DNA of 64,000 nt from Myxococcales bacterium (GTDB taxonomy: Bacteria > Myxococcota_A > UBA9160 > UBA4427), in assembly GCA_022563535.1 (NCBI GenBank), contig JADFNE010000002.1:62001-126000 (forward strand). The letters run 5' to 3'. A program made the translations under genes and the position numbers. The stretch's first letter is position 1; the number at the start of each line of letters is the position of its first letter. The notes under the pieces are model-generated. The model saw nothing but the letters and a program-made list of their open reading frames with translations. It searched no databases and was not told the DNA's origin. Below are positions 1 through 64,000 of the stretch, in pieces.

Positions 1-737
1 TCGATCGAGGAAAGATCGTTGAAGGTGAGCATACGCTTGCGGATCTCGCCGGCGATATCGGGATCTCGGGTGTCCACACCTTCGAGAATCGTTTGACCGT
101 CGCTCTTGGGGACGCCGTTGAGAATCTTCGCAGCGGCATCGGTACCCCCGAGCGGAGTCGGTGCGCCGAGTTCGCGATGAAACATGATCGCGATTTCTTC
201 TTCGAGCTTGAACACGACACCACTGTCCACGACTTCAAGCCCGGCGATCCGCAAGAGGACATCGGACTGAACTCCGTCCGGCAACTCCTTGATGATCTGC
301 GCACCGCGCTCCGAAGAAAGTTGGGCAAGAATCACCGCGATGGTCTGTGGGTGTTCATCCTTCAACTCGTTGGCGATGAAGTCGGAAGAATAGCCTCGTA
401 ACGTCCAGTCGATCCTCTTTTCATCACGTCCAAGCTTCTCTTTCAAGCGCTTGGCCCGCTCGCCCTCGAGGGTCTCAGAGATCAAGTTGAGCGCCCGTTC
501 GCGACCCCCGTGAATATTGAGTTCGTGATGGCCGATCGCATCGATAAATTCTTGCAACACCCGATCGAGAATGGTGGCGGCAATCTCGTCAAAGCGAGAA
601 ACCGAGGCGAGAATTCGCTCGACTTCGTGGTCCTCCATCTTCGCCAACAATTCGGCCACCCGATCCGGACCCATGGCCAGCATCAAGATCGCGGCCTTCT
701 CCGCACCGGTCAGCATTTCGAATTGAATGGCAGACAT
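1..737 (-). CDS. fliG: Flagellar motor switch protein FliG (3' end cut by window)
   Basis: FliG forms the upper ring of the cytoplasmic switch, joins the MS ring through its N-terminal domain and meets the stator through its C-terminal domain. About 245 codons are visible, covering the N-terminal and middle domains. They include the EHPQ motif of the middle domain and an LGG hinge-like segment before the C-terminal part. The torque-generating charged helix lies past the window edge. The ATG at 735-737 starts three bases after the fliF stop, so the two are translationally linked. It is too incomplete to appear as a closed frame but reads without interruption. Confidence 0.93.
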   Translation of the reverse strand, partial: MSAIQFEMLTGAEKAAILMLAMGPDRVAELLAKMEDHEVERILASVSRFDEIAATILDRVLQEFIDAIGHHELNIHGGRERALNLISETLEGERAKRLKEKLGRDEKRIDWTLRGYSSDFIANELKDEHPQTIAVILAQLSSERGAQIIKELPDGVQSDVLLRIAGLEVVDSGVVFKLEEEIAIMFHRELGAPTPLGGTDAAAKILNGVPKSDGQTILEGVDTRDPDIAGEIRKRMLTFNDLSSI

Positions 738-740
738 GCT

Positions 741-2366
741 CTATCCCGCCATCCAGCTTCGAATGGTCTTCACGCTGTCGTCGGCGCGCTTGGCCGCCAG
801 GGCGTCGACTCGTTCCTGCAACGTGAGTTCGCGTTGGGGCAGTTCTTCTTCTTGTTCGAGTTCCGCATCAACTTCGAGCTGTGCGGCCAGATTCCCGGCG
901 GTCGAGAGTCCGAGCAACTGCGGATTGCTCTCACCCTCGAGCACGGCCGCCAACGGCTGGACCATGAATTTTCCAAACAGAATCAGAGCGAGAAGTAGTC
1001 CTACGATATTGAGCACCGTGGTGATCAGTACAGTGACCTGGGGATCGAACCAACCGGGATCTTCTTCGATCGTAATCGTGTGGAATGGCGCGTTGATCAA
1101 GCTGAACTCATCCCCGCGCTCTTCCGAAAACCCAATGGCCGCCTTGGCGAGCAGCTCGAAGTGTTCCATTCGCTCTTTGTTCCAGGGCCGGAATCCGCCT
1201 TCGCTTTCTTGTGCTTCCTGACCCCCTTCTAGACCTTGGGGCGTGGTGGCTGCTGGGGGCATCCCATCGATCAGAACGGCGACCGATAGACGCTGGATGG
1301 TTCCCATGGGCAGAACCGTGTGGCTCACCAACTTGTTGATCTCGTAGTTGATCGTCGAGGTTCTGCGATTGGCAGCGCTCTCACGTCCTCCACCCCCAGT
1401 ATCCGGAGCAACGGCATCGGCAGCATTGGCACGAATACCCGCCACGCCTCCGGCGGCGGCCACGCTCCCATCTCTGGAATTGTCTTCGCTCAGACGCTCA
1501 CTGCGCACCACCTGGGAGTCGGGATCGAAGGTTTCTTCGGTCGTCTCGGTCTTGGTCCAATCGAGTTGGGCGTTGACTTGTGCGGAGACATTGCCAATTC
1601 CGATCGTGCGCTCGAGCAGAGAAATAATCTGCTTCTCGAGAGACGCTTCGATGCGCGCCTGCTGGGCCATCGCCCCATCAGGTGCGAGAGGACCTGGCGG
1701 GCCCGAGCCCATCGGTGCCAGCAGGCGACCGTGATTGTCCACCACGGTAACTCGCCCTGCTTCGAGTCCTTCGATGCTCGAGGCCACGAGATGAACGATT
1801 CCGTTTACCTGATCGGGCATCAAATCTCGCCCGGGCTTCAAACGAGTGATCACCGACGCGGTTACGTGCGAGGTTTTCTTCCGCAGGAACACCGATTTCT
1901 CGGGGATCGCGATCTGCACCCTGGCAGATTCGATGGAATCAATCTGCTCGATGCTGCGAGCGAGTTCACCCTGCATGGCCCGCTTGTAGTTGATCTTCTG
2001 GACGAAGTCCGTAACACCGAAGTTTCCCCTGTCAAAGATCTCAAAACCAACGCCGCTGCCCGCCGGCAGACCCCTTGCAGCGACGCGAATTCGCGCTTCG
2101 TGCACCAACGGCGTGGGGACCATGATCGCGGTTCCCCCCTCTTCCAGGCGATAGTCGATGTTTTCCGCGGCCAGGGCGTCGACCACCGCCGCCACTTCAC
2201 TGTCGCCCAGACCACGAAACAGCAGGCGATATTGTGAATTGGCGGCGCCGTTACTCATCCAGAAGAAGAACGCGAGCGAACCTGCGGCGGTGATCGCCAG
2301 GGTTATCTGTCGCGCCGGCGAAAGGTGCTTGAACTGGTCTGCAATTCCACTAAGCCAATTGGGCAA
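741..2366 (-). CDS. fliF: Flagellar MS-ring protein FliF
   Basis: FliF builds the MS ring in the inner membrane and is the base on which the switch and export gate assemble. The 541 residues have a membrane segment near residues 21-36, a long periplasmic region with the ring-building motifs, a second membrane segment at about 445-469, and a cytoplasmic tail. The tail ends in the VKTIRSWM-type motif that binds FliG. The start is TTG at 2364-2366, with an AGAGGA ribosome site seven bases upstream. It sits between fliE and fliG in the basal-body operon. Confidence 0.95.
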   Translation of the reverse strand: MPNWLSGIADQFKHLSPARQITLAITAAGSLAFFFWMSNGAANSQYRLLFRGLGDSEVAAVVDALAAENIDYRLEEGGTAIMVPTPLVHEARIRVAARGLPAGSGVGFEIFDRGNFGVTDFVQKINYKRAMQGELARSIEQIDSIESARVQIAIPEKSVFLRKKTSHVTASVITRLKPGRDLMPDQVNGIVHLVASSIEGLEAGRVTVVDNHGRLLAPMGSGPPGPLAPDGAMAQQARIEASLEKQIISLLERTIGIGNVSAQVNAQLDWTKTETTEETFDPDSQVVRSERLSEDNSRDGSVAAAGGVAGIRANAADAVAPDTGGGGRESAANRRTSTINYEINKLVSHTVLPMGTIQRLSVAVLIDGMPPAATTPQGLEGGQEAQESEGGFRPWNKERMEHFELLAKAAIGFSEERGDEFSLINAPFHTITIEEDPGWFDPQVTVLITTVLNIVGLLLALILFGKFMVQPLAAVLEGESNPQLLGLSTAGNLAAQLEVDAELEQEEELPQRELTLQERVDALAAKRADDSVKTIRSWMAG

Positions 2367-2404
2367 TGCTACGTCCTCTCAAGTGCTTCAGTTCTCTCGC
2401 GCAA

Positions 2405-2707
2405 TTACACTGCGCGGGTCAATTCCCGATAGGCTTCAAGAGCTCGGTTGCGTACTTCCAACAACATTCGCAGGGATATGTCGGCCTTGTTTACGGCAAG
2501 AACGGTCTCCACGATCCCGACCTCGTCCTTGGCAAACATTTCCGCCTTCTTGTCGGCGTTCAACTGCGCTTCGTTTGCTTGATCGAGAATGGATCGAACC
2601 ATCTCGCCAAAGACATCACCTGGCGTCTTCTCTTTCTCGATCTCCAGAGCCGGGGTCTGCATCTCGATCTTCGCTGGCGCGCTATCTCCGATACGAAACG
2701 TCTCCAT
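2405..2707 (-). CDS. fliE: Hook-basal body protein FliE
   Basis: FliE is the adapter between the MS ring and the rod. The protein is 100 residues, the usual length, with the family's C-terminal half (LAVNKADISLRMLLEVRN-like helix near residues 71-90). It begins with ATG two bases after the flgC stop and lies in the standard flgB-flgC-fliE-fliF-fliG order. Confidence 0.95.
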   Translation of the reverse strand: METFRIGDSAPAKIEMQTPALEIEKEKTPGDVFGEMVRSILDQANEAQLNADKKAEMFAKDEVGIVETVLAVNKADISLRMLLEVRNRALEAYRELTRAV

Positions 2708-2709
2708 GA

Positions 2710-3135
2710 CTATGCACCTACTCGCATGATGGCCTCGGACATCGCGCGAACCTTGTTGAACACCATCAGGTTTGCGTCGAAAGACCTGCTAGCCGACATC
2801 AAATTGGTCATCTCCTCGACAACATTTACCCTCGGGTATCTCACCAGGCCGTTCTCGTCAGCATCGGGATGGCCGGGTTCGATCCGCGTGATGAAGTCGC
2901 GATCATCTTCGAGAATGCGATCCACGCGAACGGCGCGAATTTCTCGCTGCAGGTGATTGGCGAATGGGCCGCCCAGGGCTTCCGAGCGAAACACGGGGTC
3001 TAGACGTCGGTACGGCCCGCCTGCGGCTGTGCGCGTGGTCTCCGCGTTGGCGAGATTCGATGCGGTCAGGGTGATCCGCATCCGTTGCGCCTCCAGTCCC
3101 GACGTCGCGATATCCATGATGTCTCCAAGCGACAT
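2710..3135 (-). CDS. flgC: Proximal rod protein FlgC
   Basis: FlgC is one of the proximal rod subunits, exported by the flagellar type III apparatus. The 141 residues carry the N-terminal rod/hook signature NLANAETT near residues 28-35 and a C-terminal heptad-like helix ending in a conserved region typical of axial proteins. It follows flgB with a 51-base gap and precedes fliE directly. Confidence 0.95.
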   Translation of the reverse strand: MSLGDIMDIATSGLEAQRMRITLTASNLANAETTRTAAGGPYRRLDPVFRSEALGGPFANHLQREIRAVRVDRILEDDRDFITRIEPGHPDADENGLVRYPRVNVVEEMTNLMSASRSFDANLMVFNKVRAMSEAIMRVGA

Positions 3136-3186
3136 ACTTCAACTCCTCAATTTCAATCCGTGTGAAAGGATCATTCTCGCTGTTGT

Positions 3187-3573
3187 TCATCCACCGGTGA
3201 CCGCGATCCGCGTGAGTGATGCCAGCCGCGCCAGAATCGACGCGCGACTGGTAAACGCTGCCGTGTTGCGATGGATCGCGATGACTTCGTCATCGAGCTT
3301 GACGCCATTACCGTCGGGCCGACTTCCCTTCGGACCGATCTCGAGGCGATGCCGGCTCCCGGGGTCCGAAGAGAGATCTCCGAAGTGTTTGGAGTCGGTC
3401 CGGTCCAGGTTCATCACGGCCTTGTCGAAGGTTTCCACAAACTTCAAGTCGCGCCTGCGGTACCCGGGTGTGTCTACATTGGCAAGATTGCCCGCGAGTA
3501 CCGCGGACCGAGCGAGCCGAAAGTGAATGGCATCTTCGAGCGCGCGAGCACTGCTTCCGTGGAGCAGGTCCAA
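3187..3573 (-). CDS. flgB: Proximal rod protein FlgB
   Basis: FlgB is a proximal rod subunit. The 128 residues carry the axial-protein signature NLANVDTPGYRRRD at about 31-44. The start is TTG at 3571-3573, backed by a strong GGAGG ribosome site nine bases upstream. It is the first gene of the basal-body operon, with a perfect sigma-54 promoter about 45 bases upstream. Confidence 0.93.
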   Translation of the reverse strand: MDLLHGSSARALEDAIHFRLARSAVLAGNLANVDTPGYRRRDLKFVETFDKAVMNLDRTDSKHFGDLSSDPGSRHRLEIGPKGSRPDGNGVKLDDEVIAIHRNTAAFTSRASILARLASLTRIAVTGG

Positions 3574-3616
3574 TTCTTCCTACCTCCTTGCATAGCGAAC
3601 GACATGGGTCGAGATA

Positions 3617-3631
3617 GCAAGGGGCGTGCCA
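3617..3631 (-). promoter_or_regulatory. Sigma-54 promoter of flgB operon
   Basis: On the minus strand this reads TGGCAC-GCCCC-TTGC, a perfect match to the -24/-12 consensus TGGCAY-N5-TTGC. The predicted transcript start is near 3605, giving a short leader to the flgB TTG at 3573. Confidence 0.88.
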
Positions 3632-3767
3632 GGGAAGAAGCAAACTCTGCGCTGTTCTAGGCGGACTAGATCGAGTCTCAGTGCAGCAGTTTTCGATTCG
3701 AATCGTTCAGGGATTGCAGGAGAGATTCAGGCTGAAAATGGAGGGGGGAAAATCTTCCGAGTAGCAA

Positions 3768-5072
3768 TCAAGCGAGCCCGTAGGCGCGAATTTTGTTGCG
3801 CAGGGTCCGAACATTGATTCCGAGCAGTTGGGAAGCATGAGTTCGATTACCGTTCGCTTCCCTAAGCGACCTTACGACCGCCTCCCGTTCGAGATCGCGT
3901 AGGTTCAAGAATCGCGGCTCTTCGCGCGACAACAGCGCAAGCTTACCGTTGCCGGATAGCAATCGTCCGAGATCAACCGATCGGCCGGGAAACAAGACGA
4001 CGGCCCGCCGCATCAAGTTGTCGACTTCTCGAATGTTCCCGCGAAATGGATGCTCGAGCAGCAGATTGAAGTCAGATTCGCTGAACTGTGGCGGCTCACA
4101 GCCGGATTCGCTCGCGTGCCGTTTCAAAAAGAACTGGGCCAGGAGTCGAATGTCACCCTTCCGATCGCGTAGAGCGGGAAGCGAGAGAACCACGACATCG
4201 AGTCGGTAAAACAGATCCTCTCGAAATCGACCTTGTGAGACTTCGTCGGCGAGATCCAGACGGCTCGTGGCGATGATGCGACAGTCGACGCAACGTCCGG
4301 TAGAAGCGCCCACAGCCATGACTTCACGTTCTTGAAGCAGACGCAAAAGTAGGGCCTGCACCGAAGATGAGGCCTCGTCAACACCATCGAGCAACAACGT
4401 GCCCCCGTCGGCCGAAGTGATCGAACCTTCGCGCGCCCCCGAGGCTTCGAGAAGCGCACCGCGTTCTCGGCCGAAGAGTTCTTCTTCCGCACAGGCGTCA
4501 GAGAGAGAAGCGCAATCAACCACAACCATTGGCCCGCGCTGTCGAGAACTCTGCCGATGAATCCGCCCGGCCAGCATTTTTTTGCCCGTACCACTCGCAC
4601 CTTGGATCAGAACGGTTGCGGTGCTAGTTGCCGCAGCTTCGGATTGCCGGAGCACATCTAGAACCACAGAGTCCTCTGTGACAAATTCGGGTTCACCAAG
4701 CATCGCCCGTCCCGGAGTCGCACCCGCGAGAACCGCCGACAGCGCATGCTCGAGAAAGTCGATTCGGAAGGGCTTTCGAAGATAGTCACGCGCGCCCTGT
4801 TTCATCGCTGCGACGGCAAGTTCGATGGATGGCGACGAACCCATCGCAAATACCACGGGTTTCGGTTCGGTCTGAGCGAGACGGCCCAGGCATTCGAGGT
4901 CTTCGGTGCTGTTGACATCCACCAATGCGGCGCGACAGGTGTGCTGACCGACCCGGGCTGCCAGTTCGGCGGGCTCGCCAATGGCATCGACTTCATAACC
5001 GGCGTTGCGCACTGCCCGTTCGAGATCCCGGCGCAGACCGGGAGAACGTTCATAGATCAGAACTCTTGGCAT
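3768..5072 (-). CDS. NtrC-like regulator with degenerate receiver and no GAFTGA
   Basis: The 434 residues are laid out as receiver (1-120), AAA+ domain (about 125-365) and Fis-type helix-turn-helix (about 395-434). Asp52 and Lys100 are kept in the receiver, but the usual acidic pair is Tyr7-Glu8. Walker A (GASGTGKK, 158-165) and the arginine pair (Arg283, Arg290) are present. The sigma-54 contact loop GAFTGA is GALLEA (205-210), and the Walker B acidic DE is DG (229-230). GAFTGA is needed for sigma-54 remodelling in this family, so the protein probably cannot open sigma-54 promoters alone. It could be a repressor, a DNA-binding partner or a hetero-oligomer subunit. It overlaps the upstream pseudokinase gene by 16 bases. 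Confidence 0.85.
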   Translation of the reverse strand: MPRVLIYERSPGLRRDLERAVRNAGYEVDAIGEPAELAARVGQHTCRAALVDVNSTEDLECLGRLAQTEPKPVVFAMGSSPSIELAVAAMKQGARDYLRKPFRIDFLEHALSAVLAGATPGRAMLGEPEFVTEDSVVLDVLRQSEAAATSTATVLIQGASGTGKKMLAGRIHRQSSRQRGPMVVVDCASLSDACAEEELFGRERGALLEASGAREGSITSADGGTLLLDGVDEASSSVQALLLRLLQEREVMAVGASTGRCVDCRIIATSRLDLADEVSQGRFREDLFYRLDVVVLSLPALRDRKGDIRLLAQFFLKRHASESGCEPPQFSESDFNLLLEHPFRGNIREVDNLMRRAVVLFPGRSVDLGRLLSGNGKLALLSREEPRFLNLRDLEREAVVRSLREANGNRTHASQLLGINVRTLRNKIRAYGLA

Positions 5073-5758
5073 GATGCTTCCTGCAGATTCGAGCTTGGAG
5101 CGTCCCGGCCTGGGACGACGAGACGCAGATCGCTCGAAAGCGTATCCATGGTCCCCGACAGCACACCGCCCGCTTCCAGTGCAGCGGCTTGAGAATGCTG
5201 AACCGCAGACTGCGCCGTCGCGATTTGCGTTTCGTTCAACGCCGTGGCACAGCGACAGAAGAGCGACACTTCAACGGCCTCTTCTTTTTGCGAAATTCCG
5301 AGCGTGAACTGGCCACCTTCTCCCGAAAGGACCAGCGCGAGATGGAGCAACTCGGTGCAAAAGCGCCGCACCTGTTCGGGGTTTCCGGTGACGACACCGC
5401 GGTCTGGCTCACGCCATTTCCATTCGATCCCGCACGCGGCCAGAGCCGGGGTAAAGCGGCGGCGCAACTTCGTCAATACCGGAGCGAGATCCAAATCGGT
5501 CTCGAGCGCGCATGGGGGGGGCACCAGCACGCGCAGCGTCCTCTCCACCAATCCATCGATCTCGGCCACGGCTTCGAAAACCAGCTCGGCGTATGCGCGC
5601 GCGTTCGGGGTGAGGGCTTCGCGGTACACCTGGCTGGCCGCCAATTCGATCTGGGCCAAAGGCGTGCGAATTTCGGCCGAAAGCGCCGCCGCGCGGGTTT
5701 CCGCTGGAAGGCTGACGGACGGCAGTATGAATTGGCTGCGATTGTCGTCGGGCGTCAT
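5057..5758 (-). CDS. Histidine-kinase-like protein without phospho-histidine
   Basis: The 233 residues begin with a DHp-like helix whose H-box reads LSAEIRTPL (residues 26-34), where kinases have LSHEIRTPL. Ala28, coded GCC, takes the place of the histidine. The rest resembles a shrunken ATPase domain with no clear N-box asparagine and no DxGxG or GxGxG loops. It is therefore a likely pseudokinase that keeps the dimerisation fold. It contains a C8 tract on the coding strand (window 5514-5521). It overlaps both neighbours and probably acts with the NtrC-like protein encoded just downstream. Confidence 0.8.
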   Translation of the reverse strand: MTPDDNRSQFILPSVSLPAETRAAALSAEIRTPLAQIELAASQVYREALTPNARAYAELVFEAVAEIDGLVERTLRVLVPPPCALETDLDLAPVLTKLRRRFTPALAACGIEWKWREPDRGVVTGNPEQVRRFCTELLHLALVLSGEGGQFTLGISQKEEAVEVSLFCRCATALNETQIATAQSAVQHSQAAALEAGGVLSGTMDTLSSDLRLVVPGRDAPSSNLQEASCQEF

Positions 5759-7812
5759 TGCACAGCTCCCAACTGATAGCGACTGGCCAAGCTCTCAGCC
5801 CTGGCTTCGTACTCGGCAAGTAGGGACCAGGGCCCCGACGCTTGTGATTCCGTTTCTGCATCCTGCGGTCGAGCGTCAGAAGAAATGTCCGTCGTCCAAT
5901 ACTGCGCCTCGTTTTTTCGGGCACCTTCGGGAAGATAGCGAGCGGCAATGGTGTACATCGCATTGGCCCGATCCGTCCGACCTTCACCTCGCAGGCGAGA
6001 GGCGGCAAGCATGGCCGCTTCTCCAAATGCCGAGGGTTCGGCCTCTCGTGCGGAATCTGCGATCGAATGGAGCGTGCGCTCCAGCAGTTTCAGGTCATCG
6101 GAATTTTTATGACGCTCGACCACCGTTGCGAACAGAAGCGCGAGTGAAACCACTTTCTCTTTCAGCTTGTTGTTCGGCAACAGCTCGCGAAGCAGTTCGC
6201 TCGCCGTCTCGTCGTGCTGAAGAGCAATTTCGGCCGCGGCGAGAATGGCCTTCCATTCGAGTATTCGATCGCCACCGTGTCGGATATTCACTTCGGCCGC
6301 GGCGCGTGCGAGTGAAACGTCTCCAACCGCCAGCGAAGCACGTGCCAGGGGAAGCGCCACGTCTCCGGCAACCTCCAGTCCTTGGCTCCGGGTCAATGAT
6401 CGATACAGTTCTATCGCCATCGCATGCAATTGCATGCGTTCGAAACAAACGCCGAGCGCGAGAAATGGCGAAATATCGCTCGTGTATCCGAGCAGGACGC
6501 CGTAGCGCCCTCCCAAGCGACGCACGAGTCGCCAACAGTCTTTGTCCTCGTCCGCTTCGAGCACACTGCGGGTCAACAGATGATCGAGATCTCGATCAAA
6601 ATGTCGAGCCAACACGGGGTCGGCTCCTTCGTAGGCGAGTCTCGTGATGGCAGCGATTCCCTCATCGAGATTTCCTTGCAGCACGAGTTCGTGAACGAGC
6701 GCCGCCAGGGCGTAGATCTGCACACCGCGATTCCGACTCGACGTCGCTGCGTGGAGTGTCACCAGCCGAGCGTCTGGGGAGGCCGAACTCACTCCGAGAT
6801 CGATCTGCCGCACCCGTGCGAGGTCTTCGATGGCATTATTCCCTTTGCGTCCCCACAATTTTCGCAAGCGTACACGGGCTTCTTTGGGGCGACCTTCGAG
6901 CACGTCGAGATCGGCGCGGCGTATTTCCATCAGGTCCCGGGCGTTTCGGTCCTGGACAGCCTCTCCGTAGCGATCGAGCCAGGTTTTGGCCGCCCCAAAA
7001 TCTCTGGAGTCGAGCGCCGCTTCCGATGCGCGAAGGGACCAGTCGGCCATCAGCGCGCCAAAAGCCGCACCATGAGGTAACAGGGTTTCGTATTCGAGTC
7101 GCACCGAGCGCGACTTGCCGGAATCGAAACTCAGATCTGTCAGACGCAGGCGCGCCGCCGCCGCCGTGCGCGGATTCTTGGACGATGCGAGTTCTCGATA
7201 GAGGATGTGCGCGTTGAACGGCTCCTTGCGCCGGTACAGGAGTTCGGCCCGATAGAACTTCACGCGTTCCAGGGAGAGGGGGTCGTCGCTCGATCCAGAA
7301 GACAGCCTGGCGATTCTGCTGAGCGCAGCGTTTGCTTCGGGCAGGAGTCTCAAAGCGATGTCGAGCCGCGCTGATTCGAGAAGTGCACAGACGAGGCGAT
7401 CGGTTTTTCGCTCATGTTTCGTAATCTGTTCAAGTTGCGCCCGCGCAACGAGTTGTTCATCGCGTCCACGGCCGCGCCGCGCCGCGAGAGTCGCCCGCAA
7501 CAGCGCAACATCCCGTTCGTGTTCCGCTGGATCTTGCATCGCAACGGTATCCGCGTAGGTGTCCAACAATTTCTTCGATTCTTCAAATTCTCCCGCCGCC
7601 ATCCCCTTATCGAAGTTTCCGAGTTGGAGGGAAAGACGCGCAGGAATGCAAAGCGGGACTGCTTCAAGTCGCGGGGGATCGAGCAAAGTCGAGCCCAGGA
7701 TCACATAAGGACTCACAGGAAGTTCCGACCGTTGCTCATTGCTGGCCGAGGCTATCGCCCCCGCGAGAGCCGCAAAGCCAACCAGCAATCCGATGAACAT
7801 GCTGCGCCTCAC
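5755..7812 (-). CDS. Exported helical-repeat (TPR-like) protein
   Basis: I do not recognise a named family. The 685 residues start with an N-terminal signal-type segment (about residues 4-24, ending in an Ala-Ser-Ala stretch). Many alpha-helical repeat units rich in Ala, Leu and Arg follow, resembling tetratricopeptide or Sel1-like solenoids. The start is GTG at 7810-7812, overlapping the PilZ gene stop as GTGA; an ATG at 7800 is possible. Its place in a sigma-54-driven operon suggests a periplasmic flagellar accessory or scaffold role, by inference only. Confidence 0.7.
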   Translation of the reverse strand: MRRSMFIGLLVGFAALAGAIASASNEQRSELPVSPYVILGSTLLDPPRLEAVPLCIPARLSLQLGNFDKGMAAGEFEESKKLLDTYADTVAMQDPAEHERDVALLRATLAARRGRGRDEQLVARAQLEQITKHERKTDRLVCALLESARLDIALRLLPEANAALSRIARLSSGSSDDPLSLERVKFYRAELLYRRKEPFNAHILYRELASSKNPRTAAAARLRLTDLSFDSGKSRSVRLEYETLLPHGAAFGALMADWSLRASEAALDSRDFGAAKTWLDRYGEAVQDRNARDLMEIRRADLDVLEGRPKEARVRLRKLWGRKGNNAIEDLARVRQIDLGVSSASPDARLVTLHAATSSRNRGVQIYALAALVHELVLQGNLDEGIAAITRLAYEGADPVLARHFDRDLDHLLTRSVLEADEDKDCWRLVRRLGGRYGVLLGYTSDISPFLALGVCFERMQLHAMAIELYRSLTRSQGLEVAGDVALPLARASLAVGDVSLARAAAEVNIRHGGDRILEWKAILAAAEIALQHDETASELLRELLPNNKLKEKVVSLALLFATVVERHKNSDDLKLLERTLHSIADSAREAEPSAFGEAAMLAASRLRGEGRTDRANAMYTIAARYLPEGARKNEAQYWTTDISSDARPQDAETESQASGPWSLLAEYEARAESLASRYQLGAVQ

Positions 7813-8381
7813 CGAAGGTCACTCCGATTCGCAGTCCGGTCTAGCATGAGCCGCTGGACCTCGTACGCGTGTCGAACGATCGCCTCTCGGTCGCGATTTC
7901 GGATCGAATGAAACACCAGCGCCACACCAGAACTCGCACCGACCGAACCCACTTCGTTTCCTAAGACGACCCGACCCAGCAGAATGAGTGTTCGACCGCA
8001 CTCCTCGGGCAGGTCGAGCTGAATTTTGACGAGATCTCCTACGCGATAGATTTCCGGCGCGTGCAGCCGAACACCCGACCCAGAAAGTTCGACCGCGCGC
8101 TTTTCCGTCTGCGACAAGGCGAGTTCCACATCGAATCCGGTTTGTTTCAATATGAGATCGAGCTTGTTTTCAATCCGGGTGAGCCTGGCTTCGAGAAGTT
8201 TGTCCGTCAGGGACACGCTTTCTGTACACGGAATCCCGAGTTCTCGGGTGAGTTCCTCCGCTTCCGCTTCGGTGAGCCATGTGAGTCGAATCGCAAGTCT
8301 GCTGGAAACGCGGAAAAAGTCGCGCCGGCATTCGCCATTGTAGGTATCGGTCTGAACCCCGGGGCTCGCAGCGAACGGCAT
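7809..8381 (-). CDS. PilZ-domain protein
   Basis: PilZ domains bind cyclic di-GMP and often tune flagellar motors. The 190-residue protein has the arginine motif RRDFFR (residues 19-24). About 75 residues later comes ELSGSG (98-103), in the place of the usual D/NxSxxG; Asp is Glu here. The ATG at 8379-8381 overlaps the upstream stop as TGATG, which sets the start. The roughly 60-residue helical insertion between the two motifs is unusual. It links the operon to the motile/sessile switch, by inference. Confidence 0.75.
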   Translation of the reverse strand: MPFAASPGVQTDTYNGECRRDFFRVSSRLAIRLTWLTEAEAEELTRELGIPCTESVSLTDKLLEARLTRIENKLDLILKQTGFDVELALSQTEKRAVELSGSGVRLHAPEIYRVGDLVKIQLDLPEECGRTLILLGRVVLGNEVGSVGASSGVALVFHSIRNRDREAIVRHAYEVQRLMLDRTANRSDLR

Positions 8382-8974
8382 CAGTGAAACTCCGCAAGAA
8401 CGTCCCGCATGGCGCGGTCCCATTCTTCGAGGCACGAATCGACCTCGTACTCGAGGAGGTCCGCGACATGAACCCAGTCTCCGTTGGTTTGACCTTCGAG
8501 AATCTGTTCGAGCCACCGGGTCAATTCACTCATCGGTTCGATCAGTGTTTGCGCGGCGCTTGGAATCACCGCAGCAACGCCAGAAACTGCCGCAACGAGC
8601 ACACCCAGGGAATCAGAGAGCTTCGCCATGATATTGTTGGCTTCTTCACTGTGTCCCGTGCGGAACAAATTCACGACTTGGTCCCCTGCGCGACGAACCG
8701 CTTCTACGTATTCACTGCTGTGCTGAAGGCTCGACAGTGCGATATCCATCGTCGGCCGCGACTCAACCTCGATGTTCTTGACGCCGTCGATCGAGATTTC
8801 TTCCAGAGAATTAAATGAGTCCTCGGGTAGATCGAGACCGTCAATTCGAATGCGCGTCAGCAGGTGTGGTTCATCTGTACCGCTTCCACCACAGCGCTCA
8901 ATTACCTCTCCGAGATTTTCACACTCAGTGCCGTCGAGAGCATGGGCTACTGCGTTGTGTACGACTCGAATCAT
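8381..8974 (-). CDS. Unknown protein leading the PilZ/pseudokinase operon
   Basis: I do not recognise the family. The 197 residues have an N-terminal half of alternating short strands (1-80) and a mainly helical C-terminal half ending in an acidic, Trp-containing segment, somewhat like FliS/FliT-type helical chaperones in character. The ATG at 8974 is chosen over an upstream one because GGAGGGAGT lies just before it. It is the first gene after the sigma-54 promoter at 9054-9068, so it is probably a flagellar-regulon protein. Confidence 0.7.
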   Translation of the reverse strand: MIRVVHNAVAHALDGTECENLGEVIERCGGSGTDEPHLLTRIRIDGLDLPEDSFNSLEEISIDGVKNIEVESRPTMDIALSSLQHSSEYVEAVRRAGDQVVNLFRTGHSEEANNIMAKLSDSLGVLVAAVSGVAAVIPSAAQTLIEPMSELTRWLEQILEGQTNGDWVHVADLLEYEVDSCLEEWDRAMRDVLAEFH

Positions 8975-9053
8975 GATGCAACTCCCTCCGAACTCCGCAC
9001 GATCTTCATAATCAATAGGCAAGCCAGATCCCGAGGACTCGTAGCCCTCTTGA

Positions 9054-9068
9054 GCAAGGCACGTGCCA
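9054..9068 (-). promoter_or_regulatory. Sigma-54 promoter of accessory operon
   Basis: On the minus strand this reads TGGCAC-GTGCC-TTGC, a perfect -24/-12 pair, with a leader of about 70 bases before the ATG at 8974. It places the PilZ/pseudokinase operon in the flagellar sigma-54 regulon. Confidence 0.87.
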
Positions 9069-9072
9069 ACAC

Positions 9073-9294
9073 TTGATTCTCACAACACACCGTGTTCGCC
9101 TACCGATTCAATCCCGCGCGGATATCCTCAAACAGGCGGAAAAGATGCGCGCGTTCTGCACATTGGAGATGTTGGACGAATCGATCTGGCCAATCGACGC
9201 GACGGTGATCTATCCTCTGGTCCCCACCCCCTGGCACCACACTCTTTTCACGGTGAAGAGCTTGCTTGCAACGCGCAATCGCTCGATGGAATGA
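9073..9294 (+). CDS. Possible small protein, doubtful
   Basis: A 73-codon frame from TTG at 9073 (or ATG at 9145) has codon choice like neighbouring genes and lies 57 bases before the acetyltransferase. There is no convincing ribosome site and no family that I recognise. It starts next to the minus-strand sigma-54 promoter. The rest of 8975-9351 shows nothing beyond that promoter. Confidence 0.25.
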   Translation: MILTTHRVRLPIQSRADILKQAEKMRAFCTLEMLDESIWPIDATVIYPLVPTPWHHTLFTVKSLLATRNRSME

Positions 9295-9351
9295 TCCGTA
9301 CCCCCATCGACCTAGCAACATGTCACGAAGACTGACGGATGGAGGGGACGC

Positions 9352-10011
9352 GTGAATACGACCACGTCGAACCAGCGCGAGACGAATCACTCGTCTCGAG
9401 GCAAGGTCAGCGAGTATCGTTGTCTGGAGCAACTCCCGCCCGAATTCGATGCGTATCGTGTCTGTACGTTGAGAGAACGAGACATTCAGTCTATTCGGGT
9501 CTGGCGCAATGCGCAGATCGACGTACTGCGACAAGCTGCACCCATCTCAGCTCTCGAACAAGAGCGCTACTACGCGGATGTAGTGCGTCCGGGTTTTCGG
9601 CTGTCGAGACCCAACTTGATCTTGTTGAGTCTACTACGCCGGGGCTCCTGCATCGGCTATACGGGCCTCACGAACATCGACTGGCCAGCTGGGCGCGCCG
9701 AAATTTCCTTCCTTCTCGATCCTGATCGCGTCGATGATCCGAGCATCTATCGGCGAGATTTTTCAGCTTGCCTGAAACTGCTCTCCTATACGGCATTCGA
9801 GATCCTCGGCTTCCAGCGACTCTTTGCTGAAACATTCGATGTCCGCCCTCTGCATGTCGATATTCTCGAGGCCGAAGGTTACGTGCTCGAAGGAAGGCTG
9901 CGAAATCACGCCCGGGTCGAGGGGCATCTCGTAGATTCGCTATTGCATGGCCTGCTGGGTCAGGACTGGCGAGCGGGGCCTTGCTCGCTCGATTCCACCG
10001 ATCGAGGGTAA
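9352..10011 (+). CDS. GNAT-family N-acetyltransferase, PseH-like
   Basis: The 219 residues show a GNAT fold in the RimJ/PseH style: an early WRN motif (near residues 49-51), a central strand region with IGYTGLTNID, and a C-terminal EGYVLEGRLRNHA segment typical of this class. PseH acetylates UDP-4-amino sugars in pseudaminic-acid synthesis, and pseB lies nearby, which makes a flagellin-glycan role plausible. The start is GTG at 9352 with GGAGGGG just upstream. It runs toward the next gene on the other strand. An alternative role is protein or peptide N-acetylation. Confidence 0.7.
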   Translation: MNTTTSNQRETNHSSRGKVSEYRCLEQLPPEFDAYRVCTLRERDIQSIRVWRNAQIDVLRQAAPISALEQERYYADVVRPGFRLSRPNLILLSLLRRGSCIGYTGLTNIDWPAGRAEISFLLDPDRVDDPSIYRRDFSACLKLLSYTAFEILGFQRLFAETFDVRPLHVDILEAEGYVLEGRLRNHARVEGHLVDSLLHGLLGQDWRAGPCSLDSTDRG

Positions 10012-10045
10012 GCGGGTCGATCGATCGCCAGAGGATTGGACGACG

Positions 10046-11071
10046 CTACGCTTCGGCGCGCTGTCGGGCGAGCAGCAGCGGGTCGAGCCTCGATTGCAAT
10101 TCGTCCAAATCGATGGGCTTACGTACAAAGCTATTCGCCCCGGATCGGATCGCGGTGCGAACCTTGGCTTCGCTGGGCGTGGCAGACATCATCAAGATCG
10201 GTACCTCTCGGAGGTGCTCATCTTCTCGCAAGCATTCCACAAAATCCAATCCCGTCCGAATGTCGAGATCCCATTCGATGATGAACGCCCCGACTTCGGC
10301 AAACTCATCCAACTCGTCCGGGTCAAATTCTTCGGGATCGATGGTCCAGATCGAGTGGATCATGTCGTCTTCCAGGTCTTCCATCTCGTTGCGGGTCTCT
10401 TCGTTCGGCTCAATGAAAACGATCGAGGTCGATTCGATCGCATCTTCGTCCAGCTCCCCCTGGTCTTCCTCTGATCCTGAAGATTCAGCGAACGGGCCAA
10501 TGTCGACACCGAACCACTCATGGGCGACGTTCGGCGGGAAAACGATCACCAGACTTTCGTCGCCGTAGCCGGGGATGTTTACCGGGAAGTGGCAGCGAAG
10601 ATATTCCGCATCGACGAGCCACTCGGTGTCTTCCATGGGAGATGTGAGTTCAACGGTCGATAGAACGCCTACAGGAGGGAGCCCGTACTTGTCGGTGAAC
10701 AGACGGCTCAGCACCGCGGTGCCCAGATTCATCACTTCGCCGAACGCGTCGAGGGTTTCTTCGTCGAGGGGCAGCTCGCGCATCTCCTTGAGTCGCTCTT
10801 CGGTATGCCCCATCAGGAGACACGCAAGGGTGACCGCCATGGACCTGGAAACCAGGCAATGGTATTGCTCCTCGGCATTCTTCTTGTTCTTGCAGGTAGT
10901 TCGGGCGAGGGGTTGTTCGTCCTCGATCACGGAGTCGGCCCGCACCGTCTCGATCCGAGGAGTTCCGATCGTGATTTCGGCGCCCACCAGAGCGCGCAAG
11001 TCTTCGGTAAATGCCCTGGCGTAGGCCAGACCGATCACCGCCAGATCCTGGGTCTCTAGGGGTTCAGCCAC
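10046..11071 (-). CDS. CheC/CheX-like phosphatase fused to a pseudo-receiver
   Basis: The 341 residues join a CheC/CheX-like domain (about 1-185) to an acidic linker and a receiver-like domain (about 214-335). The phosphatase motif D-x3-E-x2-N is present (Asp108, Glu112, Asn115), so CheY-P dephosphorylation is plausible. In the receiver the phospho-acceptor position is Glu266, followed by the Trp usual after Asp. Lys318 is kept, and the acidic pair is reduced to Glu221. A Glu there can mimic the phosphorylated state, so the domain may be locked on. It lies directly downstream of cheY. Confidence 0.75.
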   Translation of the reverse strand: MAEPLETQDLAVIGLAYARAFTEDLRALVGAEITIGTPRIETVRADSVIEDEQPLARTTCKNKKNAEEQYHCLVSRSMAVTLACLLMGHTEERLKEMRELPLDEETLDAFGEVMNLGTAVLSRLFTDKYGLPPVGVLSTVELTSPMEDTEWLVDAEYLRCHFPVNIPGYGDESLVIVFPPNVAHEWFGVDIGPFAESSGSEEDQGELDEDAIESTSIVFIEPNEETRNEMEDLEDDMIHSIWTIDPEEFDPDELDEFAEVGAFIIEWDLDIRTGLDFVECLREDEHLREVPILMMSATPSEAKVRTAIRSGANSFVRKPIDLDELQSRLDPLLLARQRAEA

Positions 11072-11205
11072 GTCGCGTTCGCGTCCCTCACTCCGTTCGT
11101 CTCAGGAGGCAAAGCTTTGCCGCCGCGCTGCTCGCATCGAACGCCCATCGCCAGGGCGCCAAACAGAGTCGCGATGGATTGCGCAGCTCGACTGCGACGA
11201 TCCAT

Positions 11206-11574
11206 CTAGTCGAGGACTTCTTCGAGAACCTCGCGGAGCTTGTCGGCCGTGAAGGGCTTCACGACGTATCCGTTGGCTCCGAGTTCCACGGCTTCGCTCA
11301 TGGCACTCTGACCACCTTCCGTGGTCACCATCACCACGGGAGTGTCTTCGAATTCCTCGCGATCGCGCAACGCCTTCAAGAAATCGAGCCCGCTCATGTT
11401 TGGCATATTGACGTCGCTAAATATCAAGTCCACCGGCCCTTGGTCCAGAGCGGCCAACCCTTCTATGCCATCACCGGCTTCCAGCACCTCGGCGCCGTCA
11501 TACCCGGCCTGGCGAAGAGTTCGCATTACTATTTTACGCATCGTCGATGAATCATCAACAATCAGGATCTTCAC
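11206..11574 (-). CDS. cheY: Chemotaxis response regulator CheY
   Basis: This is a 122-residue single-domain receiver with all canonical residues: Asp7/Asp8, phospho-acceptor Asp54 in the SDVNMP motif, Thr83/Thr84 and Lys105. CheY-P binds FliM/FliN and reverses the motor. No cheA, cheW or receptor gene is in the window, so its kinase is elsewhere. It precedes the CheC-like fusion gene by 134 bases. It is one of only two canonical receivers in this region. Confidence 0.92.
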   Translation of the reverse strand: MKILIVDDSSTMRKIVMRTLRQAGYDGAEVLEAGDGIEGLAALDQGPVDLIFSDVNMPNMSGLDFLKALRDREEFEDTPVVMVTTEGGQSAMSEAVELGANGYVVKPFTADKLREVLEEVLD

Positions 11575-11652
11575 GGCATTCCCCTTCGTTGGCTATCGCT
11601 TGGATCAATTTCGGATGGGCACATAGATCGCTTTAGCGAGCAATGCTCAAAT

Positions 11653-11707
11653 GAGTAGAAAATTCGTACAGCGCGAGTTGCTCATTCTTTCGACTGAGCA
11701 TCTACTC
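11653..11707. repeat. Nested inverted repeat between cheY and pseB
   Basis: GAGTAGA (11653-11659) pairs with TCTACTC (11701-11707), and TGCTCA (11679-11684) pairs with TGAGCA (11695-11700). It follows the pseB stop and may end its transcript or be a regulator site. Confidence 0.4.
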
Positions 11708-11718
11708 AGGAAAACGCA

Positions 11719-12786
11719 TTAGCGAGCAGTTGGAGAATCCTTCGGATAGGAAATCCAACGTCCATTGCCGCGCGCCTTTCCCTCGCTCCCCTTGGACGGA
11801 GCCGCGGTACCGGACACGCCGAGGATGTCTTCATTGACGAGGGCGCGAAGGTCATTCATGCTCAGCCATTGGGTATTGCTGTCGCTCGCATAGACGAAAC
11901 CCTCGTCGACGGCCCTTCCTTCGGATGATTTCCAGTTGCGTTTGATTACGTAATGGGAATCGAACTCTCGAGCATCTCTCCCTTCTTCACTCGTCAACAG
12001 AAGCTCGTGCAACTTCTCGCCGGGCCGCATCCCCATTTCGCGAATGGTTGCATTGGGTGCCATCACCTGGGCAAGTTCCTCGACCCGCATACTGGGGATC
12101 TTCGGAACGAAGATTTCTCCTCCGCGCATCTCGCGAATCGCAAGATCGACGAAATCGACCGCCTGACCGAGAGACAACCAGAATCGGGTCATTCGACGAT
12201 CCGTCAGGGTCAACACCCCCGTCTCGGCTTGCTTGCGAAACAACGGGATCACACTGCCCCGACTGCCGACCACGTTCCCATAGCGCACGCACGAAAAACG
12301 AGAGCGCCTCGGCCCAGCGTAGACATTGCCGTGAACAAATAGTTTTTCCGCGCAGAGCTTCGTCGCGCCATAGAGATTCACCGGATTCACCGCTTTGTCC
12401 GTAGAAAGTGCCACGCAGCGTGCGACACCCGAATCGATCGCGGCATCGACTACGTTCTGGGCGCCATTGATATTCGTCTTTACCGCCTCGGCGGGATTGA
12501 ATTCACAAATGGGAACCTGTTTCATGGCGGCAGCATGGACGACGAGATCCACTCCATACATTGCACGTTGCAATCTCTGTGCATCGCGAACATCGCCGAT
12601 GAAGAAGCGAAGCCGCGGATCGTTCTTGAATGTCCGCGCCATCTCGTACTGCTTGAGTTCATCGCGGCTGAAGACGCGGATGGTACAACGGGAATCCGAC
12701 GCCAAGCGTTTGGCAACGAATGCGTGTCCGAATGATCCGGTGCCCCCGGTCAGTAGGATCTGAGTTGGCTTCTCACTCACCTGCAT
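11719..12786 (-). CDS. pseB: UDP-GlcNAc 4,6-dehydratase (inverting) PseB
   Basis: PseB makes UDP-2-acetamido-2,6-dideoxy-L-arabino-hexos-4-ulose, the first step to pseudaminic acid, the sugar on many flagellins. The frame shows the Rossmann motif TGGTGSFG and the family signature TDKAVNPVNLYGATK with the catalytic Thr-Asp-Lys and Tyr-x3-Lys residues. The ATG at 12786 puts seven residues before the nucleotide-binding strand, as usual. A GTG six bases later has better ribosome-site spacing, and a TTG at 12822 is also open. The C-terminal 25 residues are Lys/Gly/Ser-rich. The other pse genes are not in view. Confidence 0.88.
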   Translation of the reverse strand: MQVSEKPTQILLTGGTGSFGHAFVAKRLASDSRCTIRVFSRDELKQYEMARTFKNDPRLRFFIGDVRDAQRLQRAMYGVDLVVHAAAMKQVPICEFNPAEAVKTNINGAQNVVDAAIDSGVARCVALSTDKAVNPVNLYGATKLCAEKLFVHGNVYAGPRRSRFSCVRYGNVVGSRGSVIPLFRKQAETGVLTLTDRRMTRFWLSLGQAVDFVDLAIREMRGGEIFVPKIPSMRVEELAQVMAPNATIREMGMRPGEKLHELLLTSEEGRDAREFDSHYVIKRNWKSSEGRAVDEGFVYASDSNTQWLSMNDLRALVNEDILGVSGTAAPSKGSEGKARGNGRWISYPKDSPTAR

Positions 12787-12881
12787 CCCCTTCTCGAATC
12801 GCTCTCCGCGTAACTCGGTCAATTTTTCCGACCCAGCACTTCATTCTGAAACAGCGAGCGCACTGGTTGAGTACCTGTCGC

Positions 12882-12896
12882 AATATTGATGCCAAA
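12882..12896 (-). promoter_or_regulatory. Sigma-54 promoter of pseB
   Basis: On the minus strand this reads TGGCAT-CAATA-TTGC, matching TGGCAY-N5-TTGC. It puts flagellin-sugar synthesis under the flagellar hierarchy. Confidence 0.8.
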
Positions 12897-12949
12897 CCGG
12901 AACGTAGAAGAACTTGACCGGGGACATCGCGGCTTCGATATGCTCGCAG

Positions 12950-13303
12950 TCAAACGTGTCGCGCGATGAATCGGGGCGGATCTTTGATTTTTGAATTAAA
13001 CGCCTGTGCGAGATCCCGGCGCCTGGTCAGCGACCGGCTCTTCTGGATCAACTCATCGCCCAGATGGCGCAGTTGATCGACGATCAACTCTTCGAGGCGC
13101 AACACGGCATCGATGTTGTTTTGCGACACGTTGTCGAGGGGAAATTCGGTGTCACCGTATCGGGAGAAGTCTGAGAACGCATCTCGCTGTCGTTCCAGAA
13201 GCAGATCCATTTCTTCAGGCGGTAGGTCTGCCCGCAGCGCTTCGAGCACAGCATTGGTCTGCACGAGCAGCTCTCTCGATCGCTCGATCTGGTTCCGGCT
13301 CAC
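12950..13303 (-). CDS. FliT-like flagellar chaperone
   Basis: This is a 117-residue, all-helical, charged protein directly behind fliS, the usual place of fliT. FliT chaperones FliD and modulates regulators in enterics. Sequence similarity to FliT is weak by eye, so the call rests on position, length and helical character. The GTG start overlaps the fliS stop as GTGA, showing coupled translation. Confidence 0.6.
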   Translation of the reverse strand: MSRNQIERSRELLVQTNAVLEALRADLPPEEMDLLLERQRDAFSDFSRYGDTEFPLDNVSQNNIDAVLRLEELIVDQLRHLGDELIQKSRSLTRRRDLAQAFNSKIKDPPRFIARHV

Positions 13304-13704
13304 CGTTGAATTCTCGCAAGCGTGGCTTCGGCTTCGGCCAGGTCCGGGGGGTTTCGGGCGATCTCGACCCAGGCGGAGTGGAGTTCGCTCAGCACACTCG
13401 ATGCCTCATCGAACGATTCCTCCCGTCCCTGTACGTTGGCCTCCAACAGCTTCTCCGTAATGAACATGTAGAGAGCGTCGAGATTTTGGCTGATATCTCC
13501 ACCGATCTCCATGTTGAGACTCTGCTGAAGTTCTGCCACGATCGCGAGGGCTCGAGAGACCCCATTGCCTCGATCTTGCAGACGCCCCGTCTGGTGAGCC
13601 GCTTTTGCAACCGCAATGAAGCGCAACGCACCCTCGTACAACTTCACGATCAGCATTTCTGGAGTCGCGGTGCGAATCTCCATCTCTCGATATCGAGCAC
13701 CCAC
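13300..13704 (-). CDS. fliS: Flagellin export chaperone FliS
   Basis: FliS binds the C-terminal end of flagellin and keeps it unfolded for export. The 134 residues are helical, with the family opening (RYREMEIRTATPEMLIVKLYEGALRF-like, residues 4-30). The GTG start at 13704 abuts the fliD stop; an ATG at 13683 is possible. Confidence 0.9.
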   Translation of the reverse strand: MGARYREMEIRTATPEMLIVKLYEGALRFIAVAKAAHQTGRLQDRGNGVSRALAIVAELQQSLNMEIGGDISQNLDALYMFITEKLLEANVQGREESFDEASSVLSELHSAWVEIARNPPDLAEAEATLARIQR

Positions 13705-15291
13705 TCAGCGACGACTCCCAATTCCCAGACCCAAAAGAAAGCCCGACTGCGCATTGAAACTCGCAACGATTTGTTCGAGGCGCGTAAACTGTGCAATCAA
13801 TGTTTCCTGGCGCTTTCCCAACCGGCGAGTAAAGCGATCGATCGAATCATCAAACCCTTTTAGACGCGCATCGAATCCCTGATCTCGAATCGCGAGCAGT
13901 CCGTCGCCTACTCGTACCACCGGCTTCAACAGGCTGGCGATTCCGGTTGCCAATCCTTCCTCGAAGCTATCGACCAAGGTGCCCTCGATGATGTCGCCGT
14001 TGCCGTCTCGCCGAGGAACCTGAATGGGTTCGCCATTCACATCCACCTCCACTGAGCCGGAAAACAGACGGCGAACCGCAAGCGTGTTTCTTTCGAGTGC
14101 CTCGATCAGTTTATCCTTGTCGAGGGTGAGCTTCCCGCCTTCCTTGAATTCAAGACCAATGGCTGCGGCGCTGGTAAAGGGGTTGTTGGGGGCGGATGTA
14201 AAATTGAAGCGCCGGCCAATCGCGTTGAGAAGCCTCGCCTTAATGGTCCTGAGGGTCGAGTCGTTGCCCAAGGGACCGTTTCTCTTGGTCGCTTTGTCTA
14301 CCTTCTGTTGATTATTGATGAAGGTCATGACATCGTTGAATTTTGAGATGAAACTTTTGATTGTGGTTGCGATGGCCTCATCGTCTACGTCGATGTCCAA
14401 CGAGACCTTCTCATAGATCGGATCGATGCTTGGATCCGCAGTCACTTCTGCGAGATTTTCGATCTCGCTCAACCCTTTCAATTCGAAGGTCAACCCCGCG
14501 AGTACATCGGTGATGGTATTCGAATTTCGGGTAAGGCTGAGCCCACTGACGGTGAACTCTGCATTGGTCGCGGCGTGGGTTAGACTTGCGTCCACCGAGA
14601 TTGCGGTACCGCTCAGGGTGAAGTCCGCTTCTTCGCCTTCGTTGTTACCAGTAAGAACCAACCGAAACTCATCATCGGCGATCTGTACGATTTCGGCGGT
14701 GATGTTGTCCTCGTTATTGACATCCGAATTGATCAGAGCCTTGAGCGCAGCCAGCGTAATTCCGTCCTGGCCAACCGTGTAGTCAAATATTGTTGTGGCA
14801 GTTTTCGGAGGAATCGCGCTCGGATCTGCATCATTCAGTTCGATACGAATCGTGCTGCCTGCCGCGATTTCCGCGGTATCCGCCGTGGTAAACGTCGTGC
14901 TGAACTGCCTGCCAGAGGACGCAAGTTGTTGAACTGTCAGATCCAGATTGCCTGGAGTGGCACCGTTTGATGCGGTGGCCGTCAAGACATCTTCGTCGCT
15001 GCTCTCGGTCTTGTAGGTAAGGAATTCTTCGTCGGAAGATTCACTGCTCCCGAACAGGCCACGATTGTCGATCTCTCGGGCAGCGTCGCGCAAGGCGAGC
15101 AACTTCGTGTTCAGGTCCTGCATCAGATCTTGCTGATCTGCGACGTCGTTTCGCCGTGCTTCGAGGCGATTGAGGGGCTCGCGTTCGATCAGGAGCAGGT
15201 TTTCGATCAGCGCAGATGTATCGAGTCCCGTGGCTAAACCGGAGAAGGTCGGTCGCGAATCGGGCAGACCGCCGCCAATTGCACTCGCCAT
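13705..15291 (-). CDS. fliD: Filament cap protein FliD
   Basis: FliD caps the filament and folds incoming flagellin. The 528 residues show the N-terminal FliD domain (FSGLATGLDTSALIENL near residues 16-32), variable central D2/D3 domains and a C-terminal coiled region. The ATG at 15291 follows an AG-rich ribosome site. Transcription probably reads through from fliC past the hairpin at 15322-15350. Confidence 0.94.
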   Translation of the reverse strand: MASAIGGGLPDSRPTFSGLATGLDTSALIENLLLIEREPLNRLEARRNDVADQQDLMQDLNTKLLALRDAAREIDNRGLFGSSESSDEEFLTYKTESSDEDVLTATASNGATPGNLDLTVQQLASSGRQFSTTFTTADTAEIAAGSTIRIELNDADPSAIPPKTATTIFDYTVGQDGITLAALKALINSDVNNEDNITAEIVQIADDEFRLVLTGNNEGEEADFTLSGTAISVDASLTHAATNAEFTVSGLSLTRNSNTITDVLAGLTFELKGLSEIENLAEVTADPSIDPIYEKVSLDIDVDDEAIATTIKSFISKFNDVMTFINNQQKVDKATKRNGPLGNDSTLRTIKARLLNAIGRRFNFTSAPNNPFTSAAAIGLEFKEGGKLTLDKDKLIEALERNTLAVRRLFSGSVEVDVNGEPIQVPRRDGNGDIIEGTLVDSFEEGLATGIASLLKPVVRVGDGLLAIRDQGFDARLKGFDDSIDRFTRRLGKRQETLIAQFTRLEQIVASFNAQSGFLLGLGIGSRR

Positions 15292-15321
15292 CTCGCCTCC
15301 TCCTTCTCCGCTTACACCGAA

Positions 15322-15350
15322 GCCCTCGGTAACAAGATGTTGCCGAGGGC
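15322..15350 (-). terminator. Hairpin between fliC and fliD
   Basis: A 12-base stem with one G-U pair and a short loop (GCCCTCGGTAAC against GTTGCCGAGGGC) follows the flagellin gene. The T-run after it is weak, so it probably attenuates rather than stops, giving more flagellin than cap transcript. Confidence 0.65.
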
Positions 15351-15390
15351 CTCAGTTCTCAGGCGAGTGTCGTAACCGATCGCTGTATCG

Positions 15391-16215
15391 CTATTGCAGT
15401 AGCGACAAAGCACTCTGGGTCGAGACGTTTGCCTGTCCTAGAACCGAAATGCCCGCTTGTTGCAGTACTTGGTTCCTCGTCAATTCGGCCGTTTCACTTG
15501 CGAAGTCTACGTCGCGAATTCGCGATTCTGCTGCCGAGGTATTCTCGATCGCAACCGCGAGAGATCGAATCGTTGACTCGAGACGGTTCTGCACCGTACC
15601 GAAGGTTGCCCGGAGACTTGCCACAGTTGAAATCGCGCTATCGATCGTATCGAGTGTAGTCTGTGCGCCTGACTGCGTATCGATCGAGACGGATGACCCG
15701 ATTCCGATTCCGGACGAAGTCGCATCGACCGCACTCACGGTGATCTGATCGCTGCTCGTATTCTGCGTTCCAATCTGAAACGTAATGGACGAAGCACCGT
15801 TAAGAATCAATTGGCCGTTGAACTGCGTCACGCTGGCAATACGAGTAATTTCCGCTGCCAGGTCGCGAAATTCGTTATCGATCGTCGTTCGTTCGCTGCT
15901 TCCGAGCGTCCCGTTGGCAGCTTGAATGGACAGCTCCCGCATACGAATGAGAATTCCACTCGTCTCATTGAGTGCACCTTCAGCGATCTGCAACAACGAA
16001 ATGGCATCATTTGCGTTTCGCTGCGCTTGCCCGAGACTTCTAACCTCAGCTCGAAAACTCTCTGAAATGGCCAGCCCCGCAGCGTCATCTGCAGCGCGCG
16101 TGATGCGCAGACCAGAAGAGAGTCGCTGAAGCGATTTCGCAAGGCGCAGAGTGGTGTTGACCAGGTTGCGCTGGGCATTGATCGACGCAATGTTGTTATT
16201 GACTCTTAATCCCAT
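15391..16215 (-). CDS. fliC: Flagellin
   Basis: At 274 residues this is a short flagellin, made of the conserved N-terminal (1-140) and C-terminal (190-274) D0/D1 helices with a very small middle. It therefore lacks large D2/D3 outer domains. It starts MGLRVNNNIASINAQR and ends with the usual ALSLLQ. The ATG follows GGGAGGA nine bases upstream. Ser/Thr-rich residues near 130-185 are candidate pseudaminic-acid sites, consistent with the pseB gene. It is the only flagellin gene here. Confidence 0.96.
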   Translation of the reverse strand: MGLRVNNNIASINAQRNLVNTTLRLAKSLQRLSSGLRITRAADDAAGLAISESFRAEVRSLGQAQRNANDAISLLQIAEGALNETSGILIRMRELSIQAANGTLGSSERTTIDNEFRDLAAEITRIASVTQFNGQLILNGASSITFQIGTQNTSSDQITVSAVDATSSGIGIGSSVSIDTQSGAQTTLDTIDSAISTVASLRATFGTVQNRLESTIRSLAVAIENTSAAESRIRDVDFASETAELTRNQVLQQAGISVLGQANVSTQSALSLLQ

Positions 16216-16323
16216 GACTCTTTATCCTCCCTGAAGACCGAGCTCCCCACCTTCCTTGGTGAGGTAGTAGACAAACGTCGACCGCATTGAACACGTCATG
16301 CGCTCGGCACGTGCTCATTGGTT

Positions 16324-16338
16324 GCAACTGACGTGCCA
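16324..16338 (-). promoter_or_regulatory. Sigma-54 promoter of flagellin gene
   Basis: On the minus strand this reads TGGCAC-GTCAG-TTGC, a perfect match. The leader is about 100 bases long, and in such organisms the leader often carries CsrA sites. Here a GGA lies in the ribosome site itself. Confidence 0.88.
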
Positions 16339-16423
16339 CTTCGTTTCCGGCTTCTTGCGCCATTGAGAACAGGCAAGATCCCATCACCAACCGGAAGCGC
16401 ACCTATCATGCACAGGCAAGTAC

Positions 16424-16438
16424 TGGCAACTGTGTTGC
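16424..16438 (+). promoter_or_regulatory. Sigma-54 promoter of acetyltransferase-flbD-motAB operon
   Basis: TGGCAA-CTGTG-TTGC matches the -24/-12 consensus except for A in place of Y at the last base of the -24 box. It is divergent from the fliC promoter, 86 bases away, so enhancer sites between them could serve both. The rest of 16216-16570 shows no gene. Confidence 0.7.
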
Positions 16439-16570
16439 AGGGCGCTTGCAAAATGGATGCAGGTCGGGATTGCGCACTGAAGTGTCGTGTTTCAAGCTGC
16501 CCACCCGATCTTCATCACACCCTCGTGGTCGCGCGGTCTAGAGGCACTGATCTTGCAGTCAACCTCCTCT

Positions 16571-17737
16571 ATGGACGCACGGACCGCATTCGCCACAGAG
16601 ATCCGCAGCGGCTCTGCTCCCCAGCTTCAATGCCGATCCGTCCTGCCTGACGAGCGAGAAGCCCTGCTGGCCTGGTTGAATCGAGGATTGCGAGAAGGTC
16701 GCAAGCAACGGCTCGAAGCCGAGTTCCCCACAGCGCTGTTCTCGCAGGATCTCGCGAAGGATCTCGACAAGCACATCGTGGTTCGCTGCGGGGGCCGCCT
16801 GGCCTCTCACGTGCTGGTGCACACGATCCCAGTCGAAGCCGTAGGCCTACGCATTGAGCTGGGAATGATTGGCATGGTCTATACCGACCCGGCCTTTCGC
16901 GGTCGCGGCGCCGCACGCTACGGACTCGAGCGAGCGCTCGAGCAGTTGAAGCGACACGGCACGCCGCTTGCCATTCTCTGGAGTGATCTGGACGCGTTCT
17001 ACAATCGCCTCGGGTTTGATCGGGCAGGTGTTGAGAACTTCTACTTGCTGAGTGCATCGCAATGCCGTCGCGCATTGAGTCCAAACGATGAGAACGTGAG
17101 GGTCAGGCCAGTCATCGCCTCCGACTGGCCAGAACTCGAACGTCTCTATGCCGCGAAACCCTGTCGACACCTGCGTCGGGTCGGCGATCTGGCGCGGCTC
17201 GCTGCTGGTCCCGATTGCGAAACGCTCGTGGCCATACAAGGGAGAGTCCTGACCGCTTATGCGACGATGGGACGCGGGGATGACCTCATCGGAGTCGTAC
17301 ACGAATGGGCAGGAGAAGCCGACGGCCTGGTCGCGTGCCTGAACCACTTCACTCGAACGCGGGCCGAGATCACCCTGCTCGAAGGCCCGGTGCACGAGAC
17401 GGCGACACGTCCGCTTCGAATTACCGGCACGCGACCCCATCCCGGATCATTGGGGCTGATGCGTATTCTCGATGTCGAACAACTCTGGTCGACATTGTCC
17501 AGTGGATGTGAGTCTCTTCTGAACATTCGGCTCAGAGCCGACTCGGCCGCAAAAGATGCCTACGTGCTCGAGACGCCTCAGCGCAGTTTCAAAATGAGTC
17601 ATCGGGACACGCTTTCCCTTCTCTTCGGTCCGTCGATACCTCGGGCGCTACATCTCGGACTCGACCCCGAAATCAGATTTTCGCTTCAAACGAGATTCCC
17701 CTGGCCAATGTTTCTCTGGGGCTTCGATTCGATCTAG
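16571..17737 (+). CDS. Double-GNAT acetyltransferase, Eis-like
   Basis: The 388 residues contain an N-terminal GNAT domain with the acetyl-CoA motif RGRGAARYGLERAL and the downstream YNRLGFDRAG segment. A second, weaker GNAT-like unit (about 170-290) and a C-terminal domain of about 90 residues follow, an Eis/SCP2-type layout. Eis-type enzymes acetylate amines and protein lysines. It sits between flagellin and the stator genes behind a sigma-54 promoter, so a flagellar protein may be its substrate; that is inference. The ATG at 16571 has no clear ribosome site; a GTG at 16487 would add 28 residues. Confidence 0.7.
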   Translation: MDARTAFATEIRSGSAPQLQCRSVLPDEREALLAWLNRGLREGRKQRLEAEFPTALFSQDLAKDLDKHIVVRCGGRLASHVLVHTIPVEAVGLRIELGMIGMVYTDPAFRGRGAARYGLERALEQLKRHGTPLAILWSDLDAFYNRLGFDRAGVENFYLLSASQCRRALSPNDENVRVRPVIASDWPELERLYAAKPCRHLRRVGDLARLAAGPDCETLVAIQGRVLTAYATMGRGDDLIGVVHEWAGEADGLVACLNHFTRTRAEITLLEGPVHETATRPLRITGTRPHPGSLGLMRILDVEQLWSTLSSGCESLLNIRLRADSAAKDAYVLETPQRSFKMSHRDTLSLLFGPSIPRALHLGLDPEIRFSLQTRFPWPMFLWGFDSI

Positions 17738-17753
17738 TGGAGAGGGCCTCGCT

Positions 17754-17975
17754 TTGATCTGGCTTACAAGAACCGACGGCGATCAGTTCATGCTCAATGA
17801 TGACCAAATCCTGTGGATCGAACCACTCCATGACACGATTGTCGTACTCCATTCGGGAGATCGTTTGCGCGTTCTCGAAAGCGGAGATGAGATCAAGGAA
17901 AGGATTATTCACTGGCGGAGAAAACTACTGGGCCTCTCCTTCTTTTCCGCCGATGAAGTCGATTCCGGAGAGTGA
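17754..17975 (+). CDS. flbD: FlbD/SwrD family flagellar protein
   Basis: The 73-residue protein opens with MIWLTRTDGDQFMLNDDQI, the hallmark of the small FlbD (SwrD) family. In Bacillus, SwrD raises stator power. Here it lies directly before motA, overlapping it by four bases (GTGA), which fits that role. The TTG start at 17754 aligns with the family start. It is not the Caulobacter sigma-54 activator of the same name. Confidence 0.85.
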   Translation: MIWLTRTDGDQFMLNDDQILWIEPLHDTIVVLHSGDRLRVLESGDEIKERIIHWRRKLLGLSFFSADEVDSGE

Positions 17976-18751
17976 ACAAGATGGATCGATCCAGCATCGC
18001 CGGCCTGATCATCGGGATATCCGCCCTGCTGATCGGGCAGTACATCGAGGGTGGCCACCTCGGAACCCTGTTTCGAGGCACCGCCGGCCTCATCGTGGTC
18101 GGTGGAACCCTGGGAGCCACCCTGCTTTCGGTGCCCATTGGAGACGTTCGCCGGGCGCTTCAAATCGTTCGTTCAGTGTTCTTGCGAGCGGAGTTCGCGA
18201 TCGAAGATGCGATCGATCAATTTGCACAACTTGCCACCATCGCACGCAAAGACGGAATCGTTGCCCTCGAAGAACTAGCGGATGATTTCGAGGATCCATT
18301 CATGCGCCGCGCACTCGCCCATGTCATCGATGGCGTGAACGAAGCAACCCTGCGGGAGATTCTATTTACCGATATCGACATTCGGATGGAACGAGACACC
18401 GCGGCTGCGCGAGTCTTCGACATCGCCGGGGGATACGCGCCCACGATAGGAATTCTCGGCGCAGTGCTGGGTTTGATTCACGCAATGGAATCCCTTTCAG
18501 ACCCAACCCAGTTGGGACACGGAATTGCGGTGGCCTTCGTGGCCACAATCTATGGCGTCGGGTTCGCCAATCTCATTCTGTTGCCGCTAGGGGCGAAGCT
18601 CCACCGCATCATCGCCCAGCGCAGGGTGTGTGAAGAGATGACGGTAGAAGGAGTCCTCGCTCTACAGGGAGGTCTCGCACCCAGCGCCGTTCGAACTCGA
18701 TTGCTCTCCTGGCCGAGTATGAACAACGCGATTGAAGAAGCGCGTCTGTGA
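17972..18751 (+). CDS. motA: Flagellar stator protein MotA (MotC-like)
   Basis: MotA forms the pentameric ion-driven rotor-pushing part of the stator. The 259 residues have four membrane helices (near 8-26, 35-52, 150-170 and 182-203). They also carry the motif GGYAPTIGILGAVLGLIHAM, typical of the MotA/MotC branch. The GTG start overlaps flbD and its stop overlaps motB (GTGA). Confidence 0.92.
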   Translation: MNKMDRSSIAGLIIGISALLIGQYIEGGHLGTLFRGTAGLIVVGGTLGATLLSVPIGDVRRALQIVRSVFLRAEFAIEDAIDQFAQLATIARKDGIVALEELADDFEDPFMRRALAHVIDGVNEATLREILFTDIDIRMERDTAAARVFDIAGGYAPTIGILGAVLGLIHAMESLSDPTQLGHGIAVAFVATIYGVGFANLILLPLGAKLHRIIAQRRVCEEMTVEGVLALQGGLAPSAVRTRLLSWPSMNNAIEEARL

Positions 18752-19572
18752 GGCGGAGGAGACGACCCTACTATAGGCCCGACAGTGATAGGTGGCTGAT
18801 TTCCTACGCCGACTACGTCACGCTGCTGCTCGCACTCTTCGTCGTCCTCTACGCCATGTCCTCGGTCGACAAGGAGAGAATGCAGAGCGCCATCTCGGGC
18901 ATGCGAACGGCCTTTGCCCAGACGGACAGTAGTTCCGTATCCATCGAAACCGTGATTCAAATTCCCAGAGCCAATCCGAGCGACGAGACGGACACGTCCG
19001 AAGACGACGATAGTGACATCTCGTACGTGATCCTGCGCGATCGTCTGGAAACTACTCTCGAAGAACAGACGGGAACAGATAGCGACGCTGCGGGCATGCG
19101 AACCCACCGCAGCGATCGAGGACTCGTCATCTCGCTTGCGGCAAAAGACTTCTTCCATCCGGGAGATACTGAGATCCTCAGGGAAGCGCTGGGCCCGCTC
19201 AACGCGATCGGCTCGGTGCTTGCGCTGTCTACGCAACTCATTCGCATCGAGGGTCATACCGACAACACGCCGATCAACACCGAACGGTTTCCATCCAACT
19301 GGGAGCTTTCGACGGCTCGGGCTTCTGCGGTAGCCCGGCATTTGATCAAGCACCTCCAGATTGCACCGCGTCGCATCGGCGCATCGGGTTACGCGGAATT
19401 TCAACCGATCGCACCAAACGACAGCCCTGAGAATCGAGCGCTCAATCGCCGCATCGACATTGTCGTCCTCAAGACTGCACAGGAGCAGGTTGAACAACCC
19501 GAGATCGACGAACTGGAAGCTAGGTCTCCGCTTCAAACGCTTCTTGAACAACTGCCTCCGCTGTCGGAATAG
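18748..19572 (+). CDS. motB: Flagellar stator protein MotB (MotD-like)
   Basis: MotB anchors the stator to peptidoglycan and carries the ion-binding aspartate. Here that residue is Asp22 in SYADYVTLLLALFVVLYA, followed by SSVDK as in MotD-type proteins. The OmpA-like domain (about 150-245) contains GHTDNTPI and NRRIDIVV. The GTG start overlaps motA. The linker (about 60-110) is rich in Asp, Glu and Thr. Confidence 0.93.
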   Translation: MRRRRRPYYRPDSDRWLISYADYVTLLLALFVVLYAMSSVDKERMQSAISGMRTAFAQTDSSSVSIETVIQIPRANPSDETDTSEDDDSDISYVILRDRLETTLEEQTGTDSDAAGMRTHRSDRGLVISLAAKDFFHPGDTEILREALGPLNAIGSVLALSTQLIRIEGHTDNTPINTERFPSNWELSTARASAVARHLIKHLQIAPRRIGASGYAEFQPIAPNDSPENRALNRRIDIVVLKTAQEQVEQPEIDELEARSPLQTLLEQLPPLSE

Positions 19573-19631
19573 CGCCGCTGTTTCCGCAGCCATCGAAGCG
19601 GGCCCTGAGTGGATCGCTGCGAACGAGAATC

Positions 19632-21107
19632 TCAGTCGCGATCGACGGGAAGCACCAATCGCGTAACCACCAGGTCGTCCAAAGTCTCCACGCTGATCTG
19701 ACCCCCGTGATCTTCTGCGATGTCGCGACTCAGTCGGACATGCTCAGCACGCAAGCATTCGGCCGCTAAATCCGAAGGCCGGGAGCACTTGTCGCCGCTG
19801 GTGTCGAGCTGACCGCTTCTATCGTCGATCAAGTCGACGCTCACTTCGATAATGACCTGGCTCCCTCGAAGATCGGCCTGGATCGCGACCGCACTTTCGG
19901 GGGTCGCGATGGCCAACGCGCGAGCCAACATGTCAATCAGCAGACACTCTATTCGCAACCGCTGACATCGCATGGGCGGAATATCTGAAACACGAACTTC
20001 GATACCGTGCTCGACGGTTTCGCGTCGCACAACCACGGCCAATGCTCGTTCGATCACGTCCGAGACATTGATCCAATACATCGGTGCCGTTTCGCCAAGT
20101 GCCAATTCGTGAAAGTCTGCGCCGATCAATTGCAGGCGAGACGTTCCTTCTTCGACGTCATCGATCAACGGCCCGAGATCTGCGAGAAACTCGCGAAACT
20201 GATTCGCATCGGCAGTCGCCAGCGCTGCCCTCAGGTCATGCGCCTCACTGCTCTCGAATTCACTGGGAAGTCTCTCCATCAAGGCTCGAGCGGTTTCGAC
20301 CAGGGTGCCGATGACGTTCTGCATGGATTCAACTTCGTCGCGTACGCTGCGGAGATTCGAAAGTACGTAGCTGACCGGGTCCGTCGCCCGTTCCGCGATG
20401 CTAGTGGCCATTTCGAAGACGGTCTCGCGACCCGCCCCCGCAATGATGCGTCGCTCCATTTCTCGACCTTGGCGTGCGCCTGCCGAGAGATCGCGCTGTA
20501 GGCCTCCGATCTTGGCTTCGTGATTGGCGATCTCCCCAAGACGCATGAGAAGGGCACCCACATCGTCCGCCAGTCGGGATAGCTCACGAGTCTGTCCGCC
20601 CGAAAACCAGTGTCCGGAGCAATCACCCATCTCGATGACGCCAATGGAGCGCCCTTCGCTGAGGACGGGAACCCACAGGAACGACGAGAGCGATCCGCAG
20701 GATGTTTCGCGGCCCAACACATCGCATCGACTGAGGGATTCACGCGCCGTTCGTTCGACCCATTCGGCTTCGGCAATCGACATTTCTGTGCCACGTGCCG
20801 CGGCAACAAAGAGAACTTCGGAGCCGGGGTCCGCGAGAAACAACGCACTCTGCTGGGCCGGGAAAAAGTGCTGAAGAATTCGCAGGATTTCACTTGCGAC
20901 ACTCTCGCGACTACATGGGGACTCGAGCAAGGCATTGAAATGCAGAAGCCATGCGCGCAGTTCTCCTGCGGCATCGGCTGAACTCTTCGGCGACGCAGCT
21001 CGTCTGTCCGAGTGCGATTCGCGCTCCGCGTTAGGGCCGACCGGCGCATCTGCGCCAGATCGCGCCGCGACCCCATGGGTCAGCTCTCTGAACATGGCAT
21101 TCGCCAT
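19632..21107 (-). CDS. GAF-domain histidine-kinase-like protein, phospho-histidine lost
   Basis: The 491 residues have a GAF domain (about 50-190), a coiled region, a DHp-like helix (about 225-300) and a degenerate ATPase-like domain (about 360-488). The H-box region reads MATSIAERATDP where kinases of this type have MATSIAHEINNP, so Glu replaces His. The N-box lacks Asn (IDMLARALA), and no GxGxG loop is clear. It is probably a pseudokinase sensor. The ATG at 21107 follows GAGGAA six bases upstream; a GTG six bases earlier is open. It is downstream of fliW and convergent with motB. Confidence 0.75.
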   Translation of the reverse strand: MANAMFRELTHGVAARSGADAPVGPNAERESHSDRRAASPKSSADAAGELRAWLLHFNALLESPCSRESVASEILRILQHFFPAQQSALFLADPGSEVLFVAAARGTEMSIAEAEWVERTARESLSRCDVLGRETSCGSLSSFLWVPVLSEGRSIGVIEMGDCSGHWFSGGQTRELSRLADDVGALLMRLGEIANHEAKIGGLQRDLSAGARQGREMERRIIAGAGRETVFEMATSIAERATDPVSYVLSNLRSVRDEVESMQNVIGTLVETARALMERLPSEFESSEAHDLRAALATADANQFREFLADLGPLIDDVEEGTSRLQLIGADFHELALGETAPMYWINVSDVIERALAVVVRRETVEHGIEVRVSDIPPMRCQRLRIECLLIDMLARALAIATPESAVAIQADLRGSQVIIEVSVDLIDDRSGQLDTSGDKCSRPSDLAAECLRAEHVRLSRDIAEDHGGQISVETLDDLVVTRLVLPVDRD

Positions 21108-21174
21108 CCTCACTTCCTCATGCCACCAAACCGCTCGGCGTTCATCGACGTGCGACCCGCCCTACCCTCGTGTC

Positions 21175-21660
21175 TTATTCGATCGCTTCTTGCAGCTGTT
21201 CGGTTTCGGCAGCCTGGGGCTGAGCCTTGGGATCCAACGCGGGAATTTCTTCGCGGGTCGAATACCGAGGATCGTCCAGGATTACCTGAGCTGCACGGCG
21301 CGCGTCGCGGTTGATTACGATCGGAGCACTCAGGTTCAGCGATACCTTGGAGCCGTAAAAACTCGCGAACACCACGATCTCGAGATGATCAGAATTCGAG
21401 ATATCCAGGCCCTTGAGGTGCCGCGTAGCTATCGCCGGGTCATATCCCGGAAAGAAGTGCCACGGGTTGGCAATCACGAACGCCAATTTCGGATCGTCGA
21501 GGGATACGAGCCACGAAAAGCTCTCGGTTTCGCTGTGATCCATTACCGCGAAGCGTGTTGCATTGGCAAAGCCCGGAAGCCCGCTGAAGTGCAGAACCGC
21601 TTTGTCATCGACTTCGATGCGACCAAAGCGACTCGTCTCGATTGAGAGAGTTTCACCCAT
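21175..21660 (-). CDS. fliW: Flagellar assembly factor FliW
   Basis: FliW binds CsrA and flagellin, releasing CsrA from fliC mRNA when flagellin is low. The 161 residues match the family in length plus a C-terminal Gln/Glu-rich tail of about 20 residues. Typical segments are FSGLPGFANATRFAVMDH and FSWLVSLDDPKLAFVIANP. The ATG at 21660 is chosen because AAAGGTGG lies five bases before it; it overlaps csrA by eight bases. A GTG at 21669 is possible. Confidence 0.93.
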   Translation of the reverse strand: MGETLSIETSRFGRIEVDDKAVLHFSGLPGFANATRFAVMDHSETESFSWLVSLDDPKLAFVIANPWHFFPGYDPAIATRHLKGLDISNSDHLEIVVFASFYGSKVSLNLSAPIVINRDARRAAQVILDDPRYSTREEIPALDPKAQPQAAETEQLQEAIE

Positions 21661-21913
21661 CTTGTCCACCTTTCCTTTTGAGTGCGCTTTCGCGCAATCG
21701 TGTCACTGCGTTGCGAACGGCTGCATCGCGCGAACCCGCCGCAGCCAAATTGGCTGACGCAATCCGGTCGTACACCTCTTCCCTCAGAATCTCGACGCTT
21801 TCTGGGGCATCGATCGCGACGCGAACCTGTCCTGCTGAACAGGCCACCATCGTGATTCGAATGTGGTCGTCAATTCTGAGGCTTTCACCTTGCCTACGTG
21901 TCAACACAAGCAT
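21653..21913 (-). CDS. csrA: Carbon storage regulator CsrA
   Basis: CsrA binds GGA motifs in mRNA leaders and blocks translation, with flagellin the classic target when paired with FliW. The protein begins MLVLTRRQGESLRI and has the RNA-binding RVAIDAPESVEILREEVYDRI region near residues 31-51. At 86 residues it carries a C-terminal extension of about 25, longer than the usual 60-75 total. It overlaps fliW. Confidence 0.95.
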   Translation of the reverse strand: MLVLTRRQGESLRIDDHIRITMVACSAGQVRVAIDAPESVEILREEVYDRIASANLAAAGSRDAAVRNAVTRLRESALKRKGGQDG

Positions 21914-21924
21914 CTTGCTCTCCG

Positions 21925-22842
21925 TTACAGGAAGCTCAGTAGATTGGTTTGCAGAATGCGTGACGTGACTTCTATCGAGCCCCGGAGCGCTGCTTCTTGT
22001 TGCACCAGGGATGAGAAGACTTCGATACTGTCGGCATTCTCGAGTTGAGACAGTTGCTCTTGAAGCAACGCGTCGCGGTCAATATGTCGTCGCTCCCAGA
22101 GCTCGGCTTGGGTAGCCGATGCACCGACGCTGGTTCTCTCTGCACTCAATTCGTTGAGCGCGGTATTGATTCGATCGGTAATGGCTGCAACAGCGGCCTG
22201 ATCGTTGGTGTCGAGCGCCGTCCACAGGTCTTCGATGATCTCGAAGAGGTTCTCGCCACCGCCGGCTCCGCTGAAAACGCGATCACCCCGGAGCGTCACC
22301 TGCAGATCAACTCCCTCGTCGATCGCGATCCGGATCTCGTTCGTATCTCCAGAGAACGTCACAGTGGGTGCTGGAGAGCCCGATACGAAAGCGCCGCTTA
22401 CGGCAAATGGATCCGCGTCGGTGGCAAAGCCCGCGAACACCCGCCCCCCCCCCGAATCGCGTAAGTTTGATTCGCGCATCAATTGTCCGTGGAGTTGCAC
22501 GATCTCCTGCGCCAGTAGTTTGCGACTGTTGGAATCCTGGGTCCCATTGGCTCCCTGTATCGCGAGTACCCTGGCGCGAACCAGCGTCTGGTAGGTGCCG
22601 TCGATGGCTGCTTCTGTCGTACTGACACGTAAACGGCTGGACGTGATGTTTTGGCGAAACTGAGCGATTTGAGCCAATCCATCGCGGATCAGTGTCACGG
22701 CACGAACTCCCACCGGATCGTCCGAGGGCCGATTGATGTCCTTGAGCGTCGAAGCGCGTTCCTGAATTTCTGCGAGACGCGCACGCTGTTCTTGCGCGTT
22801 GTGAACGCCAAATCGATACATCATCGTGTTGGTAATACGCAT
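21925..22842 (-). CDS. flgL: Hook-filament junction protein FlgL
   Basis: FlgL links the FlgK ring to the filament. The 305 residues have flagellin-like N- and C-terminal helices (MRITNTMMYRF start; end TSRILQTNLLSFL). A run of ten G on the coding strand (window 22444-22453) encodes the glycines of DSGGGRVFAG. A length change there would frameshift the gene and block filament growth. The gene follows flgK by 44 bases. Confidence 0.94.
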   Translation of the reverse strand: MRITNTMMYRFGVHNAQEQRARLAEIQERASTLKDINRPSDDPVGVRAVTLIRDGLAQIAQFRQNITSSRLRVSTTEAAIDGTYQTLVRARVLAIQGANGTQDSNSRKLLAQEIVQLHGQLMRESNLRDSGGGRVFAGFATDADPFAVSGAFVSGSPAPTVTFSGDTNEIRIAIDEGVDLQVTLRGDRVFSGAGGGENLFEIIEDLWTALDTNDQAAVAAITDRINTALNELSAERTSVGASATQAELWERRHIDRDALLQEQLSQLENADSIEVFSSLVQQEAALRGSIEVTSRILQTNLLSFL

Positions 22843-22886
22843 ATTGCCGTCCTTTTCCCACTCGTCTCAACAAGGCCGCGACCCTG

Positions 22887-24347
22887 CTAAATCAAATTGA
22901 CCAATTCACTCAGCATTTCGTTTACTGTCGAAATGACTCGAGCATTGGCCTGGAAAGTTGCCTGCAGCCGAATCAAATCCGTCACCTCTTCGTCGAGGGA
23001 AACGGCGGAGATCGAGTCACGCCGATTTTGCACCTCTCTGAGAACCTGTCCCTGTTGGGCGAGCGAAAAGTCAACCAGTTGCGCAGCACGGCCTCGGGCC
23101 GAAATCATCGTGGCGGATTGTTGAATGACGCTCTGGCTCACTCCGCTCGGGGTTCCCAGGACATCCCCCGGCGCATAACTCGAGTTCAGGGCTCCATGCA
23201 GCTCGGCCAGCAGCAGGGCGTTCCTGTTGTCGCCCGCACTGGCCGGGCCCGGTGGGGATCCGGCTGCAATATTGTCGGGGTCCGCCACGATCGCGGCCGC
23301 AAGCCTGAGTTCTCCTGCCGATCCGGCAACCGTACCCCCGGTCGTGAGTTCGAAAAAGTCGTTCGCGGTGCCGTCCACCAGGCCAACCCCCAGACGGTGT
23401 TGGTCATTGACTGTTTGAACGAGTGAGAAGGCCAATGCATCCAACTCGCGAATCGCGGTGGCGATGTGTACGTCACGCGAGCGCAGCAAGCCACCGAGCT
23501 TTCCGCCCGTGATCTGGGAAGTGACGTCGAAGAAGTTGCTTCCTTTCTGAAAATAGACAGACGAGAACGTCGGATCAAATGGATTGGTCGGATCTGCCAC
23601 GGCCACGAGTGAGCTCGCCTGCAGGCCTTCCACCAGGGGAACGCCACCTTGGAACATGATGGTCACCATGCCCCGATTATCCTCGAACGTGGTGATTTCC
23701 ATGACCGATGCCAGATCGCGAATCAATCGCTCTTGCTCGTCGCGAAGATCGTTCGCTGGAGCTACGGCTTCGTTTTTGGAGATCTCCTGGTTCAGCGCCG
23801 CGATGCGCTCGATCAGCCCATTGACCTCAGGAAGCAAACCCACGATCGCCCGATCCGTCGAACGCTGCAGGTTGCTCATCTGGTTGTCGAATCGGTTGAA
23901 CGTCGTGGCAAGAGAATTGGCCACACCGACGAGATCGGCTCGCTGAGTCGGTTGACCTGGGGTTTCGGCCGCCGCGAGTTTTTCGAATGCATCGTAGAGC
24001 CGCGTCAGCAGGGGCGTGATCCCGTCACCAAATTGCTCATTGAAAAGTGAATCCAACTGACCCACTGCGCTCGACTCGGCTTCCAGCGAACTAAACGAGG
24101 CGTGTTCTTGCAGCAAGCGGGCCTGAAGAAAGGTGTCGTGAATCCGCTCGATGCTCCGCTGACTGACGCCAGTCCCAATGGTTCCCGTGCCGTCAGGAAT
24201 AGGAAGCGCGGTCACCAATTCTTGTCGCTGACGGGTGTACCCCGGCGTATTTACGTTCGCAATGTTGTGAGCCGTAACAGCCAGCCCGCTTTGATTGATC
24301 TGAAGTGCTCGGGCGGTAATGTCGAGGGTTCCGAAGAGTCCAGCCAT
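22887..24347 (-). CDS. flgK: Hook-associated protein FlgK
   Basis: FlgK is the first hook-filament junction protein. From ATG 24347 it is 486 residues, opening MAGLFGTLDITARALQI and carrying HNIANVNTPGYTRQR (residues 26-40). The C-terminal helix has the usual DEEVTDLIRLQATFQANARV form. An open frame continues 87 codons upstream but has no axial-protein character. GGGGAAATC before this ATG and the end of flgN at 24356 fix the start. Confidence 0.95.
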   Translation of the reverse strand: MAGLFGTLDITARALQINQSGLAVTAHNIANVNTPGYTRQRQELVTALPIPDGTGTIGTGVSQRSIERIHDTFLQARLLQEHASFSSLEAESSAVGQLDSLFNEQFGDGITPLLTRLYDAFEKLAAAETPGQPTQRADLVGVANSLATTFNRFDNQMSNLQRSTDRAIVGLLPEVNGLIERIAALNQEISKNEAVAPANDLRDEQERLIRDLASVMEITTFEDNRGMVTIMFQGGVPLVEGLQASSLVAVADPTNPFDPTFSSVYFQKGSNFFDVTSQITGGKLGGLLRSRDVHIATAIRELDALAFSLVQTVNDQHRLGVGLVDGTANDFFELTTGGTVAGSAGELRLAAAIVADPDNIAAGSPPGPASAGDNRNALLLAELHGALNSSYAPGDVLGTPSGVSQSVIQQSATMISARGRAAQLVDFSLAQQGQVLREVQNRRDSISAVSLDEEVTDLIRLQATFQANARVISTVNEMLSELVNLI

Positions 24348-24355
24348 GATTTCCC

Positions 24356-24871
24356 CTACGCCGTCTGCCGGACAATTCGCCCGGGCTTCATATGGGGACG
24401 AGGGATCTGGCTCGCCGGGGTCCGACCGTAGGTCGGTTCGTCGGGCAACAATCGCCCCAATAGACGCAGGGTCGATTGAACGCGAATCAGCGCCTCTCCG
24501 GCAAAGCTCGAATTTACCTCCAACAATTCTCGAACCGCGGCAATGAGGGCAACCAGGCGACCGTGGATGGAGCGCAGTTCGACGCTCTCGCTCCCCAAAG
24601 CAGCGCAAACTCGCGACAGGGTGGCCTCTTCATCGGGAAGTCCCAGCACCGCGGCCATCTCGCACATCACCTTGCGTCGACATGCTTCGAGTAGCTTGCC
24701 CTCCCCTGCGAGCCCTTCCTTCCTGCGCACGGCCACTTCGATGCCGTCTGCGTCACGCAACACCATCCGCTGGCGCTCTTCCTGGAGCAGTGTCTTCATC
24801 TCGAGATACAGACGCTCTTCTTCTGCGAGAATGTTGTACAACCGCTGGGCGATTTCGGCGGTCTGGGTCAT
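24356..24871 (-). CDS. flgN: FlgK/FlgL export chaperone FlgN
   Basis: FlgN keeps FlgK and FlgL ready for export. The 171 residues form a long helical hairpin (about 5-140), followed by a Pro/Arg-rich tail. Its ATG overlaps the flgJ stop (ATGA). Similarity is typical of the divergent FlgN family; location directly before flgK supports the call. Confidence 0.82.
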   Translation of the reverse strand: MTQTAEIAQRLYNILAEEERLYLEMKTLLQEERQRMVLRDADGIEVAVRRKEGLAGEGKLLEACRRKVMCEMAAVLGLPDEEATLSRVCAALGSESVELRSIHGRLVALIAAVRELLEVNSSFAGEALIRVQSTLRLLGRLLPDEPTYGRTPASQIPRPHMKPGRIVRQTA

Positions 24872-25179
24872 TTCGCCTCCTCCGGCTTGGCATCAGAGTC
24901 CCGGGATGGGGCTTTGGGAAACGCATCTCGCAACTGTTCGGTAATGCCGAAGCCACCCTGCTTGGCCATTACCCGGGCCACTTCCTGATAGAACTGGTCG
25001 CGATACATACGACCCGCGCTGCCTCCATCGAGCAGGTGTTCTTCGCTCGACGCTTGCGCGCCCTTCAGGATTTGCGCGAGAAAATAAGAATCGAATTCTC
25101 GCAGGGCTTCGACACCGTCCACGCCCGACTTCGACGGCATCATGCTGGTCGCAGCCAAATCTAGTTCGGAGATTTTCAC
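24868..25179 (-). CDS. flgJ: Rod-binding protein FlgJ, N-terminal domain only
   Basis: The 103 residues match the rod-cap part of FlgJ (EFDSYFLAQILKGAQ and MYRDQFYQEVARVMAKQGGFGI). The peptidoglycan-hydrolase domain found in enteric FlgJ is absent, as in many delta- and epsilon-type lineages, so a separate lytic enzyme must open the wall. The ATG overlaps the flgI stop. Confidence 0.9.
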   Translation of the reverse strand: MKISELDLAATSMMPSKSGVDGVEALREFDSYFLAQILKGAQASSEEHLLDGGSAGRMYRDQFYQEVARVMAKQGGFGITEQLRDAFPKAPSRDSDAKPEEAK

Positions 25180-26303
25180 ATGACCTCCAGTTCTGCCGTA
25201 AGAGCCCCAGCAGCCTTGACCGCCTGCATGATGGCGATGAGATCACGCGGACTGATTCCCATTGCGTTCAGCCCTCGAACCAATTCGCCAATGGTGACCG
25301 TACTCTCGACGATGTTCAGCCGAGCGTCTTCTTCATACACCTCGACGTCGGTGTTTTCGACGACCACGGTCTCGCCGCCCAGTGCGAGTGCGCTGGGTTG
25401 AGAAGCTTCCTTTTTCGACGATATCGTGACAGTCAGCCCACCATGAGCAATCGCAACCGTCGAGATCATGACCCCGGCACCCATCACGACCGTGCCGGTT
25501 CTCTCGTTGAGAATTACCTTGGCGACGCGATCGGGTTCTACGTTGAGCATCTCCACTTCGGAGAGAAAGCGCACCACGTGTTTTGCAAAGGACTCGGGAA
25601 CCCGGACTACGATCGAACCCGAACTCACCGCGTCAGCGATCGCCTCACCAAAGTGAGCGTTGATCACTCGAGCCGTGCGCACCGAAGTCGTAAAATCCGG
25701 CTGGTTGAGATTGACCTCGAATACGCTCAGTCCGGATATTTCAAATTGAATCTCCCTTTCCACCGTCGCACCGTTTGCGACCCGGCCCACGGTGGGATGG
25801 TTCTTCTGAACACCTCTGCGACTACCGCCCGATGAGAAACCACCCACCGACACGGCACCCTGGGCAATCGCGTAGATTTTACCGTCGCTGCCCAACAGCG
25901 GAGTCATGAGTAATGTTCCGCCTGCGAGACTCGTAGAATCTCCCAGCGAAGCTACGGTGACGTCGAAGCGATTGCCCGTGCGAGCGAACGCGGGCAGTCG
26001 AGCCGTCACCATGACCGCCGCGACGTTCTTGACTTTGATCTGACTGGGATCGAGGGCGATTCCCATCTTCGCGAGCATGCTGGTCAAAGACTGGATCGTG
26101 AACTCGGTCCCGGACTTGTCGCCGGTCCCCGCCAGCCCGACGATCAAGCCGTAGCCGATCAGCGGGTTCTCCCGAACTCCCTTGACGTTCGCGATCTCCT
26201 TGAGACGAGCCGCCATGGCGCAGTCAACCAGGAGTGGCTGTACAACGAGAATCGCGGCGAGAGCGGCCGCTGCCTTCCAATGAGATCGGCAAGTATTCTT
26301 CAC
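25176..26303 (-). CDS. flgI: Flagellar P-ring protein FlgI
   Basis: FlgI forms the periplasmic bushing around the rod. The 375 residues start with a Sec signal (about 10-31, ending CAMA) and then RLKEIANVKGVRENPLIGYGLIVGLAGTGD, the family signature. The C-terminal part has the NAMGISPRDLIAIMQAVKAAGAL motif. I take GTG at 26303, which overlaps the flgH stop as GTGA; a TTG at 26318 would also fit. Confidence 0.94.
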   Translation of the reverse strand: MKNTCRSHWKAAAALAAILVVQPLLVDCAMAARLKEIANVKGVRENPLIGYGLIVGLAGTGDKSGTEFTIQSLTSMLAKMGIALDPSQIKVKNVAAVMVTARLPAFARTGNRFDVTVASLGDSTSLAGGTLLMTPLLGSDGKIYAIAQGAVSVGGFSSGGSRRGVQKNHPTVGRVANGATVEREIQFEISGLSVFEVNLNQPDFTTSVRTARVINAHFGEAIADAVSSGSIVVRVPESFAKHVVRFLSEVEMLNVEPDRVAKVILNERTGTVVMGAGVMISTVAIAHGGLTVTISSKKEASQPSALALGGETVVVENTDVEVYEEDARLNIVESTVTIGELVRGLNAMGISPRDLIAIMQAVKAAGALTAELEVM

Positions 26304-27091
26304 AGCGGATAGACCCAATCGAATATTCTTGCAACCCAGCCCGGCCGCTGTTTGTCGTCAATCACTCCGAGTCCGTCGTAGCTGAGACTCATCTCTGCAA
26401 TGAAATTGGAAGCCACGGTATTTCCCACCGTGAGGTCTTCCGGACGGACGAGTCCCTCGATCGTGAGGTACTGGGCGTCGTGATTGATCACCATCCAGCG
26501 CCTGCCGCGAATGTGTAGAACGCCCCCGGGCAAAACATCGATCACTCGACACGTGATCACGCCGGTGAAGCTGCCGCTGCGACTGGTCTTGCCCGCACCC
26601 GAAAAATCGTTGGTCATGGTGCTCGAAACGACATTCACTTCGGCGCCGTTTGCGACGGAGACTTCGGAACCGGCGAGTCCAAAGAATTTGAGAATCGCCT
26701 TCGCGGGTCCGGTGATCAGAGAGGTCAAGCCGATATCCGACGACACGGCTCCACTCATCGTTCGCTCGGCTTCGAGTTTGGTCGTGGCATCTCCCACCGC
26801 CTTGGTCTGCTCGACGATCAACACCGTGATCAGGTCACCCACCCTGCGGGCCTTGCTATCCACGAGGAACAGGGAGCCCGCTGAATTCTCACCGGGATAG
26901 ATGGACCCACTCGCCGTCACCGCGGGTGCGGCAACCGCAATCGGCTCGTAGTTCATTTCCTCGCCGCGCTCTCGCATTGCGGTCTCCACGCAACCCATGC
27001 CCGACGACACGACCAGGAAGGCGATCAAGAGCGAGAACATGCAAAGCCGAATCGAGCGCTCTTTCACTTCCGTCCGTTCAGAAGCGCACAT
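26300..27091 (-). CDS. flgH: Flagellar L-ring lipoprotein FlgH
   Basis: FlgH forms the outer-membrane ring. From ATG 27091 the protein is 263 residues, with a hydrophobic signal (about 15-33) and a Cys after SSGMG; this is a poor but usable lipobox. Typical blocks are GSLFLVDSKARRVGDLITVLIVEQ and the C-terminal YDGLGVIDDKQRPGWVARIFDWVYPL-like end. It overlaps flgA by 14 bases. Its presence shows an outer membrane. Confidence 0.92.
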   Translation of the reverse strand: MCASERTEVKERSIRLCMFSLLIAFLVVSSGMGCVETAMRERGEEMNYEPIAVAAPAVTASGSIYPGENSAGSLFLVDSKARRVGDLITVLIVEQTKAVGDATTKLEAERTMSGAVSSDIGLTSLITGPAKAILKFFGLAGSEVSVANGAEVNVVSSTMTNDFSGAGKTSRSGSFTGVITCRVIDVLPGGVLHIRGRRWMVINHDAQYLTIEGLVRPEDLTVGNTVASNFIAEMSLSYDGLGVIDDKQRPGWVARIFDWVYPL

Positions 27092-27794
27092 GAATGGTGC
27101 CCTCCGCATCGACCCTGCCCGTGACGTATCGCTTGGAGGCATTCAGGACACGAATCAGGTCACCCACTCGACCGTCTTCGCTCGCCTTGCCAATGCTGTC
27201 GATACGAAGCCCTCCTGACTCGAGTCGAATCCGCACCATCTCTCCCCGCATTACTTTCGGGACCGATTCGATATGCCGCGGTTGCCAAACCCGACCGGCG
27301 GTAATGGAGCGCCGCAGACGCATGCCCAGTAGATTTCTCTCGCGAGAAATCACTGCTCCCCTCATCACGGAGACATCCCGGCGCTCCACGTAAAAGTCAT
27401 CTTCAGTGACGACCTCGCCGCGCCGCATCGCACGGCTGGCGACGAGAACCGGAACGACTGACTTGAGGCTGGCCGTAACAACGGCGCGCTTGAGCTCTTT
27501 GGATCCATGGGAAATGATGACCGTAACCGGCACCCTGCCCAGGAGCTCTCCTACGAGCCGGGTGCGAAGCTTGATGTTGACATCAGCCGGCGAGACGCCG
27601 GACAAGTTGAACACCTCCAGGTCGGGAATCTCGAGTCTGTTGACGCGAGCTGACGCTCGAGACTGAAGAAACTGTTCGATCTTGTCGTGAACGCGCGCTG
27701 CTAGCGACTGGTTGGCGCCGGCGGAGGAGCAGACGATCAGTCCCGCAAGGAGCGTCGTCACCAACACAAACGCACTTCTAATCGTTCGATTCAT
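27078..27794 (-). CDS. flgA: P-ring assembly chaperone FlgA
   Basis: FlgA is a periplasmic chaperone that helps FlgI polymerise. The 238 residues have a signal peptide (about 1-27, SSAGA end), an N-terminal domain and a SAF-type domain (VPVLVASRAMRRGEVVTEDDF region onward). The C-terminal end (VRIRLESGGLRI, then GRVDAEGTIHVRF) is typical. It lies between flgG and flgH. Confidence 0.92.
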   Translation of the reverse strand: MNRTIRSAFVLVTTLLAGLIVCSSAGANQSLAARVHDKIEQFLQSRASARVNRLEIPDLEVFNLSGVSPADVNIKLRTRLVGELLGRVPVTVIISHGSKELKRAVVTASLKSVVPVLVASRAMRRGEVVTEDDFYVERRDVSVMRGAVISRERNLLGMRLRRSITAGRVWQPRHIESVPKVMRGEMVRIRLESGGLRIDSIGKASEDGRVGDLIRVLNASKRYVTGRVDAEGTIHVRF

Positions 27795-27836
27795 GAGATT
27801 CCTCTACTCAAACTTCACGACTCGAGAGCTACCGCC

Positions 27837-28622
27837 CTATGAACTCAGTTGTGCTGCGGTGCGCAGCATCTCGTCGCCGGCGCGAATCACCCGAGAATTC
27901 ACTTCGAAGGCCCGTTGGGCCAGAATCATTTGCACCAACTCCTCCGCCACATTCACGTTTGAACCCTCGAGGAAGCCCGAGCTGATCGAGCCATATCCAC
28001 TCTGATCGGGTGCGCCGGTCTCGGGGTCACCCGACGCCTCGGTCACGCCAAAGAGATTCCCACCCAAAGCGAGCAATCCGGCGTTGTTCGGAAACCTCGC
28101 GAGTTCGATCTGTCCAACCTGTACGGGGGTCGTGGTTCCGGCCTGAATCACATTGACCGTTCCGTCGGGCAGGATTGTGATATTGGTGACGTCGGAGGCG
28201 ATATTGATGGGCGGGATCAACAGATCGCCGGACTTGGTTACGAGGTCGCCATCACCGTCTTTCTTGAACGAACCATCTCGGGTGTAAACGGTTTCACCCC
28301 CGGTCTTTTGGATCTGAAAGAACCCCTCACCGTTGATCGCCATGTCCAGCACATTGCTGGTAGCGATACTGTCCCCAGCGGTGAATATGCGTCCGATCGC
28401 CGCCAGGCGAACTCCGTGTCCGATTTGAATACCCGTCGGAAGCGAAGAGCCACCTGCGGAAGCGGCACCCGGCATTCGAATCGTCTCATAGAAGAGATCT
28501 TCAAACTCGGTGCGTGACTTCTTGAAGCCCGTAGTCGTGACATTCGCGATGTTATTCGCGATCGAGTCGATTCGCAGTTGTTGCGCTTCCATTCCGGACG
28601 CGGCACTAAATAGAGCTCTCAT
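27837..28622 (-). CDS. flgG: Distal rod protein FlgG
   Basis: FlgG forms the distal rod. At 261 residues it has the usual length, with MRALFSAASGMEAQQLRIDSIANNIANVTTTGFKKSR at the start and the C-terminal LVQMILAQRAFEVNSRVI helix. The ATG overlaps the flgF stop (ATGA). Confidence 0.95.
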   Translation of the reverse strand: MRALFSAASGMEAQQLRIDSIANNIANVTTTGFKKSRTEFEDLFYETIRMPGAASAGGSSLPTGIQIGHGVRLAAIGRIFTAGDSIATSNVLDMAINGEGFFQIQKTGGETVYTRDGSFKKDGDGDLVTKSGDLLIPPINIASDVTNITILPDGTVNVIQAGTTTPVQVGQIELARFPNNAGLLALGGNLFGVTEASGDPETGAPDQSGYGSISSGFLEGSNVNVAEELVQMILAQRAFEVNSRVIRAGDEMLRTAAQLSS

Positions 28623-29359
28623 CCTCGGACCTCCCTGATCAGTCGTTTTGTGGCATCGTCGTCCGCTTGAAGTATTTTTATGTTCGCTTCGAATGCGCGC
28701 TGAAGAATTACGAGGGTGCTCATCTCGAGGACGGTGTTGACGTTTGATCCCTCTAGGGATTGGGGCACGAGAGTGGGCCGTTCGACCTGGGTCGGGTTTG
28801 CCCCCTCCAACGCCTCGTAGCGCTGACTTCCACCTTTTTTGAGTTCGAGCAGGTTTTCGAATTCAACGATCTTCAGCCGATCCAGTTCGACATTCGCACC
28901 GTCGAGAATCTGTCCACTGGACGACACATGGACGCCAATTCCCGAAGCCTGGATGGGCCCGCCGATTCCCGCCACCAGCTGCCCATCACGCGTCGTCAAA
29001 TTTCCAGCAGCGTCAACCTTGAGTGAGCCCGAACGTGTGTAGCGAGGGCCGTCGTCGGTCTGAATCTCGAGAAATCCTGGGCCCAGAATTGCGAAGTCGA
29101 GTGGAACACCCGTCTTCTCGATCGACCCCGCTTCAAAGTCACTTCCAATGCCGTAACTCCTCACGAAGTTCAAGCCCGGGGCGCCCAGTACGATCTCGCC
29201 TTCACTGTCGGTCAGCGAGTTCTGGAGCACGCTCTCGAACATCGCACCGTCGCGCTTGTATCCCGTAGTGCCGGCGTTCGCCAGGTTATTTGCGACGAGA
29301 TCGAGTTGAGTCAATCTCGCCATGGCCCCGGCTGCAGACACGTACAAATTGCTGGACAT
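28619..29359 (-). CDS. flgF: Proximal rod protein FlgF
   Basis: FlgF is a rod subunit paired with FlgG. From ATG 29359 it is 246 residues: MSSNLYVSAAGAMARL, then LVANNLANAGTTGYKRDG (about 22-39), and a C-terminal LEMSTLVILQRAFEANIKIL helix. The open frame runs 108 codons further upstream through the promoter, so it is not coding there. GAGGAAGAC precedes the ATG. It is the first gene of the rod/ring/junction operon. Confidence 0.94.
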   Translation of the reverse strand: MSSNLYVSAAGAMARLTQLDLVANNLANAGTTGYKRDGAMFESVLQNSLTDSEGEIVLGAPGLNFVRSYGIGSDFEAGSIEKTGVPLDFAILGPGFLEIQTDDGPRYTRSGSLKVDAAGNLTTRDGQLVAGIGGPIQASGIGVHVSSSGQILDGANVELDRLKIVEFENLLELKKGGSQRYEALEGANPTQVERPTLVPQSLEGSNVNTVLEMSTLVILQRAFEANIKILQADDDATKRLIREVRG

Positions 29360-29462
29360 ACTGCTCTTGTCTTCCTCTGTGCAGAAATCGTTCACTCTGC
29401 AGCGGTGCGTTCGCACGGGTCGGAATATCTTTCCGACTCTTGAGTCCACAGCGGCTGGATAC

Positions 29463-29477
29463 GCAATCTGCGTGCCA
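29463..29477 (-). promoter_or_regulatory. Sigma-54 promoter of flgF operon
   Basis: On the minus strand this reads TGGCAC-GCAGA-TTGC, a perfect match, about 105 bases before flgF. The rest of 29360-29697 shows no gene. Confidence 0.88.
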
Positions 29478-29697
29478 TCGCTTCGCCTGCTGACTACGCG
29501 CAGCAAATCGGAATGAATACAACGCCTTGGGAAGTTCTTGGTCGTGTCGCGCGAATTCTCACCCGGAACAAATGTCGCGATTCGATAGCTTCGACAGTTC
29601 AGATGGAAACGCGGACAGCAACAGCGCGTGGGATGGATCGTTGAGCAGGGAACGAATTGATCGAATGGGTTCGCACAAGTCACTCCACACGCCGGCG

Positions 29698-29916
29698 CTA
29701 TACGCGGATGTCGACGTCACTTCCCGAACCCGAATCGTCAGATTTTTCGCTGCGAGTATTTTTCTTTTTAGCGGCGGCCCGCGCGCGCTTCCTGCGCAGC
29801 AGTTGGCGTCGCTCCTCTTCGGACAACTTTTCGTCCAGTGGGTTCACGCGCCGAGGAGCAGAAAGATCCGGGTGAATTCTTTGCGTGTCGATATTTCGGA
29901 TTTCGGCCATGACCAT
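29698..29916 (-). CDS. Small charged protein after flhG
   Basis: This is a 72-residue soluble, very basic and acidic protein (Arg/Lys-rich middle, Asp/Ser-rich end) that I do not recognise. A G-rich ribosome site precedes ATG 29916; an ATG two codons on is equally good. It is the last gene of the long fliL-flhG transcription unit, 53 bases after flhG. Its pattern of a conserved-looking head and a low-complexity tail fits a small flagellar accessory protein. Confidence 0.55.
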   Translation of the reverse strand: MVMAEIRNIDTQRIHPDLSAPRRVNPLDEKLSEEERRQLLRRKRARAAAKKKNTRSEKSDDSGSGSDVDIRV

Positions 29917-29969
29917 GTACCCCCGTCCTGAGTTTGATTCGCGACGGGAAAGCTTCTGGCGATCATTCG

Positions 29970-30884
29970 TCAGAGGTTCCCCAGTGCGTCTCCTTTCCTT
30001 GTTTCATCCAGGGGGAAGAAATTGATGCCGTCTCGGATCGAGTTCTCGCTAACGACCGGCGAAAGAAACTGCTGAGCAAGATCGGCAAAGCACTTGGCGA
30101 TGTTTGCATTTGGAAATGCTTCCACCACGACTCTCTGATTGACGACCGCTTCTCGCAAGCGTCGGTCGCGGGGCAGAATCCCTCGTAGATTCAACTGCTT
30201 GTTCAAAAAGCGATCGCACATCATTTCAAGGTGAGCATGTACACGTCTGCCTTCCTGGACATTCTCACTGCAGTTGATCAGTGTTTCGATTTTGAGGTGC
30301 GGATTGGCGTTCCAGAGGGTCTTGCAAGTAGCGTAGGCGTCCGCATAGCTCGTGGGCTCGGGCACCGCGACGAGCAGTACGCGAGAAGAGGCCAGTGCGA
30401 GCTCGACCACGACTCTTCCGATCCCGGCGCCAGCATCCACCAGAATCAGGTCATAGTCCCTTGCAACCCCCGCGATCAACTGCATCAGCCGCTCGGTCCC
30501 ACCCTCTTCGAAGACCGTAAGATCGTGACGACCGGATCCCGCTGGCAAGAGTTCGATGCCCTTGGGTCCCTTGACCAGGGCTTGGCCGAGCGAACATCGC
30601 CCTGTCAAAACATCGACGACATTCAGTTTGGGGGACAGTCCCATCAAGAGATCCAAATTTGATAGTCCCATGTCGCCGTCCACGACTAGAACCCGAGCTC
30701 CCAACCCGGCGGCGGCCACCGCGAGATTGGCCACGATGATTGTCTTGCCCACGCCGCCCTTCCCGCTGACTACAGCGGTCATACGATCCAGGGGGCCCTC
30801 GGCACGCGGTCGCTGACGCAAGCTCGCAGCTTGATCAACGGGAGGACTCTCCCAACGGATGGATGCGAGATCGGGCAGGCTCAT
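29970..30884 (-). CDS. flhG: Flagellar number regulator FlhG (FleN), ParA/MinD-type ATPase
   Basis: FlhG limits flagellar number and activates FlhF. The 304 residues have the N-terminal activator motif DQAASLR (17-23), a deviant Walker A GKGGVGKT (41-48), VDGDMGLSNLD and LVDAGAGI. ATG at 30884 overlaps the flhF stop (ATGA), so the longer upstream frame is not used. The C-terminal membrane-binding helix of MinD is not obvious. Confidence 0.94.
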   Translation of the reverse strand: MSLPDLASIRWESPPVDQAASLRQRPRAEGPLDRMTAVVSGKGGVGKTIIVANLAVAAAGLGARVLVVDGDMGLSNLDLLMGLSPKLNVVDVLTGRCSLGQALVKGPKGIELLPAGSGRHDLTVFEEGGTERLMQLIAGVARDYDLILVDAGAGIGRVVVELALASSRVLLVAVPEPTSYADAYATCKTLWNANPHLKIETLINCSENVQEGRRVHAHLEMMCDRFLNKQLNLRGILPRDRRLREAVVNQRVVVEAFPNANIAKCFADLAQQFLSPVVSENSIRDGINFFPLDETRKGDALGNL

Positions 30885-32095
30885 GCGGCTTCCTCGAGAA
30901 GTTGTTCGGCGAGATCTCGTGAGTCGGGCAACATCAAATCTTCGGGTACGCGTTGACCGGTTCCGAGCCACATCAGCGGTGGAGTCGTCTCGTCAAGGAG
31001 AACGTTGGCCACGTCCGCCCAGTGATCACTTTCATCCATTCGGGTCACGATGATCGAGTCGGGATGCAATGGTGCGTAGCGTCGCACCTGTTCGCGCAGG
31101 TCGGCTTCCTTCGTTTCGGCGGAGAGAACGAGGTGAACCATCGCTTGGGAACCCAGGGTCCGGCGAATTTCGAGTAGTTCGCCCATCGCCGCGCGATCCG
31201 AGCGACCTCGCCCGGCGGAATCGATCAGGATCCGACGATTTCCCCATTGCTTCACACAGTCTCCCACTGCTCGCGGAGAGACTGCGGTCGCGAAAGAAAC
31301 CTGAAGCAAATCGGCGTAGGTTCTCAACTGTTCTTCTGCGCCGATGCGAAACGTATCGGTAGTCATCAGCGACACGCGATCATCGCGTTCGTCTTCCTGG
31401 GCGGCAATCTTTGCCAGGGTCGTCGTCTTTCCGACGCCGGGTGCCCCAACGAACAGTTCGACTCGCTCGGGCCGATCGGATCGTGGGATCACGATGCGCT
31501 CTTCGATGCGGGCCGCCAGAGCTTCGCGATAGGCGAGCTCGAGGGAGGTCTGCCCTTCGGTCGCAAGCTCCTTGGCCGTCGCAGCGATGCGCTCGAGGTG
31601 GCGCATCGACAACCCGCTTCTTCCCAACGCCCCCGCAAAACCCGGAACACCGGATCTTGCACCGGAAGCGCCCCATCCCCCGTTCTCGGCAAGCATTCGC
31701 CTCAGCGCTTCGAGTTCGTCGCGAACCGCACCATCGTCTTCTGCATGACCGGCGTGAAGTGTCCGGAGTTCGGCGCGCAAGAGCTTCAGCTCCGACTCGA
31801 GCGGAGCCAACGCTGCACGAGTCAGGAGCGAATCGCTACCGGGCAATTTGATGTTCGAACCGTCCTCCGCTTGCGCATCGATTACGGAGGAGCTGTTGTA
31901 AGCGGGCTCGCCCCTTCGCACTTGCCGGTCTACCGAAGCGGTAACCTCCACCGCAGCTTTGCTGAACAGTCCGAACATGCCGTGGTCGCGTCGTATCTTT
32001 CGCACCGAGAGAATCAGCGCATCGTCTCCCAACTCTTCTCGAATTTGTCGCACGGCTTCCGCCGTCGTGCTCGCTTCGAATCGTCTAACGTGCAT
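30881..32095 (-). CDS. flhF: Flagellar placement GTPase FlhF
   Basis: FlhF is an SRP-type GTPase that marks the pole for basal-body assembly. The 404 residues have the N-terminal B domain (MHVRRFEASTTAEAVRQIREELGDDALIL), a helical N domain, and a G domain with FVGAPGVGKTTTLAKIAA, DTFRIGA, DSAGRG and TRMDE. It overlaps flhA by 11 bases. With FlhG this predicts polar flagellation. Confidence 0.95.
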   Translation of the reverse strand: MHVRRFEASTTAEAVRQIREELGDDALILSVRKIRRDHGMFGLFSKAAVEVTASVDRQVRRGEPAYNSSSVIDAQAEDGSNIKLPGSDSLLTRAALAPLESELKLLRAELRTLHAGHAEDDGAVRDELEALRRMLAENGGWGASGARSGVPGFAGALGRSGLSMRHLERIAATAKELATEGQTSLELAYREALAARIEERIVIPRSDRPERVELFVGAPGVGKTTTLAKIAAQEDERDDRVSLMTTDTFRIGAEEQLRTYADLLQVSFATAVSPRAVGDCVKQWGNRRILIDSAGRGRSDRAAMGELLEIRRTLGSQAMVHLVLSAETKEADLREQVRRYAPLHPDSIIVTRMDESDHWADVANVLLDETTPPLMWLGTGQRVPEDLMLPDSRDLAEQLLEEAA

Positions 32096-34142
32096 CGGCT
32101 TCCCTCACAACGGATTCGGCGATGATCTGAAGCCCCGCCGGTACTTCACTATGGGCGAGAACTGCGAGACGTGGCACCACTCGGCTGATCACCTGGTAGA
32201 GACTCGATCGCACAGCCTGAGCGGCCAGCAATACCGGCACTCGACCTCCCGCCTGATAGTCCCCTTCCTTGACCGCATCCTCGACGCCATGGACTAGCTG
32301 ATCCAAGGTCTCCGGATCGACTGCCAGAAATGAACCACTCTCGGTGCGTTGCACGCCCGTGCGCAATTTCTCTTCGAGTTCGGGCGACAAGGTGATTACT
32401 CGAAGCGCGCCGTCGTCGCCAACATAGGGTCCGGTAATCGTCCGTCCCAACCGTTCTCGTACCAGATCGGTCAGTAGATCGGGGTCCTGAATCTTGGGCG
32501 CGTACTCCGCAAGAGTATCGAGAATGGTTCCGAGGTCTCGAATCGAGACTCGCTCGGCGAGAAGGTTGCGCATGGTGCGATGCAACATTGAAATCGAGAC
32601 AGTACCGGGAACGATCTCATCCACCGCGGTGGGAGAACCTTTGGAGAATTGATCGAGCAGTTCGCGAACCCTTCTCCTCGACAAGAGTTCGACCGCATGT
32701 TGTCGGATGACTTCGGCAAGATGCGTGGCCAGTGCAGTCGATGCGTCGACGACCGCGTATCCGGCCGCCGTTGCTCGATCCATGTCGCGTTCACGCACCC
32801 ATCTCGCCGGCAGGCCAAACGCAGGATCCACCGTAGAGATTCCCGGAATCGCGTCGGCGCCCTCCCCCGGCGAAATGGCCAGACAATGTCCTGGCGGAAT
32901 CTCGCCCGTGGCAATGCCATTGCCCTTGATCAAGATTTCGTAGCCACCGGGCTCCAACTGCAGGTTGTCGCGGATGTGGATCAGCGGAACGACGAAGCCC
33001 AACTCGGTTGCGAGCTGACGTCGCGTCGCGCGAATACGCCCGAGCAGCTCGCCCTGCTTCTCGGGGTCCACCAGGGGAATCAGGCCGTAACCTATTTCGA
33101 GTTCGAGATCGTCGAGGGCCAGAGCGCCAGCAATTTGCTCCTCCTCGCTCTCGACCTCGGGTTCCTCGACTTCCTCTTCCCTTCGCTTCTGTTCCTGCTC
33201 GGCTCCGGTCCGCGAGAGAGCAAAGGCTCCAGCGGAAAGCAACGCAAAGGGAACAAAGGGAAGCCCGGGGGCCACAGCGATGACCGCGAGCATTCCTGAG
33301 GCCACGATCATCGCGTTCGCCTGTCCAAAGATCTGTTTCTTCAACTCGCTCGCAAGGGGAGCAGATTCTCCCGCGCGACTGACGATCAAACCGGCCGCCG
33401 TCGAGACGATCAGTGACGGGATCTGACTCACCAGTCCGTCCCCAACTGTGAGAATGGTATAAGTCTCGGCGGCTTCGCTCACAGCCATCCCGTGTTGGAA
33501 GACCCCGATTGCGAGGCCGCCCACCACATTGATCAGCATGATCACGATTCCGGCGGTCGCATCCCCCTTGACGAACTTGCTGGCACCATCCATCGCGCCG
33601 TAGAAATCCGCCTCTTGTTGGATCGTCTTCCGGCGGTGCAGAGCTTCTTCGTCGTCGATGACCCCCTGGCTCAGATCGGCATCGATGGCCATCTGCTTGC
33701 CCGGCATGGCGTCCAAGGTGAACCGCGCCGCCACTTCAGCGATGCGGCCCGATCCCTTGGTGATCACCATCATGTTGATGATGACAAAGAGCAGGAAGAT
33801 CACGATCCCGACGACGTAGCTTCCACCAACGGTGAACGCGCCAAAAGCCTCTATCAATTTTCCCGCGGCCGCGGTCCCTTCGTTACCGTGCAACAGAATC
33901 AATCGAGTGGTTCCCACGTTGAGACCCAGACGCGTGAGCGTGAGGATCAACAGGAGTGTGGGAAAGACCGAGAATTCGAGGGGCTTCTCCGCAAAGAGTG
34001 CGAGCAGTAGAACCAGCAGGCTGACCGAGATCGAAAGCGAGAGCAGAAAATCGAGCAGCGGTCCGGGCAGCGGAACAACCAACAGGCACAATATGCCAAG
34101 GGCCCCGACCGCGAGCAGGACTTGGTCCATTCTCAGGGTCAT
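32085..34142 (-). CDS. flhA: Flagellar export gate protein FlhA
   Basis: FlhA forms the nonameric export channel and docking ring. The 685 residues comprise about eight membrane helices (roughly 1-310), an acidic linker (about 320-345) and the cytoplasmic ring domain. The family block LGLNVGTTRLILLHG and the conserved KGSGRIAEVAARFTLDAMPGKQMAIDADL loop are present. Its start overlaps the flhB stop. Confidence 0.96.
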   Translation of the reverse strand: MTLRMDQVLLAVGALGILCLLVVPLPGPLLDFLLSLSISVSLLVLLLALFAEKPLEFSVFPTLLLILTLTRLGLNVGTTRLILLHGNEGTAAAGKLIEAFGAFTVGGSYVVGIVIFLLFVIINMMVITKGSGRIAEVAARFTLDAMPGKQMAIDADLSQGVIDDEEALHRRKTIQQEADFYGAMDGASKFVKGDATAGIVIMLINVVGGLAIGVFQHGMAVSEAAETYTILTVGDGLVSQIPSLIVSTAAGLIVSRAGESAPLASELKKQIFGQANAMIVASGMLAVIAVAPGLPFVPFALLSAGAFALSRTGAEQEQKRREEEVEEPEVESEEEQIAGALALDDLELEIGYGLIPLVDPEKQGELLGRIRATRRQLATELGFVVPLIHIRDNLQLEPGGYEILIKGNGIATGEIPPGHCLAISPGEGADAIPGISTVDPAFGLPARWVRERDMDRATAAGYAVVDASTALATHLAEVIRQHAVELLSRRRVRELLDQFSKGSPTAVDEIVPGTVSISMLHRTMRNLLAERVSIRDLGTILDTLAEYAPKIQDPDLLTDLVRERLGRTITGPYVGDDGALRVITLSPELEEKLRTGVQRTESGSFLAVDPETLDQLVHGVEDAVKEGDYQAGGRVPVLLAAQAVRSSLYQVISRVVPRLAVLAHSEVPAGLQIIAESVVREADAR

Positions 34143-35221
34143 GACGCCTGCTTCCAGCCGCGACGACTACCCGGATCCAGTCGGAATATGTATGCGAGCA
34201 ACTCCGCAACAGCCTTGTAGAGATTCTCGGGGATCTCCTGGTCTACGGCGACGAGCTTGTAGAGCAACTGTGCCGTGGGCGGATTCTCGACGATGGGCAC
34301 TCCAGAGCGACGCGCTTCTTCTTTGATCTTGAGTGCGAGCTTGTTGCGCCCTTTCGCAACAACCCTGGGCGTAGTGATTTCAGGGGGTCGATACTGAATC
34401 GCGACCGCGTAGTGCGTGGGATTGGTCACGACGACGTCTGCCTTTGAAACAGCTTCGAGCATGCGCGAGCCCGCCATCGCGAGTTGCTTCTTGCGGATCT
34501 GGGCACGAACCTTCGGATCACCTTGGCGTTGCTTGATCTCGTCCCGCACTTCCTGCTTGGTCATCTTCATTTTTTTCGTGTAGCGATATCGCACCCACAT
34601 CAAATCAATCGCCGCGAAGATCACGCTCACCAGGAGAATGTAAATCATGACTCTTTTGAGCAGGTCGCCAGCATGCAACAGGGTTGCAATCACACCCGCG
34701 TCGAGCAGTGACATGATCTGTTCAAAGTCGGGCGCCACGAGGGAGTAAACGATCACCGAATAGACGGAGAGCTTGACGATGGACTTCAACAACTTGTAGA
34801 AACGATCTAGCCCGAACAGTCGTTTTAGCCCCTTGGCCACGTTGAGGTTCGTGAGTTTGAAGCGCAACTTTTCGGTAGTGAACAAAAAGCCGACCTGAGC
34901 CCAGAGCGATACGCAGGAAATCAACACGAAGAGAAGCCCGAACGGCAGCAGTACGCGCGCAATCTCGCTGGCGCTGTATTGGATCAACACGGTGAGATCC
35001 CCGACGGTATCGGGCAGAATCAACCTGCCACCCCAGGCGTCGCGAGCGAGTTGCGCCCACATCACTGCGATGTTCTCCCCCAGCGGAGAGACCAGCGCGA
35101 TAAACGCCACGATCAGGAGCAGCAGAATGGGAACATCCTGGCTCTGGGGAACGTCGCCCTTCTCACGAGCTTTCTCTAATTTTCGCGGTGTGGCCGCCTC
35201 TGTCTTTTCTTCGTCGGCCAT
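34139..35221 (-). CDS. flhB: Flagellar export switch protein FlhB
   Basis: FlhB controls the substrate switch from hook to filament proteins. The 360 residues have the opening ADEEKTEAATPRKLEKAREKG, four membrane helices (about 31-205) and the self-cleaving NPTH site (267-270). The C-terminal tail is typical. It lies two bases after fliR. Confidence 0.96.
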   Translation of the reverse strand: MADEEKTEAATPRKLEKAREKGDVPQSQDVPILLLLIVAFIALVSPLGENIAVMWAQLARDAWGGRLILPDTVGDLTVLIQYSASEIARVLLPFGLLFVLISCVSLWAQVGFLFTTEKLRFKLTNLNVAKGLKRLFGLDRFYKLLKSIVKLSVYSVIVYSLVAPDFEQIMSLLDAGVIATLLHAGDLLKRVMIYILLVSVIFAAIDLMWVRYRYTKKMKMTKQEVRDEIKQRQGDPKVRAQIRKKQLAMAGSRMLEAVSKADVVVTNPTHYAVAIQYRPPEITTPRVVAKGRNKLALKIKEEARRSGVPIVENPPTAQLLYKLVAVDQEIPENLYKAVAELLAYIFRLDPGSRRGWKQAS

Positions 35222-35223
35222 TT

Positions 35224-36000
35224 TTAGGCTGCCCCGAGCACGACGGCCATGACGCGACCGAGGGACGCCTCGAGCATATTCTGTATCGCATTGATGAAGT
35301 CACCCGCACCGAATCCAAGGATGACGAGAAGGATCCCAATATGAGCCGGCAGCTGAACCACCATCAGATTGAGTTGCTGCAAGCTCTTCGAAAGTACCCC
35401 CGTCGCGACGTTTTGAATGAAAATCGCCACGGTAATGGGTGCCGCAAGGCGCACCGCAGTCTCGAACATCACCGACCCCGAGTGCACCAAGGCCAGGTAA
35501 CTACCGATGTCCGGCACACCGAGGCCCATGGGAATCTCGTTGAAAGTGATCGCCACAACCTTGATCAATTCGTGATGGCCATCGATTGCGAGGAACACCA
35601 ACATGCCAAAGCCATTGAACGTCCGAGCCAATGCGGTCGAACTCACGCCAGATGAAGGGTCGAGAACGCGAGACGCGGAAAGCCCTCCCTGGGTAGAAAT
35701 GAAGTCTCCCATCATCGAAAAACCGACGAACACGAGGTTGGCCGCCAGACCGATCAGCAGGCCGATCGTGATCTCGACAAAGACCACGAGTAGGAGGTCG
35801 GCTCCTCCCCATGTCTTCCAATCGACCGTGTCCCCGGGAACCGGGGCCAGCGTGTAGGCAATGATGAGCGCGAGGGCGGTACGCACCCGACGCGGAACCC
35901 CTTCTTCGCGAAAAACTGGAGCGGTCTGCAACATGGCGAGCAGACGCACACTCGCGAGCAGAACATAGACAATGGGATCGATAGCGAAGTCCCAATTCAT
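35224..36000 (-). CDS. fliR: Flagellar export gate protein FliR
   Basis: FliR is part of the FliPQR export gate. From ATG 36000 it is 258 residues with about six membrane helices and the usual PVFREEGVPRRVRTALAL segment. The open frame continues upstream into fliQ but has no membrane character there. It starts five bases after the fliQ stop. Confidence 0.94.
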   Translation of the reverse strand: MNWDFAIDPIVYVLLASVRLLAMLQTAPVFREEGVPRRVRTALALIIAYTLAPVPGDTVDWKTWGGADLLLVVFVEITIGLLIGLAANLVFVGFSMMGDFISTQGGLSASRVLDPSSGVSSTALARTFNGFGMLVFLAIDGHHELIKVVAITFNEIPMGLGVPDIGSYLALVHSGSVMFETAVRLAAPITVAIFIQNVATGVLSKSLQQLNLMVVQLPAHIGILLVILGFGAGDFINAIQNMLEASLGRVMAVVLGAA

Positions 36001-36005
36001 GGATC

Positions 36006-36269
36006 TTATTTCGCCGCGACCATGACGAGCACTTGTGTCGCGAAGTCGATGATGGTTCTCATGATCCACGGAAACAACAGGGCAAACATGCCGAACACGC
36101 ATGCAATTTTGGGCACCATCGTCAGCGTCTGCTCATTGATCTGCGTCGCCGATTGAATGATCGAGACGGATAGACCGACCACGAGCGCCACGCCCAGAAT
36201 TGGTGACGACACCACCAGGGTGGTGTAAAGGGTCATCCTCAGCAGCGAACTGACTTCCTCGATCGTCAC
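36006..36269 (-). CDS. fliQ: Flagellar export gate protein FliQ
   Basis: This is an 87-residue protein of two membrane helices (about 15-40 and 53-78) with the family block ATQINEQTLTMVPKI. The GTG start at 36269 lies nine bases after the fliO-fliP stop. Confidence 0.95.
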   Translation of the reverse strand: MTIEEVSSLLRMTLYTTLVVSSPILGVALVVGLSVSIIQSATQINEQTLTMVPKIACVFGMFALLFPWIMRTIIDFATQVLVMVAAK

Positions 36270-36278
36270 GGGGTCTCC

Positions 36279-37340
36279 CTACTGAAGCCCTGTAACCAGG
36301 GCCCTGATCAACAAATTCCACCCATCCAGAAGCACAAACAGCATGAGTTTGAAAGGCAATGAAATCATCATCGGAGGCAATACCATCATGCCCATCGATA
36401 TAAGCATCGAGGCGACGAGAATGTCGATGATCAAGAATGGGAGATAGATCATGAATCCAATTTCGAATGCCGTGCGAATTTCGCTGATCAAGTACGCGGG
36501 CAAGAGCATGCGGAATCCAACTTCTTCCCGGCTTTCCGGGGGTTCCAGATCCGACAGGTCATAGAAGAGCGCAAGGTCCTTTTGGCGGGTATGGGACAAC
36601 AAGTATTCGCGTACCGGCAGGGCCGCCCGGGTGGCCGCCTCTGCCACGTCAATTTCCTCGGCTGTGTACGGAACCAGGGCGTTCTCGTAGATCTCTTCGC
36701 CCACGGGTGCCATCACGTAGAACGTCGTGAACAGTGCAAGGGAGACCAAAACTTGCCGCGGCGGAAGTTGATGGGTGCCCATCGCCTGGCGAAGCAGCGT
36801 AAGCACGATCAGGACACGTGCGTAACAGGTCATCATCAAGATCATTGACGGCGCGACGGAGATCAATGTCAGGAGAGCGACGATCTGAAGCGTCGAGGAG
36901 ATCCGTGCAGGGGTCGTGGCGTCATCCAGGACCAACGTCAATTGGGCTGGACCCAGCTCGAGAATATCTGCCGCTGCACTTCCGGGACTCAGGGAATACA
37001 ACAGCAAGAATACAAACGTGGCTCTCGCCACGTCGCGCAGCCGGTCAGTCCACGGGATGTCCTGGGGCGGACGCTCATCTTCCTCGACCAACTCGACTTC
37101 GTCGGTCTCGGACAATTCCCGGAGCAGATTTACGCTGTTGTCAGTCGAACCGATCAGCAGGCTCTCGCCCTTCACTTCGACCACGTGGAGTTTTTGCCGC
37201 CCACCGAGTGAAATCGTATCGACAATTCGCATTGACCGGGAACCAGAGTTTCTATTCGCGAACCCCAGTCCACGAACGAGAGCAGCAACGAGAACGATGA
37301 AGCCGAGGACGACACTCAGCGCTGACGCCGTCTCCCACAC
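36279..37340 (-). CDS. fliP: Fused FliO-FliP export gate protein
   Basis: One 353-codon frame joins FliO and FliP. Residues 1-95 match FliO: a membrane helix (about 7-24), then a cytoplasmic SMRIVDTISLGGRQKLHVVEVKGESLLIG domain. Residues about 104-353 match full FliP: a signal-peptide-like helix ending SPGSAAA-D, then four membrane helices and the MGTHQLPPRQVLVSLALFTTFYVMAPV block. No stop separates them. An in-frame GTG at 37031 would give a normal 250-residue FliP. Signal peptidase could also split the product, since topology agrees. Confidence 0.92.
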   Translation of the reverse strand: MWETASALSVVLGFIVLVAALVRGLGFANRNSGSRSMRIVDTISLGGRQKLHVVEVKGESLLIGSTDNSVNLLRELSETDEVELVEEDERPPQDIPWTDRLRDVARATFVFLLLYSLSPGSAAADILELGPAQLTLVLDDATTPARISSTLQIVALLTLISVAPSMILMMTCYARVLIVLTLLRQAMGTHQLPPRQVLVSLALFTTFYVMAPVGEEIYENALVPYTAEEIDVAEAATRAALPVREYLLSHTRQKDLALFYDLSDLEPPESREEVGFRMLLPAYLISEIRTAFEIGFMIYLPFLIIDILVASMLISMGMMVLPPMMISLPFKLMLFVLLDGWNLLIRALVTGLQ

Positions 37341-37390
37341 GAATTGTCTCCTGGCCTCTCGGACGATGTACCATCACCCATAGGCGTCTA

Positions 37391-37726
37391 TTAGCGCGTT
37401 CGACCGGCAAGGGATTCAGTTGAGACCACCTCGACGACCTTCACGGCCAATCTATCTTCGACCACCGTCACTTCCCCTCGCGCGACGAGCCGTTCGTTGA
37501 CGTAGATATCTGCCGGCTCGCCGTTCATTCTGTCGAGTTCGACGATCGATCCCTTGGTCAGCTGCAAGATTTCGCGAACGAGTAGCTGAGTGCTGCCGAT
37601 CTCCACACTCAAACGAAGCGGAACATCCATCACCACGGTCAGGCCCGCCCCAACCTGGGCCTTGTCAGCCGCGACGGTCGCCTCGTTCACATCCGGTAGT
37701 ACTTGAGTCGCATCGTTTCCCGCCAT
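37391..37726 (-). CDS. fliN: Motor switch protein FliN
   Basis: FliN forms the bottom of the C ring with FliM and helps dock the export ATPase. The 111 residues end in the SpoA domain (MDVPLRLSVEIGSTQLLVREILQLTKGSIVELDR onward). It begins 18 bases after fliM. Confidence 0.95.
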   Translation of the reverse strand: MAGNDATQVLPDVNEATVAADKAQVGAGLTVVMDVPLRLSVEIGSTQLLVREILQLTKGSIVELDRMNGEPADIYVNERLVARGEVTVVEDRLAVKVVEVVSTESLAGRTR

Positions 37727-37744
37727 CAGTCGTCTCGATCTCCG

Positions 37745-38677
37745 TCAAATTCGATCCGTCAATTGAACCGCCAGGCGCCGACCCACCGCTCCTCGAATCG
37801 CATGGAACTTCGGTATCCCAGCGACAGTCGTGAGCAGTTCGTCTCCATCGACGCGATCGAGGGGGATCACGTCGCCCACGGACATGTTTGAAAAATCTCT
37901 GAGAGACATCTGGACCGAGCCTATCTCGGCGCGGAACTCGAGCCCCATGTCCAGAACTGTCTCTTCGACTTGAGCACCGCTCAGTGATGCAACCTCTCTG
38001 GCCGCAGCGATTCGATCCTCGAACGCGGCCTTGGGAACCGCGACGCGCATTCGGCAGACGTCTCCGAAACCACTCACGTCGAAGGTCGCGAGATACAGAT
38101 CTTCGGGGATCTCCTCTTGCACGTGCTTGCGCTCGATCAGACCCGTAATCTTGGGATCGATCTTTGTCCCGTCTGACCAGCATTCACCGAGCCGCTCCAG
38201 TAGATCCTCGGAAAAACTTCGATAGAAGCGCTGCTCGATGGATGTGTAGGCGCGCACGGGAGGCGCAGTCTTCTTCAAACCCGTACTCGCTCCGAGATTG
38301 ATGCAAAATAGATGAAATAGAAATGTCCTTCCGATCAACAGGATCCCGCGGCCGGCGCCGGGGACCAGATCAAACACGACAGCGCGATCGGTAGGCACCA
38401 TGAGCTGTTCGAATTCTTCCGGCTCAGTGTCACGCCAGTCAATCAACGTGAAGCGAATGGATGTCTGAAAGACGTTCGACATGCTCCGCGAAATGCGATC
38501 AGCAAATACTTCTGAGGCTCGCTGAAGAGAATGCGAAACCAGGCGCGCCTCGGTTCCGACTTCTTTCCGACTCAGGCCAGACCAGCTCGCAGTACCGCCC
38601 TTTTCGGACAGGCGCTCGAGAAGAACTTCGAGTTCTTCCGGGCTGAGTACCGGCTCTTGGGATTCTGTATTCTTCAT
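37745..38677 (-). CDS. fliM: Motor switch protein FliM
   Basis: FliM is the CheY-P target and main C-ring subunit. The 310 residues have the middle CheC-like domain (about 45-225) and a C-terminal SpoA domain (about 240-305). The N-terminal CheY-binding peptide, usually LSQxEIDxLL, reads LSPEELEVLLERLS here. That is a recognisable but altered version. ATG overlaps the fliL stop. Confidence 0.94.
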   Translation of the reverse strand: MKNTESQEPVLSPEELEVLLERLSEKGGTASWSGLSRKEVGTEARLVSHSLQRASEVFADRISRSMSNVFQTSIRFTLIDWRDTEPEEFEQLMVPTDRAVVFDLVPGAGRGILLIGRTFLFHLFCINLGASTGLKKTAPPVRAYTSIEQRFYRSFSEDLLERLGECWSDGTKIDPKITGLIERKHVQEEIPEDLYLATFDVSGFGDVCRMRVAVPKAAFEDRIAAAREVASLSGAQVEETVLDMGLEFRAEIGSVQMSLRDFSNMSVGDVIPLDRVDGDELLTTVAGIPKFHAIRGAVGRRLAVQLTDRI

Positions 38678-39189
38678 TGCACGACGAATTCCGTAAACAG
38701 CACTGACTTCAATTTACCGGTTTCCAGGACATCGTTTACCCGTTCAAAAATGTCCTGTTTCAGCAACGCCTTCCCTTCGAAATCGGTGATATCTGAGAGC
38801 TTCTTGCTCGACAACAACACGATCACGGCATCGCGAACCTGGGAGAGACGCGCGTCGATCTCGGTCTTGAGTTCGGGGCTGTCGGCTTCGAGTTCGACCT
38901 TCACCTTGAGGTACCGGCTGTACCCATCTCCGGTCACGTTCACAACGAACGGTTCGAGGGAGTAAAGGCGTTCCTTGAATCCTTCGCCCTCGGCTTCTCG
39001 CAGCTCAGCCGCGGCCGCAGCCGCCGCTTCCGTATCTTCGACTGGAGCCGGCGCCGATTGTCCGCTCAGAATGAAGAACGCTCCGCCCGCCCCTGCGGCG
39101 AGGGACAACACGACTGCACCAGCGATCAGCAACCAGGGGATCCCGCCACTGGATGACACCTCTTCTTGATTTGCTTCTTCTTTGGCCAT
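38674..39189 (-). CDS. fliL: Stator-associated protein FliL
   Basis: FliL is a single-pass membrane protein that supports the stator ring. The 171 residues have a cytoplasmic head, a membrane helix (about 18-40), an Ala/Glu-rich linker and the periplasmic stomatin-like domain with LEPFVVNVTGDGYSRYLKVKVELE. It is the first structural gene downstream of the sigma-54 activator. Confidence 0.93.
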   Translation of the reverse strand: MAKEEANQEEVSSSGGIPWLLIAGAVVLSLAAGAGGAFFILSGQSAPAPVEDTEAAAAAAAELREAEGEGFKERLYSLEPFVVNVTGDGYSRYLKVKVELEADSPELKTEIDARLSQVRDAVIVLLSSKKLSDITDFEGKALLKQDIFERVNDVLETGKLKSVLFTEFVVQ

Positions 39190-39221
39190 CGACCAACTCC
39201 TTGCTCAGTACGCCCGAACCT

Positions 39222-40628
39222 CTAGCGATCGGTGGCAACAAGTGGGCCAGGACCCGACACGACCTTCAGTGCCCCGTCTCCCACCTGATGCTGTTCAATG
39301 CCGAATTCCTTTAATCGTCGCCACAGTGTCGTGGTGGAGATCTGAAGGAGTTCGGCGGCTTGCTTGCGGTTCCATCCTACGCGCTCGAGGGTGGAAAGAA
39401 TGTGAGCTCGCTCCATCACCTGAAGACTCTGGATCGTCTCCCCTTCGCGAACCAGCGACGCCTCGCGCAGGCGAATCGGCATATCCTCGACCATGATGCG
39501 CTCACCACGACACAGCGCCGCACCTCGCTCGATCGAGTTTTCGAGCTGTCGAACATTTCCGGGCCAGTCGTGGGTCATCAGCACGTCGAGGGCACGGGGG
39601 TCGAGACCGGTGATCCGCTTTCCGAGCTTCTTGGCGAAGCCCTTGATGAAGTGTTTCGACAGCACCGAGATGTCCTCGAGCCGTTCTCGCAGGGCTGGAA
39701 CGTGGATGGGAATCACCGCCAGCCGATAGTAGAGATCCTCTCGAAACCGCCCGGCCGCCACTTCCTCTTCGAGCGGCTTATTCGATGCTGCGACCAACCG
39801 CACGTCGACAAAACGGGTGCACTCGGATCCAACCGGTCGAATTTCTCCGGTTTGCAGGAATCGCAAAAGCTTGACCTGCATGGGTGCTGGCATGTCGGCA
39901 ACTTCGTCGAGAAATACCGTGCCGCCATGAGCGTGTTCGAAGATTCCCTTCTTGTTGCTCGATGCGCCGGTAAATGCCCCCCGTCGATGTCCGAACAATT
40001 CACTTTCGAGCAAGGTCTCGGGAAAGGCCGCTGAGTTGATCGCCGAAAAGACCTTGTCGACCCGAGGACTCAGACGGTGAATCGCGCGACCGACGAGTTC
40101 CTTGCCTGTCCCGGTCTCTCCGGTGATGAGCACGCTGCTGTCGGTTCTGGCGATCTTCAGGACCATCTCCATCAGCTCACGAATTGCACGTGAGCGTCCG
40201 ATAATTCCCGACTCGGCGGCAATGGTGAGGGGGTCACTTTCTTCTAGCGCGCCGCGATGCTCGATCGTCCTCTCCTTCACCGACATCTGCACGACTCCAA
40301 TCAAACGCTCGCGGTTGATCGGCTTTCTGAGATAGTCCTGGGCTCCCAGACGCATTGCATCGACTGCAGCCTCGATACTTCCAACTCCTGACATGATGAC
40401 CACCGATATTTCCGGTTGCTCATGTCTAATTACCTTCAGCAAGTCCAAGCTCTTCATCGCCTCACGTTGGAGGTCGACCAGGACAACATCGAACTCGATC
40501 GCTCGACACAGACGGAGTGCTTCCTCCCCCGCGTGCTCCGAGTGGACTTCGTGTCCCACTTCTTGAAGTATCTCGGTAACTTGCATACAAACACTCGGCT
40601 GTTCGTCGACAACAAGAATCCTAGCCAC
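39222..40628 (-). CDS. Sigma-54 response regulator, flagellar activator (FlrC/FleR type)
   Basis: The 468 residues have an intact receiver (Asp8, phospho-acceptor Asp52, Ser80, Lys102), an AAA+ domain with GETGTGKE (170-177) and GAFTGA (217-222), Walker B VFLDEV, and a Fis-type helix-turn-helix near 420-460. It is the only intact GAFTGA activator in the window, so it probably drives the six sigma-54 promoters. The GTG start at 40628 is set by GGAGAGGAG upstream; the longer frame overlaps the next gene. Its upstream partner is a pseudo-receiver protein. Confidence 0.9.
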   Translation of the reverse strand: MARILVVDEQPSVCMQVTEILQEVGHEVHSEHAGEEALRLCRAIEFDVVLVDLQREAMKSLDLLKVIRHEQPEISVVIMSGVGSIEAAVDAMRLGAQDYLRKPINRERLIGVVQMSVKERTIEHRGALEESDPLTIAAESGIIGRSRAIRELMEMVLKIARTDSSVLITGETGTGKELVGRAIHRLSPRVDKVFSAINSAAFPETLLESELFGHRRGAFTGASSNKKGIFEHAHGGTVFLDEVADMPAPMQVKLLRFLQTGEIRPVGSECTRFVDVRLVAASNKPLEEEVAAGRFREDLYYRLAVIPIHVPALRERLEDISVLSKHFIKGFAKKLGKRITGLDPRALDVLMTHDWPGNVRQLENSIERGAALCRGERIMVEDMPIRLREASLVREGETIQSLQVMERAHILSTLERVGWNRKQAAELLQISTTTLWRRLKEFGIEQHQVGDGALKVVSGPGPLVATDR

Positions 40629-40716
40629 GCTTTCTACTCCTCTCCGACACACTGGTTCGAGACCGCAACCCGCTCTCGTTCCGACTGCGTCCGTGTTCGA
40701 CTTGCTCCCGTCAAGA

Positions 40717-42042
40717 TCAAGATGCTTCGCAGCCCTTGCTCGAGACAACTCCCTGGAGTTCCTCTGCCAAGTTGCTCAACTGCAGCGTTTCGCTGCGGAT
40801 CAATTGAACCGCTTCGCAGTCGCTTCGATCGTTTTGCCCACGGGGTTCGATACTCGCCAATGCTCGACTCACTCCGGCGACGGTTTTTCTCAGGCGTTCG
40901 GCGATCCGCCGATCTCGATCGCATCGTTTGGCCCGTTTCAATGCTGTTTGACGAATGCGCTGCAACGTCGGACCGAGGGCATCCGTCAGGCATTCGGCGA
41001 GGTCGAGCGGCCATCCGGAGACAGACTGCGCCTGGCCGGTCACCACCAACACACTCGCCAGGCATTGATCTCCGGCAACCACTGGGATGGCGAGAATGCT
41101 TCGGCTGGATACGGACTCGTTGGCCATCATCCGATTGAGCCCGAACACGAACGGGCGCGACGCTCCGTTGATCGAAGCGAGAACGCGACTGAGCTTGGGG
41201 GCCAACCGGCTGCGGTCAAAGCTCAAAGCTGCGGAGCTGCGTTCGTCGATTCGACTCAGGATCCCTTGATGTTGGTCCCACCACCAGAGCTGATGGGGCT
41301 GAACGAATCGAGCAAAGGCACGGCCCAGAACAGCGGCTAGCTCCCCCTCGGTTTCGCACTGTGCAAAGCTTGCTTCCGCGCGAGAACGGGTCCGCGCAAG
41401 AGAATCGCAGACGAGGTCCGGCGATGAGACCGGCCAAAGTCTTTCGCTCACAGAATTTGCGCGAGACTCCGCTTCAAAATCCGCCGCGATTGCCGGTTCT
41501 TGTGCTCGGGTCGGCCACTCAACCAACAACAAGTTGCGAACGAGTTCTCGCAGGCTCTGTGCGTCCCAAGGTTTGCCCAGGAAGAACGAGACGTCGGATC
41601 TTCTAATGGCATCGCGAATGACCGCGATATCGCATTCGCCAGTAATCAGGACCCGGGTTGTCTCAGGAAACTCGAGCCGGGTCGTCTCGAGAAAGCCAAT
41701 TCCACCTCCGGGAGAAAGATTGAGCTCGGCGATCACGAAGTCGATCTTTTCTCGGCGGAGCATCGCCAGACCAAGTGCACCGGTTTCCGCAATGCGAACA
41801 CGAAGGGCAGGATGGCGCAACGAGCGTGCCAGTGCGGCACACAATCCTGGAGAGTCACCCACGATCAAGATCCGACGATGTGACTTCGGCAGATGATGAC
41901 CGCGCACACCTTTAGTCGGAGACTGCATCTGGCTGGACAAGCCGGGAGCAACGTTGCCCCTGGCGATGGGAAGATCTTGCCCAGTGGCATTCCTTCTTGA
42001 TATGTTTGGTCGCCTCGAACCGATCACATGACCATGCAGCAC
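40717..42042 (-). CDS. Pseudo-receiver, GAF and DHp-like protein
   Basis: The 441 residues show a receiver-like domain (about 55-175), a GAF domain (about 215-360) and a short DHp-like helical end with no ATPase domain. The phospho-acceptor Asp is Glu106 (IAELNLSPGG); the first acidic pair is Gly-Asp; Thr134 and Lys157 are kept. It sits where the sensor kinase of a FlrB/FlrC pair would be, yet it can neither accept phosphate in the normal way nor bind ATP. The GTG at 42042 has GAGGGG six bases upstream; GTG 42084 and ATG 41928 are alternatives. Confidence 0.75.
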   Translation of the reverse strand: MLHGHVIGSRRPNISRRNATGQDLPIARGNVAPGLSSQMQSPTKGVRGHHLPKSHRRILIVGDSPGLCAALARSLRHPALRVRIAETGALGLAMLRREKIDFVIAELNLSPGGGIGFLETTRLEFPETTRVLITGECDIAVIRDAIRRSDVSFFLGKPWDAQSLRELVRNLLLVEWPTRAQEPAIAADFEAESRANSVSERLWPVSSPDLVCDSLARTRSRAEASFAQCETEGELAAVLGRAFARFVQPHQLWWWDQHQGILSRIDERSSAALSFDRSRLAPKLSRVLASINGASRPFVFGLNRMMANESVSSRSILAIPVVAGDQCLASVLVVTGQAQSVSGWPLDLAECLTDALGPTLQRIRQTALKRAKRCDRDRRIAERLRKTVAGVSRALASIEPRGQNDRSDCEAVQLIRSETLQLSNLAEELQGVVSSKGCEAS

Positions 42043-42091
42043 CGAGTTCCCCTCACAAGAACGTTTGCGCACCGTCTTGCGCACGCGCCCT

Positions 42092-42319
42092 TCAGGAATC
42101 GGAAATCGCTACGCGAGCTTTAGCGCTATTTGTTGAAGATTGAAGGGTTTTTGAAATCTGGGGTGCTATCCGACCGAACTCTAATTGAACCGAATTGGGG
42201 CGTAGAGCCATTATTCGGGACTCTGGATCGTATTTTACTTCCAAGCCGGTCCATTCATTTCGCACGATCCACTCGGAATATTTTTCCGGGCATTCGATCT
42301 GGATTGCGGAGTAACGCAT
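42092..42319 (-). CDS. Possible 75-residue protein, doubtful
   Basis: A 75-codon frame with ATG 42319 fills part of the 42085-42424 gap. It has no match that I recognise, no strong ribosome site and mixed codon use. The gap is AT-richer than its surroundings and more likely holds the promoter of the regulator genes. No sigma-54 site is seen in it. Confidence 0.22.
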   Translation of the reverse strand: MRYSAIQIECPEKYSEWIVRNEWTGLEVKYDPESRIMALRPNSVQLEFGRIAPQISKTLQSSTNSAKARVAISDS

Positions 42320-42424
42320 TGCAACCTGGACGGTTTGATTGCGAGTATGAAAGGCGATTGTGCCGAAGCCTGCGAGAACCGTTTCGTGCGAGCACTCGAA
42401 ACTTTGCCCAGCAAAAGGTGCGAC

Positions 42425-43252
42425 CTAGGATGACTCGGTCGAGTCCGCCTGAACAGTACTCTCTTCTCGCGCCTTCTTCTGCGCTCGGGACTCTCGGCGC
42501 TTATTGGGATCGCGAAGATAGACGAACTCGACTCGGCGATTTACAGAGTGAGACTCTTCACTATCGCCTTCGACCAGAGGACGGGTATTAGCAAAACCGG
42601 CAGCACTCAGCATGCTGGGGTCGAGTCCTCCAGAATCCACCATGTATTGCAGTACCGCAATCGCGCGGGCAGCAGATAGATGCCAGTTGCTCGGAAATCG
42701 GGCTGAGGAGATCGGGCTCGAGTCAGTATGACCTTCGATCGAAAGTTCGTATGGAAACTCTTCAGTCAGTCTTACGATCTCATCGAGAAACACGAACGAC
42801 TCGGGAAGAAGAATGTCGGACCCCGGTTTGAAGAGGGCGTGTCCTTTGACACGGACAATGATGCCCCTCTCGGATGACTTCGCTTCGATGATGCGAGCGA
42901 GATTGTTCTCCGCGATCGCTTGCTCCACCTTCTGCATCATCGCCTGATCGTTGCTCGGCGCCTGGTTCTTGGTGGGCATGTTCATGATGTCTAGAAACGG
43001 TGTCGATTTTTGCTCCGAAAGCTCGACAACACTGTTGCTCTGGGTCTTGAAGTGTCCTGGGTTTTCGAGCTTGAAGCCGAGAGCAGCTTGTACTGAACCC
43101 ATCGCCTCGAGAAACAGCTGCTTGTCCATATTTGCGAACGAAAGCATGAGGACAAAGAAGACGAGCAGCAGACTCATCAAGTCGCCCATCGTTGCGAGCC
43201 ACGCCGGAGCGCCCTCTTCGCAGACGTGGTCTTCGGCTTCGTCCGGGTCCAA
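42425..43252 (-). CDS. Second stator protein MotB/PomB-like
   Basis: The 275 residues carry a single membrane helix with the ion-binding Asp24 in MGDLMSLLLVFFVLMLSFANMD, a pattern close to PomB. A linker and an OmpA-like domain with EGHTDSSPI and NRRVEFVYL follow. The Lys/Arg-rich tail (about 245-275) is extra. It begins four bases after the second motA. PomB-type proteins often use sodium; the ion here is not provable by eye. Confidence 0.9.
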   Translation of the reverse strand: MDPDEAEDHVCEEGAPAWLATMGDLMSLLLVFFVLMLSFANMDKQLFLEAMGSVQAALGFKLENPGHFKTQSNSVVELSEQKSTPFLDIMNMPTKNQAPSNDQAMMQKVEQAIAENNLARIIEAKSSERGIIVRVKGHALFKPGSDILLPESFVFLDEIVRLTEEFPYELSIEGHTDSSPISSARFPSNWHLSAARAIAVLQYMVDSGGLDPSMLSAAGFANTRPLVEGDSEESHSVNRRVEFVYLRDPNKRRESRAQKKAREESTVQADSTESS

Positions 43253-43256
43253 GAAC

Positions 43257-44036
43257 CTACTTCTCCGCTGCCAGCTTCTCGCGCTCGTGAGGCGATAGGA
43301 ACGCCTCGAGCTTCGACTGGATCACCATGGTGTTGTCGCCCTTGAGAATGGACTCGACCCCAACGATCGTGAGCTTCTTGGCGCTGACTTCATCAGCAGT
43401 CCGAGCCGCGAGCTTTGTCGCAATGGGACCAAAGACGAGAAATGCGAGAACTGCGCCGTACAGCGTAGTCAGCAACGCGACTGCCATGGCCGGCCCGATC
43501 GAATCCGGGTCATCGAGGCTTTGCAACATCTGCACCAGGCCGATGATGGTTCCGATCAGCCCCATCGAAGGCGCGGTCGCACACATGAATTTCCAGATAT
43601 CCTGCCCGCTTGCATGGCGGCTCTTCATTGCTGAGAGTTCGCTGTCCAGAGTGCTCTTGATGATTTCCGGACTCAAACCATCAACGCCAAGCCGCACGCC
43701 CCGAGCCATGAATGGATCTTCAATCGTCTCGCCTTCGAGAGAGACGAGTCCTTCCTTGCGGGCCTTCGCGGCGAGGTGAATGATTACGGGAATCAGTTCA
43801 TCCATGGGACTCGTCTTGTCAAATACCGCTTGCATCAACAGTGCCATCGCCGCCTTTACGTTTGGCAACTTCTGACACACCATTGTTGCGGAAAGGGTCC
43901 CACCGATCACGATCAGCGCGCTCTGGGCGTCCATAAACGGAGCAATCCCTCCGCCAAGCATCATCGCGCTGGCGATCAATGCGAACGCGAGCACAAGGCC
44001 AACGACTGTACCTAGATCCATGGCTGCCGATCCCAT
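43257..44036 (-). CDS. Second stator protein MotA/PomA-like
   Basis: The 259 residues open MDLGTVVGLVLAF after a five-residue lead and have four membrane helices. The block APSMGLIGTIIGLVQML is typical of PomA. It pairs with the PomB-like gene. The second start at ATG 44021 is equally possible. No sigma-54 site precedes it. Confidence 0.9.
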   Translation of the reverse strand: MGSAAMDLGTVVGLVLAFALIASAMMLGGGIAPFMDAQSALIVIGGTLSATMVCQKLPNVKAAMALLMQAVFDKTSPMDELIPVIIHLAAKARKEGLVSLEGETIEDPFMARGVRLGVDGLSPEIIKSTLDSELSAMKSRHASGQDIWKFMCATAPSMGLIGTIIGLVQMLQSLDDPDSIGPAMAVALLTTLYGAVLAFLVFGPIATKLAARTADEVSAKKLTIVGVESILKGDNTMVIQSKLEAFLSPHEREKLAAEK

Positions 44037-44254
44037 TCGCGTTGACGGTGAAAACCACAGAGAGCACCCAAGCTCTCACACGGCAGTCGTATCGGCGTTC
44101 AGAGATGGTCACTCGATCGAGTGTTCTGCTGATGAGATTTCGCAACACGGGGGATGCGTGCAGTCAGGGGGCTGCTGGGATGTCGAGAAGAACAGCTTGT
44201 GAGAAGAGCACGGAATGCAATCTGACCGCGACGAGTCGCAAGAAAAAAAGCTGA

Positions 44255-45031
44255 TCAGCGATTGCTGGCGAGTGAGCGGGCGGTTGGCTGGCGCCTGACG
44301 CTGAACTCTACATCCTCGCTGAAGAGTTTCAGCGGTACCCAGTCCGGCATGCTCGACATGCGCGGCATTCCCGATGTCATGGCACCCGTCGGATCAATCA
44401 CCCAGGGATCCATTCGATCTTCGAACCAGAGGGTGACCATGTGGTGCTGGCCATCCGACGGTCGGTAGACGATTGCGCGATAGACCTCGTTCGAGGCGAA
44501 CCCAAGGTCGCGCAGAGCGTGATAGACCAGCAACTCGAGACCATCACAATCGTCGCCGTTGCCGCGCAGGGTTTCTTCCAGAGTTGCCCAATGATCGATC
44601 GGCCCGTCGGCCACGTAGTGGGCACGGGCTTGGGACTGAATCCATGAGGCGAGTTCGCGGGCAATTTCGCGCCGCCGATCGGAGCGGAAACCGAAGTACT
44701 TGCCGCGCAATCCGTCGTCGGGCAGGAACTGCGCGCCGGCACCGCCCTCTTCTGCTACCGCTGCTGATTCGCTCGCCGCATCACTGGCCACGGCCTGAGC
44801 GGGGAGATTGCCGTCCCTGGCGGAGCGTTTAGCGAAGAAAGATCCGTCGTCAGCCTGCTCCCGCCGCTGCCAACCGGAGATCTTCGCGCTCCAGGCGTCG
44901 GCGGAATCGGGGGTTTGGAAGTAGTCGTAGCTGACCGGAGCTTTGATCATCCCAGTGCAACCCGCACCCAAGGTGATCGCCAATCCAAGCAGAAAGCCGG
45001 CAGCGATTGAGGAGGACATTCCATTTCGCAT
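44255..45031 (-). CDS. Lipoprotein with transglutaminase-like cysteine peptidase domain
   Basis: From ATG 45031 the 258 residues start with a lipobox signal (about 1-22, LGAGC). A low-complexity Ala/Ser/Glu stretch (about 70-95) and a papain/transglutaminase-like domain follow. The likely catalytic set is Cys in GDDCDGL, His in QHHMVTLWF and Asp in WVIDPTGAM. Bacterial members of this class cleave periplasmic adhesins or crosslinks. The substrate is unknown here. Confidence 0.75.
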   Translation of the reverse strand: MRNGMSSSIAAGFLLGLAITLGAGCTGMIKAPVSYDYFQTPDSADAWSAKISGWQRREQADDGSFFAKRSARDGNLPAQAVASDAASESAAVAEEGGAGAQFLPDDGLRGKYFGFRSDRRREIARELASWIQSQARAHYVADGPIDHWATLEETLRGNGDDCDGLELLVYHALRDLGFASNEVYRAIVYRPSDGQHHMVTLWFEDRMDPWVIDPTGAMTSGMPRMSSMPDWVPLKLFSEDVEFSVRRQPTARSLASNR

Positions 45032-45274
45032 TACGCGGTAGCTATCGGCAGGCCAATCTGCTGGGTTGAGGCCTGGAGCGAAAAAATGTGGGGCAACCGC
45101 AACAGTTCTCAATCTCAATAATCTCGATCGAGTCAGGCGAACCTGAGGGCTTTACCCCTCGGGAATCAAGTTCATCGGAACCTAGCGACTTCCCCTAGGG
45201 AAAATTGGCGTATCGGGTCGCAGGGAGATCGATCGGGGATCGGTTTCAAATGTCGCCAGCCGAATCTCGGGTCA

Positions 45275-45307
45275 GCGCGGGTGGCGCGCGGGTGGCGCGC
45301 GGGTGGC
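45275..45307. repeat. Three perfect 11-bp tandem repeats
   Basis: GCGCGGGTGGC occurs three times head to tail in the gap 45032-45325. Otherwise that gap shows no gene. Confidence 0.8.
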
Positions 45308-45325
45308 GTTAGTGCAGATGGGAAA

Positions 45326-45514
45326 TCAGGCCGGGATGTAATAGTTCATGCCGTCGCAGGCACCTACTAAACCAAAGAGAATCAAGAAGCAGGCGATCAT
45401 GCAGGGAATGCCGCCGACTACATAAAGAACCGATACGAGATCGAGCTTGCCCTTCAGTTCGTAGTCAGTTTGCTTCGGGGTCGCCTGGCCGCTGGTCTCG
45501 CTGGAATCGTCCAT
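45326..45514 (-). CDS. Small membrane protein
   Basis: This is a 62-residue protein with one or two hydrophobic segments (about 27-52, VLYVVGGIPCMIACFLILFGL) and a polar N-terminal head. AGAAGGAG lies seven bases before the ATG, so translation is well supported. I do not recognise the family. It stands alone between two minus-strand genes. Confidence 0.65.
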   Translation of the reverse strand: MDDSSETSGQATPKQTDYELKGKLDLVSVLYVVGGIPCMIACFLILFGLVGACDGMNYYIPA

Positions 45515-45670
45515 GGTCGAAACTCCTTCTAGCTGATCTTCTCTTTGTAGCGGGCGGCAGCGTAGCCGGACTCACCTCGCCTGCCAATCGTGGGAGTGCC
45601 CCATTTGACGCAACTCTCGGTTGCAGTCATCTCATCTCTCGACCGTGACCACACAGAACAGCTCTCGCGG

Positions 45671-46246
45671 TCACTGGGCTGACTCCCCGCCTATATTGGA
45701 CGCGCGCCAGCGTTCGGGTACATCTGCAATATCGGCCTCAATCTCGAGCGCGAGCAGCTTGTGCTCCGCACGCTCAATTGATTCTCGCTGGCGACGAATC
45801 TCCTGGCGAAGCTTGTAGCTGAGTGGGGTGTTCTCGGGAGTGGGCGCAGCCCCGGGCGCAGCCACCGACCACGAACTCGACTCGTCCGCCGCCGCTGACA
45901 AGTCGCTCTGTGCCTTTGCGAGGGCCTGCTCGGCTGAGGAAAGATCCAGCCGTACGGTCTCGAAGCGAGTCTCCCATTCGGAGCGATTCACCCCCCGTCG
46001 CCTCCCGATGGGCTGTTGGTAGGAGTCGGGCAACCTCAACAACCGCCCGAGGTCCACCTTGGGCGGGACGGCGCTGGGCTGGGCGATCGGCGCTTCCGCC
46101 TCTCGTTCAGGTTCTTGCGAGTCGACCTGGGCCAAAGCTGAGATCGGGTTCCCCAGCGCTGCCAAGACCCAGGCTGCGATGAGCACAGCGTGCGCTGCAT
46201 TGGCCCTCGCCCCCCGCGCCGTTGTCTTTGGGTTCCCCGTATTCAC
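45671..46246 (-). CDS. Exported coiled-coil protein of unknown role
   Basis: The 191 residues have a signal-type segment (about 20-42, LAALGNPISALAQ), a Pro-rich stretch and a C-terminal heptad region (about 110-185) rich in Ala, Glu and Arg. I choose GTG 46246 because the frame upstream to 46375 lacks protein character and runs into the divergent promoter region; the start is uncertain. No family recognised. Confidence 0.5.
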   Translation of the reverse strand: MNTGNPKTTARGARANAAHAVLIAAWVLAALGNPISALAQVDSQEPEREAEAPIAQPSAVPPKVDLGRLLRLPDSYQQPIGRRRGVNRSEWETRFETVRLDLSSAEQALAKAQSDLSAAADESSSWSVAAPGAAPTPENTPLSYKLRQEIRRQRESIERAEHKLLALEIEADIADVPERWRASNIGGESAQ

Positions 46247-46371
46247 AGTGTCTCTGGATCTTTTCAAGCTGGTGCTCCAAACCGAGTCTGGTTGTGGCGG
46301 GCCAGCAGGATAGCGGACGACCTGGATCTCGCCCCAGAACGCAAATGCATTGCGTGTCGCAGGAAACCAGG

Positions 46372-46398
46372 TCAAGCGACAACGAAAAAGGCCGATAA
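46372..46398 (+). promoter_or_regulatory. Possible sigma-28 promoter before pilT
   Basis: GCCGATAA (46391-46398), the flagellar sigma-28 -10 box, has TCAA (consensus TAAA) 15 bases upstream. It lies 65 bases before the ATG. An octamer match may arise by chance. Confidence 0.35.
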
Positions 46399-46462
46399 GT
46401 TGAGCGTAAGTCGGACTCGGCAGCTACGCCGGACAGTTGATCCTCGCGAGGAATGATTGGCG

Positions 46463-47608
46463 ATGGAACGTGAGAAGCTACACCGCCTCCTGAGACTTGG
46501 AGTTGAAAAGGGCGCCTCCGACATCCATTTCCAGGTCGGCTGCCTTCCGCTCTACCGTTTTCACGGTGAACTGGTCGAACTCCGCTACAAAGTCCTGACC
46601 CCCAACGATACCGAAGAGATCGTGAAGATTCTGCTCGAAGACGAACCTTCGTCTCAGAATCTGGACTTCAACGAACTCGACATCGCCTACGAGCTACCCG
46701 ACGAAGGCCGCTTCCGGGTCAATATTTCCAGACAGCGCAAGTTCTTCAACATCGTGCTGCGTGTGATCCCACTTCAAATCAAGACTTTCCAGGACTTGAA
46801 TCTGCCCTCCGTATTGCGCGAGATCTCACAGCTGCGCCGGGGCTACGTGCTGGTGACTGGGGCCACGGGCATGGGCAAGTCGACAACCCTGGCCACCATG
46901 ATCAACGAGATCAACCAGGTTCGAAAGTCGAAGATCGTTACCGTCGAAGATCCCATCGAATTCGTTTTCACCCACGACAAGAGCATCATCACCCAGCGCG
47001 AGATCGGCACGGACACGAACTCCTTTCCCGATGCCCTGCGAGCCGCCCTGCGCCAGGATCCCGACGTGATCATGGTCGGCGAAATGCGCGATCTCGAAAC
47101 AGTCGACACCTCACTCAAGGCTGCCGAGACCGGGCACCTGGTCTTTTCGACGATCCACACCGGGGATGTGGCTTCCACGATCAGCCGATTGGTGTCTTTC
47201 TTCCCAACGGAAGAGCAGCTCCAGGTGCGCGCAAGACTCGCTGAGAATCTAACTGCCGTCATCTCGCTGCGCTTGCTGGTCAACAAGAAGAAAAACGGGC
47301 GAGTGCCCGCTGTCGAAGTCATGCGCTCAACTCGTACGATTCAAGAGTTGATCAAAGATCCGGCCAAGACCCACGAGATTACCGAGTATCTCGGACGCAG
47401 TCGGAGCGAAGGGATGCAAAACTTCGACCAGCACTTGATCGATTTGATGCGCGCCAACAAAATCTCTCTGGAGACTGCCCTGAATGCCGCGACCAACCCG
47501 GCAGACTTCCAGACCAAGATCGATCTCGAAGGCAGCATGGACGAACCCGAAGAAATCGAAAGCAAGCCGGATGTCCCCTTCGAAATCGAATCCGACGGGC
47601 GCTTCTGA
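46463..47608 (+). CDS. pilT: PilT-type retraction ATPase
   Basis: PilT hexamers disassemble type IV pili, driving twitching. The 381 residues have the N-terminal PAS-like domain and an ATPase core with Walker A GATGMGKST, an Asp box (TVEDPIEF), Walker B VIMVGEMRD and a His box (TIHTGD). Membrane-fusion AIRNLIRE, typical of true PilT, is replaced by TRTIQELIKDPAKTHEI, so it is nearer PilU-like paralogues. An acidic tail of about 30 residues follows. ATG 46463 has GAGGAA nine bases upstream. Confidence 0.88.
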   Translation: MEREKLHRLLRLGVEKGASDIHFQVGCLPLYRFHGELVELRYKVLTPNDTEEIVKILLEDEPSSQNLDFNELDIAYELPDEGRFRVNISRQRKFFNIVLRVIPLQIKTFQDLNLPSVLREISQLRRGYVLVTGATGMGKSTTLATMINEINQVRKSKIVTVEDPIEFVFTHDKSIITQREIGTDTNSFPDALRAALRQDPDVIMVGEMRDLETVDTSLKAAETGHLVFSTIHTGDVASTISRLVSFFPTEEQLQVRARLAENLTAVISLRLLVNKKKNGRVPAVEVMRSTRTIQELIKDPAKTHEITEYLGRSRSEGMQNFDQHLIDLMRANKISLETALNAATNPADFQTKIDLEGSMDEPEEIESKPDVPFEIESDGRF

Positions 47609-47633
47609 ACCCTTGGGAGACCGGTCGGTCTTA

Positions 47634-48905
47634 ATGTCAATTCAAGAACAGTGTCAGATTCTGAGCGCAACGCTGCGAGGGGCGACCACGCGGGCGGCGG
47701 ACATCGCGGGCGGCGGCTGTGCCCTGCTCTTTTCGTCGATGCCGGGAGAAAATACGCCTGGGGCTACGTCGCGCTTGCGCGCAGCAGCAGGTTTCTCAGA
47801 CGCCCGAACTGCCGAAGCGGCGGCATCAGCACTGACGGAAGCTACGCGCAAGGTCTTGTCGGGAGCTGAATCTCAGTCCATTCCAGGGCATCCGAGCCTG
47901 GGGCCCCTGGCAAGCGGCGGCATCACCATCCATCCACTTTCCTACGACGGACGCATCAACGGCGCACTTCTCGTGGGCTACCCGAATAGCCCAAACCAGA
48001 ACGTCTTGAAACAGATCGCCCAACTCGCAAAATCCGCTTCGATCCATTTGGACCATGCATTGATCGCGGCCGAACTCGCCGAATTGCGCACGACGATGCT
48101 CGAGACGCAAAATTCTGAAGACGAGAAGAGCGACGAGCTGCTCAAACTATCCGAAGCGCTATTCGCCCAGGACATCGAGCTGCTGCGCAATAACGAGAAG
48201 CTGGGCAAGATCGAAAAACTCAAGAACGACTTCATTGAAAAGATGTCGCGCGAACTTCGCACGCCGCTCAACAACATCATCGAATCGATCATTTCGGTTT
48301 TGGCTGGCGAGAACGAGGCCATTTCGGATTCGGCCAAGGGCAGTTTGCGCAACGCTCTGGACGAGGGTACGGCCTTTCAGCGAACCCTCGAGAACATTCT
48401 CGATTTGTGGCGGATCAAAGAGGGTGAGTTGCCTGTCGTCCTCCAGGAAGTCAGTTTCTCGGATCTGGTCGACGAAGCGATTTTCAGCGTACAAGACACC
48501 CTGGCGAACAAGCCCGTGACGATCGTGAAACAGATCGGAGCGCCGATGCCGATCTTCAAGGCAGATCTCGCCAAGGTCAATCAGATCCTATTTCTGCTGC
48601 TCGACAACTCTGCAAAGTTCAGCGAATCCGGTGAAATTACGATTCGCGGCAGCCTGAAGGATTCCACGCTCGAATGCGAGGTGACCGACCACGGCATTGG
48701 AATCTGCGCCGACGACCAGGAGTTCATCTTCGACGAGTTTTACCAGGTCGACGAAGGGCTCTCAGGGAAGTATCGCGGTGCGGGGCTCGGTCTGACCCTG
48801 GTGCGCGATCTACTCTTGCTTCTCGGCGGTGATATCGAACTCGAGAGCGAGGCGGGACAGGGAACTCGCGTACGGCTCCAGATCCCGGTTCAACTCGTGG
48901 ATTAG
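47634..48905 (+). CDS. Histidine kinase with Arg in place of the phospho-histidine
   Basis: The 423 residues have a GAF-like N-terminal domain (about 1-145), a coiled coil (about 145-200), a DHp helix and an ATPase domain. The ATPase domain is intact: Asn325 in the N-box, DHGIG (352-356) and GAGLGL (382-387). The H-box reads MSRELRTPLN, so Arg206 stands where His is expected (CGC for CAC, one base). It may bind ATP without phospho-relay, or the change may be a read error. It follows pilT by 25 bases. Confidence 0.85.
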   Translation: MSIQEQCQILSATLRGATTRAADIAGGGCALLFSSMPGENTPGATSRLRAAAGFSDARTAEAAASALTEATRKVLSGAESQSIPGHPSLGPLASGGITIHPLSYDGRINGALLVGYPNSPNQNVLKQIAQLAKSASIHLDHALIAAELAELRTTMLETQNSEDEKSDELLKLSEALFAQDIELLRNNEKLGKIEKLKNDFIEKMSRELRTPLNNIIESIISVLAGENEAISDSAKGSLRNALDEGTAFQRTLENILDLWRIKEGELPVVLQEVSFSDLVDEAIFSVQDTLANKPVTIVKQIGAPMPIFKADLAKVNQILFLLLDNSAKFSESGEITIRGSLKDSTLECEVTDHGIGICADDQEFIFDEFYQVDEGLSGKYRGAGLGLTLVRDLLLLLGGDIELESEAGQGTRVRLQIPVQLVD

Positions 48906-48908
48906 CAA

Positions 48909-48983
48909 GACGCCGTCAGCAATCTCGGACGCCGTCAGCAATATCAGACGCCGGCAGCGATATCGGACGCCGGCAGCACGCAG
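48909..48983. repeat. Four 19-bp tandem repeats between convergent genes
   Basis: The unit GACGCCGTCAGCAATCTCG recurs at 48909, 48928, 48947 and 48966 with two to five changes per copy. It lies in the gap between the kinase gene and rpoZ. Confidence 0.75.
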
Positions 48984-48990
48984 GCGCCGA

Positions 48991-49320
48991 TCAGTTCTCA
49001 GGCACCGCAGCCAGAACAGGTTCGGAACGCTCTGCTTGAACCGATGCGACCGCATCGGAATCGGCGCTCGGAGCTTCTACTTCGGCGGCCGCGCCGCGGG
49101 CCACGAAGAGCGGATCAATATCAGGAACCTCGGACAGGTCGGGCTTGACGATCCCCGCCGCAATCTCTCGCAGCGCGGTGACGACTTCCTTGTTGGAATC
49201 TTTGTCGAGAAACGGCGCTGCACCGCGCTTCAGCTGCTTCGCCCGAATCGCGGCCATCTGAACCAGTTGGAACCGGTTCGGAACCCGCTTCATGCAGTCT
49301 TCGATTGTAATACGCGCCAT
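48991..49320 (-). CDS. rpoZ: RNA polymerase omega subunit
   Basis: Omega helps assemble RNA polymerase. The 109 residues start [30 protein letters not shown], the family signature, and include the downstream [13 protein letters not shown] block. The Ala/Glu-rich tail after residue 75 is longer than in enterics. ATG 49320 has GGGGAAT upstream. Confidence 0.93.
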
Positions 49321-49330
49321 TGAGATTCCC

Positions 49331-49360
49331 CTTCTTGGTTCCTACCTTCTTGGTTCCTAC
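49331..49360. repeat. Two perfect 15-bp direct repeats upstream of rpoZ
   Basis: CTTCTTGGTTCCTAC occurs twice in tandem, just upstream of the rpoZ start. Confidence 0.7.
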
Positions 49361-49532
49361 ATTGGTGCCTATTGGTTGTCCAGAAGCCCCAACTTCGAAC
49401 CACGCTCCCGCCGCCGCATGCGTGTTGCTGCCGTGCTGGAAATCCACCCTGGGGCGTGCATTCGGGGTTGCATTCGTTGCTGGAGCTGGAAATTGGAGGC
49501 CGGAGCGTACCCCAAGCTCCACAAGAAGGAAA

Positions 49533-49558
49533 CCCCGGCCGACAATTGTCGGCCGAGG
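49533..49558 (-). terminator. Intrinsic terminator of the KKKAG gene
   Basis: An 18-base perfect palindrome (49537-49554) with G/C extensions is followed on the minus strand by a short T-run. It lies about 45 bases after the stop of the lysine-rich gene. Confidence 0.65.
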
Positions 49559-49601
49559 TCCTAAGGCACCTCCGAGGAGGGCCTTCGTTCCGTGCGTCTG
49601 G

Positions 49602-49826
49602 CTAGCGCTTCTTTCTACGGCGAGCCTTTTTCTTGGCTGCCTTCTTCTTGCCAGCCTTCTTCTTGCCGGCCTTCTTCTTGCCAGCCTTCTTCTTGCCAGC
49701 CTTCTTCTTGCCAGCCTTCTTCTTGCCAGCCTTCTTCTTGCCAGCCTTCTTCTTGCCGGCCTTCTTCTTGCCGGCCTTCTTCTTGCCAGCCTTCTTCTTG
49801 GTGGCCTTCTTTCGTCGTGCTGCCAT
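49602..49826 (-). CDS. Lysine-rich KKKAG-repeat histone H1-like protein
   Basis: The 74 residues consist of a short basic head, ten perfect KKKAG units, one KKKAA and an Arg/Lys tail. The coding DNA is a 15-base tandem repeat (window about 49640-49800). Such Lys/Ala repeats resemble the histone H1 C-terminal tail and bacterial DNA-compacting proteins, so nucleic-acid binding is likely. GGGGGGTG precedes the ATG. Repeat number may vary between strains. Confidence 0.75.
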   Translation of the reverse strand: MAARRKKATKKKAGKKKAGKKKAGKKKAGKKKAGKKKAGKKKAGKKKAGKKKAGKKKAGKKKAAKKKARRRKKR

Positions 49827-50824
49827 TGGGTGTCACCCCCCTTTTGTCATTGACTCAAGTACACGATTTGGTTCAGCAACCGATCCAAGACGTACAGGAA
49901 CGAAACCGAAGACATCCGACATTTGCCGACCCCTCCAGCCTATTTCCCAAACCTCCTTTGAGCACAACAAGTTGCGTGATCATGTTGCTCACGCTCCCTA
50001 TCGGGCACCGGTTCCAGCAACTTGAAGGCAAAACATCTTCCTTCTCGCCGAAAACCAAACCTCTTAGAGCCATTGTTGCTGATGACGCTAACACCTGTCT
50101 TTTAGGGGAGTCAAGAGAAAACCTGAAAAAAAACAATGAAGTGAATGTTATAACTGCGAGCAGCGAGACATTCTGGGCATCAACTTCTAATTTGGTTTGT
50201 GAAAAAGTGCCTTGTGGATGACCAAGACAGCAATATTCACTGCAAAATATTGTCCGCATATTTGCTTCACGACAATATGCTGATGTTCATTTCCGCTCAA
50301 AAATTCATTCTAGTTCTGACATACAAGAAGTCTCATAGAACACTTGAACGATGTCGCGAGTGAACTCTAGCTAGCGCGAATGCATGCATCTTCGCGCGTG
50401 GAGAAGCGCTCGTTTTGCGAGATTAACTCGAAGATACATTGTTTTACTTTGGTTATTTCGTAGAAAAAACAAACAAAATCAACACGTTGAATGCGGTCAC
50501 GTGAACGTGGGCGATTCGCGGACATGCGCCATCGCCGTTCATCCAGGCAGAGCCAGGTCCGGCGCGAAACATGGACGCACCCGCTGAATCTGTTGCTGTC
50601 CGCATTGCGATCCCGATTGCAAACGAGGCCGTTGCAGCAGACAAATTCGCGCATACGCGGAAAGAGAACGGCGCCAACCACCGTTCTCTTTCTGTGCTCA
50701 TTCGCGTTGGTTCGCGAATTTTCCACGAATGAGGGGTTAAGCGATCTATTTCTAAAATTGTGGTGAATTTGGGACGAACTCGGTCGATTCGCGGCCCGTA
50801 GAGCTGTCCGCAGTCGACTATTCG
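49827..50824. other. Long gap, locally AT-rich, no gene seen
   Basis: About 1 kb separates two genes for very basic small proteins. The part near 50040-50480 is clearly AT-richer than the rest of the window. Open frames there have poor codon character. It may hold promoters or a non-coding RNA. The hairpin at 50661-50691 is the one clear structure. Confidence 0.5.
50661..50691. terminator. Strong hairpin, terminator-like
   Basis: AAAGAGAACGG and CCGTTCTCTTT form a perfect 11-base stem around a nine-base loop, with A/T ends that could terminate on either strand. It lies about 135 bases downstream of the bS22-like gene. Confidence 0.6.
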
Positions 50825-50917
50825 CTAGCGCTTGCGCTTGTGTCGCTGGCGCTTCAGCAACTTGCGCTGCTTGTGCTTCCGCATCTTCTTGCGGCGCTTC
50901 TTGATCACACTACCCAC
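50825..50917 (-). CDS. bS22-like (AURKAIP1/COX24-domain) ribosomal micro-protein
   Basis: A 30-codon frame from GTG 50917 reads as an almost wholly basic peptide opening VGSVIKKRRKKMRKHK. That is the pattern of the AURKAIP1/COX24 family, whose actinobacterial member is the ribosomal protein bS22 found near the decoding centre. GAGG lies six bases before the GTG. The gene is easily missed because of its length. Ribosome binding is inferred from family likeness. Confidence 0.75.
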   Translation of the reverse strand: MGSVIKKRRKKMRKHKQRKLLKRQRHKRKR

Positions 50918-51081
50918 GGAGTACCTCGTCGCCGGATGATTCATTTGGCGAGCGCAGAGGAATACTGACTTGCCCGTACAAAGTCAAGCAACATTTCGCG
51001 TGACAGCACACTCCAGAATGACTCCTTCGAGCCCCGGATCGACCTGGAGCGACTAAGAAAGAATGAAGGAATCCCGGGGAG

Positions 51082-51591
51082 TTATGCAGCAATCTGCGTG
51101 CCCTCACCGGTCCCGAGCAGGTGCCTGGCACCGCCCAGCCATCGATTGATGAAATGGCGCCGAGGCAGGAAACGAAGTACCGGATCCAAACGCGCACCAA
51201 GCTGCCCGAGCGCGGTCGAAATCTCTGTGTTCGCGGGGTCAATCATCTGTCCTCGCAGGAGAAATCGACGCCCCTCGGTTTTGAAACCAAAATGAAGATA
51301 CACCCTCGCCAGATTCAGGTAGGCCACCGGATTGAAAAATTCTTGCTTCGAAGCCGAGGTACAGAGCGCTACTGCTTCCTCGAAGCGGCGATCGCAGATC
51401 CCCACGCACACGCCCAAGAAGGAACGTGCCCGCGCGTGATCGGGAGCGGCGTCGTGGACGGTCTGGAAACACAGCTGCGCGTCTTCGTACGCTTCGCGTT
51501 GAAACAGGACGAGCCCCTGCAGAAAAATATCTTCTGCGCAGAGCGCAGCGTCGCCTCCAGGGCTGAGAGATTCGTTTTTTGACTCTGACAT
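51082..51591 (-). CDS. Tetratricopeptide-repeat protein
   Basis: The 169 residues hold about three TPR units (FLQGLVLFQREAYEDAQLCFQTV; ARARSFLGVCVGICDRRFEEAV; VAYLNLARVYLHFGFKTEGRRFL) and a basic C-terminal tail. It is soluble with no signal peptide. Such proteins are scaffolds; the partner is not evident. It lies between the bS22-like gene and khpA. Confidence 0.7.
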   Translation of the reverse strand: MSESKNESLSPGGDAALCAEDIFLQGLVLFQREAYEDAQLCFQTVHDAAPDHARARSFLGVCVGICDRRFEEAVALCTSASKQEFFNPVAYLNLARVYLHFGFKTEGRRFLLRGQMIDPANTEISTALGQLGARLDPVLRFLPRRHFINRWLGGARHLLGTGEGTQIAA

Positions 51592-51653
51592 CGGTTCTGA
51601 CTCCCGAAAACGGCGAAGACCACAGCCTGCTCTGCTGCGTCAACGTCACGATC

Positions 51654-52080
51654 TCAAACCAAAGCAATAGACGTGCCGTCCCAGCAAATGCGCAGGTCAC
51701 GGCGCAAAGCTGCGAAAGTACGTTCGGCGAGGAAGGTCGTGAGTCGGAACTCGTCACTCCGGGTTACGAATATGAAATCCGTGAATTCCATCTCGTACTC
51801 GATACCGAAGCGGGCGCCATCGCGAAGATCGAGTGCCACCCGGCAAGTCCGTCGTAGCGTTCGACGGAGTCGCAACCGCGCAGCCACAACCGCTGGGCTG
51901 CACAAGCAGTTCGAAGTGAAACTCGATCGGGATTCGCTCGAGAAAAAAGGGGGTCGGCCGGTAGCGTACCGAGAGATGTACTCCGCCGTGTGTGTTACAG
52001 CAAATGCAATTGAACCGGCAACCCGAAGACAAACCGACGCCGTTCACCCCGACTGGCGGATCACGCGGTCGGTAGCGGTT
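51654..52080 (-). pseudogene. Possible frameshifted gene between khpA and the TPR gene
   Basis: Two minus-strand frames each show coding-like codon use over part of this gap. One covers about 51980-51900 (YRPTPFFLERIPIEFHFELL) and the other 51860-51654 (VALDLRDGARFGIEYEMEF to the stop). A change of frame near 51880-51905 would join them into one protein of about 130 residues. I do not recognise it. It could be a decayed gene, a sequencing slip or chance. Confidence 0.3.
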
Positions 52081-52087
52081 CGGGGAT

Positions 52088-52324
52088 TCAGTACTCGATG
52101 ATTTCGAGTATGTACCGCTTCTTTTCCTTGCCACTGGCGGCGGCCATCAGGGTGCGAATCGCCGAGGCATGTGATCCGCCTTTCCCAATCACCTTTCCGA
52201 GATCTTCCTTGGCCACCCTCAATTCAAGGACGTGAGCGTGCTCGCCTATGACTTCTTTGATTTGCACTTCATCTGGCTGATCGACTAGTGCTCGCACGAT
52301 GTCTTCGATGATCTGCTTCATCAT
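52088..52324 (-). CDS. khpA: KH-domain RNA-binding protein KhpA
   Basis: The 78 residues form a single KH domain with the GKGG loop (VIGKGGSHASAIRTLM near residues 45-60), as in KhpA/YlqC. These proteins bind RNA with KhpB and affect cell division and small RNAs. The ATG at 52324 (followed by a second ATG) has GGGAGCT upstream. It stands outside its common rpsP-rimM operon. Confidence 0.9.
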   Translation of the reverse strand: MMKQIIEDIVRALVDQPDEVQIKEVIGEHAHVLELRVAKEDLGKVIGKGGSHASAIRTLMAAASGKEKKRYILEIIEY

Positions 52325-52802
52325 GTTCAGCTCCCAACTTGTATAGAGAGTGCAGCCGCGATTCAGCGTGACTCGACAGTGTGTCTCACCGCAACCGTGA
52401 CTGTGTGCGCAAACTCCGGGACTCTGTCCAATACCGTCCAAGTGTACCCGCTCAGCGTCATTTCTACAGGCAGCATTTCAACGAACCCGCAATAAGGGTC
52501 GCAACACCAGCAGCCAATACACCCCACGGGGTGCTGCGCAACGATCCAACTTCCAACATCGAGACGCAACCGGTAATCACCCCATAGACTGGGTTGTTAT
52601 TCCACCAGTACGAATGTGTTCGATGTCGTTGTGGTCATGTTGTCGATTTGATTGTTGCAGTGGTTGTACCGTCTTGAGTCGAGTCTCAGGCTAAATGGTG
52701 CGAACCATCGTGTGCGGTGAGGCCAGCGCCTTTGTGCGCCCAATCCGACACGATTCTGAACGTGTGGGCATTTATCCCCAGTCGGGGTGCTATAGGCCGC
52801 TT
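52325..52802. other. Gap without a supported gene
   Basis: Short minus-strand frames occur, one Cys-rich near 52460-52569 and one 13-codon at 52597-52638, but neither has a ribosome site or recognisable family. No clear terminator is seen. Confidence 0.4.
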
Positions 52803-53726
52803 TCAGAGCGACGGTGGGGCAAATCCGGCTGCAGCTTGAGCCCCATCCCAATTGAACGAGACTTCGCGTTTCATGCTCGGCTTTCGCATCCGGAAGATCT
52901 TTGTCCGGCGCACCACCCGTTCGATGATTTCGAACAGTCGCTCGGCCGCGTCGGGATCGTGAAATGGAGCAAAAACGTGCTGCAGGATGTCGTTTGCGGC
53001 CGCATCCTGGGTCAACGATTCGCCCCGGGAATCTTCGGCGGAAGCTAGAATGTGAATCGCCTCCAGTGGAACTCGTCCCATCCCGGGGTCGGGGCAATCG
53101 ATTCGCCAAGAAGCCTGGTGAACCCACACCCGCGTATCGCTGATGGCGTCGCGCTCGAGGACCGGTCGCAAGACAACCTGTCCGCAGCAGCGAGAGTCGG
53201 GAGCCGCACCCATGAACGCCGACTGGATCGCGTTCGAACCCATTCCGGCGTTCCCAGCGTCAATGAACAGACGCGCCTGTCTGTCCTGTATCGATACGGT
53301 TCCGTTCACAATCAGACAGCCTTCGCGCATCAACCGGTGAAGCATGATCAGTTCGTCGAGGGGATGTGCGAGCGGATAAGGATCCGTCGCAGCGTATTCC
53401 GGCGAGACAACAATTTCGCCGTAACGAAAATCAGCATCGAAGCGCGCGGTCCGTTGGCATCCATCGGCTCCGTAGATCGCCACCACCCAGTTCTCGCCTT
53501 CCCAACCGATTTCGAAGCGAAGGCCACGCGACTCATAGCGGAAGGTGTCTCCGAGCGGTCGCCGGGGTCTGGCCACGCGAACGCCAATGTGAACGTCGGG
53601 GTCGACCGGTGCGCACGCCAGGCTCCGGGTTCGCTCGTCAGGCCACTGCCATGCGAGATTCGACGGAACCTCGATCGCCAACGTCACTCCCGCCATCTCA
53701 ATTCCGCGCAGTTTCGACCTGCCCAT
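52803..53726 (-). CDS. HprK-like protein with degenerate P-loop
   Basis: The 307 residues resemble HPr-kinase-like proteins that carry YPLAHPLDELIMLHRLM before a nucleotide-binding loop. In active members the next strand is followed by GPSGAGKST. Here it reads DAGNAGMGSN, which lacks the Lys. The protein therefore probably does not bind ATP in the usual way. ATG 53726 is chosen for GTGAGGGG four bases upstream. Its relatives occur in peptide-modification and exopolysaccharide loci; no such genes are adjacent. Confidence 0.6.
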   Translation of the reverse strand: MGRSKLRGIEMAGVTLAIEVPSNLAWQWPDERTRSLACAPVDPDVHIGVRVARPRRPLGDTFRYESRGLRFEIGWEGENWVVAIYGADGCQRTARFDADFRYGEIVVSPEYAATDPYPLAHPLDELIMLHRLMREGCLIVNGTVSIQDRQARLFIDAGNAGMGSNAIQSAFMGAAPDSRCCGQVVLRPVLERDAISDTRVWVHQASWRIDCPDPGMGRVPLEAIHILASAEDSRGESLTQDAAANDILQHVFAPFHDPDAAERLFEIIERVVRRTKIFRMRKPSMKREVSFNWDGAQAAAGFAPPSL

Positions 53727-54153
53727 TTTTCCCCTCACTCTCGAAGTCTCATTCGGCGACATCCGAAGCAATTCCCTGATGTCGTGTTTCAGTAATGGGC
53801 ATCTCATCGGTAACTCAGGTGATTCCTTTACACTCAGACCGTAAAAAACCGGGGCTGACTGGAGTTTTCATCCGATATCGAGCGAATGGCTTGGGCGGTG
53901 CCCCGTCAGCGCCGATGTGGGCTGCGCCAAGGGCCCCAGCCTGATTCAGGGTCGCTGTTTTGGCAGATCTGCGGTAACGACTGGGATCTGAACCGATGGG
54001 CGCTCCAACTCGAAATACCCTCGAAAAACCGTAGTGCGCGAGCCCCGCGCCCGAAAAGCTTCATTCATTCGCCTATCGGCCTGAGGCCAGGGCTCGCGAC
54101 CGAGTCCCCGTCTCCCGACCCCCGGCCCGGGCGCGAGATGGGAACACCGCGCC
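53727..54153. other. Divergent promoter region of the HprK-like gene and mgtE
   Basis: No gene is supported. Several GC-rich inverted segments are present near 53890-53950, but I cannot fit the magnesium M-box consensus to them. Confidence 0.4.
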
Positions 54154-55527
54154 ATGGCGAAAACGACAAACAGCTCGACGGGTCCGGTCATTACGACCCG
54201 CGTGCTGCGTCGTTTACTCGAAGGCGGCATGCATTCTCGGGTCGAGCGCCTGCTCGAGCGAATCCATCCCGCAGATCTGAGTCCGCTGCTCACGGACCTG
54301 ACCCCCGACGAAACCCGAACGGTGATCGACCTGTTGTTCAAGCATCACCGAGCGGCGGCCATGCTCAAGCAGCTGCCCCCGGAATTGCTGCCCAAGATAT
54401 TCGAGACCGTTTCGGACCAGCGGCTGGTCGACATGCTGGGCCGGGTCGAACTCGATGACATGTTGGAACTGATCGAGGGCATTCCAGAGGATCGTCGGGC
54501 ATCGGTGCGCAGCATGCTGCCGGAATCGACGCTCGAGGAGCTGCGCAAAGCGGAGATCTACCCACCGAGCAGCGCCGGTCGCGCGATGACCACCACCTAC
54601 CTTGCGCTCGACGAGAAGATGACCGCGCAGGAAGCCATCGACTCCATCCGTGCCAGCAGCGAGCTCGATGAATCGATCCTCTATCTGTACGTAATCGACG
54701 AAGAACGGCGCTTGCGCGGCGTGGTTCCCATCCGTCGGTTGGTAGCCTCTCCGCCCAATCGGCTGTGCAGTGAGATGATGATTCGCGAAGCGATCAGCAC
54801 ACCTCCCGAGGCCGACCAGGAAGAGGTCGCAAAGCTGGTGGCGCGCTACGACCTGCTAGCCATCCCGGTGACCGACGTCGACAACACGCTATTGGGAATC
54901 ATCACCGTGGATGACGTGATCGACGTCATCACCGAAGAAGCCACCGAAGACATGTACCACCTCGCCGGTCTCTCCGAGGAAGATCGCGTCTTTACTAGCC
55001 CCGTACATTCGGTGCGCAAGCGGCTGCCTTGGATGTTCGTGAACCTCGCCACGGTATTTGTCGCCGCAGGGGTCGTCGGCTTGTTTCAGCAAACGATCGA
55101 AAACCTGGTGGCACTCGCAATGCTGCTCCCGGTGGTGGCGGGCATGGGAGGTAACGGCGGCATTCAGACCCTGACGGTCATTACTCGTGCGATCGCTCTG
55201 GAGGAAATCGAGTTTTCGAGCGGGATTCGGGCCGTCGGCAAGGAACTCTTGGTTGGACTCATGATCGGTGCCATCACCGGGCTCGCAAGCGCGGGCATCG
55301 TCACCTTGTGGCAGGGCAACCCCGTGCTGGGCCTGGTGATCTTCATTGCGATGGTGGGCACCATGGCGGTTGCGGGCCTGCTCGGCGCGTCGGTACCCCT
55401 CGCACTCAAGGCTCTGGGGCAAGATCCCGCCCTGGGTGCTGGGGTGGTCGTGACGTTCTTCACCGACGCCTTCGGCTTTGCTTCGTTCCTCGGCATCGCG
55501 ACGCTTTTAATGGACCATTTGCTCTAG
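54154..55527 (+). CDS. mgtE: Magnesium transporter MgtE
   Basis: MgtE is a dimeric Mg2+ channel gated by cytoplasmic Mg2+. The 457 residues have the N-terminal helical domain (about 1-140), two CBS domains (about 145-265), a plug helix and five membrane helices (about 290-457). Conserved segments are PVVAGMGGNGGIQTLTVITRAIA and FFTDAFGFASFLGIATLL. It converges on the protease gene with a four-base overlap of stops. Confidence 0.95.
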   Translation: MAKTTNSSTGPVITTRVLRRLLEGGMHSRVERLLERIHPADLSPLLTDLTPDETRTVIDLLFKHHRAAAMLKQLPPELLPKIFETVSDQRLVDMLGRVELDDMLELIEGIPEDRRASVRSMLPESTLEELRKAEIYPPSSAGRAMTTTYLALDEKMTAQEAIDSIRASSELDESILYLYVIDEERRLRGVVPIRRLVASPPNRLCSEMMIREAISTPPEADQEEVAKLVARYDLLAIPVTDVDNTLLGIITVDDVIDVITEEATEDMYHLAGLSEEDRVFTSPVHSVRKRLPWMFVNLATVFVAAGVVGLFQQTIENLVALAMLLPVVAGMGGNGGIQTLTVITRAIALEEIEFSSGIRAVGKELLVGLMIGAITGLASAGIVTLWQGNPVLGLVIFIAMVGTMAVAGLLGASVPLALKALGQDPALGAGVVVTFFTDAFGFASFLGIATLLMDHLL

Positions 55528-58316
55528 CCCGGATCGACGCGCCGGCGCGACCAGCCCTTGTCGTCGCGAACCAACTCGTAGGTCGGCCAGAAATCAAGAT
55601 CGAGTTTGAGGGTGATGACCTCAATGCGACCGTCGAGATCGACCAATTCGATGCGCACGGCGCCGCGATCTGGCTTGTGCGCAACCACGTCGAGAAAGGC
55701 GTCGAGGTCTGGTGTGGGTATGCCGTCCACCGCGGTAATCCGTCGGGTTGCGCGCAAGCCATAGCGATTGGCCGGCGAACCAAACCAGAAGCGAGCCACG
55801 TAGACCCCGGAGCGGGGAAGTTTGCGCTGGGTCGCAACCGCGGGGGGCGGTCGTTGCAGCAAAGTGCCCGCCCACAGCAGAGCCCGCTGAGTGCCCGCAC
55901 CGTGCATCAACTGGGTGGGGACCGTGAGTTCGAGTTCGTCGCCGTCGCGCAAGATCCGCAGATTCACTCGCTCGGCCTGACAGGCGCGCTCGACATGGGC
56001 GAAGTCTGAAACGGGATCACCCTCGATTTCGAGCAGGAGATCGCCTTCTTCGAGCAGATCTGCGGCGGGACTTCCAAAGCTGAGCCGGACGACCGAGAGC
56101 ACTCGTGCTGCGGTGGGGTTGGCCTTTTCGAGCTGCGCGGCCCGAGCATCGGAAAGACCGCGGTCCCGCGCCGCCGCAATGTTTAGCGGACTCAATTCAA
56201 CACCCAGACTACGCCAGTTGATGTCGATGCCCGCTTGCAACGGTTCGATGATCTCGATCACGCGCTCGATCGGAATCCCGACGAAGAACGAAACCATGTT
56301 CTTGCCGTGCCCGCTCGAATAGGATGCCCAGAGGGCGTGCACCCTCCCCTTCGCATCCGAGAGCACGCCGCCGATGGTCGAGGTCGAATCGGTGATCGCG
56401 TAACCGTCGAGATTTCGATCGCGAAACCGCGGCGGATAGGTAAGCGAAAGCGAGATCGGTTCCAGTCCAGAAATTTTGGTCTTTCGCGAGATCAACCGTT
56501 GTCGCAAGCTCAAACCGACCAGCCACACGTCGTCTCCCGCGCTGAGAGACCGGGGCCGCAGGGTGGCGGCGCGAATTGGCGTATTTCCAACCAGGCGCGG
56601 GTCGTAGCGAATCACCGCGAGATTGTGCTCGGGGTGCAGATAGACGACCTCCCCGGGCACCTGGACCGAACCGCCGAAGGTCAGGGTCACGTCGCCCATG
56701 GCAATGGGCACGGTTTCGCGATCGACCACCACCAGACCGCGCTTGGCATCGACCACGAGACCCGCTCCCTGGAAGCTATCGCCGTGAACTCCGTCCAGGC
56801 GATACGGGATGTCGTAGGTCACCGTGGCAATCGACGGAGCGAGCGAGCGCAGTGCACGGTCGCCCTCTTCGGTGAAGCGCGTGCTGGCCGGCTTCAACAA
56901 TTCCGGTGGCGGCGGAGCAGGAGATAGCTCACACGGCCAACGCCCGATGGAATCGTCGCGAGTGCATCGCTGCATCGTGAACCAGCGGCGGTCTACCCGG
57001 ACCACCGAGATCGCTGTGGAGCGCGGACTGCGAAGGGAGTAGTGCCGAATCGGGACTCGCGCACCATCGGCCTTCGACGACATTTCCTTTTCGAACGCTT
57101 CCAAGGTCGGAACGTCTACACCGTCGACCTGGGTAATGATCGAACCCGCAGCGATTCGCGCATTTCCCAGCGAATAACCGGGCGCCGAGACGAATACTCC
57201 GCTGATCGGAACCGAATAATTGCGCGCCTGCTGATAGGAAAGTTCGTTGAGAATGCCGCCGCCAAACTCGAGGTAGCGCGAAGGTGTGATGGCGTGCAGA
57301 TCACCCACGGTCAACTCGACAGAAATAGGTTCGCCACCGCGCTCGACTTCCACCATCACGGTTTTTCCGACGTGATTGTCGAGGACGACTTCAATGGGAA
57401 TGAACGCGGTCACGAATTTTCCGTTGAGCCGAACAATGATGTCGCCCGGCGCCAGATGACCATCCGCTGGACCTTCTCGGACATTCTGGCTCACCACGAT
57501 CATTCCGGTGCCGTCGGGAAAACGTCTGCGAGACTCGGCCTCGGTCTCTGGGCGCAGGCCCAGGCGGCGCAATTCGTCGTAGGGGAGATGCTTCAGGGTT
57601 GTTTGCAGGGTTCCGCGCGAAACAGGATCTCCCGCGCGTATCAGGTCCAGGGCACGCACGACGCGATCGAGAGGCAGGTAAAAACTCGAAGCCGCTGATC
57701 GCGACCCCCCGGCGTTGATCGCAATCACGTCCCCATCGAGATCCACAACGGGAGATCCAGAAGACCCACCTGACGTACTCGAAGCGGCCTGGTAGTAGAA
57801 TGTATTGAAGTCGTTGTAGCCCGAGCGACCGTAGGCCGGCGCGTCCCGATCCAGGCGCGCCAGGGTCCCGGCTAGAAACGAGAGCTTTTCGCCGGCGTCA
57901 TTTCCCACGACGCGGATTTCGACGCCCACGTGAGCTTTCTCGGGCGCGAGGTGCAGGGGCTTCACATCCATGAATTTCACATCTGCGGGGTCGAACCGGT
58001 AAAAGCCAAAGTCGTGAACGGGATCGCGATAGATCGCGTGGACATCCACCTCTTCGTTATTCAGAAAAACGGCTTCAGAAACCACCGGGCCCGGCATCAC
58101 TACGTGGCGATTGGTGAGCAGAATGCCTCGCTCTGCATCGACGACGAAACCGGTTGCCGTCATGTAGCCCGTGGAGTTCCCGTCGAAGGCGCGCGGGGCA
58201 TTGACTCTCATCACGACGACCGAGGCGGCAACCCGGTCGAGGACGTCTTGCCATCCGTTGGCCGAAGGCGCGACCGCAGCAGCGCCGAGCGCCAGAGTAA
58301 GGAGTGCGTGCAGCAT
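55524..58316 (-). CDS. Double-domain HtrA-like serine protease with PDZ domains
   Basis: The 930 residues start with a signal peptide (about 1-20). A protease domain (about 25-240) has His71, Asp102 and Ser186 (GSSGSP), and two PDZ domains follow (about 280-460). A second protease-like domain (about 500-705) and two more PDZ domains come next. In the second unit the Ser motif is TSTIGGV, so it is probably inactive. This order (active protease, PDZs, dead protease, PDZs) is that of eukaryotic Nma111-type proteases. A periplasmic quality-control role is likely. Confidence 0.85.
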   Translation of the reverse strand: MLHALLTLALGAAAVAPSANGWQDVLDRVAASVVVMRVNAPRAFDGNSTGYMTATGFVVDAERGILLTNRHVVMPGPVVSEAVFLNNEEVDVHAIYRDPVHDFGFYRFDPADVKFMDVKPLHLAPEKAHVGVEIRVVGNDAGEKLSFLAGTLARLDRDAPAYGRSGYNDFNTFYYQAASSTSGGSSGSPVVDLDGDVIAINAGGSRSAASSFYLPLDRVVRALDLIRAGDPVSRGTLQTTLKHLPYDELRRLGLRPETEAESRRRFPDGTGMIVVSQNVREGPADGHLAPGDIIVRLNGKFVTAFIPIEVVLDNHVGKTVMVEVERGGEPISVELTVGDLHAITPSRYLEFGGGILNELSYQQARNYSVPISGVFVSAPGYSLGNARIAAGSIITQVDGVDVPTLEAFEKEMSSKADGARVPIRHYSLRSPRSTAISVVRVDRRWFTMQRCTRDDSIGRWPCELSPAPPPPELLKPASTRFTEEGDRALRSLAPSIATVTYDIPYRLDGVHGDSFQGAGLVVDAKRGLVVVDRETVPIAMGDVTLTFGGSVQVPGEVVYLHPEHNLAVIRYDPRLVGNTPIRAATLRPRSLSAGDDVWLVGLSLRQRLISRKTKISGLEPISLSLTYPPRFRDRNLDGYAITDSTSTIGGVLSDAKGRVHALWASYSSGHGKNMVSFFVGIPIERVIEIIEPLQAGIDINWRSLGVELSPLNIAAARDRGLSDARAAQLEKANPTAARVLSVVRLSFGSPAADLLEEGDLLLEIEGDPVSDFAHVERACQAERVNLRILRDGDELELTVPTQLMHGAGTQRALLWAGTLLQRPPPAVATQRKLPRSGVYVARFWFGSPANRYGLRATRRITAVDGIPTPDLDAFLDVVAHKPDRGAVRIELVDLDGRIEVITLKLDLDFWPTYELVRDDKGWSRRRVDPG

Positions 58317-58322
58317 TTGAAA

Positions 58323-58928
58323 CTATTTGACCTCAGGGGCGATTCGCGCCAGATAGCGTGAGATGTACTTGCCGAGAATGTCCGCTTCGAGGTTCACCGG
58401 GTCTTCTTTCGCAAGTCCGCCCAGGGTCGTGACCTCGAGGGTGTGAGGAATCAGCGCAACGTGGAATCCCGCTTCACCCGCCTCGACCACGGTAAGAGAC
58501 ACCCCGTGGACCGTAACGGATCCCTTATTCACGAGCAGGCCCGCCAATTCTCTCGAACATTCAATATGCAGTTCGACATCGTTGGCCTTTCGCTTGAGGT
58601 CGACGACCCTTCCGACACCGTCCACGTGGCCCTGAACGATATGGCCATCGAAGCGGCCATCGGCTCGCATGGCCCGCTCGAGATTGACCTTGGATCCCTT
58701 TACCAGGGAGCCCACCGCAGTGCAGTCCAGTGTTTCTCGCACGGCCTCAAAACTGACTTCGTCGCCCACCAGATCGCACACGGTCAAGCAGGCACCGTCT
58801 ACGGCGATGCTGTCTCCGAGCGAAACTCCCTCGACTACCCCGGGCGCCCACACTTGCAGACGACAGCCGTCACCTCGGGGCACGGCCGAGATGACCTCGC
58901 CCACGGTTTCCACGATTCCAGTAAACAT
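58323..58928 (-). CDS. ribE: Riboflavin synthase alpha chain
   Basis: The enzyme dismutates two lumazines to riboflavin. The 201 residues form two similar lumazine-binding barrels: MFTGIVETVGEV at the start, and VDGACLTV in barrel one with VHGVSLTV in barrel two. It lies between the protease and thrC genes, without other rib genes. Confidence 0.94.
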   Translation of the reverse strand: MFTGIVETVGEVISAVPRGDGCRLQVWAPGVVEGVSLGDSIAVDGACLTVCDLVGDEVSFEAVRETLDCTAVGSLVKGSKVNLERAMRADGRFDGHIVQGHVDGVGRVVDLKRKANDVELHIECSRELAGLLVNKGSVTVHGVSLTVVEAGEAGFHVALIPHTLEVTTLGGLAKEDPVNLEADILGKYISRYLARIAPEVK

Positions 58929-58996
58929 TGAGCGAATCGCCCTCCTCGAGGAGCCAAGGGGCTCCGGAACAACTCAGCGCTGCGGAACACTAGCCC

Positions 58997-60355
58997 TCAG
59001 CTGCTCCGACGCAGATCGATCTCGCTCATCATTCGATCGCGAACCTGCTGATAGTCGGCCGGCAACTCGATCGGGGGATTGGGATGCTCCGGAATGGTGT
59101 CGGCCACCGACATGTTGTGATAATTCAATTTGAAATCGATGAACTTGAGACCGTGGGCCGTCGAAATCACCACCACCCGGTCACTCGACTTGATCAAGCC
59201 TCGCTCGATCAACTTGGTGGTCGCGGCGATCGCCACACCGGTGTGCGGACAGTTGAACAAACCAGTGCGATCTGCCCGAGCACAGGCTTCCATGATTTCG
59301 ACTTCGCTCGCCTGCTCGACCACGCCGTCGTACCGGACCAGGGCATCAATTGCCTTCTTGATCGAGACTGGGTTGCCAATTTGAATGGCACTGGCCACGG
59401 TCGTCCGGGCTGCAATTGGCTCGAAGGTCTTGAAGTCCTTCTGGTAGGAGAGGTAGAGCGGGTTCGCGGATTCGGCCTGGGCTACGCAAATGCGAGGCTT
59501 TCGCGGGATCAGCCCGAGCTCGAGCATCATGTCCAATCCCTTGGCCAGGGCCGAGACGTTCCCGAGGTTGCCGCCGGGAATCACCAACCAGTCGGGCACC
59601 TCCCAATCGAACTGCTGAACGATCTCCGCAGCGATGGTTTTCTGGCCCTCGATCCGCAAGCTGTTCATCGAATTGGCGAGATAGATCCCATCTTTTTCAG
59701 CCACGCGCCGGACAATCTCCATACAGCCGTCGAAGTCGGTATCGAGTGAAAAGACGATCGCGCCGTTGGCGACCGGTTGGATGAGCTGGGCCATCGAGAT
59801 CTTGCCCTTTGGTAGGAACACGATGGACGGTATGCCCGCCGCCGCCGCGTAGGCCGCAAGGGCCGCCGAGGTGTCGCCGGTCGAGGCACAAGCCACGGCC
59901 GGGATCTCCTTTCCCCGGGAAATCATTTCCTTGACCATCGACACCAGCACCGTCATGCCGAGATCCTTGAACGAACCAGTATGGGAATTGCCGCAGAGTT
60001 TGATCCACAGATCTTCCACCCCAAGCTCCCGGCCGAAGCGCTCGGCCCAATAGAGATTGGTGTTGCCCTCGTACATTGAAACCACGTTGTTGCTCTGGAT
60101 CTCGGGCAGTACCCATTCTTTCATGCACCAGACACCCGAGCCGTAGGGCCACTCGCTGCCGCCGCGGCGTTTCGCAAACAGGTTCTTCCATTCGGAGGCT
60201 GTGGTCTTGCGAAGCTCTTCCATGTCGTGAACGACCTGCAGCAGACCGCCACTGCGATCCGTATACACGATCTCGTCGAGGGCGTAGCGCTCGCTTGTGT
60301 CGTCCAAGCTCTCGAACCAGGCGGTGTGGTGGGGCTTGTTCCCAGATCCAGCCAT
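58997..60355 (-). CDS. thrC: Threonine synthase
   Basis: It converts O-phosphohomoserine to threonine with PLP. The 452 residues carry the PLP lysine in [10 protein letters not shown] (Lys130) and the glycine loop [18 protein letters not shown] 60355 directly follows the hom stop, with AGAGGA nine bases upstream; an ATG ten codons earlier is open. It forms an operon with hom. Confidence 0.94.
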
Positions 60356-60356
60356 C

Positions 60357-61700
60357 CTAGAGATCCTCTTCAATACGGATGACACTCGATTCCGCGGTCA
60401 CTTCGGACAATCCGTCGATCAACACGAGCGCCTCTCGCAACGCAGATTCCTTGACCTCGTGGGTCCACAGGACCAGCGGCACCGAGGTCTCGCCGCAGAG
60501 CGCTGCCCGCTGGGTGATCGACTCGATCCCAACGCCGCACTTTCCGAGCGCACTTGCGATCTTGGCCAACACCCCGGGGCGATCCAGGGCTTCGATTCGC
60601 AGGTAGTAGCGCGACACCAGATCACCCAGAGAGAGTAGCGGTTTGGGGCTGAGGGCGGCCTGGGGGAAGCCGAGCGGTGCAACGCGCCCGCTCTGCCCCC
60701 GGCGAATTTCCCGAGCCAATTCCATCAGATCACCCACTACGGCGCTCGCGGTGGGGAGTGCTCCGGCGCCCGCTCCGTAGAAGAGGGTGGGACCGACTGC
60801 ATCTCCCCGCACCGCAACGGCGTTCATCGCGCCGTCGACATTGGCCAGCAGGCTGTCGCGCGGAATCATGGTCGGGTGCACCCGGGCTTCGATCACCTCG
60901 CGGCCGTCCGCGTCCAGGTGATGCTTCGCAATCCCCAGCAGCTTGATCCGGTAGCCGTTATTGGCTGCGGACTCGAAGTCGAGCGGAATCAGCTTCCCGA
61001 TCCCTTCCGTCGAGATCGATTTGAAATCCAGGGTCGAGCCAAACGCCATCGAGGTCAGCAGCGCAAGCTTGTGCGCCGCGTCCACGCCCTCGACGTCGAA
61101 GGTGGGATCGGCCTCCGCGTAGCCGAGATCCTGGGCCTGCTTCAATACATCTTCGAACGCCGCGCCGGTTCGCTCCATCTCGGTCAACACGAAATTGGTG
61201 GTCCCATTCAGAATCCCGTACACGCTCTGGATCTGATTGGCCGCGAGCCCCTCGCGCAACGAGCGAAGAATGGGAATGCCGCCGCCGACCGCCGCTTCAA
61301 AGGCGACATCGACACCCTGCTTACTTGCCGCGGAAAAGATCTCGTCGCCGTGAACGGCGAGCAATGCCTTGTTTGCGGTCACGACATGCTTGCCGTTCGC
61401 GATCGCGTCGAGGCAGAGCTTGCGCGCAAAGTCGTAACCGCCCACCAACTCGATCACGATATCGACCTCGGGATCAGAGAGCAGCCCCGGGCTGTCGTCG
61501 TCAAAGCGAATTCCCGCCAGATCGACACCGCGATCCGTCTCGAGATCGAGGTCCGCAATGCGCACCAACCGAAGTGGAAACCCCAACCGGGTTTCGATCA
61601 GTGACGCGTTTTTGATCAACACCTTGGCGACCCCCGCGCCGATGGTGCCGAAGCCCACCAATCCTATCCCTACACCTGCTCGTGCACCTTCAGTGGCCAT
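60357..61700 (-). CDS. hom: Homoserine dehydrogenase
   Basis: It reduces aspartate semialdehyde to homoserine. The 447 residues have a Rossmann domain ([16 protein letters not shown], about 12-27), the catalytic region ([28 protein letters not shown]) and a C-terminal ACT domain (about 360-440) for threonine feedback. It is followed directly by thrC. Confidence 0.95.
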
Positions 61701-61808
61701 CTCTTTTTATCACCTTCTCGATCATGAGATCGAATTGAAAACCGCCAGACTGGACTGATCGAAATCGACAGTCGATCGCAGCCGCTTCATGCGCGCAAAA
61801 TGACCGAA

Positions 61809-63020
61809 TCAGCCGGAACCCTCGGCGTCGCGCAGGACACGGCGAATGCCCCGAACTGCCTGTCGAATGCGATGCTTGTTTTCGACCAGCGCAAAGCGCA
61901 CGTGTCCCTCACCGGTCTCGCCAAAACCAATACCCGCAGATACCGCGACTTTGGCCTGCTTGAGCAACAGCTTCGAAAATTCGAGTGAACCCATGCTGCG
62001 AAACGCCTCTGGAATCTTGGCCCAGACAAACATCGTCGCAAGCGGTTTGTCGATCTTCCACATGCCTTCCCCGGGTTGTCCCAGCCCATCGACGAGCGCG
62101 TCCCGCCGCCCTTTGTATTCCTGGACGTTCTCAGCGACGCAGTCTTGTGGCCCGCGCAAGGCACTGATGGCCCCGATCTGGATCGACTGGGGCATACCGT
62201 AGTCCAGATAGCTCTTGATGCGCGCGAGAGCTCCGACCATCTCTCGATTGCCGCAGGCAAACCCCACTCTCCAACCCGCCATCGAATGACTCTTCGATAG
62301 CGAGACAAATTCGATCGCGATGTCCTTGGCCCCCGGCACTTCGAGAATGCTCGGCGGCTTGTAACCATCGAAGGCGATTTCTGCATACGCGAAATCGTGC
62401 AGCACCATCAGGTCGTGCTCCCGAGCGAATTCGACGACGCGCTCAAAGAACGCGAGATCGACGACCTGGGTGGTGGGATTTGCCGGAAACGAAAGAATCA
62501 AGAGCTTGGGCTTGGGCCAGGTGCGCTTGATCGCCTGATCGAGATTCTCGATGAAGTCAGTATCCGGAGTCAAAGGTACCGCGCGCAAGTCACCACCGGC
62601 GATGATCACCGAGTACTGATGAATGGGATACGCCGGGTCTTGACACAATACCACGTCACCCGGTCCCACGGTCATCAATACGAAATGCGAAAAGCCTTCC
62701 TTGGCGCCGATCACTGCGATCGCCTCGCCGTCGGGGTCGAGGGTGACTCCGTGACGACGGTCGTACCATTCAGTGATCGCCGCACGCAGGTTGGGAATGC
62801 CGCGGGATTCGGAATAGCGGTGGTTCTTCGGGTTGTGCGCCGCCTCGACGATCTTCTCGATCACATGGGGCGGACTCGGCAGATCGGGATTCCCCATGCC
62901 CAGATCGACGATGTCCTCTCCCGCTCTGCGCGCGGCGCGCATCAGCCCAATCACCTCCCCCAGGCTGTAGGGAGGAAGCCGCTTCAATTTGTCGAAGTCG
63001 TGTCGAAACTGTTTGGCCAT
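61809..63020 (-). CDS. PLP-dependent aminotransferase, alanine-transaminase type
   Basis: The 403 residues belong to the class I/II fold: [10 protein letters not shown] near the start, [12 protein letters not shown], and the PLP lysine Lys243 in [15 protein letters not shown]. Closest in pattern to the AlaC/YfdZ group often placed upstream of hom-thrC, where it links alanine or glutamate to aspartate-family synthesis. The substrate is not certain. Confidence 0.88.
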
Positions 63021-63095
63021 GGGGATCGCGTCCGATTTTGCCGTACCGGGCGCGAGGTTACAGGAGCACGGCGCCCGGCGGAAGCGCCTGGCAGA

Positions 63096-64000
63096 TCACG
63101 CCGAGGTCGACTTTCGCGACCGATTGAGCGCGATGAACAGGAAGTAGAAAGGCAGCCCGGCGACGAGCATTCCCGCGCCCATCAGGCATTCGAGGGGGCG
63201 GCCCTGAATCATTGTCAAAGCGATCGCCGCGATGCTCAGAAAGTAGAGACCGGGAACCCACGGATAGCCCCACGCGCGATACGGACGCGATCTTTCGGGC
63301 TGCTGCTGGCGCAGTCGATACAGCGCCACGATGTCGGCCATTGAGGCCAGCAGGATCGCGAACGTCGTGAAGTCGAGCGCGCTGGGGAAGCTCCCCAATA
63401 CCAACAAGATGCCGATCGTCGCAGCAGCCTGGACCCAGATCGCCGCAACGGGTGTGCGAAATTTTGGATTCACCGATTGGACACCGCGGAAAAACAGGCC
63501 GTCCAGCGCCATTGAATATGCAATCCGCGGTCCCAACAAGATCGTTGCGTTGGTTGTACCCAAAACCGAGGCCAACACGAACAGGCCGACCAGAGTCCCG
63601 CCAATCGGCCCGAACAACATCAGCGCCGAGGCTTTCCCCGCGTCGACGACCCCCACCAAGGATTCGAGGGGGAGCGCATAGAGATAGACACAATTGATCG
63701 CCAAATAGAGGCCGGTGCAAATCGCCAGGGCGCCAAACAACGAGATGGGCAGGTTGCGCCCGGGATTGCGCAGTTCACTCGCGACGTAGACCGAAGAATT
63801 CCACCCCAGATAGCTGAAGAGAACCGGGGACATCGCGAGCCCAAGTCCCATCAGGGTTGGAGTGGAAACGCCCTCTGGAAGGGCCGTGGGGATGAGCCGC
63901 GAGAAGTCGCCCTGCCCCGACATTGCGCCGAACACGCAAAAGACGACCAGCGCAACAATCTTGATGATCGACATCAGATTGTTTGCCCGGGCTCCCGAAC
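63096..64000 (-). CDS. Amino-acid permease, APC family (5' end cut by window)
   Basis: The reading frame stays open to the window edge, and the codons before the first ATG (63974) spell GARANNL, the usual APC sequence before MSIIKIVAL; the true start is therefore outside. About nine membrane helices are visible, with GWNSSVYVASELRNPGRNLP, the loop typical of the LAT/AdiC-like branch. It probably imports amino acids; substrate unknown. Confidence 0.88.
   Translation of the reverse strand, partial: SGARANNLMSIIKIVALVVFCVFGAMSGQGDFSRLIPTALPEGVSTPTLMGLGLAMSPVLFSYLGWNSSVYVASELRNPGRNLPISLFGALAICTGLYLAINCVYLYALPLESLVGVVDAGKASALMLFGPIGGTLVGLFVLASVLGTTNATILLGPRIAYSMALDGLFFRGVQSVNPKFRTPVAAIWVQAAATIGILLVLGSFPSALDFTTFAILLASMADIVALYRLRQQQPERSRPYRAWGYPWVPGLYFLSIAAIALTMIQGRPLECLMGAGMLVAGLPFYFLFIALNRSRKSTSA

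Follow-up and report, generated by a model that had tools for sequence, protein, structure and literature searches.

Motor-motif loss in a flagellar NtrC-family regulator paired with a pseudo-kinase, and its probable role as a DNA-bound accessory of a second, intact sigma-54 activator

Sigma-54 enhancer-binding proteins (bEBPs) contact sigma-54 through their GAFTGA motif and require the acidic pair of Walker B for hydrolysis; single bEBPs that lack GAFTGA and mixed bEBP rings are already known. In Vibrio (FlrB/FlrC) and Pseudomonas (FleS/FleR), a kinase-regulator pair lies beside the basal-body genes, and a regulator of REC-AAA+-Fis architecture serves sigma-54 promoters of rod and hook genes. 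Caulobacter FlbD is a response regulator without a cognate kinase that works under its non-kinase partner FliX, and from sites of a single type it can act as an activator or as a repressor (PMC3930126, PMC7064773). The GAFTGA-less NtrC proteins of Caulobacter and Rhodobacter capsulatus, as well as VpsR, have lost the L1 contact to sigma-54, keep DNA binding and act at sigma-70 promoters (PMC10274813). In Rhodobacter sphaeroides, the two sigma-54 activators FleQ and FleT serve one flagellar hierarchy, with fleT located in a sigma-54 operon together with fliEFG, and FleQ/FleT (PMC7277832), like HrpR/HrpS (PMC9542535), are mixed activators.

We analysed a 64,000-nucleotide stretch of contig JADFNE010000002.1 from a Myxococcales bacterium (the window), in which a kinase-like gene and a regulator gene occupy the position of FlrBC and FleSR, next to basal-body genes and sigma-54 promoters. 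The features of this region are as follows.

741-2366, minus strand: fliF
2405-2707, minus strand: fliE (gene order and orthologues)
2710-3135, minus strand: flgC
3187-3573, minus strand: flgB
3616-3631, minus strand: perfect sigma-54 site between the regulator and flgB-flgC-fliE-fliF (promoter scan)
3768-5072, minus strand: NtrC/FlrC/FlbD-type regulator with receiver, degenerate AAA+ and Fis-type helix-turn-helix (HTH), 434 aa (ORF, Pfam)
5057-5758, minus strand: pseudo-histidine kinase (DHp and degenerate CA fold) without a phospho-His, 233 aa (ORF, structure model)
5755-7812, minus strand: helical-repeat-like (TPR-like) protein with no Pfam match, found 5' of the pair order-wide
7809-8516, minus strand: PilZ-domain protein in the same operon as the pair (Pfam)
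8381-9022, minus strand: first gene of the operon, 213 aa, family unknown
9053-9068, minus strand: perfect -24/-12 sigma-54 site of the pair's operon (promoter scan)

Five overlapping genes lie behind the sigma-54 site at 9068-9053, and the pair makes up the last two, with reading frames that overlap by 16 bp; a sequence-only reading of this DNA had held that the two proteins are made together under sigma-54 control, and the operon structure bears this out. Allowing up to one mismatch, the sigma-54 pattern TGGCACG-N4-TTGCW is matched eight times in the window, always on the minus strand, against an expectation of 0.45. The order orf-PilZ-TPR-like-HK-RR-flgB-flgC-fliE-fliF is kept order-wide wherever contigs reach and genes are detectable (21 loci in other flagellated genomes). 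The genes for the PilZ protein, the 213-aa protein and the TPR-like protein likewise accompany the pair throughout the order. FlgC is present in 22 of 80 genomes of the order and in 9 of 30 of the family; flagellar genes are patchy, with one congeneric genome (G001) lacking a FlgC match. A contig search with the TPR-like protein returned six contigs from metagenome-assembled genomes, titled Myxococcota, Deltaproteobacteria or just bacterium, and a genome-contig search with the kinase-like protein alone found no relative.

The regulator carries the Pfam domains Response_reg, Sigma54_activat, AAA_lid_14 and HTH_8. Its L1 reads GALLEA in place of GAFTGA, and its Walker B (GTLLLDGVDE) has DG where DE is expected. 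The regulator still has Walker A as GASGTGK, an arginine-finger segment reading FREDLFYRLD and its Fis-type HTH, so that the motif losses and retentions described from the sequence alone are confirmed. A structure model (pLDDT 86) keeps the AAA+ fold. The receiver retains its Asp (ALVDVN), which is replaced by Glu in some intact relatives, and the acidic pair is absent. By score, the best NCBIfam match is FlbD (NF050807, 298 bits, under the cut-off of 750), and among solved structures ZraR, NtrC-family proteins and Vibrio FlrC come closest in sequence. Without the GAFTGA contact to sigma-54 and the Walker B acid pair that hydrolysis needs, the window regulator should not be able to open promoters, or remodel sigma-54, by itself. 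In this it is unlike FlrC and FleR, which have GAFTGA and the Walker B Glu, and unlike FlbD, which has GAFTGA and itself activates sigma-54 transcription.

The same residues are lost from L1 and Walker B in two congeneric genomes. Among further relatives, L1 reads GAWLEQ or GAWLEA, or the loop is deleted, the deletion occurring in other genera. The class outgroup (f12) and families f3, f4 and f5 have the full set of intact motifs, with Walker A, GAFTGA or GAFSGA, DE and arginine fingers, and genus g34 of family f6 has DQ in Walker B with GAFTGA intact. All nine genomes of family f1 have lost the motif, as have genus g17 of f6 and genus g32 of f7, and in these losing regulators the entire L1 loop, Walker B and the fingers are often gone too. 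The sister genera g8 and g10, as well as f6 and f7, have degraded versions of the L1 loop, Walker B and the finger segments or lack them, and g10 has lost the Walker A Lys in addition. On the FliF tree, where two partial regulators were scored by their finger segments (f6 genus g24, whose sequence ends before L1 and whose finger segment is degraded, and G072 of f4, whose fingers are intact), the intact or lost state changes three times, each change being forced by well-supported branches. Since f12, f3, f4 and f5 are intact, the three changes are read as three losses, and the motor, judged from its motifs, is lost independently at least three times within the order. A sequencing or assembly artefact is ruled out, because the same kind of losses recur in independent genomes. 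In other classes, flgB-adjacent bEBPs mostly have GAFTGA intact. One locus from another class (L134, genome G189) has an ORF 5' of flgB whose AAA+ domain is degenerate and which lacks an HTH; it may be one more case in which a flagellar bEBP has decayed separately.

The two halves of the regulator have evolved differently. For AAA+, the f1 regulators average 36% identity to intact relatives, against 66% among the intact regulators themselves; for the HTH, the corresponding figures are 67% and 79%. Nei-Gojobori dN/dS estimates, which are rough because dS is high, are 0.28-0.38 for AAA+ and 0.00-0.02 for the HTH in g10. The genus of the window has 0.22-0.31 for AAA+ and about 0.07 for the HTH, while a comparison of two intact regulators yields 0.07 and 0.04; FliF gives 0.09-0.15 in all comparisons. 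The HTH of the g10 regulators is 100% identical at a dS of 0.6-0.8. Both AAA+ and the receiver evolve faster in the losing lineages, and the reading frame is open in every losing genome. These rates indicate that selection is relaxed on the AAA+ motor and not on the DNA-binding domain, with some constraint on AAA+ remaining, as its dN/dS is still below 1.

The partner of the regulator has Ala at the His position of its H-box (ALSAEIRTPL), as the sequence-only reading had noticed. Its HisKA match is sub-threshold (20 bits against the Pfam cut-off of 26.9), and Pfam finds no ATPase-domain (HATPase) match, unlike in the kinases FlrB and FleS. An AlphaFold model built from 16 sequences (mean pLDDT 84) has its structural matches in the PDB among histidine-kinase cores, including those of ZraS, RetS and DivL. 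By this model, the protein at 5758-5057 is best called a pseudo-kinase, with a histidine-kinase fold that lacks the catalytic residues. RetS and DivL, both among the top structure matches, share this core fold, but they are large multi-domain proteins, whereas the pseudo-kinase is a bare 233-aa core. The H-box His is absent in all 16 kinase orthologues, including those beside intact regulators, and its loss is therefore older than that of GAFTGA in the regulator. A joint loss of His and GAFTGA is thus ruled out. In the f12 outgroup, a motif search found no H-box protein just 5' of the regulator.

A second sigma-54 activator is encoded elsewhere in the window, just upstream of fliL/fliM/fliN-type genes.

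39222-40628, minus strand: intact activator with GETGTGK, GAFTGA, a DE Walker B, FREDLYYRL and a TTLWRRL HTH (sequence, Pfam)

Orthologues of this protein (51-85% identity) are found in 19 of 22 flagellated genomes of the order, the window's included, and all 19 have an intact GAFTGA or GSFTGA. A close match is missing in G026, G069 and G072, whose assemblies are incomplete. The f12 outgroup has no close orthologue, its best matches of 43-44% being at the level of paralogues. As with R. sphaeroides FleQ and FleT, two sigma-54 activator-type proteins thus belong to a single flagellar hierarchy; FleT is described as a working co-activator, whereas the regulator described here lacks the remodelling motifs and has its own HTH and probably its own site. 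The gene 5' of the intact activator (40717-42084) encodes a receiver followed by a long region with no Pfam match and no recognisable kinase domain, and its product may be another kinase-less partner.

Two dyads recur near the flagellar sigma-54 promoters, m1 (GG[AC]A-N5-T[GT]CC) and m2 (T[GT]CA-N3-TG[AC]A). In the window they are found at the following positions.

3726-3736, minus strand: m2 dyad 5' of flgB, TTCAGCCTGAA, a predicted site of the intact activator
3746-3758, minus strand: m1 dyad 5' of flgB, GGAAGATTTTCCC, with one mismatch, a predicted site of the regulator
9247-9257, minus strand: m2 dyad TTCACCGTGAA, 189 bp 5' of the -24 element of the pair's operon
29422-29434, minus strand: m1 dyad GGAAAGATATTCC, 43 bp downstream of the first base of the flgF-type site
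29462-29477, minus strand: sigma-54 site (one mismatch) of a flgF-type rod gene

All 21 relatives have a sigma-54 site, with two mismatches at the most, in front of flgB. With the window genome counted, exact m1 occurs in 19 and exact m2 in 18 of 22 flgB upstream regions, where shuffles give 0.3 and 0.085; the patterns were derived from these same regions, so the excess is partly built in, yet it is very large. Across 717 kb, m1 lies upstream of 31 of 67 sigma-54 sites (2.2 expected) and m2 upstream of 33 (1.3 expected). At flgB, m1 precedes the -24 box by 77-139 bp; it is in phase with m2 and clear of the promoter. Centre to centre, m1 and m2 lie 20-24 bp apart in the majority of genomes; g10 has 32-33 bp and one genome 41 bp, values near 2, 3 and 4 helical turns. 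The m1 associated with flgF is found downstream of the start site in each of the three congeneric genomes, always at the same position. The promoter of the pair's own operon in the window has no m1, and its m2 lies at -189, against -188 in the congener G003, which suggests that the operon is probably driven by the intact activator.

The f12 outgroup has the regulator, with m1 in 5/5 and m2 in 0/5. Because f12 has the regulator and m1 but neither m2 nor the activator, m1 probably belongs to the regulator and m2 to the intact activator, an assignment that we infer from co-occurrence across few genomes. In other classes, exact m1 stands before a sigma-54-like site in two of five loci with an RTLRNK-type HTH and in none of four with another HTH, counts that agree with the assignment of m1 to the regulator, the loci being too few for proof.

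We consider it probable, at roughly 0.6, that the regulator is a flagellar FlrC/FlbD-type enhancer-binding protein which is no longer a sigma-54 remodeller but, with its ATPase dead, serves the intact activator as a DNA-bound accessory, with the pseudo-kinase as adaptor. It is taken to be a DNA-bound accessory because its HTH is kept by selection and its predicted sites lie beside those of the activator. In this case, what was once an "on" switch probably now sits on the DNA to help or to brake a second activator that still works. The intact activator (40628-39222) would bind m2 and drive sigma-54 transcription of both the pair's operon and flgB. The accessory regulator, itself a product of this operon, would bind m1 beside m2 at a helically phased distance and tune the assembly or function of the activator at the promoter, so that activator, operon, accessory and activator sites would form a feed-forward or feedback loop. 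The pseudo-kinase would be a DHp-type dimer without kinase activity and most likely an adaptor that binds the receiver of the regulator, analogous to FliX, which controls FlbD without phosphorylation. The locus would then resemble FlbD/FliX in having a response regulator without a cognate kinase under a non-kinase partner, with a pseudo-kinase in the place of FliX. Against the accessory reading count the three genomes with no close activator match, the mismatch in the window's m1 at flgB, the missing m1 at the promoter of the pair's own operon, the flgF m1 beyond the start site and the constraint that AAA+ still shows. More tentatively, a sigma-54 activator may at least three times in the order have become a dead, DNA-anchored cis platform, with the second activator 2-4 turns away, steered by a pseudo-kinase that died earlier.

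As to the sign of the effect, which we infer from the position of m1, a cooperative helper at flgB is slightly favoured over a brake. The phased upstream m1 at flgB suits a helper, and the m1 downstream of the start near the flgF promoter in the window's genus would suit a brake or repressor. In Desulfovibrio, however, a flagellar bEBP that is an activator is also reported to have sites 40-70 bp downstream of promoters (PMC4641369).

The sequence-only reading took the pair for a feedback brake on the intact activator. Since the predicted sites adjoin upstream of flgB and near flgF promoters, the regulator probably acts where the activator acts, and this part of the claim stands as probable. 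A brake does not follow from it, because a phased m1 at 77-139 bp upstream fits cooperative help as well as inhibition. A brake in the full sense, in which the dead, sigma-54-induced regulator would repress the activator's promoters by blocking, by a roadblock or by poisoning mixed hexamers, is possible and on the unlikely side. It would accord with the sigma-54-driven operon with m2 upstream, with the downstream m1 at flgF in three congeneric genomes, with the arginine fingers retained in the window's genus and with FlbD, which represses early fliF from an ftr site (PMC3930126). The off-promoter m1 at flgB, phased with m2, argues against it, as do the sister genera, which lack arginine fingers, so that poisoning would not be the conserved function. 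Poisoning through the kept fingers is ruled out as a general function, because the fingers are gone from the sister genera and from f6 and f7 while the HTH and m1 persist.

It is rather unlikely that the regulator shares a ring with the intact activator and supplies it with fingers or DNA contacts. The adjacent and phased m1 and m2, the fingers and AAA+ fold kept in the window, and the precedents of FleQ/FleT in a flagellar system (PMC7277832) and of HrpR/HrpS (PMC9542535) would all fit such a subunit, but L1, Walker B and the fingers are degraded or gone in g8, g10, f6 and f7, and a ring role is therefore not general. Less likely again is a regulator that now acts at sigma-70 promoters in the manner of the GAFTGA-less NtrC proteins and VpsR, although an identical loss of L1 is known to accompany sigma-70 regulation (PMC10274813). 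Here m1 clusters at flagellar sigma-54 promoters, beside the predicted sites of a second activator, and the ATPase residues are lost as well, namely Walker B and, in g10, the Walker A Lys, both of which Caulobacter NtrC needs (PMC10274813). Plain decay of a gene on its way to loss would explain the faster evolution of AAA+ and the receiver and is very improbable, given the open frames, the unchanged g10 HTH and the retention of m1.

By the features tested, the window regulator, read as a DNA-bound accessory, shares one feature with each of the systems compared and is a full member of none. What is new here is the absence of the His from all 16 kinase orthologues, the loss of GAFTGA and Walker B on at least three apparent occasions, the frozen HTH and the m1/m2 dyads. 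One gene at one genomic position offers a full series from an intact activator to a ring-dead DNA-binding protein, with independent repeats and with DNA sites that can be read alongside. Such a system allows one to ask what roles bEBPs have at sigma-54 promoters beyond remodelling, and why two activators persist at one flagellar checkpoint.

Several further sequences were observed in the course of the promoter and dyad scans. A perfect sigma-54 site at 16323-16338 of the window precedes a flagellin gene and has neither m1 nor m2; flagellin promoters of the relatives also have neither dyad, and another input must therefore act there. In four loci of genus g10 (L031, L033, L034 and L035), an m1-like sequence, such as GGAAGAAGATGCC, lies about 72 bp downstream of the -24 element of flgB and overlaps the flgB start region, and it may be an operator or just ribosome-binding-site composition. 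Furthermore, positions 49638-49743 of the window hold tandem near-copies of TGGCAAGAAGAAGGC on the minus strand, mostly in steps of 15 bp.
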